From NCBI GenBank assembly GCA_913042035.1, contig CAJWIN010000004.1, forward strand, positions 1 through 41,898: DNA of 41,898 nucleotides. The letters are read 5' to 3'. The DNA comes from an uncultured Gammaproteobacteria bacterium. Lineage in GTDB: Bacteria; Pseudomonadota; Gammaproteobacteria; Poriferisulfidales; GCA-002705445. Shown in pieces: positions 1 to 41,898 of the stretch. A program made the position numbers and the translations under genes. The notes beneath the pieces were generated by a model. That model was not told the origin of the DNA and searched no databases. It saw nothing but the letters and a program-made list of their open reading frames with translations. Every line of letters starts with the position of its first letter. Within the stretch, counting starts at the first letter, position 1.

Positions 1-410
1 ATTCTGCAATATTTTCAACTAGCGGAAATTCCTATTGTCATACAATTTTAAGAGGTGGGTCAAAAAAAGTGAACTATGATGAAAAAAGTATAGATGAAGT
101 ATCAGCAAGACTAGACAAAGCAAATCTTCCTCAACAAATTGTAGTTGATTGTAGTCACGCTAATAGTATGAAAGATCATAAAAAACAAATGATTGTCGTA
201 GATGATCTTGCAAAACAATTAAGTAATGGTGAAAAAAGAATTAAAGGTTTAATGATTGAGAGCAATCTTGTAGAAGGAAATCAAAATATTAATAATAAAG
301 ACCTTGTTTATGGCAAAAGTGTTACCGACGCATGTATTGGCTGGGAGGATACAGAGAAAGTTTTATATACTTTGTCAGAAGCAATAGAAAAAAGAAGAAC
401 TAATGCTTAA
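1..410 (+). CDS. 3-deoxy-7-phosphoheptulonate (DAHP) synthase, class I, 3' end only
   Basis: This is the C-terminal part of a class I DAHP synthase (AroF/AroG/AroH family), which joins phosphoenolpyruvate and erythrose 4-phosphate in the first step of the shikimate pathway. The reading frame is open from base 3 at the window edge, so the gene starts upstream; the GTG at 69 is an internal valine. Visible family motifs are CHTILRGG, VDCSHANS, ESNLVEGNQ and YGKSVTDACIGWEDT, which carry phosphate- and metal-binding residues in this family. Which feedback isozyme it is cannot be told from this fragment because the N-terminal regulatory region is outside. The stop overlaps the hisD start by 8 bases, implying cotranscription and translational coupling with histidine genes. 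Confidence 0.93.
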   Translation, partial: SAIFSTSGNSYCHTILRGGSKKVNYDEKSIDEVSARLDKANLPQQIVVDCSHANSMKDHKKQMIVVDDLAKQLSNGEKRIKGLMIESNLVEGNQNINNKDLVYGKSVTDACIGWEDTEKVLYTLSEAIEKRRTNA

Positions 411-1710
411 AATTAAAAAAATGAGTTCTTCAGACGAAGAATTTTCTGAAAATTTAAAAAAAAGTCTATCTCAGAGAAAACTTAATACCTCTGATATAAA
501 AGAAAAGGTAAAAAATATTATTTCAGAGGTAAAATTAAATGGTGATCAAGCTTTAGTAAAATTTTCAAGTGAATATGATAATTATAAAGTAAATAAAGCT
601 GAAGAATTAGAAATATCAAAAGAAAAAATATCTCAAGCTATAAAAAAAATAACTCGAGAAGAGCTTGAAGCTCTAAAATTTGCAAAAAAAAGAATAGAAG
701 AATTTGCAACATTTCAAAAATCCAAGTCTTGGGATTATATAAGTGATGGTATTAAGTTAGGAGAAAAAATTACTCCGGTAAATAAAGTTGGTATTTATGT
801 ACCCGGTGGTTCTGCAGTATACCCTTCAAGCGTTTTAATGAATTCTGTACCAGCAAAGGTAGCTGGAGTTAGTGAAATTATTATGGTTGTTCCTTCTCCA
901 AAAGGCGAAGTTAGTAATTTAGTCTTAGCTGCTGCATTTCTAGGTGGAGTTGATAGAGTATTTAGAATTGGTGGAGCACATGCGATAGCTGCCTTAGCTT
1001 TTGGAACAAATACAATACCAAAAGTAAATATGATTGTTGGGCCGGGTAATCAATATGTTGCTGAAGCAAAAAAGGAATTATATGGTGAGGTCGGTATTGA
1101 TAGTTTTGCGGGGCCATCAGAGATTCTAATTATTGCCGATTCTAAAGCAAATATATCTTGGCTGGTAGCTGATTTATTTTCACAGGCAGAACATGATGAA
1201 CTCGCTCAAGCTATATTGATATCACCAGATGAAAATGTGCTAAACGAAGTTGAAAAATTAATTATAAAGCTACTACCTCTTCAGAAGAGAAAAGATATAA
1301 TTAAATCTTCAATAAATAATTTTGGACTATTGATACACTCAAAAAATATCGAAGATGCAATTGAAATATCTAATGAACTTGCGCCTGAGCACCTTCAAAT
1401 GTCGGTAGAGAATAGTGAAAGATACTTAGATAAAATACAAAATGCCGGCGCAGTATTTTTAGGCGAATATACTCCAGAAGTTTTTGGCGATTATTGCGCA
1501 GGGTCCAATCATGTTTTGCCAACTGTAGGAACAGCTAAATTTTCTTCGCCATTAGGTGTGTATGATTTTCAAAAAAGATCTAACATAATTCAATGTTCTA
1601 AAGAGTCTTCAAAGATTTTAGCAAAACATGCAACAGTGATAGCCAATTCGGAAGGATTATTTTCCCACAAAGATTCGGCAGCGCTGAGAAAGGGAAAAAA
1701 TGATGAATAA
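403..1710 (+). CDS. hisD: Histidinol dehydrogenase HisD
   Basis: A 435-residue protein of normal length for histidinol dehydrogenase, which performs the last two oxidations of histidine synthesis (L-histidinol to L-histidine, NAD-dependent, zinc enzyme, cytoplasmic). Motifs seen include VYVPGG-like VGIYVPGGSAVYPSS, MIVGPGNQYVAEAK, DSFAGPSEILI, SQAEHDELAQA, the catalytic ELAPEHLQ region, and GDYCAGSNHVLPT near the C-terminus. The expected glutamate/histidine residues of the active site and zinc site are present. It overlaps the upstream DAHP synthase by 8 bases and hisC downstream by 11, so the three form one tightly coupled unit. No hisG is seen directly before hisD, the place it usually has in gammaproteobacteria; the aromatic gene occupies that position. 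Confidence 0.97.
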   Translation: MLKIKKMSSSDEEFSENLKKSLSQRKLNTSDIKEKVKNIISEVKLNGDQALVKFSSEYDNYKVNKAEELEISKEKISQAIKKITREELEALKFAKKRIEEFATFQKSKSWDYISDGIKLGEKITPVNKVGIYVPGGSAVYPSSVLMNSVPAKVAGVSEIIMVVPSPKGEVSNLVLAAAFLGGVDRVFRIGGAHAIAALAFGTNTIPKVNMIVGPGNQYVAEAKKELYGEVGIDSFAGPSEILIIADSKANISWLVADLFSQAEHDELAQAILISPDENVLNEVEKLIIKLLPLQKRKDIIKSSINNFGLLIHSKNIEDAIEISNELAPEHLQMSVENSERYLDKIQNAGAVFLGEYTPEVFGDYCAGSNHVLPTVGTAKFSSPLGVYDFQKRSNIIQCSKESSKILAKHATVIANSEGLFSHKDSAALRKGKNDE

Positions 1711-2773
1711 AAAAATTGAGAATTTTTTTAGGGAGGACATTAATTTTTTAAACGAGTATAAAATACTAGATTCTAAGGGTATGATAAAGCTTGATGCAAT
1801 GGAGAATCCTTTTGATTTAGGTGCAAATTTTAAAATAAGTAATTTATCATCAGGTCTTGTAAACTTAAATAGGTACCCAGATGCTGATTCGAAAAATTTA
1901 AGAAATCAATTACAGAAAAAGTATAATTTAAATTCACAAAAAGATGTAATAATTGGCAATGGCTCAGATGAATTAATACAACTTATTTGTTTAGCTTTTC
2001 TTAAGATAGAAAATACTGTTCTTTGTCCTAGCCCATCATTTAGCATGTATAAGTCAATATCTAAAGTTATAGGATTAAACTTTGAAGAAGTTCCTTTAAA
2101 GGAAGATTTTTCATTAGATATAAATTTAATGTTAAATAAAATAGACGAATTTGATCCAGCAATTATATTTCTTGCCTATCCAAATAACCCTACAGGAAAT
2201 TTATGGAGTAAAGAAGATATTATATCAATTATAAAAAAATCAAATGGAGTTGTGGTTATTGATGAGGCTTATGGAGATTTTTCTGGGTCATCATTTATAG
2301 AAAGTCTTAATAATTATGAAAACCTATTAATTATGAAAACTTTTTCAAAAATTGGTTTGGCAGGAATAAGATTAGGCTATCTTTTTGGCGATAAATGTAT
2401 TATTGAAAATATTAACAAACTTAGACTACCATTTAATATCAACTCTTTATCTCAAAAAATAAGTGAATTGGCAATTGAAAATAATCAACATTTAGAGATA
2501 CAAATTAATGAAATTTGCGAGCTACGAGATAAATTACTAAAAAATATGAAAGAAATCAATGAAATAAGAGTTTTTGAAAGTAAAACAAATTTTGTATTAT
2601 TTAAGGCATTATCTGGTACTGCTGATGATATCTTCAAAAGCCTTTTATCTGATAAAATCTTAATAAAAAATATGACAAATGCACCTGGCTTAAAAAATTG
2701 TCTGAGAGTTACAGTAGGATCAGAAAATGAGAACAAGTTATTTATACAATCCTTGAAAAACGCAATAAAATAG
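1700..2773 (+). CDS. hisC: Histidinol-phosphate aminotransferase HisC
   Basis: A 357-residue PLP-dependent class I/II aminotransferase that converts imidazole-acetol phosphate and glutamate to histidinol phosphate. The fold-type I landmarks are visible: an NPF substrate region near the start (DAMENPF), IIGNGSDELI, YPNNPTGN, VVIDEAYGDFSG (PLP-ring aspartate) and the lysine motif MKTFSKIGLAGIRLGY with the Schiff-base lysine in TFSK. The length is normal. Two consecutive ATG codons (1700, 1703) can start it; both lie behind a purine-rich GAGAAAGGGA stretch inside hisD. It is the last gene before the pet region. HisC enzymes can also act on aromatic or other keto acids, but the hisD neighbour makes the histidine role the best reading. 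Confidence 0.96.
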   Translation: MMNKKIENFFREDINFLNEYKILDSKGMIKLDAMENPFDLGANFKISNLSSGLVNLNRYPDADSKNLRNQLQKKYNLNSQKDVIIGNGSDELIQLICLAFLKIENTVLCPSPSFSMYKSISKVIGLNFEEVPLKEDFSLDINLMLNKIDEFDPAIIFLAYPNNPTGNLWSKEDIISIIKKSNGVVVIDEAYGDFSGSSFIESLNNYENLLIMKTFSKIGLAGIRLGYLFGDKCIIENINKLRLPFNINSLSQKISELAIENNQHLEIQINEICELRDKLLKNMKEINEIRVFESKTNFVLFKALSGTADDIFKSLLSDKILIKNMTNAPGLKNCLRVTVGSENENKLFIQSLKNAIK

Positions 2774-2781
2774 TAATTTTT

Positions 2782-2796
2782 CACACTTTTTACACA
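2782..2796 (+). promoter_or_regulatory. CACA-Y-W4-TACACA motif, copy 1 (petA leader)
   Basis: The 15-base sequence CACACTTTTTACACA has two CACA elements exactly 11 bases apart, about one DNA helical turn. The same arrangement occurs twice in front of petB. It lies just upstream of the probable petA promoter. This looks like an operator for an unidentified regulator; the identity of the protein is unknown. Confidence 0.5.
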
Positions 2797-2812
2797 ATTG
2801 AACATTAATACA

Positions 2813-2821
2813 TGTTATACT
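2813..2821 (+). promoter_or_regulatory. Probable extended -10 promoter of petA
   Basis: The sequence TGTTATACT matches the extended -10 form TGnTATAMT. No good -35 box sits at the proper distance, as expected for an extended -10 promoter; CACA motif copy 1 lies 16 bases upstream. The petA start codon is 45 bases downstream. Confidence 0.5.
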
Positions 2822-2866
2822 TTCGCGACAATTAAATATTAAGAATCTAAAAAAAGGAAGTGGTTG

Positions 2867-3448
2867 ATGTCAAGCGACAGTAAGGACAATAGCAGGAGAA
2901 AATTCTTAACAGGCAGTTTATCGATAGTAGGCGGAACAGGAGTTGCGGCTACATTATGGCCCTTTTTAACATCAATGGCACCAAGTGCAAAATCAAAAGC
3001 GGCTGGAGCCCCAGTGAAAGTAGATATTAGCGATTTACAGGATGGAGATAAAATAGACTTAATTTGGAGAAAGAAGCCTATTTGGGTAGTAAAAAGAACT
3101 AAAGATATGCTAGAAAGCATAAATACTAATGAAAAAAAACACAAAGACCCCTTATCAGATAACACTGAACAGCAGCCAGATTTTGCAAAAAATAAATTCA
3201 GATCATTGAAGCCTGAAATATTGGTTCTTGAGGGTGTATGCACCCACTTAGGCTGCAATCCAGCGTATAACCCAGACCAAAATAATTTCTTTTGTGCCTG
3301 TCACGGTTCAAAATTTGATTTAGCTGGAAAAGTATCAAATGGAAGTCCTGCTGGAGCAAATCTTAAAGTGCCACCATATAGATTTGAAGATGAAAACACT
3401 ATAATTGTTGGAGAAATGCCAAAGGAACAAAAAATAGACAGTGCTTAA
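2867..3448 (+). CDS. petA: Ubiquinol-cytochrome c reductase, Rieske iron-sulfur subunit
   Basis: This 193-residue protein is the Rieske [2Fe-2S] subunit of the cytochrome bc1 complex, taking electrons from ubiquinol at the periplasmic Qo site and passing them to cytochrome c1. The N-terminus has a twin-arginine signal (NSRRKFLTGS) followed by a hydrophobic anchor. The cluster boxes are CTHLGC (Cys125, His127 as ligands, Cys130 in the disulfide) and CACHGS (Cys143 and His146 as ligands, Cys145 in the disulfide), so the cofactor site is intact. ATG at 2867 is preferred over the adjacent TTG because AAGGAAG ends six bases before it. It heads the petABC group but is separated from petB by 147 bases, which is unusual for this operon. 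Confidence 0.97.
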   Translation: MSSDSKDNSRRKFLTGSLSIVGGTGVAATLWPFLTSMAPSAKSKAAGAPVKVDISDLQDGDKIDLIWRKKPIWVVKRTKDMLESINTNEKKHKDPLSDNTEQQPDFAKNKFRSLKPEILVLEGVCTHLGCNPAYNPDQNNFFCACHGSKFDLAGKVSNGSPAGANLKVPPYRFEDENTIIVGEMPKEQKIDSA

Positions 3449-3488
3449 ACATTTAGTTGTTAAGTACAAGGAAAGAGGATTTTTTGAT

Positions 3489-3524
3489 TGTAAATAATGT
3501 AAATTTTATTACACATTATTTACA
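3489..3524. repeat. Perfect 12-bp inverted repeat between petA and petB
   Basis: TGTAAATAATGT (3489-3500) and its exact reverse complement ACATTATTTACA (3513-3524) flank a 12-base spacer. The stem has no following T-run on the plus strand, so it does not look like a simple terminator. The right arm overlaps CACA motif copy 2. It could be an operator or an mRNA structure in the petB leader. Confidence 0.7.
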
Positions 3525-3526
3525 CA
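3512..3526 (+). promoter_or_regulatory. CACA-Y-W4-TACACA motif, copy 2 (petB leader)
   Basis: CACATTATTTACACA has the same 11-base spacing of CACA elements as copies 1 and 3. It overlaps the right arm of the inverted repeat at 3489-3524. Confidence 0.5.
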
Positions 3527-3564
3527 TACTAAGTTAATTATGATTTAATTGAATAAATTATTTT

Positions 3565-3579
3565 CACACAAAATACACA
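3565..3579 (+). promoter_or_regulatory. CACA-Y-W4-TACACA motif, copy 3 (petB leader)
   Basis: CACACAAAATACACA lies only 17 bases before the petB start codon and just before the Shine-Dalgarno sequence. Its start is 53 bases (about five helical turns) downstream of the start of copy 2. Confidence 0.5.
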
Positions 3580-3595
3580 CTTCTAGGAGAATGTT

Positions 3596-5179
3596 TTGGA
3601 AAAAGTGCTTTTAAGAGATGGTGAAATTACTCTTCATACGCGTGAAAGAAGTAATAAATGGCAGATGTATATCAATATCAAAGGAACAGACGTTTTCGTG
3701 AGAAAAAGTACTGGTACTTCAAACTTAGATGAAGCTGCTAAAATTGCTGGTAAGTATTACGATCAATTAAAGGAAACTGCTAATATTGCAAATAATTCTG
3801 CTAGCGGGGTTATTGGTTGGATTGATGCAAGATTGCCAATACTTAGTTTTATTAGAGATCATTTAACTCAATATTATGCGCCAAAAAACTTTAATTTTTG
3901 GTATTTCTTCGGCTCACTAGCATTTTTAATATTATTTTTACAAATATTCACTGGTATATTTTTAGCTATGCATTATAAGCCAGACGCTAAATTAGCTTTT
4001 GATTCTGTAGAATTTATTATGAGAGATGTTAATCTTGGTTGGCTCATAAGATACATGCATTCAACTGGGGCCTCAGCTTTTTTTGTAGTGGTTTATTTAC
4101 ATATGTTTAGAGCACTAATGTATGGATCTTTCAAAAAACCTAGAGAATTAATCTGGTTATTTGGAGTGTTTATATATCTTGCGCTTATGGCAGAAGCTTT
4201 TATGGGATATCTACTTCCTTGGGGACAAATGTCATATTGGGGAGCACAAGTTATTATAAATCTTTTTACTACAATACCATTTATTGGCCCTGAACTTGGC
4301 ATCTGGATTAGGGGAGATTTTGCAATATCAGATCCTACATTAACTAGATTTTTTGCACTTCATATAGTTGCTGTACCAATGGTTATTTTATTATTAGTTA
4401 TTCTTCATTTGGCAGCACTTCATACCGTAGGATCTAACAATCCAGATGGCGTAGAAATAAAAAAAAATAAAGATGAGAGAGGGGTTCCATTAGATGGCAT
4501 TCCGTTTCATCCTTACTATACAGTTAAAGACTTTGTAGGTATTGGTGTCTTCCTATTTTTGTTTGCGCTTACGGTGTTTTTTGTGCCAGAAATGGGGGGA
4601 TATTTTCTAGAGCATGCTAATTTCATTCCAGCAAATCCTCTCGTAACGCCGGATCATATTGCACCAGTATGGTATTTTACTCCGTTCTATTCGATTTTAA
4701 GAGCAATTCCTGATCCAGCATTTGGAGCTCTAGCAATGCTATTATCAATTGTAGTTTTATTCTTTTTGCCATGGATTGATAGTAATCCAATAAAATCTAT
4801 AAGATACAGAAGTACACTTTTTAAAATAAATTTATTTACTTTTGTAATTGGTTTTTTAATATTAGGCTGGTTAGGAGTAAAGGCGCCAACTCCATTGTAC
4901 AGTGCTTTGGCTTTAAGGTTTAGTGAAATGTATTTCATATTTTTCGCTCTTTTATTTTTCTATAGCTCGACAAGAAGTAATTTATTTAGTTATATTTTTT
5001 CTGGCGCAATTATATTTCTGATTTCTATATATGATTTATCGAGAATTTCTGCTGATAATTATATAATAGTTACAGTTGGTCTCATGTCCGTGATTCTGTT
5101 TGTTATATTTATGACGTTATCTCCTTTATATTCTAGTTTAAATAAAGAAAAAGAAGTTCCAGATAGGGTGACAGCATGA
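3596..5179 (+). CDS. petB: Ubiquinol-cytochrome c reductase, cytochrome b, with unusual N-terminal extension
   Basis: Cytochrome b of the bc1 complex, the membrane subunit holding hemes bL and bH and both quinone sites. The family part starts near residue 74 (GWIDARLP) and shows the paired heme histidines (YMHSTG with YLHMFR; ALHIVAV with ILHLAALH), LLPWGQMSYWG, and the Qo motif in the PVWY form typical of beta/gammaproteobacteria. Residues 1-72 are extra: a soluble stretch resembling integrase N-terminal regions (KWQMYINIKG, VRKSTGTSNLDEAAKIAGKYY). The C-terminus also seems to hold two additional helices (about residues 457-510) after the usual eighth. At 527 residues it is much longer than the usual 400-460. 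The start is TTG, six bases after AGGAG (3585-3589); no ATG, GTG or TTG exists nearer residue 70 in frame, so the extension is probably translated. It overlaps petC by four bases. Confidence 0.95.
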   Translation: MEKVLLRDGEITLHTRERSNKWQMYINIKGTDVFVRKSTGTSNLDEAAKIAGKYYDQLKETANIANNSASGVIGWIDARLPILSFIRDHLTQYYAPKNFNFWYFFGSLAFLILFLQIFTGIFLAMHYKPDAKLAFDSVEFIMRDVNLGWLIRYMHSTGASAFFVVVYLHMFRALMYGSFKKPRELIWLFGVFIYLALMAEAFMGYLLPWGQMSYWGAQVIINLFTTIPFIGPELGIWIRGDFAISDPTLTRFFALHIVAVPMVILLLVILHLAALHTVGSNNPDGVEIKKNKDERGVPLDGIPFHPYYTVKDFVGIGVFLFLFALTVFFVPEMGGYFLEHANFIPANPLVTPDHIAPVWYFTPFYSILRAIPDPAFGALAMLLSIVVLFFLPWIDSNPIKSIRYRSTLFKINLFTFVIGFLILGWLGVKAPTPLYSALALRFSEMYFIFFALLFFYSSTRSNLFSYIFSGAIIFLISIYDLSRISADNYIIVTVGLMSVILFVIFMTLSPLYSSLNKEKEVPDRVTA

Positions 5180-5907
5180 TAAGAAAAATATCTCTTTTTT
5201 TTATAATATTTATAACAACAAGTAATTTAGCTAATTCTGCAGCTCAGAAAAACGAACTTGCATCAAAATATGAAGCTAATATAAGTATTAACAACAAGGC
5301 ATCTTTGCAAAGAGGAGCTAAATACTTTGTAAATTATTGTAGCGGCTGTCATTCTTTAAAATATATGAGAATGAGTACACTAGCAGAAGATTTAGGTATT
5401 GATGAAGCATTATTTTCTCAGAATTTACTTTTTAATAATAAAAAAATTGGTGAAACGATGACAATAGCCATGAAAGAATCTGATGCTATAGAATGGTTTA
5501 ATGCTGTTCCGCCTGATTTAAGCCTTACAGCAAGATCGAAAGGTGCAAATTATATATATTCAAAGCTAAATACATACTATCAAGATGATTCTTCTGCTAC
5601 TGGATACAACAATGTGGCGTTACCTAATTCTTCAATGCCTAATATATTAGCTGGTCTTCAAGGTGAGCGAAAAATCATATTAGACTCAAAAGAAAATCCA
5701 TTAGGCTTCGAAAAAGTTTCCAATGGAGCCCTTTCTGAAATAGAATATAAACAACTAACTAATGACATCACTAATTTCTTAGTTTATGTTTCAGAACCTG
5801 CTAAATTAAGAAGGTATTCAATAGGATTTTGGGTTCTAATGTTTTTATTTGTCTTTACAATTATTGCCTACTATACAAAAAAAGAATTTTGGAAAGATGT
5901 TCATTAA
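5176..5907 (+). CDS. petC: Ubiquinol-cytochrome c reductase, cytochrome c1
   Basis: Cytochrome c1 (243 residues), the periplasmic heme c subunit of the bc1 complex, which accepts electrons from the Rieske protein and gives them to soluble cytochrome c. A signal peptide (residues 1-22, ending NSA) precedes the mature protein. The heme site is C55-S-G-C58-H59, with Met154 in the SSMPNIL segment as the likely sixth ligand. A single membrane anchor lies near the C-terminus (about residues 217-234) followed by a charged tail, as in the family. The start overlaps the petB stop (ATGA), so the two are translationally coupled. Confidence 0.97.
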   Translation: MIRKISLFFIIFITTSNLANSAAQKNELASKYEANISINNKASLQRGAKYFVNYCSGCHSLKYMRMSTLAEDLGIDEALFSQNLLFNNKKIGETMTIAMKESDAIEWFNAVPPDLSLTARSKGANYIYSKLNTYYQDDSSATGYNNVALPNSSMPNILAGLQGERKIILDSKENPLGFEKVSNGALSEIEYKQLTNDITNFLVYVSEPAKLRRYSIGFWVLMFLFVFTIIAYYTKKEFWKDVH

Positions 5908-5925
5908 AAAAAATAGGAAAATATT

Positions 5926-6537
5926 ATGCATACAATGACGCTTTATTCCGATCCAAATTGCGCGCAGTCCCATAGAGTTAGAATTGTCCTTGGAGAAAAA
6001 GATTTGGTATTTAACGTTGTTAATGTGAATAATACTGATAGCAATGAAGATCTTATCGCTTTAAATCCTAACAATACAACACCAACTTTTGTGGATAGGA
6101 ATCTTGTGCTATACGAGTCGAGAGTTATTATGGAGTATTTAGATGAAAGATTTCCTCACCCACCTTTGATGCCAGTAGATCCAGTCATTAGAGCAAAAAC
6201 TAGAATGGTTTTACATTACATAGAAAAAGATTTATACGGGTTACTTGATGATTTAAAATCAAGTGGCGAAAAGAAATCATCAGCTGCGAAAGTAAAATTA
6301 GAAGAAAATTTAATGTTTTCATTAAATTTCTTACAAGGAAGTAAATTTTTCCTTAGCGATGATTTTAGTATTATTGATTGCAGTATTGCTCCAATATTGT
6401 GGAGGTTGCCAGAATATGGCATAGAATTACCAAAAAGCGGTAAAGCTATTCTTCAATATGCTGATAGAATTTTTGAAAGATCATCTTTTATGGATAACTT
6501 GTCTGAGCAAGAAGAAGAAATAAGGGGTGAGTTTTAA
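5926..6537 (+). CDS. sspA: Stringent starvation protein A homologue SspA (GST-like)
   Basis: A 203-residue protein with a thioredoxin-like N-terminal domain (MTLYSDPNCAQSHRVRIVLGEK) and an all-helical glutathione-S-transferase C-terminal domain. The VLYESRVIMEYLDERFPHPPLMP block, with the PHPPLMP surface turn, is characteristic of SspA, which in E. coli binds RNA polymerase during starvation and does not act as a GST. It follows petC by 18 bases, the usual petABC-sspA arrangement. The gene that normally follows, sspB (ClpXP adaptor), is missing here: the next gene points the other way and overlaps the sspA stop by four bases. Function in this organism is inferred from family and context. Confidence 0.93.
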   Translation: MHTMTLYSDPNCAQSHRVRIVLGEKDLVFNVVNVNNTDSNEDLIALNPNNTTPTFVDRNLVLYESRVIMEYLDERFPHPPLMPVDPVIRAKTRMVLHYIEKDLYGLLDDLKSSGEKKSSAAKVKLEENLMFSLNFLQGSKFFLSDDFSIIDCSIAPILWRLPEYGIELPKSGKAILQYADRIFERSSFMDNLSEQEEEIRGEF

Positions 6538-7907
6538 ATAGATTTATTTGTATTTAAAATATTTTTTGGATCAAACTGTTTTTTAATATTTTTCATAAGT
6601 TTCAAGGTTTCTTTATTTATTTCCTTTTCTAAATATTGTTTTTTAATAATTCCTATACCGTGCTCTCCAGATAGTGTTCCGTCTAAACCTATAACCAAAT
6701 TAAAGATTTCATCTAAACAATTTTTTGAGTTATTAGATTTTTTTTCTTCTTCAGTTTTGAATAATAAATTTACATGAATATTTCCATTGCCAGCATGTCC
6801 AAAATTTACAATTTTTATATTATACTTTTTTGATATTTTATCTAGCGAACTTAGAAGTTTAGTTAAATTTGAAATTGGAACAGCAATATCCTCATTTATT
6901 TTATACCCACCAATTTCTCTTAATGCTGGAGACAGTGACTTTCTTGCTTCCCATAATCTCTCTACTTCTATTTTTTCATTAGCAACTGTAAGCTTATTGT
7001 ATTTATTTTTTTTTATTATCTTTAAAATTTTATCTAGCATTAGATCTATATATTCATTTTCGCCATCAATCTCTAAAAGTACTGCGGATCTGGCACTTTC
7101 ATCATAATGATTTTTTTTTATTGTATTTATCAACTTTATTGATTCTTCATCTATAAATTCAAGCTTATAAGGTGTTAATGGTTGTGTCATTAGACTTATA
7201 ATAGTCTGCGATGCTTCATCGAAATTATTGAAAGTAATTTCAATTGTCCTTACAGAATTATTCAACGGCAGAATTTTTAATGTAGCTTTGGTTAATATAC
7301 CCAGTATACCTTCTGATCCTGGGAATATCCTAGTAAGGTCTAGGCCCACAACCCCTTTTGAGGTTTTTACACCTGTCTTAAATATCTGTCCTGTACCTGA
7401 GATAAATTCTATTCCTAGAATATTATCTCTAGGTGTTCCATATTTTATAGCTCTTGGCCCTGCGGAGTTATTTGCTATATTACCACCAATTGTTGAATAA
7501 TCTTGACTTGATGGATCAGGACCCCAAAAAAAATTTAATTTTTTTAGTTCGTCTTGTAATACTTTATTTATAACGCCTGGTTGAACTATGGCAAGCCTAT
7601 TCTTGACGTCAATTTCTACAATCTTATTCATTTTTTCTAATGATAAAACTATTGAATTATCTATAGGAACTGATCCCCCAGTATTACCAGTTCCACGGCC
7701 TCTTGTAGTGATAGGAAGGTTATTGTTATAGCAATATTTTACGACATCCTGCACTTGTAAACTATCTTTTGCAAATAAAACACATTCTGGCATAACATGC
7801 ATTTTACTATTATCGTATCCGTATGCCCAACAATCTCCTGGCTCACTAAAAACAAAGTCTTTTGGGAGTATGCGTTCAAAAAATTTAATGTGTTTTTTTT
7901 CTAACAT
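6534..7907 (-). CDS. FAD-linked 2-hydroxyacid dehydrogenase/oxidase, GlcD/D-lactate dehydrogenase family
   Basis: A 457-residue flavoprotein with the VAO-type FAD-binding domain first (TTRGRGTGNTGGSVP, then YSTIGGNIANNSAGPRA) and the FAD-oxidase C-terminal domain after it (NFGHAGNGNIHVN, LSGEHGIGIIKKQYL with metal/substrate histidines). This matches GlcD, D-lactate dehydrogenase and D-2-hydroxyglutarate dehydrogenase-type enzymes that oxidise small 2-hydroxyacids and pass electrons to quinone or another acceptor. The exact substrate cannot be told from sequence alone. No glcE/glcF partners are next to it. It is convergent with sspA (four-base overlap) and lies four bases after lpoA, so it is probably cotranscribed with lpoA. 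Confidence 0.9.
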   Translation of the reverse strand: MLEKKHIKFFERILPKDFVFSEPGDCWAYGYDNSKMHVMPECVLFAKDSLQVQDVVKYCYNNNLPITTRGRGTGNTGGSVPIDNSIVLSLEKMNKIVEIDVKNRLAIVQPGVINKVLQDELKKLNFFWGPDPSSQDYSTIGGNIANNSAGPRAIKYGTPRDNILGIEFISGTGQIFKTGVKTSKGVVGLDLTRIFPGSEGILGILTKATLKILPLNNSVRTIEITFNNFDEASQTIISLMTQPLTPYKLEFIDEESIKLINTIKKNHYDESARSAVLLEIDGENEYIDLMLDKILKIIKKNKYNKLTVANEKIEVERLWEARKSLSPALREIGGYKINEDIAVPISNLTKLLSSLDKISKKYNIKIVNFGHAGNGNIHVNLLFKTEEEKKSNNSKNCLDEIFNLVIGLDGTLSGEHGIGIIKKQYLEKEINKETLKLMKNIKKQFDPKNILNTNKSI

Positions 7908-7911
7908 AATT

Positions 7912-9195
7912 TTAAAAAGGAATATTTTTGGCTATGCCATTTTTAAATTTTATAATAACTAGATTTCGTCTTATTTTATTAAATTCATCTAATTGGAGAT
8001 ATCCTGTATCACCTGATAAAAATTTATTTTTATTATTTTTTAATTGGTTTAAGTTGATTAGTATTTTTATAGAATCCATGCCGATAGCAACAAACCTCAG
8101 TAAATCTCTTTTTTCAGCATTTTCTTTTAAATTTTGTTTTGTTTTGGAGTTTTTATTATTGTATAACCAAGGTATATCGCAAAATTTAATATCATTTAAA
8201 TCTTGATTAGTTTTTTTATTAGTTATTCCAGTATAAATATGAGATGTTGAATAAAATGGAACATCTTCTGCGTAATTAAAATTAAATTGTGGTTTTATTA
8301 TTTTCATATCTTTTGATGTACCAATTGAAAAAATCATATCTAGATTATTTGAAATATGAGGCTTATAGTACACTTTTGTTTTTAAAATATTCTGTATTCT
8401 ATTTTTTCTTTTTATGCTTTCTTCAATTTTTAGAAGGCCTTTTATAGAAGTATTTATTTCTTTGCCGTCTTTTTCATATTTTGAAATATCAACTATTTGA
8501 CCACCTAATTCCTTAAATCTTAAGATAAATGATTCAGCTATTCTAAAACCCCACTTATTATTTGGATGAAAAATTGACGCCTTGTGATTACCATCAATAA
8601 TTGCTTTTTCTGCAATACATATTGCTTCGTCCTCTGGCAAGAGACCAAATTGATAAATTCCTTTATTAATCTTCTTAAAATTGTTTGAATAATTTAATGT
8701 TAAAATAGTTAGATTTTTAGAGTTTAAATTTATAATTTTATTAATAAGATCCTTTTTTAAGGGCCCAATAACATATTCAAAATCTTTGCTTAGTATTTCT
8801 GAATATATTTCTTTTAAATTGATTTTCTTATCTCCGGTATCATATATTACTAATTTTGGCCCATCTTTTTTTAATTTACTATTCAACTCTATTTCAATAC
8901 CTTCAAATATTGCTTTTCCAATTTTTGAATATTTTCCTGTCATTGGCAGCAAAATAGCAATCTTTTTTATATTTGAAATATTTGTAGTCTCAACCAGTTC
9001 CTTTTTGATTAATAATTCATCAATATTTATTTGCGTCTTGCTTATATTAGAATCAATAGATATATCTTCAACAGTTTCAGTATCTGATATAATTTTTATA
9101 TAATTTGAATTACATGCGCAAAGCAATATACTAAATATAATCAAAGTAATGCATTTTGAAAAATAACTTCTTATAGTAGGGTCAAGAATTTGCAT
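7912..9195 (-). CDS. lpoA: Penicillin-binding protein activator LpoA-like lipoprotein, short form
   Basis: An outer-membrane-type lipoprotein of the LppC/LpoA (YraM) family, members of which activate the bifunctional penicillin-binding protein PBP1A. The signal peptide ends in the lipobox LLCAC with the lipidated Cys28. The recognisable domain begins near residue 77 (KKIAILLPMTGKYSKIGKA), the start of the periplasmic-binding-protein type I fold that forms the C-terminal half of E. coli LpoA, and continues through FGLLPEDEA and ASIFHPNNKWGFRIAESF. At 427 residues it lacks room for the N-terminal TPR-like domain of the longer homologues. It is divergent from rsmI, a standard neighbour, and the two start codons overlap by six bases. 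Confidence 0.87.
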   Translation of the reverse strand: MQILDPTIRSYFSKCITLIIFSILLCACNSNYIKIISDTETVEDISIDSNISKTQINIDELLIKKELVETTNISNIKKIAILLPMTGKYSKIGKAIFEGIEIELNSKLKKDGPKLVIYDTGDKKINLKEIYSEILSKDFEYVIGPLKKDLINKIINLNSKNLTILTLNYSNNFKKINKGIYQFGLLPEDEAICIAEKAIIDGNHKASIFHPNNKWGFRIAESFILRFKELGGQIVDISKYEKDGKEINTSIKGLLKIEESIKRKNRIQNILKTKVYYKPHISNNLDMIFSIGTSKDMKIIKPQFNFNYAEDVPFYSTSHIYTGITNKKTNQDLNDIKFCDIPWLYNNKNSKTKQNLKENAEKRDLLRFVAIGMDSIKILINLNQLKNNKNKFLSGDTGYLQLDEFNKIRRNLVIIKFKNGIAKNIPF

Positions 9196-10059
9196 AATCT
9201 TAATAAAAATAAAAAAAGTAATTACGGTATATTATATGTTGTTGCTACACCAATTGGTAATATTAATGATATTACGTATAGGGCAGTAGAAGTTTTATCC
9301 AACTCACATATTATAGCAACCGAAAATACCAAGCACAGTAAAAGATTACTTAATTTCTATGGAATTAATACAAAGTTAATAAGTTATCATAAGCATAATG
9401 AGGCACTTAGGTGTGAGTATTTGATTAATCTTTTGCTAGAAGGTAAAAACATATCCTTGATTTCTGATGCAGGGACACCCTCAATATCAGACCCAGGAGA
9501 TTATATCATTGCGTCAGCTCATAAAATGAATATTAATGTATCTCCAATTCCAGGAGCTTCATCATTGACTGCAGCAATTAGTGTTAGTGGTTTTGCTTCT
9601 AAAGATTTTAAGTTTGTTGGTTTTTTACCTAAGAAGACTAATCAAAAAATTAATGTTTTAAAAAAGAGCAAAAGTTATTCTTTAATTTTCTTTGAATCGC
9701 CAAATAGAATTCTTGCAACACTTAATGATCTAGAAAGAATATATACCGGTGAAAAAAAAATTATGTTGGCAAGGGAGATTACAAAAGTATATGAAGATAT
9801 AAATTATGATTCAATAAAAAATCAATTACATAATTTGTTACAAAATGAAAAGGAAAAATTAAAGGGTGAGTTCGTAATTGTTATACCAAAAAATGAAGAA
9901 AATAATAACCATTATTTAGAAGATGAGGTAGAAGAATTTTTAAAGCTTTTACTAGAAAACAGTATTTCTTACAATTCAGCTATTAAAATAACTTGCAAGC
10001 ACTTTAATATCAAAAAAAATAATATTTATAAAAAGTATATCAACCTTGCAAATGATTAG
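9190..10059 (+). CDS. rsmI: 16S rRNA (cytidine-1402-2'-O)-methyltransferase RsmI
   Basis: RsmI (289 residues) 2'-O-methylates C1402 in the decoding centre of 16S rRNA using S-adenosylmethionine. The tetrapyrrole-methylase-type fold is shown by LYVVATPIGNINDITYRA at the start, ISLISDAGTPSISDPG, and PIPGASSLTAAISVSG, all strongly conserved in RsmI. The start is TTG at 9190, eight bases after AGGG (9178-9181); no ATG lies between it and the first conserved strand. It overlaps the divergent lpoA start by six bases, so its promoter must lie inside lpoA. RNase P RNA follows about 20 bases downstream, as in many gammaproteobacteria. Confidence 0.96.
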   Translation: MHNLNKNKKSNYGILYVVATPIGNINDITYRAVEVLSNSHIIATENTKHSKRLLNFYGINTKLISYHKHNEALRCEYLINLLLEGKNISLISDAGTPSISDPGDYIIASAHKMNINVSPIPGASSLTAAISVSGFASKDFKFVGFLPKKTNQKINVLKKSKSYSLIFFESPNRILATLNDLERIYTGEKKIMLAREITKVYEDINYDSIKNQLHNLLQNEKEKLKGEFVIVIPKNEENNNHYLEDEVEEFLKLLLENSISYNSAIKITCKHFNIKKNNIYKKYINLAND

Positions 10060-10074
10060 GATTTATTATTAAAT
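10046..10074 (+). promoter_or_regulatory. Probable rnpB promoter
   Basis: TTGCAA (10046-10051) and TTAAAT (10069-10074) are separated by 17 bases, and the RNA's predicted 5' stem starts seven bases after the -10 box at 10081. Each box matches four of six consensus positions. The -35 box lies inside the last codons of rsmI. Confidence 0.5.
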
Positions 10075-10078
10075 TAGA

Positions 10079-10413
10079 TTGAGTCGACTGTACAATCGCT
10101 TTATTTATAAAGAGGAAAGTCTGGGCTCCAAAGAGTAGAGTGCCAGGTAACTCCTGGGAAGTGTGAACTTACGGAAAGTGCAACAGAAAGTAAACCGCAA
10201 TAGATATTGTAAGGGTGAAATGGTGAGGTAAGAGCTCACCGCAACTATAGAGATATCGTTGGCAAGGCAAACCCCACTCGGAGCAAGGCCAAATAGAAAA
10301 GTTAAAGTGTTACTCGCGCTGCTTTTGGGTAGGCCGCTAGATATATTTGGTGACAAATATACAAGATTAATGATTGTATGAAACAGAACCCAGCTTATAG
10401 GTCGACTCGCCTA
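10079..10413 (+). ncRNA. rnpB: RNase P RNA (rnpB), bacterial type A
   Basis: This is the catalytic RNA of RNase P, which trims the 5' ends of tRNA precursors. Nearly universal blocks are present in order: GAGGAAAGTCTGGGCTCC, AGAGTGCCAGGTAACTCCTGG, GTGCAACAGAAAGTAAACCGC, GGTAAGAGCTCACCGC, CGGAGCAAGGCCAAATAG, GGGTAGGCCGCT and ACAGAACCCAGCTTAT. The ends pair: GAGTCGAC (10081-10088) with GTCGACTC (10401-10408) forms P1, and TACAATC (10091-10097) with GATTGTA (10373-10379) forms P2. Relative to E. coli, a C-to-T change in CTGGG is matched by a G-to-A change in CCCAG, a compensatory pair in P4. At about 335 bases it is a little shorter than the E. coli RNA. Exact ends are inferred from P1. Confidence 0.96.
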
Positions 10414-10539
10414 ATACTATCGAAAATTAATAATAAAAACTTAATGTTATTTATTAAGTAAAGCGTATACATCTATGATTTAATCCGTAGTTTTAAAAAA
10501 CATATATTTATGTAAGTTATTGACTAATATAGAAAAATC

Positions 10540-10592
10540 TTGACAAAAATAAAAAATGTTGCATTATTGTGGCTAATTGTGGATTTTTGTGG
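10540..10592 (+). promoter_or_regulatory. mraZ/dcw promoter with three MraZ-type boxes
   Basis: TTGACA (10540-10545) is followed 16 bases later by CATTAT (10562-10567), a plausible sigma-70 promoter for the dcw cluster. Overlapping and following it are three direct repeats of TTGTGG starting at 10567, 10577 and 10587, an exact ten-base period; the last runs on as TGGGG. MraZ of E. coli represses its own operon by binding three TGGG-containing repeats at the same period, so these are probably the autoregulatory MraZ sites. The rest of 10414-10603 shows only a weak seven-base hairpin (10439-10459). Confidence 0.7.
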
Positions 10593-10603
10593 GGAAATAA
10601 GGA

Positions 10604-11056
10604 ATGTTTAAAGGAATTAGTAACCTAAACATAGATACTAAAGGAAGAGCTTCAATGCCTCAACGATACAGAAATGATTTTTGTATCAAAAATAAATGCA
10701 AACTAGTTATTACCGCTGACAAGGATAAATGTTTATTAATTTACACGCATAATAACTGGAATATTATTGAAAAAAAATTATCTAACTTACCATCATATAA
10801 TAAAGAAGCAAGATTTATACAGAGATTAGTGATCGGGCACGCAACAGAATCTGAAATAGATTCTCAAGGAAGATTCCTAATTCCGAATCCATTGAGAGAA
10901 TATGCTGGAATACAAAAAAAAATAATACTTCTAGGACAGGGAAGTAAATTTGAACTGTGGTCAGAAACTATTTGGAATAAAAAAATGAAGTCATGGCTAG
11001 AAAGTGAAAATATAGACGAAGCTAAAAATAACGCTCTTACAGAGTTAAAACTATAG
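10604..11056 (+). CDS. mraZ: Transcriptional regulator MraZ
   Basis: MraZ (150 residues) is a small AbrB-like DNA-binding protein that usually forms a ring and represses the dcw operon it heads. Two copies of the family motif are visible: LNIDTKGRASMPQRYR near residues 8-23 and EIDSQGRFLIPNPLREY near residues 84-100, each with the D-x-x-G-R core. Length and position are normal, directly before rsmH. Three TTGTGG repeats in its promoter fit autoregulation. The ATG at 10604 is used because it precedes the first motif by only a few residues. Confidence 0.97.
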   Translation: MFKGISNLNIDTKGRASMPQRYRNDFCIKNKCKLVITADKDKCLLIYTHNNWNIIEKKLSNLPSYNKEARFIQRLVIGHATESEIDSQGRFLIPNPLREYAGIQKKIILLGQGSKFELWSETIWNKKMKSWLESENIDEAKNNALTELKL

Positions 11057-11065
11057 GAATATATA

Positions 11066-11995
11066 ATGGGCTTATCTCATAATCCAGTTTTATTGAATAG
11101 CGTGATAGAAGGTTTAAATATAATTCCTAATGGCACGTATATAGATTGTACTTTTGGAAGAGGAGGTCATTCTAAAAATATTTTAGAGAAAATTGGTAAT
11201 GAAGGTAAACTAATTGCTATCGATAAAGATGGCGAAGCTGAGTCATATGCCATAAGTAATTTCACAAATGATAAAAGATTTTATTTTGAAAGAAATAATT
11301 TTAGTAATATAAAACACATAATAGAAAAATACAATAATTCTCAAAAAGTGAATGGAATACTTCTCGATTTAGGCGTTTCATCTCCTCAATTAGATAACCC
11401 AAAAAGAGGCTTTAGTTTTATGAAAGAGGGTCCAATAGATATGAGAATGGATACATCAAGTCATATGACAGCACTATTATGGTTACAAGAAGCAAACGTC
11501 AATGAAATAAGTGATGTGTTAAAGCAGTACGGTGAAGAAAAATATTCACGAAGAATTGCAAAATTAATTAAAAAATCATTAGAGAGTGATTCACTAAAAA
11601 CAACAATTGATTTATCAAAACTGATTAATAAATGCTATCCGAAAAGCGAATCAAGAAAGAAAAATACTGCAACAAGAAGCTTTCAAGCAATAAGGATATT
11701 TATAAATAAGGAATTAGAAGAGCTCGAAAAAATTTTGGAAGATATTTTAGCATTAGTCGAAAAGGGAGGAAGAATAGTTATTATAAGCTTCCATTCATTA
11801 GAAGACCGTATTGTCAAAAACTTTATTAATAAACACTCAGACGGAAAAAATATAATTAGTAAGCTTCCAATAGCAAATTTGAATAAAAACTTAAGCCTTA
11901 AAAAGATTAAATTACCTTTAAAAGCCTCTGAGGTTGAAATTAAAAAAAATATAAGAGCAAGAAGCGCAAGAATAAGAGTGGCTGAAAAAATATGA
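11066..11995 (+). CDS. rsmH: 16S rRNA (cytosine-1402-N4)-methyltransferase RsmH
   Basis: RsmH (MraW, 309 residues) N4-methylates C1402 of 16S rRNA, the same nucleotide that the nearby RsmI modifies on its ribose. Family motifs include SHNPVLLNSVIEGL, the SAM-binding YIDCTFGRGGHS, LLDLGVSSPQLDNPKRGFSF, GPIDMRMD, ATRSFQAIRIFINKEL and IISFHSLEDRIVK. The length is standard. It begins nine bases after mraZ and its stop overlaps the ftsL start (ATGA), consistent with one operon. Confidence 0.97.
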   Translation: MGLSHNPVLLNSVIEGLNIIPNGTYIDCTFGRGGHSKNILEKIGNEGKLIAIDKDGEAESYAISNFTNDKRFYFERNNFSNIKHIIEKYNNSQKVNGILLDLGVSSPQLDNPKRGFSFMKEGPIDMRMDTSSHMTALLWLQEANVNEISDVLKQYGEEKYSRRIAKLIKKSLESDSLKTTIDLSKLINKCYPKSESRKKNTATRSFQAIRIFINKELEELEKILEDILALVEKGGRIVIISFHSLEDRIVKNFINKHSDGKNIISKLPIANLNKNLSLKKIKLPLKASEVEIKKNIRARSARIRVAEKI

Positions 11996-12264
11996 GTAAT
12001 TTTAAAATATATATGATTATATTTCTAATAATTTCAAATATTTCTTTATCATTTGGAATAGTGTGGCTTGAGCACTTAAATAGATCTCAATTTAGGGAGC
12101 TACAGTTTTTATCAAATCAAAAATATATTTTAAAAACTGAGTGGAGAAAGGCACGAGTAGAAAAAGGAAAATATGATTCTTTAAGTATGATAGAGAAAGC
12201 TGCACAAGAAGAACTTAAAATGTTTGTTCCAAAGAAGAGGACGTTAATAACAATCAATGAATAA
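11992..12264 (+). CDS. ftsL: Cell division protein FtsL
   Basis: A 90-residue bitopic protein fitting FtsL by size, position and layout: a short cytoplasmic start, one transmembrane helix (about residues 5-25), then a periplasmic coiled-coil segment (about residues 30-75). FtsL joins FtsB and FtsQ to activate FtsWI at the septum. The segment ending MIEKAAQEELKMFVPKKR resembles the family's C-terminal conserved region. Sequence conservation in FtsL is low, so the call rests mainly on its location between rsmH and ftsI and on topology. Confidence 0.88.
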   Translation: MSNFKIYMIIFLIISNISLSFGIVWLEHLNRSQFRELQFLSNQKYILKTEWRKARVEKGKYDSLSMIEKAAQEELKMFVPKKRTLITINE

Positions 12265-14014
12265 AAATTTCGAAAAAATTAGGAGAGTAGATGTATTGAT
12301 GTTTTTTATATTAATATCAATCTTAATAATAATATTTAGATGCTTTAATCTACAATATACAGAAGCAAAAAAATACTCTAGTTTAATAAGTGGAATTGAA
12401 ATAAAAGAACATATTATTAAAACAAGTAGAGGCTCTATTGTAGATAAAAATAATATTGTTTTAGCAGAAAGTATTCTAATGGATAGCTTGATAGTTACAA
12501 ATACAAATGATTTTATAGAAAATAAAGATGATATAGAAAAATTATGCAATATATTAAATATAAGCTGTAGAAATTTACTAAGTAAAATAGAAAATAGAAA
12601 AAATAAAAATTTTAAATATCTTAAAAGATATATTCATACTGACACAACAAAAGAAATAAAAAAACTAAATCTAAAAGGCATCGGATTTATTAAAGAGTAT
12701 CAAAGATATTATCCTGAAGGTGAATCAATTTCATCTTTAATTGGTCTTTTAGATTTTCATCATAATGGGCAAAGCAGCTTAGAAAAATCTTTCAATAAAA
12801 CTTTATCAGGCATAGATGGAAAAAAGAAAGTAATGCGAGATCGCCAAGGCAAGGTGGTAAAAGAAATTAAAAAAATAAAAAAACCTATAGAAGGACAAAA
12901 ATTATCTTTAACTATTGACGCAAGATTACAATATATTGCTTACAGAGAGCTGAAAAAACAAATAAATAATGTAAATGCAAAATCTGGCTCTGTTGTAATA
13001 ATGGATACAACAAATGGGGGTATTCTAGCCGCTGCAAGCTACCCAGCGTATGACCCAAGTGATAGAAATACATATACAAACGCAAAAGAGAGAAATAGAG
13101 TTATTATAGATGCATTAGAACCTGCTTCGACAATAAAACCATTTGTTTTAGCTGCAGCACTATATTCGAAAAAAGTAAATTTAAATGACAGCTTTGATAC
13201 AAATCCTGGTTATAAGGTTTGGGGAAATAAAACATATGAAGACATTAAAAATTTTGGAGAACTTACTTCAGAAGGAGTAATTATAAATTCCAGTAATATT
13301 GGCAGTATAATGATTTTAGAAAAAATTAATAAGAAAATCTTTTATGATTTATTAGAACATGTAGGGTTTGGAGAAAAAATTAATTTGAATTTCCCCTCTG
13401 AGGTTGAAGGCTACTTGCCTCACCACAGCGAATGGAGAAAGTCAGATGTTAGATCACTTGCTCAAGGCTATCGTTTAAAAGTTACCCCACTTCAACTTGC
13501 AAAAGCTTACGCTGCTATTGCAAATAACGGTTTGGTATTAAATCCGAAACTGATTAAAAGCAAAAATATTCAAATTTACGAAAATACAAAATATAAAAAA
13601 GAATTTAAGCAAATCAAAAACGTAATAAAAAAAGTTGTCCAAAGTGGTAGTGCGAAAAAAGCAGCAATTCAAGGTTATACTGTTGGCGGAAAAACTGGAA
13701 CTGCTAAATTATATATTGGTGGAAAACAAAAAAATAAATATAGCGATAAAAGCCATACCGCACTATTTGCCGGCATTACTCCTTTAAATAACCCCAAATT
13801 ATCAATAGTTGTAGTTATAGATCAACCACAAAGTGAAATATACTTTGGCGGCTACTTAGCAGCGCCTGTTTTCAAAAAAATTGCAACAGATTGCTTAAGA
13901 ATTTTAAATATAAGTCCTGATAATATTGTGGATTACCAAAAACAAGTTTCGCAGGAAGTTGAAAATCAAAATAAGTTATCTTTAAAAAACCCGGAGGTAA
14001 ATAATGTCTTTTGA
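12257..14014 (+). CDS. ftsI: Septal peptidoglycan transpeptidase FtsI (PBP3)
   Basis: FtsI (585 residues) is the class B penicillin-binding protein that crosslinks peptidoglycan at the septum. It has an N-terminal membrane helix (about residues 12-32), the dimerisation/pedestal domain starting with TSRGSIVDKNNIVLAES, and the transpeptidase domain with all three penicillin-binding motifs: S291-TIK in EPASTIKPF, SSN in NSSNIGS, and KTGT in VGGKTGTAK. Length is normal. It overlaps ftsL by eight bases. Its 3' end contains the GGAGG (13993-13997) ribosome binding site for ftsZ, an unusual neighbour here since murE would normally follow. Confidence 0.97.
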   Translation: MNKNFEKIRRVDVLMFFILISILIIIFRCFNLQYTEAKKYSSLISGIEIKEHIIKTSRGSIVDKNNIVLAESILMDSLIVTNTNDFIENKDDIEKLCNILNISCRNLLSKIENRKNKNFKYLKRYIHTDTTKEIKKLNLKGIGFIKEYQRYYPEGESISSLIGLLDFHHNGQSSLEKSFNKTLSGIDGKKKVMRDRQGKVVKEIKKIKKPIEGQKLSLTIDARLQYIAYRELKKQINNVNAKSGSVVIMDTTNGGILAAASYPAYDPSDRNTYTNAKERNRVIIDALEPASTIKPFVLAAALYSKKVNLNDSFDTNPGYKVWGNKTYEDIKNFGELTSEGVIINSSNIGSIMILEKINKKIFYDLLEHVGFGEKINLNFPSEVEGYLPHHSEWRKSDVRSLAQGYRLKVTPLQLAKAYAAIANNGLVLNPKLIKSKNIQIYENTKYKKEFKQIKNVIKKVVQSGSAKKAAIQGYTVGGKTGTAKLYIGGKQKNKYSDKSHTALFAGITPLNNPKLSIVVVIDQPQSEIYFGGYLAAPVFKKIATDCLRILNISPDNIVDYQKQVSQEVENQNKLSLKNPEVNNVF

Positions 14015-15335
14015 ATTAATCGATACTAGAGAGCAAAAAGCTGACATAAAAGTTGTTGGTGTTGGAGGTTGTGGAAATAATGCAATCGAATATATGATTC
14101 ATAATAAAGTTAGCGGAGTCGATTTCATATGTGTAAATACCGATGCACAAGATTTAAAAAATAATCCAGTAAGCGATAATAGAAAATGTAATATAGGGCA
14201 TAGTATTACAAGAGGCCTAGGCGCAGGCGCAGATCCTGATATTGGCAGACAGGCAGCAATTGAAGATAGAGATAAGCTAAAAGAATCAATAGAAAATTGC
14301 GATATGTTATTTATTACTGCTGGTATGGGTGGTGGAACAGGCACCGGTGCATCTCCAGTAATTGCAGAGCTAGCTAAGGAATTAGGTATATTAACAGTGG
14401 CAGTCGTCACAAAACCTTGGGAGTATGAAAAGAAAAAAAGAATGTTTAATGCTGAAAGAGGTATAGAAGAATTAAGAAGTAAAGTTGATTCATTAATTAT
14501 AATTCCAAATGATAAACTTTGTACAGATGATGACATGCCATTATCTGAAGCAAAAAATCAGTCTAATGCAGTTCTTGAAAGAGCAGTTGGTGGTATAGCA
14601 GAATTAATAACAAAGCCTGGCGAAATTAATCTTGATTTTGCTGATGTAAAAAGTGTGATGTCAAATGCAGGGTCAACAATGATGGGTAGTGGAATTGGTG
14701 AAGGCATAGATAGAGCAGAAGACGCTATTCAACAGGCAATTGCAAGCCCATTACTAGAAGATGTTGATGTAAAAGATGCAAAAGGTTTACTTATAAATAT
14801 AACTTCTAACGGAAGTTTAACTAATGGAGAGTTTAAAGCTATTGGTGATCATATTGGAAGTTTAGTTGATGAAGAGGAGGCAGATGTAATTGTTGGCACA
14901 ACAATTGATGAGTCACTAGAAGACAAAATTAAAGTTACAGTTGTTGCAACAGGAATGAGAAATTCTCAAGTTGAAGAAAGTGAGCCTCATAAAGTAGATA
15001 TTGTTTTAGATAATATAAATAATAACTTAGAGGAACCTTTGTTTAACGCATTAGGTACAAATAACACAGAAGAAATATATGTATTTAGCAAAGAAAAACA
15101 AGAAACAGCTTTAGTGCATGAAAATGAAAAATTATATCAAGAAGAGGAACTTACAAATTATGATAAACAGCAAAAATATAAACAAAGTTTAAATTTAGAA
15201 GTTACTTCAAAAGATGATACAAAAGATGAAAAAATTAATAATGACAATAATATTAAACATAAAAAAAATAGTAACGGTGAGTTGGATTTAGATTTTTTAG
15301 ATATTCCAGCATTTTTAAGAAAACAAGCTGATTAA
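14004..15335 (+). CDS. ftsZ: Cell division GTPase FtsZ, at an atypical position
   Basis: FtsZ (443 residues) is the tubulin-like GTPase that forms the Z ring. The GTP-binding domain shows VVGVGGCGNNAIE, FICVNTDAQDL, the tubulin signature GMGGGTGTGAS, and the catalytic T7 loop NLDFADVKSVMSNAGSTMMG. A long, acidic, low-complexity linker (about residues 325-428) leads to the conserved C-terminal peptide LDIPAFLRKQAD, which binds FtsA and ZipA; the protein therefore looks fully functional. It normally sits between ftsA and lpxC. Here that gap holds only a promoter, while ftsZ overlaps ftsI by 11 bases and uses a strong GGAGG site, suggesting translational coupling with ftsI. Whether another ftsZ exists elsewhere cannot be seen. 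Confidence 0.97.
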   Translation: MSFELIDTREQKADIKVVGVGGCGNNAIEYMIHNKVSGVDFICVNTDAQDLKNNPVSDNRKCNIGHSITRGLGAGADPDIGRQAAIEDRDKLKESIENCDMLFITAGMGGGTGTGASPVIAELAKELGILTVAVVTKPWEYEKKKRMFNAERGIEELRSKVDSLIIIPNDKLCTDDDMPLSEAKNQSNAVLERAVGGIAELITKPGEINLDFADVKSVMSNAGSTMMGSGIGEGIDRAEDAIQQAIASPLLEDVDVKDAKGLLINITSNGSLTNGEFKAIGDHIGSLVDEEEADVIVGTTIDESLEDKIKVTVVATGMRNSQVEESEPHKVDIVLDNINNNLEEPLFNALGTNNTEEIYVFSKEKQETALVHENEKLYQEEELTNYDKQQKYKQSLNLEVTSKDDTKDEKINNDNNIKHKKNSNGELDLDFLDIPAFLRKQAD

Positions 15336-15347
15336 AGGGAGGGTTTT

Positions 15348-15482
15348 GTGAAAAATATAATGTACTATGGAATAATTGTAATAGGATTTACTTTACTTAT
15401 AGGTTGCAATACTGTTGATGGAATAGGAAGAGATATTTCGGCTGCAGCTGAATGGGTAAGCGGTGCAGCTAACGAAGAATAA
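15348..15482 (+). CDS. Entericidin-family small lipoprotein
   Basis: A 44-residue protein: a hydrophobic signal (MKNIMYYGIIVIGFTLL), a lipobox LIGC with lipid-modified Cys20, then CNTVDGIGRDISAAAEWVSG. The CNT-x-x-G-x-G-x-D-I pattern followed by a small amphipathic alanine-rich helix is that of the entericidin A/B family, small lipoproteins that in E. coli form a bacteriolytic/antidote pair. The start is GTG at 15348, behind the strong GGGAGG at 15338-15343. It begins 12 bases after ftsZ and ends 17 bases before murE, so it is expressed within the cell-division operon, a place where this family is not normally found. Its role here is unknown. Confidence 0.85.
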   Translation: MKNIMYYGIIVIGFTLLIGCNTVDGIGRDISAAAEWVSGAANEE

Positions 15483-15499
15483 CAAAATTATAAAATTTA

Positions 15500-16957
15500 A
15501 TGAAATTAAATAATCTTATTAATGATAAGAGATTATCTAAAAATAATATAAATATATTAGGATTAAGTGATAATAGTAAAGAAATTAAAAAAAATTATAT
15601 TTTCTTTTTTAAAAATACAAAAAATTCTGATACGACCCATATTTCAGAGGCTATAAATAAGGGCGCTAAAGTCATAATTTACAAAGTCACAAAGTATTTC
15701 AATACAAAAAAATTTCATAACCAGTGTATTTTTTACAAAGTGAAAGATATTGAAAAATCAATGTCATTAGTTTCTAAAAAGTTTTATAAAATCAAAAAAA
15801 ATTCTATTAAAATATATGGTGTAACTGGTACAAATGGCAAAAGCTCGGTTGTATCTTATATATCACAGCTCTTACAAAATAATAATGAGGAATGTGCAAT
15901 AATTGGAACATTAGGCAGTGGAGTACCTCCAAAAATAAAAAATACTAGCTTAACAACCCCAAATATCATTAATATATATAAGAGTATTTGTGAATTCCAA
16001 AAAAAAATTATCCCTAATCTTGCGATGGAAATTTCATCTCATGGTCTTAGCCAAAAGAGAGTTTATGGCCTAGATTTCGATACAGTTATATTTACAAATT
16101 TAACTAAAGAACACTTAGATTATCATAAAAATATGAAAAATTATTTTAACACTAAGTTAAGTTTATTTACTGATTATAATAATAAAAAAAAAGTTATATC
16201 AATCGATAACTATTATGGAAAGAAAATATTTAATATATTTAAAAAAAAAGATTATATTAGAACAGTATCTTTAAAAGATAAAAGCGCAGACTTTTATGCC
16301 AGCGATATTATATATAATGAAAATGGCCTAAAATTTAATATCAATTCAAAATATGGTGTAAAAGAAATTTCAACAAAATTATATGGTGAATTTACTATAG
16401 AAAATATATTACTTGCCATTGCGTCGTTAGCAAAAAATAAAAAAAAATATAACTTATATGTGGAAAAAATATGTGAGTTAAAACCATTAGAGGGCCGTCT
16501 AAATAAGTATGAAAGAAAAAAATTCCCAATAGTATTTATTGACTATGCACATACTCCGGATGCCATTCGTAAAATACTAGTTTCAATTAAAAAGCACTTT
16601 CCGAATAAAGAAATAATTACTTTATTTGGATGTGGAGGCGATAGAAGTTACGAAAAGAGGGAATTAATGGGTATGATTGCTGATAAATATTCAGAAAAAA
16701 TTATTATAACAAATGATAACCCAAGAAGTGAGAATCCTAGAAAAATAGCAGAACAGATTGTTAATGGTATAAATAAAAAAAGTAATTTTAAAATAGTATT
16801 GGACAGAAGAAAGGCAATTATAGAATGTGTTAGTAGGAAAAATATAGACAGAATAGTGCTAATATTAGGGAAAGGGCATGAAAAAAAACAAATCCTAAAA
16901 GAGAATATAATAGACTTTTCTGATGAGAAAGAAGTGCTAAGGGTATTTAAATTATGA
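15500..16957 (+). CDS. murE: UDP-MurNAc-tripeptide synthetase MurE (meso-DAP type)
   Basis: MurE (485 residues) adds the third amino acid to UDP-MurNAc-L-Ala-D-Glu in the cytoplasm. The ATP site is GVTGTNGKSSVVSYI; the central domain has TTPN and EISSHGLSQKR; the C-terminal domain has FIDYAHTPDAI and TNDNPRSENP. The DNPR sequence is the family's meso-diaminopimelate specificity motif, so the peptidoglycan should be of the usual Gram-negative DAP type. Length is normal. Its stop overlaps the murF start. It is markedly AT- and lysine-rich compared with the preceding ftsZ. Confidence 0.96.
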   Translation: MKLNNLINDKRLSKNNINILGLSDNSKEIKKNYIFFFKNTKNSDTTHISEAINKGAKVIIYKVTKYFNTKKFHNQCIFYKVKDIEKSMSLVSKKFYKIKKNSIKIYGVTGTNGKSSVVSYISQLLQNNNEECAIIGTLGSGVPPKIKNTSLTTPNIINIYKSICEFQKKIIPNLAMEISSHGLSQKRVYGLDFDTVIFTNLTKEHLDYHKNMKNYFNTKLSLFTDYNNKKKVISIDNYYGKKIFNIFKKKDYIRTVSLKDKSADFYASDIIYNENGLKFNINSKYGVKEISTKLYGEFTIENILLAIASLAKNKKKYNLYVEKICELKPLEGRLNKYERKKFPIVFIDYAHTPDAIRKILVSIKKHFPNKEIITLFGCGGDRSYEKRELMGMIADKYSEKIIITNDNPRSENPRKIAEQIVNGINKKSNFKIVLDRRKAIIECVSRKNIDRIVLILGKGHEKKQILKENIIDFSDEKEVLRVFKL

Positions 16958-18333
16958 GCAAATATAGTCTTTCAGATATTGCGCAATTTATAAATGGTGA
17001 ATTGCATGGAAAAGATTTACTAGTTTCGAATTTCTCTATTGACTCAAGAACAATAAGAAAAGATGACGTATTTATTTGTATTAAAGGTAAAAAATACGAT
17101 GGTCATAATTTCATAAAGGATTGTATTAAAAAAGCTTCATGCTTAATAACATCAAAAGAAATAAGAGATATAAATTTAGAAGAGAAATCTTATATAGTAG
17201 TAAAAGATACCTTGAAAGCCTTACAAGAAATTAGTAGATACAAAAGAATTAAAAGTAAAGCAAAGTTTATAGCAATTACAGGCTCAAATGGAAAGACGAC
17301 AGTTAAAGAGATGGTTGCACATATCCTTTCAGATCATAAAATTTGCTATACAAAAGGCAACTTAAATAATCATATAGGTGTGCCGTTAACACTTTTGTCA
17401 ATGAAACAAAACGAAGACTACGTAATAATTGAAATAGGCGCGAACAATTTAGGGGAAATAAGCCCCCTAGCAAATATTGTTAATCCTGATATTGCTGCGG
17501 TAACAAATATTGGTTATGCGCATATAGAAGGTTTTAAAAACTTAAATAATACTGCTAAAGAGAAATATAGTATATTTAACAGCGTAAAGAAGGATGGATT
17601 TTTCATTATTAATAATGAAGATAAGTACAGAAAATTCATAAGAAAAGGAAACAAGTTTTTCTTTGGGGCAGAAAAGAGTCACTATAATAAAATTAAAAAA
17701 ATTTTAAGAAATATTTTTTATAAAAATAATTTTTTGTATATAAATAAAATAAATAACAATCATTATATTTATAAAAATTCCTCGGCTAAAATTAAATTAA
17801 ACTTAAATCTTAATGGGGAACACAATTATTATAATGCTGCATGTGCTGCTTCTATAGCAATTTGTTTAGGATTTAAATTAGACTATATAAAAGATAAACT
17901 TGAGTCTTTTAAATCTGTTTCGTCAAGATTGAAATTATATAAGCTCCCAAATAATATTCACATCATAGATGATTGCTATAATGCAAACCCAAATTCATTT
18001 AAAGTGGCAATAGAATTTCTATCAAGTCTTGATAAAAAAAAATTAGTTTTGATGGGTGATATGGTAGAGTTGGGTAAAGATTCAGAATTATTCCATACAG
18101 ACGTTGGCAAGTATGCAAAAACTTTGGGTATAGATAAATTTTTAAGTATAGGTAGCGATAGTAAATTTGCTTCAAGAGCGTTTGGATTGAATGGGCATCA
18201 TTTTGAGGACTCTGAAAGTCTAAAATCTTATTTAAATAACAATCTTAACCCTTCTTCAAGAATACTTATAAAAGGCTCAAGGTCAGCTAAACTAGAAGAA
18301 TACGTCGATTTTATAAAAGAGAGGAAATTATAA
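16954..18333 (+). CDS. murF: UDP-MurNAc-pentapeptide synthetase MurF
   Basis: MurF (459 residues) ligates D-Ala-D-Ala to the UDP-MurNAc tripeptide. Evidence is the N-terminal domain with SIDSRTIRKDDVFICIKG, the ATP site FIAITGSNGKTTVKEMV, YTKGNLNNHIGVPLTLL and EIGANNLGEI (characteristic of MurF), and the C-terminal IIDDCYNANPNSF and LVLMGDMVELG. Length is normal. It overlaps murE by four bases and shares one base with the mraY start. Confidence 0.97.
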   Translation: MSKYSLSDIAQFINGELHGKDLLVSNFSIDSRTIRKDDVFICIKGKKYDGHNFIKDCIKKASCLITSKEIRDINLEEKSYIVVKDTLKALQEISRYKRIKSKAKFIAITGSNGKTTVKEMVAHILSDHKICYTKGNLNNHIGVPLTLLSMKQNEDYVIIEIGANNLGEISPLANIVNPDIAAVTNIGYAHIEGFKNLNNTAKEKYSIFNSVKKDGFFIINNEDKYRKFIRKGNKFFFGAEKSHYNKIKKILRNIFYKNNFLYINKINNNHYIYKNSSAKIKLNLNLNGEHNYYNAACAASIAICLGFKLDYIKDKLESFKSVSSRLKLYKLPNNIHIIDDCYNANPNSFKVAIEFLSSLDKKKLVLMGDMVELGKDSELFHTDVGKYAKTLGIDKFLSIGSDSKFASRAFGLNGHHFEDSESLKSYLNNNLNPSSRILIKGSRSAKLEEYVDFIKERKL

Positions 18334-19409
18334 TGTTTTTATATATATTAGATTTTTTAAATGATATAAATTCAAGTTTTTCAGTATTTGAATATATTAC
18401 ATTGAGAGCAATTCTCAGTATTATAACTGCGCTACTAATTTCTTTACTATTAGGACCTTATATTATAAAAAAATTTCATATTTATAATTTATCTGAAGTA
18501 ATTAGAGAAGATGGGCCTAGTACACATCTTAAAAAGTCAGGCACGCCAACTATGGGCGGACTTCTAATTTTGACATCATTATTAATATCAACTCTGCTAT
18601 GGGCAGATTTGGAAAATAAATATATTCTTTATTTGATTTTTATAACACTTTCTTTTGGCTTCATAGGATTCCTAGATGATTATAGAAAATTAATTAAGAA
18701 AAAAGGGATTTCTGCAAAAAGTAAAATTATTATGCAGTTAATAGTCGCAGGAATAATATCTTTAATTATGTTTAGTTTAATTGAAGATAGGCAAGAACAA
18801 CAATTAATTATCCCATTTTTGAAAAACATAATTATTGATTTAGAAATATTTTACATACCGCTTGTAATGTTAGTTATTATATCAACCAGTAATGCAGTTA
18901 ATCTGACAGATGGTCTCGACGGCTTAGCAATAATGCCTATTGTTTTAGTAAGTGGGGCTCTTGGAATATTTGCGTATTTAAGCGGAAATATAAATTTTTC
19001 AGAATACCTTCTTATACCTTATATAAAAGATTCAGGAGAAATAACAATTTTTATTGGAGCGATAGTAGGATCTGGGCTTGGTTTTTTATGGTTCAACTCA
19101 TATCCCGCACAAGTCTTTATGGGTGACGTAGGCGCTTTAGCACTTGGTGCTGCAGTAGGACTAATTGCTATAATCGTTAGGCAAGAAATAGTCTTAGTAA
19201 TAATGGGTGGGATATTTGTAGTTGAAGCTCTCTCTGTAATTATTCAGGTTTTATCATTTAAATTTAGAAATAAGAGAATTTTTCTTATGGCGCCATTTCA
19301 TCATCACTTTGAACAAAAAGGGTGGGCAGAGCCAAAAGTAGTAGTAAGATTTTGGATTATTAGTTTTATACTTATCTTAATAGGTTTAGCAACTTTAAAA
19401 CTTCGATAA
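18333..19409 (+). CDS. mraY: Phospho-MurNAc-pentapeptide transferase MraY
   Basis: MraY (358 residues) moves phospho-MurNAc-pentapeptide onto undecaprenyl phosphate, making lipid I on the inner face of the membrane. It is polytopic with about ten membrane helices and all signature loops: KKSGTPTMGGLLIL, the aspartate pair in GFLDDYRKL, NLTDGLDGLA, FMGDVGALALGAA and the histidine loop MAPFHHHFEQKGW. The length matches the family. Its start codon shares a base with the murF stop (TAATG). Confidence 0.98.
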   Translation: MFLYILDFLNDINSSFSVFEYITLRAILSIITALLISLLLGPYIIKKFHIYNLSEVIREDGPSTHLKKSGTPTMGGLLILTSLLISTLLWADLENKYILYLIFITLSFGFIGFLDDYRKLIKKKGISAKSKIIMQLIVAGIISLIMFSLIEDRQEQQLIIPFLKNIIIDLEIFYIPLVMLVIISTSNAVNLTDGLDGLAIMPIVLVSGALGIFAYLSGNINFSEYLLIPYIKDSGEITIFIGAIVGSGLGFLWFNSYPAQVFMGDVGALALGAAVGLIAIIVRQEIVLVIMGGIFVVEALSVIIQVLSFKFRNKRIFLMAPFHHHFEQKGWAEPKVVVRFWIISFILILIGLATLKLR

Positions 19410-19423
19410 AAAAATTTTTTTAA

Positions 19424-20779
19424 ATGAAAAAAAATAACTCCACAATAGCAATACTAGGACTTGGAAAAACAGGAATATCTGTTGCAAAGTATTTAAAAAA
19501 TAAAAATAAAGAATTTGTAGTCTATGATACAAGAGAAAACTTAGAAATGACAAGAGAAATAGAAAAATACGTCCACAAAAAAAATATTTTATTAGGAAAA
19601 TTGAATAAAAGTATTGTTGAAAAACACGAAAATTTTATCGTTAGTCCTGGAATTAAATTAGAAAAAGAATTTACAAATGAAATTTTAAAAAAAAATAAAA
19701 GCATTACAACTGATATAGATATATTTAACAAAGAAAGTTCATGTAAGATAATATGTATTACTGGATCAAATGGAAAAACTACAGTTACATCAATGTTAGA
19801 ACACATACTTGTTGGAATGGGCAAAAAAGCAAAAGCTGGAGGAAATATTGGATTACCCGCGCTCGAATTATTATATCAAGACTATGAATTTTGTATTTTA
19901 GAACTCTCAAGCTTTCAACTAGAAAGAACACAAAAAATAAAATCTTCATCTTCGGTAATTACAAATATAGCCCCTGATCATTTAGACAGACATAGCACAT
20001 TCGAAAATTACGTAAAAATTAAGCATAAGATATTTAAACATTCAGATAATATCATCATAAATAGAGAAGATGAAAATATAAAAAAACAAAATTTTTCTTA
20101 TAAATATACATTTGGATATAGTAAACCAAAAAATAACAAAGAAATTGGTATTCTATTAGAAGATGGAAAAAAATATATTTCACATGGAAAAAACAAAATA
20201 CTAAGTGAGGATGAAATTAAATTAATAGGAAGCCACAATATGATTAATGTCTGTACTAGCTTATGTGTGATTCTATCGCTAGGATTAAATATACATGAAG
20301 CTGCAAATCAAATTAAGAATTTTCAACCTATAGAGCACAGAATGGAAAGTTTTTATAACGATGGAAAAATTTCATGGATAAATGATTCGAAAGCTACAAA
20401 TGTTGCTTCAACAGTATTTGCAGTAAATTCATTAGAGGAAAAAATTATTTTAATTTTAGGTGGCAAATCTAAAGAGGATGATTATGGAAATCTTAATGCA
20501 GTTATCAATAGTAAGGTTCATCAGGTAATAATATATGGAGAATCTAGAAATTTACTTAGTAAACAAATAAATGCAAAAAATAAACCCATAAAAGTCATAA
20601 ATGTAAAAGATGCAGTTGAGATGGCTAAAAAAATAGCCAAAAAAAGTATGAGTAGTAGCGAAGCTATTTTCATATTACTTTCTCCTGCTTGCTCAAGTTA
20701 CGATATGTTTAAATCCTATGAAGAAAGAGGATTATATTTTAAGAAGTGTGTGATGAACAGTGAGAACAAATTTTTATGA
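19424..20779 (+). CDS. murD: UDP-MurNAc-L-alanine--D-glutamate ligase MurD
   Basis: MurD (451 residues) adds D-glutamate to UDP-MurNAc-L-Ala. The N-terminal Rossmann-like domain begins IAILGLGKTGISVAKYL; SPGIKLEKEF, the ATP site CITGSNGKTTVTSML, GGNIGLPALELL and LELSSFQLE follow; INDSKATNVAST and LILGGKSKEDDY mark the C-terminal domain, and SPACSSYDMFKSYEERG is a MurD hallmark. Length is normal. It follows mraY by 14 bases and overlaps ftsW by four. Confidence 0.97.
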   Translation: MKKNNSTIAILGLGKTGISVAKYLKNKNKEFVVYDTRENLEMTREIEKYVHKKNILLGKLNKSIVEKHENFIVSPGIKLEKEFTNEILKKNKSITTDIDIFNKESSCKIICITGSNGKTTVTSMLEHILVGMGKKAKAGGNIGLPALELLYQDYEFCILELSSFQLERTQKIKSSSSVITNIAPDHLDRHSTFENYVKIKHKIFKHSDNIIINREDENIKKQNFSYKYTFGYSKPKNNKEIGILLEDGKKYISHGKNKILSEDEIKLIGSHNMINVCTSLCVILSLGLNIHEAANQIKNFQPIEHRMESFYNDGKISWINDSKATNVASTVFAVNSLEEKIILILGGKSKEDDYGNLNAVINSKVHQVIIYGESRNLLSKQINAKNKPIKVINVKDAVEMAKKIAKKSMSSSEAIFILLSPACSSYDMFKSYEERGLYFKKCVMNSENKFL

Positions 20780-21930
20780 AAAATGATAAAAAAAATAGTC
20801 TTAATAATATTATTAAACCATTCTTTGATCTAAATTTCTTCTTTTTAATAATTACAATAATATTATTTGGATTATTAATACTTACATCAGCTTCTATAGA
20901 TATATCTTCTAGGAATTATAATCAACCTTTCTATTTTACTTTTAGACAAATAGGTCATTTATTGTTTAGTATTCTTATATGCTGCTTTTTTTTACAATTA
21001 AGTTCTGAAGATTTAAGGAAATATAATAAGCTATTTTTTCTATTTTTTCTATTTTCTCTTATAGTAGTTATTATTCCCGGATTAGGGAAAACAGTTAATT
21101 ACAGTACTAGATGGTTGAGCTACGGAGGTTTTAATATACAACCTTCTGAGTTTTTTAAATTATTCTATATAGTTTGGTTATGTGCATATCTTGATACTAA
21201 TAAAAAAAATATATATAGATTAAAATTTTTTATGATCCCAGTAGCAGTTTTTTCTGTCTCTTCTTTATTATTATTATTGCAACCAGATTTTGGATCAACA
21301 GTAATAATCTTTTTAATAACATTTATAATGCTGTATGTAGCAAGAGCTAAAATTATACACTTATTTACATTGTTATTATTTGGATCATTAAGTGCCACTA
21401 TTCTTATTTTATTAAGCGACGAAAGATTGTCTAGATTTAAATTTTTTGAACCTTGCTCCAATTACAGCGGAGATGGTTATCATCTTTGTTGGTCTTTAAT
21501 GGCAATCGGAAGTGGGGGAGTTCTTGGCAAAGGTTTAGGAGCAAGCACAACAAAGCTTTCATACCTTCCAGAAGCTCATACAGACTTTATATTTGCAATT
21601 CTTGCAGAAGAGCTAGGTATATTTGGCGTTATTTTTACAATTGTATTATTTTATTTATTTGTAAAAAAATGTTTTTTTGTCGGCGATAAGTCTTTTAGAT
21701 TGGGATTAATATTTCAAGGTTACTTATCTTATGCAATAGGTATATTTATAGCCCTTCAAGCCTTTTTAAATATGTCAGTTAATATTGGAATTGTGCCAAC
21801 AAAAGGACTTGCTCTTCCTCTTTTTAGCTATGGTGGAAGTAATTATTTAGTTTCTATATTATCTATAGCTATAATATTAAGGATTTACAGAGATGTGTAT
21901 AAAAAAAGTATGAATAGCTCATTAAGGTAA
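20776..21930 (+). CDS. ftsW: Septal peptidoglycan glycosyltransferase FtsW (SEDS)
   Basis: FtsW (384 residues) is the SEDS-family glycan polymerase working with FtsI at the septum. It is a polytopic protein with about ten membrane helices. Family signatures seen are STRWLSYGGFNIQPSEFFKL, LQPDFGSTVII, AIGSGGVLGKGLGAST, LPEAHTDFIFAILAEELG (with the catalytic aspartate of the SEDS family) and LPLFSYGGSN. Its location between murD and murG is the canonical one, separating it from RodA. Confidence 0.97.
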   Translation: MKNDKKNSLNNIIKPFFDLNFFFLIITIILFGLLILTSASIDISSRNYNQPFYFTFRQIGHLLFSILICCFFLQLSSEDLRKYNKLFFLFFLFSLIVVIIPGLGKTVNYSTRWLSYGGFNIQPSEFFKLFYIVWLCAYLDTNKKNIYRLKFFMIPVAVFSVSSLLLLLQPDFGSTVIIFLITFIMLYVARAKIIHLFTLLLFGSLSATILILLSDERLSRFKFFEPCSNYSGDGYHLCWSLMAIGSGGVLGKGLGASTTKLSYLPEAHTDFIFAILAEELGIFGVIFTIVLFYLFVKKCFFVGDKSFRLGLIFQGYLSYAIGIFIALQAFLNMSVNIGIVPTKGLALPLFSYGGSNYLVSILSIAIILRIYRDVYKKSMNSSLR

Positions 21931-21933
21931 TAT

Positions 21934-23007
21934 ATGCAAAGCGATGAAAAGAAAATTATTATATTTGCTGCTGGTACCGGTGGACATATATATCCTGCAA
22001 CTTCTATTGCAAAAGAATTAATTGAAAAAAATATATCAGTATTATGGATAGGAACAAAGCAAGGAATAGAAAATAGAATTGTTACTGATTTAAATATTAA
22101 AATAGAACATATAAATTTTTCTGGCATAAGAGGAAAAGGTTTAATTACAATGGTAAAAATGCCTTTTAAACTTTTGAAAGCAACTATACAGTCTCTAATA
22201 ATTATAAAAAAATATAACCCATCAATATCATTATCTATGGGTGGATACATAAGTTTTCCATGTTGTATTGCGTCTTTTATTTTAAGAAAGCCTATTATTA
22301 TACATGAACAAAATATAATATTTGGTCTTGCAAATAATATTCTAAAATATTTATCAAGAAAAGTAATTTTAGGAATGCCAATAAAAAATAATAATAAAAA
22401 ATTTAAGTATTTTGGTAATCCAACTAGATACGAAAATATTATTATTAAAAAAAAATCACCTAAACAAAAAAAAATTAATATATTAGTAATTGGTGGAAGT
22501 TTAGGAGCAAAAATTTTTAATGAGATTGTTCCTCAAGCTATTTATAGCTTAAAAAAAGAATTAGATTATGAAATAAATATAATTCACCAGACAGGTAAAA
22601 CAAATATAATTGCTGAGAAGCAATATAAAAATATTAATGTAAATATTGATTTGAAAGAATATATAGATTCTATGAAAGAAGTATACGAATGGTGTGATAT
22701 AATTATATGCAGAGGTGGCGCTATAACAATTTCTGAATTAATGTTGTTTGGAGTACCATCAATAATAGTTCCTTACCCATATGCGACAGACGACCACCAA
22801 ATGAAAAATAGTATGTATTTAGAAAGGAATGAGGCTGCAATAGTCATTAATCAAAAGAATTTTACACAAGTTTATTTAGCTCAAACTTTAAAATCACTTA
22901 TTATTAATCCTGAAATAAGAAAATCTCTATCTGAAAATATATTAAAATTAAAGAAAAAAAATGTAATTAATAATATATGTGACCAAATTATAAAAGAAAT
23001 GGATTAA
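21934..23007 (+). CDS. murG: UDP-GlcNAc: lipid I N-acetylglucosaminyltransferase MurG
   Basis: MurG (357 residues) adds GlcNAc to lipid I, giving lipid II at the inner face of the membrane. The first Rossmann domain starts IIFAAGTGGHIYPATSIA; GGYISFPCCIAS, HEQNIIFGLAN, VIGGSLGAKIFNEIVP, HQTGK, ICRGGAITISELMLFG and PYPYATDDHQMKNS, which bind UDP-GlcNAc in the family, are all present. Length is standard. It begins three bases after ftsW. Confidence 0.97.
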   Translation: MQSDEKKIIIFAAGTGGHIYPATSIAKELIEKNISVLWIGTKQGIENRIVTDLNIKIEHINFSGIRGKGLITMVKMPFKLLKATIQSLIIIKKYNPSISLSMGGYISFPCCIASFILRKPIIIHEQNIIFGLANNILKYLSRKVILGMPIKNNNKKFKYFGNPTRYENIIIKKKSPKQKKINILVIGGSLGAKIFNEIVPQAIYSLKKELDYEINIIHQTGKTNIIAEKQYKNINVNIDLKEYIDSMKEVYEWCDIIICRGGAITISELMLFGVPSIIVPYPYATDDHQMKNSMYLERNEAAIVINQKNFTQVYLAQTLKSLIINPEIRKSLSENILKLKKKNVINNICDQIIKEMD

Positions 23008-23014
23008 ATAACTT

Positions 23015-24415
23015 ATGAAAAGCAATATGAAGAGTAAAATCATGATGAGAGTAAAAAGAATTCACTTCATTGGTATCGGTGGAAGTGGTATGTCTGGAAT
23101 AGCTTCAATTTTAAATGATTTAGGATATATTGTTTCAGGGTCAGATTTAAATTCATCAAAAAACATAGAACTGCTTATTGAAAAAGGCATTAGTGTATCA
23201 ATTGGACATAACAAAGATAATATCTTATCAAAAGATGTTGTTGTTATCTCCAGTGCTATAAAACAAGATAATATTGAAGTTATTTGTGCAAAAGATTTAA
23301 ATATTCCAATTATAAAAAGAGCTGAAATGCTTGCTGAGTTAATGAGATTTAGTTATGGAATTGCAGTAGCAGGCACACATGGTAAAACATCAACAACATC
23401 TATAGTTTCGCATATACTTAATGAAGCTAATTATGATCCTACCTATATAATTGGAGGTAAACTAATTAATGCAGGAAATTCTAAATTAGGCTCTAGTGAT
23501 TATTTAATTGCTGAAGCTGACGAAAGTGATGCTTCGTTTTTACATCTTCAACCATTAATGTCTTTAATTACTAATATTGATAAAGATCATCTTGAAAATC
23601 ATCAAAATAGCTTTGATATCCTAAAAAAAAATTTTTTAGAATTTATTAATAATTTACCATTTTATGGTCTTTGCTTATTAAATCTAAATGATATAAATAC
23701 AAAATCAATAATTAGTAAAATTTCTAGGCCAGTTAAAACTTATGGATTAGATATAATGGCTGACTATAAAGCCAAATCTATTGACTTAGATTCAATTCCT
23801 TCAAAGTATTTATATCTTGAAAATGATAAAGAATATGAAATAAATCTAAATATGCCTGGTAGATATAACGCAATGAATTCGTTAGCTGCTTTATCTATTG
23901 CAAGAGAATTAGACGTCCCTATAAAAACCATACAAAAAGCAATTGAAAATTTTCCTGGAATTAGTAGAAGATTTGAAATAGTTGGAGAATATAAAATTAA
24001 TAACAAAAAATTTATATGGATTGATGATTATGGACATCACCCTACAGAAATGAAAGAAGTCTTGGAGACAATAAATAATGTATGGCGTAATAAAAAGATA
24101 TTAATGATTTTTCAGCCACATAGGTATTCTAGAACAGCAGAGCATTTTTCTCATTTTGTTGATATTCTTAAAAATGTAAATAATTTGATCCTAATGGATG
24201 TTTATGCAGCCAACGAAGCAGCAATAGATAATATAAGCTCAAAAGTATTAATAGATGAGATTAGAAAATATAATAAAAATATAGAATTAATAAATGATCA
24301 TAAAAAACTTGAAAAATACATAACCCAGAAACTAAATGAAAATGATATTTTATTAACTATGGGCGCTGGAGATATATCAAAATTTAAAAATTATTATAAA
24401 AATTCTTTAATATAA
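23015..24415 (+). CDS. murC: UDP-N-acetylmuramate--L-alanine ligase MurC
   Basis: MurC (466 residues) attaches L-alanine to UDP-MurNAc, starting the stem peptide. Motifs include RIHFIGIGGSGMSGIASIL, VVISSAIKQDN, the ATP site AVAGTHGKTSTTSIV, AEADESDASFL, ITNIDKDHLENH, ISRRFEIVGE, IDDYGHHPTEM, FQPHRYSRT and LLTMGAGDI. The ATG at 23015 gives a few extra residues; starts at 23027 or 23042-23045 are also possible because the conserved region begins at about residue 11. Its length is normal. Confidence 0.97.
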   Translation: MKSNMKSKIMMRVKRIHFIGIGGSGMSGIASILNDLGYIVSGSDLNSSKNIELLIEKGISVSIGHNKDNILSKDVVVISSAIKQDNIEVICAKDLNIPIIKRAEMLAELMRFSYGIAVAGTHGKTSTTSIVSHILNEANYDPTYIIGGKLINAGNSKLGSSDYLIAEADESDASFLHLQPLMSLITNIDKDHLENHQNSFDILKKNFLEFINNLPFYGLCLLNLNDINTKSIISKISRPVKTYGLDIMADYKAKSIDLDSIPSKYLYLENDKEYEINLNMPGRYNAMNSLAALSIARELDVPIKTIQKAIENFPGISRRFEIVGEYKINNKKFIWIDDYGHHPTEMKEVLETINNVWRNKKILMIFQPHRYSRTAEHFSHFVDILKNVNNLILMDVYAANEAAIDNISSKVLIDEIRKYNKNIELINDHKKLEKYITQKLNENDILLTMGAGDISKFKNYYKNSLI

Positions 24416-24418
24416 GAG

Positions 24419-25315
24419 ATGAACAAAATAGATAAAATCACGCAGAAAGTTAAAGGAAATTTGAGAGAAAATGTATCCTTAAAAGATTACAATACATGGA
24501 AAGTAGGTGGAAAAGCTGAATACTTTTTCGAACCACACGATTTGGAAGATTTAAAAATTTTTCTAAATTTAACATCTGATGAGAAAGTAACATTTCTTGG
24601 TAATGGCAGCAATGTTCTTATAAGAGATAATGGAATTAAAGGCTATGTTGTATGTTTAAAAAAATCTCTTAACAATTTTCAAATCTATGGTAAAAACAAA
24701 TTTATTTTTGAGGCCGGTCTCTCTTGTATGAAAATCGCTCAGATTAGTGCAAAACACAATCTTACAGGGTTAGAGTTTCTATGCGGAGTTCCAGGAACAT
24801 TGGGTGGAGCATTGAAAATGAATGCTGGATGTTACGGAGGAAATATATGGAATAATATTGTTGATGTAACTTTAATCAACAAAAGAGGGAATTTAGTAAA
24901 AAGAACCAAAGATGATTTCAAAATAAGTTACAGAAATGTTGAAATAGACGAAAATAATTTTTTTGTAAGTGCTTCATTTAATTTAAAAGAAAATAAGATG
25001 AATAACTCACAAAATATTATAAAAGATTTTCTTAAAGATAGGCGGAGTAATCAGCCAACGGGCCTGCCCAGCTGTGGATCGGTTTTTAAGAATCCAAAGA
25101 ATCTTTTCGCAGCAAAAATATTAGATTCACTTGGACTAAAGGGTTATCGAATTGGTGGAGCTTATGTATCCGAGAAACATGCAAATTTTATAATAGCTGA
25201 AAGGTCAGCAAAATCTGAGGATATAGAAAAACTTATAAGTTTTATCCAAAAAAAAGTTTATGAAGATACAAAAATATCTTTAGAGACAGAAGTTAAATTT
25301 ATTGGTACAAAATAA
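24419..25315 (+). CDS. murB: UDP-N-acetylenolpyruvoylglucosamine reductase MurB (type II)
   Basis: MurB (298 residues) is the FAD enzyme that reduces UDP-GlcNAc-enolpyruvate to UDP-MurNAc with NADPH. Motifs: DYNTWKVGGKAEYFFEP, FLGNGSNVLIRDNG, FLCGVPGTLGGALKMNAGCYGG, ISYRNVEI, and GLPSCGSVFKNP with the proton-donating serine; the final glutamate lies in SLETEVKFIG. Its size of about 300 residues fits the shorter type II form rather than the 342-residue E. coli type I enzyme. It overlaps ddl by one base (TAATG). Confidence 0.96.
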   Translation: MNKIDKITQKVKGNLRENVSLKDYNTWKVGGKAEYFFEPHDLEDLKIFLNLTSDEKVTFLGNGSNVLIRDNGIKGYVVCLKKSLNNFQIYGKNKFIFEAGLSCMKIAQISAKHNLTGLEFLCGVPGTLGGALKMNAGCYGGNIWNNIVDVTLINKRGNLVKRTKDDFKISYRNVEIDENNFFVSASFNLKENKMNNSQNIIKDFLKDRRSNQPTGLPSCGSVFKNPKNLFAAKILDSLGLKGYRIGGAYVSEKHANFIIAERSAKSEDIEKLISFIQKKVYEDTKISLETEVKFIGTK

Positions 25316-26226
25316 TGAAAGAAAATTACGGAAAAGTTCTTGTTTTGATGGGCGGATGGTCTAACGAAAGGGAGATTTCTTTGATTTCTGGTAACTGTGT
25401 TTATAATTCTTTAGTTGATTCAGGAGTTGATGCTCACAAGTTGAAACTTGATAAAACTAATATTGATAAAATTAAGACCATAAATCCAGATCGGGTTTTT
25501 ATCGTTTTACATGGGAAAGGTGGTGAAGATGGAGAAATTCAATTATACCTAGATAATTTATCTATCCCGTACACAGGAAGTAGTAGTCATTCGTCAGAGA
25601 TATGTATGAATAAAAGAACAACAAAATCAATTTTACTAAATAATAAGCTTCAAACGCCAAAATATAAGAAAATAGATAAAAGTATAGATATTAAATATAT
25701 TGAAAAACACTTTTCATATCCTTTTGTTGTTAAACCGTCATCAGAAGGCTCTAGTATTGGAGTATTTATAGTAAATAATCAAGTAGACTACTATGCAGCA
25801 ATAGAAAAAAATAAAAGTATAAGTAAAGATTTTATTGTTGAACAGTATGTAGATGGAAAAGAATATACCGTTGGTATATTAGATGACGTGGTGTTGCCTG
25901 CAATAATGCTGGAGCCGCCAGGGCAATTCTATGACTACGATGCAAAATATAATTCGTCGGAAATGAAGTATATTTGTCCTTCAGGTCTTGAGGAAAAAAT
26001 AGAAAAAGAAATTCAACAAATATCATTAGATTGCTTTAACACTCTTGGATGTAGTGGATGGGGAAGAGTAGATATAATAATTTCTAAAGATAATACGCCT
26101 TGGATTATAGAAATAAATACGGTGCCAGGAATGACAGAGCATAGTCTGTTACCAATGGCAGCAAAAGAAAAAGGCATAAATTTCAATGAGCTCGTTTTAA
26201 AAATTTTAGACACATCTTTTAAATAA
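25315..26226 (+). CDS. ddl: D-alanine--D-alanine ligase Ddl
   Basis: Ddl (303 residues) is the ATP-grasp ligase making D-Ala-D-Ala for MurF. Evidence: VLMGGWSNEREISLISG, VFIVLHGKGGEDGEIQ, PYTGSSSHSSEICMNK, FVVKPSSEGSSIGV (ATP-binding loop), FYDYDAKY, and WIIEINTVPGMTEHSLLP with the metal-binding glutamate and asparagine. Length and place between murB and ftsQ match DdlB of gammaproteobacteria. Confidence 0.97.
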   Translation: MKENYGKVLVLMGGWSNEREISLISGNCVYNSLVDSGVDAHKLKLDKTNIDKIKTINPDRVFIVLHGKGGEDGEIQLYLDNLSIPYTGSSSHSSEICMNKRTTKSILLNNKLQTPKYKKIDKSIDIKYIEKHFSYPFVVKPSSEGSSIGVFIVNNQVDYYAAIEKNKSISKDFIVEQYVDGKEYTVGILDDVVLPAIMLEPPGQFYDYDAKYNSSEMKYICPSGLEEKIEKEIQQISLDCFNTLGCSGWGRVDIIISKDNTPWIIEINTVPGMTEHSLLPMAAKEKGINFNELVLKILDTSFK

Positions 26227-26230
26227 AAAA

Positions 26231-26926
26231 ATGACACTTGGAAAAAAAACTGCATACATTTCAATAATAATAACAATATTTATAATAGTATTAATTATTA
26301 ATGATAAAATTAGTGATACAAAGATTTATTTTCAAATAAGTGATATTAGATTAGGGCAAAAATCTTTGAATGTTAATGAAGCCGAAATTTTTAAGGTAGC
26401 CGAAAAATATTTGAAAAATAAGTCGTTTTTTAATATAAATTTAGACTACTTAAAAAACTCTATAGAAAAAGTCGCTTGGGTTAAAAATGCTTATATTAGA
26501 AGATCATATCCAAATGAAGTTATAATATTTATAGAAGAATATACTCCTGTAGCAGTATGGAATAATGATTCCTATATAAGTGAAAACGGTTATATTTTTT
26601 CAGCAAATAAAATTGAAAAAAAATTACCAAAAATAAGTTCTTATAGCAACAGAAATATTATTATTTTTGAATATTTTTCTTTAATTTTAGATGGAATACG
26701 AAAAAATAAACTTAATGATAAAGTTTTGCTAATCAAGGAAAATGAAATTAGGTCTTTAACAGTATTATTAGAATCAAATATAGCAATTAAATTTGGATCA
26801 AAAAATATTAAAGAAAGAATAGGTATATTTTTTAAAGCTTATAAAACACTAAAAACTAGCGATTTAAAAAAAATACGGTATATTGATATGAGATACTCAA
26901 ATGGCTTTTCTATTGGCTGGAAATAG
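26231..26926 (+). CDS. ftsQ: Cell division protein FtsQ
   Basis: FtsQ (231 residues) bridges cytoplasmic and periplasmic divisome parts. A short cytoplasmic start, a membrane helix (about residues 8-25) and a periplasmic POTRA domain are visible, the latter with FFNINLDYLKNSIEKVAWVK followed by NAYIRRSYPNEVIIFIEEYTPVAVW, the best conserved FtsQ segment. The C-terminal beta domain contacts FtsB/FtsL in the family. It is four bases after ddl and 12 before ftsA. Confidence 0.94.
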   Translation: MTLGKKTAYISIIITIFIIVLIINDKISDTKIYFQISDIRLGQKSLNVNEAEIFKVAEKYLKNKSFFNINLDYLKNSIEKVAWVKNAYIRRSYPNEVIIFIEEYTPVAVWNNDSYISENGYIFSANKIEKKLPKISSYSNRNIIIFEYFSLILDGIRKNKLNDKVLLIKENEIRSLTVLLESNIAIKFGSKNIKERIGIFFKAYKTLKTSDLKKIRYIDMRYSNGFSIGWK

Positions 26927-26938
26927 AGTTGATAAATT

Positions 26939-28165
26939 ATGATTAAAAATGAAAAAAACTTATTAGTTGGGCTAGACATAGGAACTACTTTTATTAAAGC
27001 TATAGTCGGGATTGTCAACGAAGATAATGAAATTGATTTTCTTGGTGTAGGTAAATCTAATTCTTTAGGCATGAAAAGAGGAGTAGTAATAGATATTAGT
27101 GCAACAGTTCAGTCTATTGAAAAAGCAGTAGAGGAGGCAGAACTTGTTAGTGGTTATAAAATAAGTTCAGCATTTGTAAGTATTTCGGGAAAACATATCC
27201 AAAGTTTTAATGCAACAGGAAGAGCTGCAATCTCTGATAATAAAGAGGTTTCTATTCAAGATTTGAAATCTGTGGAAGAATCAGCTAAAGCTATTACATT
27301 ATCAAATGATCAGGAAATACTTCACGTTTTGCCAAAAGATTACGAAATTGATGGGCAAGATGGAATAAAAGTTCCCCTAGGAATGTCTGGAATAGCACTT
27401 GATGGGAGATATCATTTAGTTACTGGAGCAAAGAATGCTAGAGACAATATTGAGAAGTGTGTGAAAAAATGTTCAATTAATCCGCAGAGTGTAGTTTTAG
27501 AGCAACTTGCATCTAGCTTAGCTGTTTTGACTAAAGATGAAAAAGATCTTGGTGTGTGTTTAGTGGACATAGGTGGAGGAACAACTGACATAGCAATATT
27601 TAGTAACGGAGCAATAGAATATACTTCATCTGTACCATTAGGAGGAGATCAAGTTACTAATGATCTTGCTCAAGCATTAAAGACATCAACTTATAACGCT
27701 GAAGAACTTAAAATCACACATGGATTTATTTCGAACGAATTATCAAGTGATGACATTGTAGAGGTTCCGGGTGTGGGAGATAGACCACCTAGGTCAATAC
27801 AGAAGTATACTTTAGTTGAAGTAATGAGTTTGCGTTACCAAGAAATTTTTAATTTTGTAAATGAAAAAATTTTACAAAGCGGTTTCGAAGAAAAAATTCC
27901 TGCAGGCATTGTATTGACTGGCGGAAGCTCTAAATCTGAAGGTCTTGCAGATCTTGCTGAAGAGATATTTCATAAGCAAGTTAGAGTAGGTATCCCACAA
28001 TATTTATATGGTGGCTCAGAAGATATAGTTAAAAATTCTGAATACGCTACAAGTGTTGGCTTACTATTATATGCTCAAAAGGAGATAAATCCGCAATTAG
28101 AGCCAGTAAATGAAGATTTTTCATCTGCTGCGAAAAAGCTTTTTAAAAGGTTATTTGACGATTAA
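26939..28165 (+). CDS. ftsA: Cell division protein FtsA (actin-like)
   Basis: FtsA (408 residues) is the actin-family protein that tethers FtsZ to the membrane. Phosphate-binding motifs are LVGLDIGTTFIKAIVG near the start and CLVDIGGGTTDIAIF at mid-protein, with IVLTGGSSKSEGL as the adenosine motif. The 1C subdomain lies between residues about 85 and 160. The C-terminus KKLFKRLFDD is the amphipathic membrane-targeting helix. In most relatives ftsZ follows directly; here lpxC follows after 88 bases with promoter-like sequence. Confidence 0.97.
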   Translation: MIKNEKNLLVGLDIGTTFIKAIVGIVNEDNEIDFLGVGKSNSLGMKRGVVIDISATVQSIEKAVEEAELVSGYKISSAFVSISGKHIQSFNATGRAAISDNKEVSIQDLKSVEESAKAITLSNDQEILHVLPKDYEIDGQDGIKVPLGMSGIALDGRYHLVTGAKNARDNIEKCVKKCSINPQSVVLEQLASSLAVLTKDEKDLGVCLVDIGGGTTDIAIFSNGAIEYTSSVPLGGDQVTNDLAQALKTSTYNAEELKITHGFISNELSSDDIVEVPGVGDRPPRSIQKYTLVEVMSLRYQEIFNFVNEKILQSGFEEKIPAGIVLTGGSSKSEGLADLAEEIFHKQVRVGIPQYLYGGSEDIVKNSEYATSVGLLLYAQKEINPQLEPVNEDFSSAAKKLFKRLFDD

Positions 28166-28195
28166 TTAATAATTAAACTATATAAATTATCAAAA

Positions 28196-28239
28196 TTGGC
28201 ATATTATATGCATCAAAAATGATATAATTAATATATAAT
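28196..28239 (+). promoter_or_regulatory. Probable lpxC promoter and operator-like palindrome
   Basis: The 88-base ftsA-lpxC gap contains a perfect palindrome GCATAT-T-ATATGC (28199-28211) followed by two TATAAT hexamers (28223-28228 and 28234-28239). No -35 box at ideal spacing is clear. It suggests lpxC has its own promoter, possibly controlled at the palindrome. ftsZ would normally occupy this gap. Confidence 0.4.
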
Positions 28240-28253
28240 ACAAATAAAAAATC

Positions 28254-29177
28254 ATGATTAATCAAAGAACAATAAAAAATACAATAAAAGCAACAGGTAT
28301 CGGTCTACATACGGGGAAAAAAATTACATTAACTTTAATACCTGCTCCCTCCGAAACAGGAATAATATTTACTAGAACTGATGTTAATCCAAAAGTAGAG
28401 ATTAAAGCATGTCCAAAAAATGTAGGGGACACCACTTTATCTACCACACTAATTTCAAAAAAAATAAAAGTTTCAACCGTTGAACACCTTCTCTCGGCAA
28501 TAGCTGGCTTAGGTATTGACAATTTATATATTCACTTGGACGGCCCTGAGGTTCCAATAATGGATGGAAGTGCTGGCCCATTTGTTTTTCTTTTGCAGTC
28601 TGCAGGAATTAAAGAACAGAGTAAATCAAAGAAATTTATAAGAATATTAAAGCCAATAGAGGTTAAAGATGAAGATACAGGTAAATGGGTTAAATTTGCT
28701 CCTTTTGAAGGTTTTAAAGTTGCGTTTACAATTGGATTTGATCACCCAGTATTTAATGGCAAAACCCATAGTGCTGTATTAGATTTCTCAACTGTATCTT
28801 TTGTTAAAGAAGTTAGTAGAGCAAGAACATTTGGTTTTATGAGAGATGTCGAGTTATTAAGGTCAAAGAATCTAGCATTAGGGGGAAGTCTAGATAATGC
28901 AGTAGTCGTAGATGATCATCGGGTTTTAAATGAAGATGGTCTCAGGTATGAGGATGAGTTTGTGAAGCATAAAATTCTTGATGCAGTAGGAGACCTGTAT
29001 TTGCTCGGAAAAAGCTTAATAGGATCTTTTGAAGGTTTCAAATCTGGACATGATCTTAACAACAAATTGCTACGCAAATTATTAGAAAATAAAGATGCCT
29101 GGGAAGAAGTTGGTTATAAATCTTCTGATGATCTTCCAATAAATTATATGGATGCTTATAGCAAAGCTGATATTTAG
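28254..29177 (+). CDS. lpxC: UDP-3-O-acyl-N-acetylglucosamine deacetylase LpxC
   Basis: LpxC (307 residues) is the zinc deacetylase performing the committed step of lipid A synthesis, so the organism should make a lipid-A outer membrane. Motifs: [32 protein letters not shown] (zinc histidine in EHLLSA), [12 protein letters not shown], the [15 protein letters not shown] segment with the zinc HxxxD pair, and FKSGHDLNN with the catalytic histidine. Length is normal. The ATG at 28254 is reached from its own probable promoter. Confidence 0.98.
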
Positions 29178-29465
29178 TCATATTATTGGATTTCTGATAA
29201 TTTTAAATTTAATTTTGGTAAGTTTTTTAGTCAACAGATTGTAAAATTTTGAATTCACGTCTTTCAAAATCTCATGCTGATAATTTCTTGCTAAGTTCAA
29301 ATTCGAGCTATTTGTAGCCCCTAAAACTAAGATATTCTCAATAATGTTGCATGCATAACAAGTATTTTGTGAATTTGTATATTTAACAATATAATTTGTA
29401 ATCATTTCTAGTATTTTAGCTTTTTCTAATATACTAATATCAATTTGGCTACTAAGTTTTTTCAT
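29178..29465 (-). CDS. DciA-like (DUF721) protein, short
   Basis: A 95-residue protein on the minus strand between lpxC and the M23 peptidase gene, the position where many gammaproteobacteria carry the DUF721/DciA gene. DciA loads or assists the replicative helicase DnaB in bacteria lacking DnaC. The region NTCYACNIIENILVLGATNSSNLNLARNY resembles the DUF721 core, in which a strand-turn segment precedes residues that contact nucleic acid. The start is put at the ATG at 29465 (MKKLSS); a longer reading to 29534 would run into the divergent peptidase start. The call is based on context and weak similarity; the protein is shorter than the usual 140-170 residues. Confidence 0.65.
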   Translation of the reverse strand: MKKLSSQIDISILEKAKILEMITNYIVKYTNSQNTCYACNIIENILVLGATNSSNLNLARNYQHEILKDVNSKFYNLLTKKLTKIKFKIIRNPII

Positions 29466-29528
29466 ATATATAATATTATTAAAGTAAATTAGTTGTATAA
29501 TAACCATCTTTAATAAATTTGAGAAAAA

Positions 29529-30461
29529 ATGCAAATAGTAATTTTCAAATCCAATAAAAATAAATCTTCATCTTATAAGATTGGAGGACTTTTTTTTATT
29601 TTATCGTTTATTTCTTTATTATTTTTACTAACTTTTATTTTAAGTTCGTCAGTCTATTTTTATGGATATAAAAATGGTTACAATGAATTAAATGAAGACA
29701 GGATAACTGATATAGCTTATTACGAAAAAGAAATTCGTCAAATTAAATCAGAAAATAAAAATAAAATAGATTTTTTTTCTAAAAAACTAATTAGAATTTC
29801 TTCACAGATACAAATTTTAAATACTATTGGAAATAAAATTTCGAAAATAGCAAAAATAGATAAAAAAGATTTTAATTTTAAAAAGCCAAATTATATAGGT
29901 GGTAAAAATAAGGTTAGCATTGAATTTGAATATAATTCAGATTTTGATAATTATTTAGATAATATTATATTGGGATTAGCAGAAAAACAAGATGATCTAA
30001 TGTATATCAGTAAAGTTATAAATAACTTAGAAATGAAAGAGCAATTTTTTCCAGCTGGTTTTCCCTCTAAAGAAGGTTATATTTCTTCAAATTATGGATT
30101 AAGAAATAGTCCTATATCAAAAAAAGAGCACTTCCATAAAGGCGTTGATATTGCACATAAAATGGAAACAGATATATTATCTCTTGCCGCAGGTAAAATA
30201 ACATTTTCCGGCAAAAAATATGGTTATGGAAATTTGGTGATTATAGATCATTTAAATGGATACACCACTAAATATGCACATAATAATAGAAACTTAGTAA
30301 AGACCGGGGATATTGTAAAGAAAGGCCAATTGATAGCTAAAATGGGCTCTACAGGACATTCAACAGGACCACATATTCATCTTGAAGTTTTAAAAAATAA
30401 TAAAAATATAAATCCAAATAAATTTATTCATTATAAAGAAAAATTTTCTAAAAGAGACTAG
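29529..30461 (+). CDS. M23 family peptidoglycan endopeptidase, membrane-anchored
   Basis: A 310-residue protein with one N-terminal membrane helix (about residues 17-42), a charged coiled-coil-like stretch (about 55-105), and a C-terminal LytM/M23 domain (about 175-300). The zinc site is intact: HFHKGVDIA supplies H-x-x-x-D and GPHIHLEVL supplies the H-x-H; KYAHNN carries the further catalytic histidine. Such proteins cut peptidoglycan crosslinks or, without catalytic residues, activate amidases; the intact site favours an active enzyme. Being between lpxC and secA is typical of gammaproteobacteria. It is divergent from the dciA-like gene. Confidence 0.92.
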   Translation: MQIVIFKSNKNKSSSYKIGGLFFILSFISLLFLLTFILSSSVYFYGYKNGYNELNEDRITDIAYYEKEIRQIKSENKNKIDFFSKKLIRISSQIQILNTIGNKISKIAKIDKKDFNFKKPNYIGGKNKVSIEFEYNSDFDNYLDNIILGLAEKQDDLMYISKVINNLEMKEQFFPAGFPSKEGYISSNYGLRNSPISKKEHFHKGVDIAHKMETDILSLAAGKITFSGKKYGYGNLVIIDHLNGYTTKYAHNNRNLVKTGDIVKKGQLIAKMGSTGHSTGPHIHLEVLKNNKNINPNKFIHYKEKFSKRD

Positions 30462-30481
30462 AAAGTTTTACAGGTAATCTT

Positions 30482-33040
30482 ATGAGTATTCTAAAAAGAA
30501 TTGTTGGAAGTAGGAACGATAGAATTCTTAAAGATTATAGAAAAATTTTAAATGAAGTTAATTCATTCTCAGATGAAGTCAAAATTATAAAAGATTTAGA
30601 TTTTCATCATCATACAAATCAACTTAAAAAAAAATATAAAGAAGGAAGTACCTTAGAGGAAATTTTACCATATGCTTATGCTTTAGTAAGAGAAGCGTCT
30701 GACAGGGTAATGAACATGAGACATTTTGACGAGCAGATCTTGGGAGGAATAGCTCTTCATAATGGAAAAATAGCAGAGATGAAGACAGGCGAGGGTAAAA
30801 CCTTGGTTGCAACACTTCCAGCGTACTTAAATGCCTTAACAGGAAATAGTGTTCATATAATTACAGTTAATGATTATTTGGCGAAGAGAGATTGCGAATG
30901 GATGTCAACTTTATACAATTTTTTAGGTTTGTCTACAGGCGTAATTTTATCTGGACAAAGTCTAGAAGACAAAAAAACTGCATATACATCAAATGTAATC
31001 TATGGAACTAATAATGAATTCGGTTTTGACTATTTAAGAGATAATATGGTTTATTTGCAAGAACAAAAAGTACAAAACAAATTATCATTTGCAATTATTG
31101 ATGAAGTAGATTCAATATTAATTGATGAGGCTAGAACTCCACTAATAATATCTGGTGCTACAGATGAGAGCTCAAAACTCTACAAACAAATAAATAGTTT
31201 AGTGAAAGGCTTAAAATATGGAAATGAAGATGATGAAAGTGGAGACTTTTTTTTAGATGAAAAAACAAAACAAGCATTTCTTACAGAAAAGGGACACGAT
31301 AAGTATGAAAGTTTATTATTAAAAAGTAAGATAATTGGAGATAATGAAAGTCTCTATGATCCAAATAATATTAGTTTACTTCACTATATTTCTACAGCAC
31401 TAAGAGCCCATTATTTATTTGTAAAGGATGTTGATTATATAGTAGAAGACTCCAAGGTTATTATTATAGATGAATTTACAGGAAGAAAGATGCCAGGAAG
31501 AAGATGGGGCGATGGATTACATCAATCAATTGAAGCAAAAGAAAATTTATCTATAGAAAATGAAAATCAAACTTTGGCTTCAATAACTTTTCAAAATTAT
31601 TTTAGGATTTACAAAAAGCTTTCAGGGATGACTGGAACTGCTGATACAGAATCACAGGAATTTCAAGAAATATATAAATTAGAAGTAATTTTAATACCAC
31701 CTCATAAGAAAATGATAAGAATTGATCATGGAGATTTAGTTTATCTTACTATGAAAGAAAAATATGAAGCGATCATTCAAGATGTAAAAAATTGTCAGGA
31801 AATAAACCAGCCAGTCTTAATTGGTACCGCATCAATTGAATCATCAGAATATTTATCCAAAGCTCTTTATAAAGAAAAAATTAGCCACAATGTACTTAAT
31901 GCAAAACAACATGAAAAAGAGTCAATGGTAATCGAAGACGCAGGAGTACCTGGAGGAGTTACTATAGCAACAAATATGGCAGGAAGAGGAACAGATATAG
32001 TTCTTGGTGGAAAGTCAAAAGGCAAAGATGAAAACTGGAAAGTGTTAAATGAAGAAGTTTTAAAAAATGGTGGCCTTCATGTTATTGGAACGGAAAGACA
32101 TGAATCTAGGAGGGTTGATAATCAATTGAGAGGAAGATCAGGTAGACAAGGCGATCCTGGGTCTTCAAGATTTTACTTATCTCTTGAGGATAATTTAATG
32201 AGGATATTTGCTTCAGATAAAGTTAGCACTCTTATGAAAAAATTAGGCATGGAGAAAGGAGAAGCAATAGAGCACAATTGGGTTACAAAAGCCATAGGAA
32301 ATGCACAAAAAAAAGTTGAGGGGCATAATTTTGACATAAGAAAACACTTATTAGACTATGATGACGTAGCTAACGAACAAAGAAAATATATTTATAATAA
32401 AAGAGATGAGTTTTTAAATATCGACAATAGACAAGATATTTTAGAAGTAATTCTACATGATGTTTTTACAGATTTAATAGATAACAATATAAATATTGAT
32501 GAAAAAGAAGAAGAAATAAATAATATTCTTCAAAGAGATTTCCATATCAATATAAATGCAAGAGAAATAATTTCAAGTTCAACAAAAAAAGAAGAAGCAA
32601 TTGAGAAAATACTTGACGAAATTAAGGAAGAATATAGTAAAAATATTTCAAGTTTGCCTAATGATATTTATTTAGAATTAATAAAAGATATTTTTATCAA
32701 TATTATTGATAAATCTTGGATTGATCATATTCAGGCAATGGAGCACTTAAGACAAGGGATAGGCTTAAGAAGCTATGCTCAAAAAAATCCAAAGCAAGAA
32801 TATAAAAGAGAAGCATTTGAAATGTTTGCAGAAATGCAAAATAGTGTACATTATAGCTTTATAAGTTTATTATTTAGACTAGATTATAATTCATCTAATA
32901 TTAGTAAAGATAAGCCAGAAAATAAAAATATTATTACTAGCGAAGAAAAAAGAAACATAAATGATAAAAAATCACCAAAAAATACAAAAAGAAAATCAAA
33001 AAAAAGAAACAAGAGATCAAAAAAGAACAAAAGAAAATAA
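30482..33040 (+). CDS. secA: Preprotein translocase ATPase SecA, without zinc-binding tail
   Basis: SecA (852 residues) drives proteins through SecYEG. Motor motifs are intact: MRHFDEQILGGIALH, Walker A MKTGEGKTLVATLP, YGTNNEFGFDYLRDN, Walker B/DEAD-like IDEVDSILIDEARTPL, FTGRKMPGRRWGDGLHQ, KLSGMTGTADTE, ATNMAGRGTDIVLGG and RGRSGRQGDPGSS; the helical scaffold ends about residue 800. The usual C-terminal zinc motif (CxCGSGxKxKxCH) that binds SecB and lipids is absent: the tail is a run of lysine, arginine, serine and asparagine. It lies 20 bases after the M23 peptidase gene. Confidence 0.97.
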   Translation: MSILKRIVGSRNDRILKDYRKILNEVNSFSDEVKIIKDLDFHHHTNQLKKKYKEGSTLEEILPYAYALVREASDRVMNMRHFDEQILGGIALHNGKIAEMKTGEGKTLVATLPAYLNALTGNSVHIITVNDYLAKRDCEWMSTLYNFLGLSTGVILSGQSLEDKKTAYTSNVIYGTNNEFGFDYLRDNMVYLQEQKVQNKLSFAIIDEVDSILIDEARTPLIISGATDESSKLYKQINSLVKGLKYGNEDDESGDFFLDEKTKQAFLTEKGHDKYESLLLKSKIIGDNESLYDPNNISLLHYISTALRAHYLFVKDVDYIVEDSKVIIIDEFTGRKMPGRRWGDGLHQSIEAKENLSIENENQTLASITFQNYFRIYKKLSGMTGTADTESQEFQEIYKLEVILIPPHKKMIRIDHGDLVYLTMKEKYEAIIQDVKNCQEINQPVLIGTASIESSEYLSKALYKEKISHNVLNAKQHEKESMVIEDAGVPGGVTIATNMAGRGTDIVLGGKSKGKDENWKVLNEEVLKNGGLHVIGTERHESRRVDNQLRGRSGRQGDPGSSRFYLSLEDNLMRIFASDKVSTLMKKLGMEKGEAIEHNWVTKAIGNAQKKVEGHNFDIRKHLLDYDDVANEQRKYIYNKRDEFLNIDNRQDILEVILHDVFTDLIDNNINIDEKEEEINNILQRDFHININAREIISSSTKKEEAIEKILDEIKEEYSKNISSLPNDIYLELIKDIFINIIDKSWIDHIQAMEHLRQGIGLRSYAQKNPKQEYKREAFEMFAEMQNSVHYSFISLLFRLDYNSSNISKDKPENKNIITSEEKRNINDKKSPKNTKRKSKKRNKRSKKNKRK

Positions 33041-33073
33041 TATTTCATAATATTATGAAACACGTAACCTAAG

Positions 33074-34285
33074 ATGTTGAAGAGAAAAAATACAAAAACT
33101 TATGCCGTTGAAGGAATACAATTGTCATCTGTTTGCTCAGAAATGTACCCAAAAAGAAGATATGACTTATCATTGGTGAAAATTTGTGATGGATCTGTTA
33201 TTTCTGGTGTTTTTACAAAAAATAAGGCTAAGGCTGCACCAGTTATAGTTTCTCAAAAGCACATAAAATATAAAAATCCAAAATACCTTATAGTAAATGC
33301 TGGTAATGCTAATGCTGGAACTGGAATAGAAGGCGTTAATGATATTAAGGCTTATTGTAAAATATTGTCTGACGAAACATCTTGTAGTTTTAAGGATATT
33401 TTAGTTTTTTCAACTGGCGTAATTGGACAGAGAATAAAAGTAAATAATATAAAAAAAAGCATCCCAAAACTTATAAAAAAGATGAAAGAAGATAATTGGG
33501 ATAATTTTTCAAAATCAATTTTAACAACCGATACTTGTACTAAAAAAATTTCGAAAAGATTTAAAATAGGAAATGAGATAGTTACAATATCAGGCGTTGC
33601 TAAAGGTTCAGGAATGATTATGCCCAATATGGCAACTATGCTTTCATTTGTGGCAACAAATATAAAAATCAGTAAAAAAGAACTTGATAAAATATTAAAA
33701 AAAATAACAGATAAATCATATAATATGATAACAGTTGATAGTGATACATCTACAAATGATTCAAGTATATTAATATCGTCTTGTAAAACTAAAACCAGCT
33801 ATGAGAAACTAAGTGCTACCGACAAAAAGAAGTTTTATTCACATATGGAATCAGTATATATAGGCCTTGCTAAAAAAATAATTAGAGATGCTGAAGGTGC
33901 TACGAAGTTTATTTCAATAAATATTAAAAAAATAAAAAATAAAAAATATGGAAAAAATATTGGTATGAATATAGCCAATTCGCCACTGGTTAAAACTGCT
34001 TTGTTTGCAGAGGATCCTAATTGGGGAAGAATACTTTCAGCCATAGGAAACTCTGAAATACAAACAAAAGACATTAATAAATTAGAAATCTATCTAGGTA
34101 AATATTTAATATTTAAAAATAATATGCTTAATAAAAAATACAAAGAAAGTTCTACAATTAAATATTTAAAACAAAAGAATATTGAAATTAACATAGTTCT
34201 AAACAATGGTAATGAAGAAGTTACCGTTTGGACATCAGATTTAACACATAAATATATTAAAATTAATGCAGAATACAGAAGTTGA
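33074..34285 (+). CDS. argJ: Bifunctional ornithine acetyltransferase/N-acetylglutamate synthase ArgJ
   Basis: ArgJ (403 residues) transfers the acetyl group from N-acetylornithine to glutamate, making arginine synthesis cyclic. The self-cleavage site is seen in KGSGMIMPNMATMLSF, with Thr188 as the nucleophile of the new beta chain. Other motifs: YLIVNAGNANAGTG, FSTGVIGQRI, VDSDTSTNDSSI, RDAEGATKFI and FAEDPNWGRILSAIG. Length is normal. The secA-argJ order is conserved in gammaproteobacteria. Whether it also uses acetyl-CoA cannot be decided from sequence. Confidence 0.97.
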   Translation: MLKRKNTKTYAVEGIQLSSVCSEMYPKRRYDLSLVKICDGSVISGVFTKNKAKAAPVIVSQKHIKYKNPKYLIVNAGNANAGTGIEGVNDIKAYCKILSDETSCSFKDILVFSTGVIGQRIKVNNIKKSIPKLIKKMKEDNWDNFSKSILTTDTCTKKISKRFKIGNEIVTISGVAKGSGMIMPNMATMLSFVATNIKISKKELDKILKKITDKSYNMITVDSDTSTNDSSILISSCKTKTSYEKLSATDKKKFYSHMESVYIGLAKKIIRDAEGATKFISINIKKIKNKKYGKNIGMNIANSPLVKTALFAEDPNWGRILSAIGNSEIQTKDINKLEIYLGKYLIFKNNMLNKKYKESSTIKYLKQKNIEINIVLNNGNEEVTVWTSDLTHKYIKINAEYRS

Positions 34286-34853
34286 TATAAAAAAATATGA
34301 TGCATATTTTATAACTCCAAATTATTATAATAATATTTCAAAAAATTATTTTAAGAAAATTGAAAAAATTCTAGACCACGGTGTAAAAATACTGCGATTT
34401 AGGTCAAAAAATTTATCTGAAGATCAGTATTGCGTTATCGCAAAAAAAATATATAAACTTTGTCAGAAATATAATTCCTTATTTATTATAAGTGATTTAA
34501 ATAATTTTAGTAAAAATAAGTATTGCGATGGTGTTCATTTAACGTCAAATAATATATTACATGGGAATATCAAAGCAATTTCATCAAATTATATAATTAT
34601 TGGATCATGTCATAACATAAATGAAATAAAAATTTGTAATAAATTAAAATTTAAATTTGTAGTTATTTCTCCGGTACTCAACACTGGAGGTAAAACTGGT
34701 ATTGGTTGGAATAATTTCAAAAAACTTACTGATACGTCGAATATACCAGTTTTTGCCTTAGGAGGAATGGATTATAAAAGAGATATAAATATAGTTAAAA
34801 GCTATGGTGGTGTTGGAATTGCTTCAATTTCTTACTTTTACAAATTATTTTGA
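34266..34853 (+). CDS. ThiE-like (thiamine phosphate synthase-like) protein lacking a MutT domain
   Basis: A 195-residue TIM-barrel protein of the thiamine-phosphate synthase superfamily. Recognisable segments are VKILRFRSKN, YCDGVHLTSNNIL, IIGSCHNINEIKIC, VVISPVLNTGGKTGIGWNNFKKL and VFALGGM. The SCHN and GWNNF forms fit the ThiE-like half of the bifunctional Nudix (MutT)/ThiE-like proteins that follow argJ in many gammaproteobacteria better than classical ThiE. The Nudix half (GX5EX7REUXEEXGU) is absent. The gene overlaps argJ by 20 bases, leaving no room for a remnant, and overlaps the convergent zapD by nine. The role of this ThiE-like domain, here and in the fusions, is not established; true thiamine phosphate synthase activity is an alternative. 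Confidence 0.82.
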   Translation: MQNTEVDIKKYDAYFITPNYYNNISKNYFKKIEKILDHGVKILRFRSKNLSEDQYCVIAKKIYKLCQKYNSLFIISDLNNFSKNKYCDGVHLTSNNILHGNIKAISSNYIIIGSCHNINEIKICNKLKFKFVVISPVLNTGGKTGIGWNNFKKLTDTSNIPVFALGGMDYKRDINIVKSYGGVGIASISYFYKLF

Positions 34854-35618
34854 GGCTGACATTGAAAGTCCAAAATCAAGACTTCCATCAATCACTTTTG
34901 ATAATCTATTATTCCCATATGATGTCTTAAATAGTATATTTATATTTTGTGTACTAACACTAATATCGGGATAAATATTAATATTATTTTCAAGCTTAAC
35001 TCTTATTAGATCAATTTTTGTAGATTTATCAAGTTTTGTTTCAAAAAAAGAATCTGTTATTGAAATATTTTTAAATTTTGAAATAGTCCTTTTAATATCT
35101 AATATTAATATTGATGATAAAAAAATTATATTAAAAGGCGAATACCAATTATTAATATTTTCTATAATCATAGTTTTATTAGAAGAAAGAAAATTTAAGT
35201 ATGCTGGCATATCAAAAAAATTATTGCCAGCAGGTATATGACACTTACTTTTTATTTGCATTAGAAAGTCATTATCACTAATTGACTTAGACGGGTTGCT
35301 ATCGCTATTATTTAGTTCTTCTATATGTGTCTTTACCGCATTATAAAATTCATCATATTTAATTAAATCTATACTTTCATTATCTTTAAGATATTTCAAA
35401 TAAACTAAAATTCTTTCTAATTCTTTAAGAAGTTCCATTTTAATATTTATTCTAAAAATAAAATCTGACATTTCTATTAGTGTAATAATTGAGGACTTAA
35501 TTGACCAAATATCATCTTTCTTCAAAGAGCAATTAAATTTTTCACTCAAGTATTCACATTTAAGAAAATTTCTTACATTTTCCGAAACAGGCTGTTCATA
35601 TATAATAAAATTATTCAT
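34845..35618 (-). CDS. zapD: Cell division protein ZapD (DUF1342)
   Basis: ZapD (YacF, 257 residues) binds the FtsZ C-terminal peptide and bundles filaments at the Z ring. The start IIYEQPVSENVRNFLKCEYL matches the conserved N-terminal segment (FEYPLNERIRTYLRLE-like), and CHIPAGNNFFDMPAYLNFL corresponds to the conserved C(x)IPGG-type segment, followed by a beta-rich C-terminal half. Overall identity looks low. It lies three bases after coaE, the conserved pairing; the small yacG gene often found between or next to them is not present. It shows that the relocated FtsZ here still has a regulatory partner. Confidence 0.9.
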   Translation of the reverse strand: MNNFIIYEQPVSENVRNFLKCEYLSEKFNCSLKKDDIWSIKSSIITLIEMSDFIFRINIKMELLKELERILVYLKYLKDNESIDLIKYDEFYNAVKTHIEELNNSDSNPSKSISDNDFLMQIKSKCHIPAGNNFFDMPAYLNFLSSNKTMIIENINNWYSPFNIIFLSSILILDIKRTISKFKNISITDSFFETKLDKSTKIDLIRVKLENNINIYPDISVSTQNINILFKTSYGNNRLSKVIDGSLDFGLSMSASK

Positions 35619-35621
35619 ATA

Positions 35622-36179
35622 TTAATCTATTATTTTAATAATTTTTTCTTTGAGATCAGAGATTGTTCCATTATTTTCAATACTATATTTACTTATATTT
35701 ATATAGTTATCTATAGAATTTTGATAATTAAAAATATTATCGATCATATCTTTATCATAATTCTCTCTTTTCTCAACTCTTTTTCTTCTTATTAATTCGT
35801 CAGAAAAAATATATATCATTTCATATTTTTTAAAAAAAATACTATTTCTTATTATTGGCATTATAAAAATAATATTATTTTTATACTTATTTTCAATTTC
35901 TTGAAATTCTGAAAAAATTATTGGTTGTATAAGATTTTCTACTTTCTGCATTATATCATTATTATTAAAAACTAATTTTCTGAGTAAATCTATATTTAAA
36001 ACACCATTATCAACTAAGTCTGATGATATTGCGCCTAGTTTTTCTATAATATAATCTTTTTTATATAAATTTCTAACCATACTATCTGCACAAAAGCACG
36101 AGTAGCTTAACTCTTGTAATATTTTTTGTGCTTCAGATTTCCCTGCCCCAATTTGCCCAGTTAATATATATGTATTCAA
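35622..36179 (-). CDS. coaE: Dephospho-CoA kinase CoaE
   Basis: CoaE phosphorylates dephospho-CoA, the last step of coenzyme A synthesis. The P-loop TGQIGAGKSEAQ is followed by the CFCADSMVRNLY segment (family: D-A-D-x-I-x-R), a mid-region NIIFIMPI matching the usual DxPLL-type strand, and IFSDELIRRKRVEKRE as the lid. The start chosen is TTG at 36179, because GAAGG lies at a good distance and the P-loop then falls near residue 8 as in the family; an ATG at 36224 (15 residues longer) is possible but has no visible ribosome site and would crowd the divergent nadE. Confidence 0.88.
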   Translation of the reverse strand: MNTYILTGQIGAGKSEAQKILQELSYSCFCADSMVRNLYKKDYIIEKLGAISSDLVDNGVLNIDLLRKLVFNNNDIMQKVENLIQPIIFSEFQEIENKYKNNIIFIMPIIRNSIFFKKYEMIYIFSDELIRRKRVEKRENYDKDMIDNIFNYQNSIDNYINISKYSIENNGTISDLKEKIIKIID

Positions 36180-36242
36180 TTTAAATACCTTCACATTTTT
36201 GTTCAAATATATGTTATATATCATATATTAATCAGGAATTTT

Positions 36243-37886
36243 TTGCATATTATGAAAGGAAAAGTTGAATTTATTATTGCCCAATTTAATGCTGTTGTTG
36301 GTGATATTGAGGGTAATTTAGAAAAAATAATTGATATTATTGATAAAAATAGGAAACTTAATGCTCCTAAAGTATTTGTATTTCCGGAACTGGCGTTATG
36401 TGGATACTCTCCAGAAGATCTCTTATTTAGAGAAGATTTTTCTGTCAAAATAAATAAATCTATTGCTAAAATACAAGACTATATAAAAAGTAATGAATAT
36501 TTAATTTTAGGCGCCCCAAGATATTCCGATGATTTTTCAAAAGTTTTTAACAGCGCCTATATTATACACAATAAAAAATTACTAGATATATATGATAAGC
36601 AATTTCTTCCAAATTATGGAGTGTTCGATGAAAAAAGATATTTTGATCAAGGAAAAAAAAATACTGTAATTAATATTGAAGGAAATAAAATTGGTATTTT
36701 AATTTGTGAGGACTCATGGAACTTATCCTCTCTATATGATAATGATTTGGAGGATATAGATTTTCTTATAAGTATTAACGCTTCTCCATTTGAAAAGGGA
36801 AAAGATGAAAAAAGAAAAAAATATTTCATGGATATAGCATCTAGATACAAATTTAATCTTATCTATTTGAATACCGTTGGCGGACAAGATGAAATTGTCT
36901 TTGACGGATCTTCATTTATAGTTAATAAAAAAGGTGAAATTATAAATTCATGTAATGCATTCTTAGAAGAAAACTATAATTTTTTTATTAATGATGGAGA
37001 ATTTTCAGATAAATCTTCATTTAATCACTACATAAAAGATGAAGATAATGAAAATGAGCTTTATCAGGCGATTAAAATAGGTACTTATGATTACATTAAT
37101 AAAAGTAGTCTTAATGGCGTTATTTTAGGTTTATCAGGAGGAATTGATTCAGCTTTAACTCTTGCTATTGCAAGTGACATCTTTGATAAAGAAGACATCG
37201 AGGCTGTATTATTACCATCAATTTTTACATCAGACTTAAGTATACAGCTAGCAAAAGAACAATGTGAAATATTAAATATTAATTATTCAATTATAAGTAT
37301 CAAGGATGTCAATGATGCTGCAAATAAAACTCTTGAAAATCGTTTTGAAGGCCTAATAAATGATGTGACTGAAGAAAATATTCAAGCAAGAGCAAGAGGT
37401 TTGCTTTTAATGTCTATATCAAATAAAACTGGAAAAGTTTTATTAACAACTGGTAATAAAAGTGAGCTTGCAGTTGGATATTCCACTCTATATGGTGATA
37501 TGTGTGGAAGTTTTGCTCCGCTGAAAGATTTGTATAAAAGTGAAGTATATGAATTATCAAAATGGAGAAATAAAAAAGCAATCGCTATTCCTGAAGCCGT
37601 AATTGAAAGAATGCCTACTGCAGAGCTTTCACATGATCAGTACGATATAGATACACTTCCACCTTACGACATACTAGACGTAATACTGAAATCATTTATT
37701 GAAGAGAAAAAATCACTAGACGAAATATGTAATATGGGATACGAAAGAAACTTAGTAACAAAAATAATAAATATGGTTATTGGAAGCGAATATAAGAGAA
37801 GGCAATATTCTCCTGGAGTTAAAGTGAACCCAGAATCATTTGGAAGAGATAGAAGATTTCCAATTGTATCTAAATTTAAATATTAA
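36243..37886 (+). CDS. nadE: Glutamine-dependent NAD+ synthetase NadE
   Basis: A two-domain NAD synthetase (547 residues). The N-terminal nitrilase-type glutaminase shows its catalytic triad in FPELALCGYSPEDLL (Glu), DKQFLPNYGVFDE (Lys) and LICEDSW (Cys); the C-terminal synthetase domain has the ATP loop GLSGGIDSALTLAIA and TTGNKSELAVGYSTLYGD. It therefore takes ammonia from glutamine to amidate nicotinate adenine dinucleotide. TTG at 36243 lies five bases after AGGA (36234-36237); the ATG at 36252 (three residues shorter) is the alternative but is 14 bases from that site. It is divergent from coaE and convergent with bamD, one base apart. Confidence 0.96.
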   Translation: MHIMKGKVEFIIAQFNAVVGDIEGNLEKIIDIIDKNRKLNAPKVFVFPELALCGYSPEDLLFREDFSVKINKSIAKIQDYIKSNEYLILGAPRYSDDFSKVFNSAYIIHNKKLLDIYDKQFLPNYGVFDEKRYFDQGKKNTVINIEGNKIGILICEDSWNLSSLYDNDLEDIDFLISINASPFEKGKDEKRKKYFMDIASRYKFNLIYLNTVGGQDEIVFDGSSFIVNKKGEIINSCNAFLEENYNFFINDGEFSDKSSFNHYIKDEDNENELYQAIKIGTYDYINKSSLNGVILGLSGGIDSALTLAIASDIFDKEDIEAVLLPSIFTSDLSIQLAKEQCEILNINYSIISIKDVNDAANKTLENRFEGLINDVTEENIQARARGLLLMSISNKTGKVLLTTGNKSELAVGYSTLYGDMCGSFAPLKDLYKSEVYELSKWRNKKAIAIPEAVIERMPTAELSHDQYDIDTLPPYDILDVILKSFIEEKKSLDEICNMGYERNLVTKIINMVIGSEYKRRQYSPGVKVNPESFGRDRRFPIVSKFKY

Positions 37887-37887
37887 T

Positions 37888-39132
37888 CTACTCTAATAAT
37901 TGTATTACTTCGTCTTCAGAATCAACAATTTTTATTTTCTCATTATCTTTATTAATTAAATCAGCTCCGCTATTTTTTTCCTCATCAGTTTTCTTAGTTT
38001 CATTAGTAATCTCTCCAACAATAATATCTTTTACTAGCAAATCAGTTTTATCTTCCTTAAAAAAATAGTTTAAAAGATTTATTTGTTCTTCATCGTTTTT
38101 TACAGTTATTTTTTTATTATTCAAAGTATGTACTATAGAGTATCTTTCTGGTTTGATATTTCTTGGAATTTCTACTAAATTTTCATTTGTGAAATATTCT
38201 ACATTATATACCCCGCTAAAATTGTCTACGCTTTGATTTTCTATATCAAAGCCCATTTTTATTGCAATATCATCTGCAAATTCACTTAAAGCTATCGCGT
38301 TAGCTCTAACTTTATTATCTAAAATATCGCTAAAGTAAACAGACTCATAATTAGGATAATTCTTCTGAATAATTTTATTAATCATTCTTGAGCTGTCAGT
38401 CATCATTAGTAATTCATATGATTTTTCTAGAAAAAATAGTGCATCTATATTTGCAGGTGCTCCTGGGTATTTTTCTATTAAATAATTACATCTGTTAATT
38501 ACAGCTATGTAAGCTTTTCTTTTAAAATAGTAGTTGGAAACATGTAATTCATATGAAGCTAGTGTATTTCTTAAATACACCATTCTTTTCATAGAATCTT
38601 TAACATATTTAGAATTTTTATAATTATTATATATATATTTAAAATCTTCATAAGATGATCTTATATTTACCGGATCTTTATCTACATGAACGTGTGGAAG
38701 TACAAAATTAAAAAATGTTTTTCCTCTGTCAAAATTTGTCAAACCCCTCAAATAATATGCATAGGGCAAAAGCTTACTTGTATTGTTCATAGATATGAAT
38801 CTATCTATAATTGCAATTGTAGGATCCCATCTTTTTAATTTATAATTCGCATATGCAAGCTCTATATGACTTTGTTCTGCAAATTCTGAAAAGGGGTGAT
38901 TAGCCTCAATTTCTCTGTAACCTTCTATAGCATCTTCATATTGTTCCCTTTGTAAAGCACCTTTAGCAGTATTATAAATTTGCTCTACTGACAGTATTTC
39001 TTCACCCGAATTAATAGTGTTACCAAATCTATCAATATCTTCTCCTTCTGCTTTACCCTGAAAACTAGAGCATCCAGAAAGAACAGAAATTAAGAGTATA
39101 TAAATAGCTATTTTTATCATATTCTTATGCAT
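37888..39132 (-). CDS. bamD: Outer membrane assembly lipoprotein BamD with long C-terminal extension
   Basis: BamD is the essential lipoprotein of the Bam machine that inserts beta-barrel proteins. The signal peptide ends LSGC, lipid on Cys21. Residues about 48-265 form TPR-type helix pairs, with family segments YNTAKGALQREQYEDAIEGYREIEANHPFS (shown only in part in most homologues), LRGLTNFDRG, YLRNTLASYELHVSNYYFKRKAY and NRCNYLIEKYPGAP. At 414 residues the protein is about 150 longer than E. coli BamD (245). The extra part has no recognisable domain; its last 60 residues are acidic and low-complexity. It is divergent from rluD, the usual neighbour. ATG at 39120 is an alternative start. Confidence 0.92.
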   Translation of the reverse strand: MHKNMIKIAIYILLISVLSGCSSFQGKAEGEDIDRFGNTINSGEEILSVEQIYNTAKGALQREQYEDAIEGYREIEANHPFSEFAEQSHIELAYANYKLKRWDPTIAIIDRFISMNNTSKLLPYAYYLRGLTNFDRGKTFFNFVLPHVHVDKDPVNIRSSYEDFKYIYNNYKNSKYVKDSMKRMVYLRNTLASYELHVSNYYFKRKAYIAVINRCNYLIEKYPGAPANIDALFFLEKSYELLMMTDSSRMINKIIQKNYPNYESVYFSDILDNKVRANAIALSEFADDIAIKMGFDIENQSVDNFSGVYNVEYFTNENLVEIPRNIKPERYSIVHTLNNKKITVKNDEEQINLLNYFFKEDKTDLLVKDIIVGEITNETKKTDEEKNSGADLINKDNEKIKIVDSEDEVIQLLE

Positions 39133-39156
39133 AATGTTAAATAATAAAGTTTTTAC

Positions 39157-40098
39157 ATGAACAACGAAATTAAAAGAAACGATATTATAGAATATATAAT
39201 ATCAGAAGAAAGTAAAGGTTTAAGAGTAGATCAGGGAATAGCTATAGAAAATAAGCAATTTTCAAGAAGTTTAATCCAAAAATGGATTAGAGATGGACTT
39301 ATAAAGGTTAATAATAAAATTGTTAAATCAAAAAATATATTATTAGAAAATGATAAAATTACAATAACTCCAATTGATAATATAAATACAGAATATATAG
39401 ATCCACAGAATATAAAAATAGATATTGTCTACGAAGATAAATATCTTATTGTTATTAATAAAGCAAATAATATTATTTGTCATCCTGCAGCAGGGCATAA
39501 TAATGACACCATTGCTAACGGAATGGTTTACTTATTTCCAGAGTTAAAAAATCTTCCAAGGGCAGGATTAATACATCGGCTAGATAAAAATACTACTGGG
39601 TTATTGATAATTGCTAGAACAATAGAAAGCTACACAGCATTAGTCAAAAGTATGCAAGACCGTAAAATTTCTAGACACTACATCGCTTACTGTCATGGTT
39701 TAGTAATGAAAAATGATTTAATAAACCAACCAATTTCAAGACATAAGACAGATAGAAAAAAAATGGGAGTGAGCATTAATGGGAAAGAAGCTATAACTGA
39801 ATATAGTGTAATCAAAAATTATATAAGAAGTACAAAATTAAAATTAAAACTTCAAACTGGTAGAACACATCAAATTAGAGTACATATGCAGTATATTGGT
39901 TTTCCATTAATTGGAGATCAAACTTACGGCTTAAAAGTATGTAAAAAAAATGAAAATATTAGGTTATTTACAAGGCAGGCATTACATGCAGAAAGTTTAA
40001 GCTTTACACATCCAATAACAAATAAAAATATTAATATCCAATCAGAATTACCGGATGATCTAATCAAACTTGAAAATATATTAAATAATGAGCAATAA
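39157..40098 (+). CDS. rluD: 23S rRNA pseudouridine synthase RluD
   Basis: RluD (313 residues) makes pseudouridines 1911, 1915 and 1917 in helix 69 of 23S rRNA in E. coli. An N-terminal S4 RNA-binding domain (LRVDQGIAIENKQFSRSLIQ to NKIVKSKNILLENDKI) precedes the RsuA/RluA catalytic domain with LIHRLDKNTTGLLIIAR, containing the catalytic aspartate in RLDK, and LQTGRTHQIRVHMQYIGFPLIGD. The close pairing with bamD (divergent) and pgeF (overlap of 11 bases downstream) supports RluD rather than RluC or RluA. Confidence 0.95.
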   Translation: MNNEIKRNDIIEYIISEESKGLRVDQGIAIENKQFSRSLIQKWIRDGLIKVNNKIVKSKNILLENDKITITPIDNINTEYIDPQNIKIDIVYEDKYLIVINKANNIICHPAAGHNNDTIANGMVYLFPELKNLPRAGLIHRLDKNTTGLLIIARTIESYTALVKSMQDRKISRHYIAYCHGLVMKNDLINQPISRHKTDRKKMGVSINGKEAITEYSVIKNYIRSTKLKLKLQTGRTHQIRVHMQYIGFPLIGDQTYGLKVCKKNENIRLFTRQALHAESLSFTHPITNKNINIQSELPDDLIKLENILNNEQ

Positions 40099-40810
40099 AT
40101 TAGTTAATGTTGAATGGAATGTTGCAAGTAATGTAAAAATACTTGTCACAAAAAAAAATTTTTTATCTAAAAAAAACTTTAACCTATCTTATATTAGCGA
40201 TAAACATCCAGTGATAAAAAAGAATCGAGAAGATTTAAATAAATTATTTCCGAGTACTCCTCATTATATGAAACAGATTCACGGTAATAAAGTTATTAAT
40301 TTAGATAATGAAATAAGTTCATCACATATATGTGATGGCCTAATAACCAAAAGAAAAAATCAAGTTATAGGAGTACTTACCGCTGATTGTATTCCACTCG
40401 TAATTGCAAGTAAATGCGGAAACATTATTTGTGTGCTTCATGTTGGTAGAAAGGGATTAGAGTACAATATTATTAAAAATGCTTTCAAAATTTTGAATAC
40501 ATATAACTATAAATATGAGGTATGGGTAGGTCCTGCGATATCAAAAAAATATTATATAGTTGATATAAAAATAAGAAATTTATTTAAGAATATTAATAAA
40601 GATTATGAAAAATTTTTTACAAAAAATAACTCTAACAATAATTATAATATGGATTTAATTGGAATAGCTTCTTTTCAATTAACGCAAAATAATGTGGCTA
40701 ATATTTTTTACTCAAACTTATGCACAGTTGAAAATAATGATGATTTTTATTCATATAGATATTCCTCTGATAAAGAAAGATTTGGAACTTATGTTTGGAT
40801 AAATTCTTAA
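40088..40810 (+). CDS. pgeF: Purine nucleoside phosphorylase/laccase-domain protein PgeF (YfiH)
   Basis: A 240-residue DUF152 protein. E. coli YfiH/PgeF edits peptidoglycan precursors by removing UDP-MurNAc-L-Ser, and other members have purine nucleoside phosphorylase activity. Metal-site motifs are MKQIHGNKV (His), GVLTADCIPLVI (Cys) and VLHVGRKGLEYNI (His); the family's usual HAGWRG appears as HVGRKG, and the nearby cysteine in the GPxI segment is replaced (GPAISKKYY). The C-terminal FYSYRYSSDKERFG segment matches the family's FFSYRRDG-type ending. It overlaps rluD by 11 bases and is followed by a strong terminator. Confidence 0.93.
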   Translation: MSNKLVNVEWNVASNVKILVTKKNFLSKKNFNLSYISDKHPVIKKNREDLNKLFPSTPHYMKQIHGNKVINLDNEISSSHICDGLITKRKNQVIGVLTADCIPLVIASKCGNIICVLHVGRKGLEYNIIKNAFKILNTYNYKYEVWVGPAISKKYYIVDIKIRNLFKNINKDYEKFFTKNNSNNNYNMDLIGIASFQLTQNNVANIFYSNLCTVENNDDFYSYRYSSDKERFGTYVWINS

Positions 40811-40818
40811 CATAAAAA

Positions 40819-40844
40819 AAAGGCGATATTTTCATATCGCCTTT
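40819..40844. terminator. Bidirectional rho-independent terminator
   Basis: AAAGGCGATAT and ATATCGCCTTT form a perfect 11-base-pair stem with a TTTC loop. The stem is preceded by a run of A and followed by T on the plus strand, so it can end transcripts from both convergent genes, pgeF (plus) and the binding-protein gene (minus). It is the clearest terminator in the window. Confidence 0.92.
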
Positions 40845-40867
40845 AGTATTATAAAAAACTTTACAGA

Positions 40868-41898
40868 TTATAAGTCGAAGTTATCTCTATCTTCTTCGTT
40901 GTTACAATCACGTTTTTTAATGCCGTTATCAGCAGCGTACTTTTCAGCACCTTCATCGATAATAGCTTGTGATAATGCTACATCACCTTCAATCCAGTCA
41001 CTAGCAACTTTCCACTGACGTTTTCCAGCATCCCATTGTTGGAATTTAGCTAGATGTCCACCAACGTGGTCCATACATGTGATATTGATTTCAGGTACTA
41101 AACCAGTTGCACCAAGTGCATCTAGATCTGATTTATTTAAACGTAAGTTCTCAAAACCCCAACGTACTTGCGCACTGTTGACTTTTGGTCCAAAACGATC
41201 TTGAGCTGTTTTTAAAGCTTCTGTGTGGAATACACCAGCTAAAACACCAAGGTTCCAATATACAGAACCAATACGGCTTTTATCAGCTAGATCACCTTTA
41301 CCAGCTTTATAAACTGTAGCTACGATATCGTCGATTACTTTTGCAACTCTTCCAGCAGGGTGAGTTGTAATCGCGTAATATCCTTCTGCAGCGTCTCCAG
41401 CAGGAATAACGTCACCATCTGAATTACTCCAGATGTTTCCGATTAAATTTCCAACTGAGAAACCAGTTCTTACAGCTGTTTGCATAGCTACAGGGTTCAT
41501 TACACCCCATCCACGTAATAGAACATAATCAGGTTTCATCTTACGAATTTTTAACCATTGTGATTGTTGCTCGTTACCAGGATGTGGTACTTCGATAGCT
41601 GTATGCTCACAACCATGTTTTTTACACATCATGTCCATGAACATAATAGCTTCACGTCCATAAGGCGAACCGTGGAATAACATAGCGATTTTTTTACCTT
41701 TTAATTTACTTCTATCACCTTCTAAAACATCACCTATAAAGTGCATCATAATTGAATGCTCATCATATGTGTTGATTCCAGGCATAAAGTAGTAAGGGAA
41801 AACGTCACCACGTTGTCCAGCTGTTTTTCCATGGTTTACAGCGATGATTGGCATTTTGTCTTTACGACCAGTTTCAATCAAAGCAGTAGAGATACCCA
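40868..41898 (-). CDS. ABC transporter periplasmic substrate-binding protein (LivK/urea-type), 5' end missing
   Basis: The last 343 residues of a type I periplasmic binding protein (Leu/Ile/Val, amide or urea-binding group, COG0683-like). The frame stays open to the window edge (GISTALIETGRKDK), so the signal peptide and first strand are outside; the TTG at 41881 is internal. Segments such as KKIAMLFHGSPYGREAIM, VLLRGWGVMNPVAMQTAV, SDGDVIPAGDAAEGYYAITT and GVFHTEALKTA fit the two-lobe fold. The ligand cannot be named. Codon use is strikingly different from the rest: arginine is mostly CGT, and ATC, AAC, TTC and TAC are common, whereas other genes use AGA, ATA/ATT, AAT. Such bias normally marks very high expression. 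Permease genes would lie beyond the window. Confidence 0.88.
   Translation of the reverse strand, partial: GISTALIETGRKDKMPIIAVNHGKTAGQRGDVFPYYFMPGINTYDEHSIMMHFIGDVLEGDRSKLKGKKIAMLFHGSPYGREAIMFMDMMCKKHGCEHTAIEVPHPGNEQQSQWLKIRKMKPDYVLLRGWGVMNPVAMQTAVRTGFSVGNLIGNIWSNSDGDVIPAGDAAEGYYAITTHPAGRVAKVIDDIVATVYKAGKGDLADKSRIGSVYWNLGVLAGVFHTEALKTAQDRFGPKVNSAQVRWGFENLRLNKSDLDALGATGLVPEINITCMDHVGGHLAKFQQWDAGKRQWKVASDWIEGDVALSQAIIDEGAEKYAADNGIKKRDCNNEEDRDNFDL

Follow-up and report, generated by a model that had tools for sequence, protein, structure and literature searches.

The window, that is, the whole stretch of 41,898 nt that was analysed, carries a dcw cluster in the order mraZ-rsmH-ftsL-ftsI-ftsZ-lip44-murE-murF-mraY-murD-ftsW-murG-murC-murB-ddlB-ftsQ-ftsA-lpxC; beyond lpxC come a minus-strand ORF of 118 aa, a gene for an M23 peptidase, and secA (Table 1). 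The canonical gammaproteobacterial cluster runs mraZ-rsmH-ftsL-ftsI-murEF-mraY-murD-ftsW-murGC-(murB)-ddlB-ftsQ-ftsA-ftsZ-lpxC, and the window shares with it the genes, the strand, the order of all genes bar ftsZ, and lpxC, the M23 peptidase gene and secA downstream. When the order was scored against the canonical one, ftsA was not followed by ftsZ, and between mraZ and lpxC every other gene stood in its canonical place; the gene order thus bears out the original prediction of an otherwise canonical cluster in which ftsA is followed directly by lpxC. Below, "the family" denotes f1 (12 genomes from two genera) and "the order" denotes f1, f2 and f3 together (20 genomes). The family differs from the canonical cluster in having ftsZ between ftsI and murE, a small gene (lip44) inserted, ftsA abutting lpxC, and a sigma54-like element in the gap between these two. 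The window genome shares this arrangement with ten more genomes of its genus and one of a second genus; judging by the isolate names, these relatives include North Atlantic, Mediterranean and Tara-type marine MAGs. The G+C content of the dcw region is 27-30% in f1 and 44-68% in f2/f3, a large shift inside one order. An RNase P RNA gene lies between rsmI and mraZ, and the FtsZ-associated gene zapD is still present downstream of secA. The 118-aa ORF that follows lpxC on the opposite strand, ahead of the M23 peptidase gene, had no Pfam match and is conserved family-wide.

Table 1 Positions of the features in the window, with the evidence for each
Feature	Position	Strand	Evidence or remark
RNase P RNA	10080..10413		RF00010, 314.6 bits
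Predicted mra promoter, TTGACA-N16-CATTAT	10540..10567	+	Prediction; TTGACA region aligned in 12/12 family genomes
Three GTGG repeats, 10-nt spacing, MraZ-operator type	10569..10596 (approximate)	+	Just downstream of the -10 box; conserved in 12/12 family genomes
mraZ, cluster regulator	10604..11056	+	TIGR00242, 144.3 bits (cut-off 98.35); PF02381
rsmH (mraW)	11066..11995	+	Syntenic homologue in all compared clusters; named by position and homology
ftsL	11992..12264	+	PF04999, 47.9 bits
ftsI (PBP3)	12257..14014	+	PF00905, PF03717; last codons hold the ftsZ ribosome-binding site
ftsZ Shine-Dalgarno, GGAGGT, within ftsI	13991..13996 (approximate)	+	7 nt upstream of the ftsZ start
ftsZ, relocated, single copy	14004..15335	+	TIGR00065, PF00091 and PF12327 matches; copy count
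lip44, 44-aa entericidin-like lipoprotein gene	15348..15482	+	Begins with GTG behind a strong Shine-Dalgarno; the gene next to ftsZ in every family genome
murE	15500..16957	+	Mur ligase domains; NF001126 above cut-off
ftsQ	26231..26926	+	PF08478, PF03799
ftsA, ftsZ no longer next	26939..28165	+	PF14450, PF02491; present in 12/12 family genomes
Sigma54-like -24/-12 element, TTGGCATATTATATGCAT, in ftsA-lpxC gap (former ftsZ site)	28196..28213	+	Strict pattern, family-conserved
lpxC	28254..29177	+	PF03331, 365.4 bits; 88 nt after ftsA
118-aa ORF	29178..29534	-	Conserved family-wide
zapD	34845..35618	-	Downstream of secA

The ftsZ product has 443 aa and matches the TIGR00065 equivalog model at 387.7 bits (cut-off 295.2), and both PF00091 and PF12327 were above cut-off in the Pfam profile search. 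Its translation has the GTP signature GGGTGTG, the T7-loop region NLDFADVKSVM and the C-terminal peptide LDFLDIPAFLRKQAD, and the C-terminus is conserved across the family. The TGA stop of ftsI lies inside ATGTCTTTTGA, so that the start of ftsZ overlaps the end of ftsI by 11 nt. The same overlap is found in 11 of the 12 family genomes and is 20 nt in G009 through one base change; the position ftsI-ftsZ-lip44-murE was found in all 12 by dcw synteny comparison. A complete FtsZ encoded between ftsI and murE, with an 11-nt overlap and a strong ribosome site, had been predicted, and the ORF coordinates, the GGAGGT motif, the profile matches and the sequence signatures agree with this. Given the conservation of the protein and its single copy, the relocated FtsZ probably forms the Z ring.

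The original prediction had overlooked lip44, which lies between ftsZ and murE and is conserved, once per genome, just 3' of ftsZ throughout the family (12/12, L102-L113). Its product of 43-44 aa has a lipobox followed by CNTxDGIGRD[IL]SAAAEWVSG. The nearest named families are the entericidins B (26.9 bits, E 2.8e-6) and A (E 3.7e-5), both below cut-off, the scores being 14.3 vs 23.3 bits for PF08085, 26.9 vs 94 for NF007487 and 23.6 vs 86 for NF007319. With EcnA/EcnB (entericidin A/B), lip44 shares the lipobox and the C-N-T-x-x-G-x-G-x-D-I core, but differs from them in falling below the Pfam and NCBIfam cut-offs, in its conserved EWVSG tail and in the placement of its gene beside ftsZ. No lip44 match of meaningful score was found in f2/f3; weak matches occur elsewhere in the class, none of them adjoining the ftsZ positions found in the class search. 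The role of lip44 is possibly envelope-related.

In published work, the MraZ site is a series of GTG motifs that follows the -10 box (PMC7761207), and repeats of this type were found just past the -10 box and ahead of mraZ in 12/12 family genomes. The gaps from mraZ to ftsA are all 17 nt or less, the first real gap being the 88 nt between ftsA and lpxC, and no terminator-like site was found on the plus strand in 10400-15600. With no gap above 17 nt, no terminator-like site and a conserved MraZ-type promoter, ftsZ would be the fifth gene in a unit of probably 17 genes read from Pmra, on one long mRNA under MraZ feedback. The same features make the MraZ-controlled promoter that had been predicted over ftsZ a supported inference. 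Such control appears workable given the precedent of Burkholderia cenocepacia, in which Pmra alone drives ftsZ (PMC7761207). The family resembles the B. cenocepacia operon in that ftsZ would be expressed from Pmra, with MraZ repeats past the -10 box and without local promoters, and differs in that ftsZ stays distal there, after ftsA (PMC7761207). The MraZ of Neisseria elongata affects the genes at the start of the cluster, up to seven of them when it is overexpressed (PMC9395523).

Translation of ftsZ starts at the strongest site in the cluster by family medians, with a median Shine-Dalgarno duplex energy of -10.2 kcal/mol, compared with -8.2 for lip44 and -6.8 for mraY; the remaining genes are no stronger than -5.6. 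Synonymous codon identity in ftsI across the family is 0.88-0.90 over the final ~30 columns vs 0.56 for the whole gene, as expected if the ribosome-binding site and the overlap are under selection. The predicted coupling of FtsZ to FtsI is less sure, since the strong and independently constrained Shine-Dalgarno suggests that ftsZ itself is initiated at a high rate, rather than depending strictly on ftsI translation. Strong ftsZ start sites also occur in some canonical genomes (G014, -11.5; G033, -11.8), so that the site perhaps predates the move and may be older, rather than a proven adaptation to it.

At the vacated site, the strict sigma54-like pattern was found in the ftsA-lpxC gap of nine of the 12 family genomes (the window and L062, L064-L066, L068, L070, L072 and L073), vs three matches elsewhere in ~524,000 strand-nt. 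The element is off the strict pattern in the other three, with one base different in G002, degenerate in G006 and absent in G008. A reading of the element as a palindrome was rejected, as its symmetry is not conserved and its GG/GC register is. In three canonical relatives examined (G016, G017 and G018), no such element was found. The gene rpoN was found in 8/12 family genomes. G008 (98% complete) has neither rpoN nor the element, G006 has rpoN yet a degenerate element, and no rpoN was seen in the incomplete assemblies of G000, G002 and G003. Because the putative element is conserved in the family and absent from those three relatives, lpxC appears to have acquired a separate type of promoter in f1.

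In the remaining eight genomes of the order (f2 and f3), ftsA is followed directly by ftsZ; these families and most of the class having ftsA-ftsZ, the family arrangement is derived. The sample in which adjacency was counted covered the class evenly and added relatives; G056 was excluded because its locus was masked. The two genes were adjacent in about 154 of 159 scored genomes, made up of 116 by paired positions, 31 merged FtsA+FtsZ matches (among the matches listed) and seven inspected directly. The five non-adjacent cases were two family members, G050, G108 and G089. The cluster of G089 is dispersed: ftsZ and ftsA lie on separate contigs (L092 and L093), and neither is set in a canonical dcw run. 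All five genomes of the G108 genus in which ftsZ was located have rsmI-ftsZ-mraZ-rsmH (L091, L126-L128 and L130). As in the family, the cluster is canonical apart from ftsZ, which has shifted to its 5' end; the differences are the insertion between rsmI and mraZ and the genomes, which are 1.6-2.9 Mb and less AT-rich. A second small-genome order, that of G050, which we take to resemble SAR86 (four families, genomes of 0.7-1.8 Mb) without claiming identity, has ftsZ between mraZ and rsmH in f155 and f34 (L074, L114-L125), ~13-14 kb upstream of ftsA; no mraZ was detected in f34. There too ftsZ has shifted into the 5' part, to a site ~13 kb ahead of ftsA, but the insertion is at mraZ/rsmH, no link to lip44 was seen, and the sister families f151 and f154 have ftsQAZ before ftsI. 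In the three genomes of f154 and f151 examined, rsmH and ftsI flank ftsA-ftsZ, along with ftsQ where this was detected, the ftsQ-ftsA-ftsZ block displaced from the 3' end being at 5991-8858 in L131, 14736-17106 in L132 (ftsQ not detected) and 14873-17779 in L133, so that adjacency of the two genes is not the same as canonical position. The different target sites in different orders point to separate moves, at least three and probably four, all of them 5'-ward. What had been taken as a feature of one genome is thus a family-wide trait with parallels in other lineages. Lineages with a moved ftsZ often have small genomes (0.7-1.8 Mb), the G108 genus having 1.6-2.9 Mb; a link to streamlining is only a hypothesis, since other small genomes keep the canonical order.

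The preferred reading, with a probability of roughly two in three, is that the native ftsZ moved in the ancestor of the family. In this ancestor, one of small-genome marine Gammaproteobacteria, ftsZ would have left its place between ftsA and lpxC and landed between ftsI and murE, and lip44 would have become fixed directly behind it. The gene would then be read as the fifth on the long mRNA from the mraZ promoter, with MraZ feedback acting on it, and its high translation rate would supply the excess of FtsZ over FtsI. Promoter-proximal transcription and the strong start site would together set the FtsZ dose in place of the local promoters in ftsQA, and lpxC, released from the ftsAZ unit, would have acquired its own sigma54-like promoter. 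That the family genomes share one insertion point, the overlap and lip44 as the next gene speaks for a single relocation event.

The move could also be real but of minor consequence, with ftsZ read from its own promoter inside ftsI, MraZ barely mattering and the position an accident kept by descent; this is considered rather unlikely. Local ftsZ promoters are in use in E. coli (PMC7761207), ftsI holds many sigma70-like hexamers, and a second block of raised synonymous identity (0.71-0.78) lies at ftsI columns 492-510, ~80-100 codons before its end. In DNA of 28% G+C, however, 33 promoter-like hexamers were observed vs 30.0 in shuffles; the consensus scan did no better than shuffles, and no conserved local ftsZ promoter was seen. 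Since promoter-like hexamers are as common in shuffles of AT-rich DNA, a local promoter inside ftsI may still be present among them. The strongest nucleotide constraint in ftsI is limited to the ribosome-binding site and the overlap, and the 5'-ward moves of ftsZ in other lineages are not favoured by chance alone.

Acquisition of ftsZ, together with lip44, from another lineage, followed by loss of the native gene after ftsA, is quite improbable. A first FtsZ tree that included long branches was unresolved, and it was rebuilt without them; in the rebuilt tree, the family groups with f2 and f3 (support 91/76). Resolution in this single-gene tree is weak and the two genera of the family do not come together in it, but a one-clade constraint was not rejected (p-AU 0.357). 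The weak support and the absence of lip44 from f2/f3, lip44 having come or arisen with the move, would suit an acquisition. The grouping of the family with its own order speaks against it, as do an FtsZ identity of at most ~58% to any class-sample genome outside the family, with no distinct donor, and a similar level of divergence in FtsA. With the family placed in its own order and no donor lineage evident, the move is read as the native ftsZ relocating, and the arrangement is a fixed, family-level rearrangement, probably of the native gene.

The MAG to which the window belongs, as contig C4, comprises 720 kb in 37 contigs and is 73.5% complete; a search of this genome found one ftsZ and no second copy. 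Six family genomes that are at least 92% complete (92-98%) also have one ftsZ each. The family sample consists of MAGs and two records without a MAG label (AG-390-O20 and AG-447-N20). The only second FtsZ match, in G009 (contig C10, L071), was rejected as a family paralogue, being on a foreign contaminating contig whose dcw genes are all at 29-46% identity and on which no ftsA match was found. An assembly chimera, or a paralogue with a canonical copy elsewhere, the two ways in which the original prediction could have failed, gains something from the incompleteness of the window's own MAG but is contradicted by the same junction in 12 assemblies, including the two without a MAG label, by the single ftsZ in the 92-98% complete genomes and by the foreign origin of the G009 copy, so that the position of ftsZ is neither an assembly error nor that of a paralogue and this alternative is refuted as far as sequence data permit. 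The relocation of this essential division gene is thus real and fixed, and probably functional.

Few bacterial gene neighbourhoods are as stable as the ftsA-ftsZ pair, and the usual site of ftsZ is near-universal. Co-transcription, local ftsZ promoters, genomic channelling of division proteins and a link to rod shape have been proposed as reasons, which the rarity of exceptions makes difficult to test. In a literature search that was not exhaustive, no description of this pattern of ftsZ relocation was found, and the arrangement in the family would be an apparently new variant of the known dcw cluster. Similar, apparently independent moves in at least two other lineages suggest that the position of ftsZ matters for the amount of FtsZ. 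More tentatively, and as something possible rather than probable, ftsZ may have left the distal end independently in several gammaproteobacterial lineages, mostly of small genome, for the 5' genes that MraZ controls (behind ftsI, between mraZ and rsmH, ahead of mraZ, or as a ftsQAZ block ahead of ftsI), with selection swapping the local promoters used in larger genomes for a position on one long transcript and a strong start site. The recurrence of similar moves is the most interesting aspect of the finding, and the regulatory effect is inferred. As fixed natural exceptions with intact genes and close canonical relatives, these lineages would allow distance from ftsA, local promoters and position relative to the mraZ promoter to be tested against FtsZ dose and cell size.
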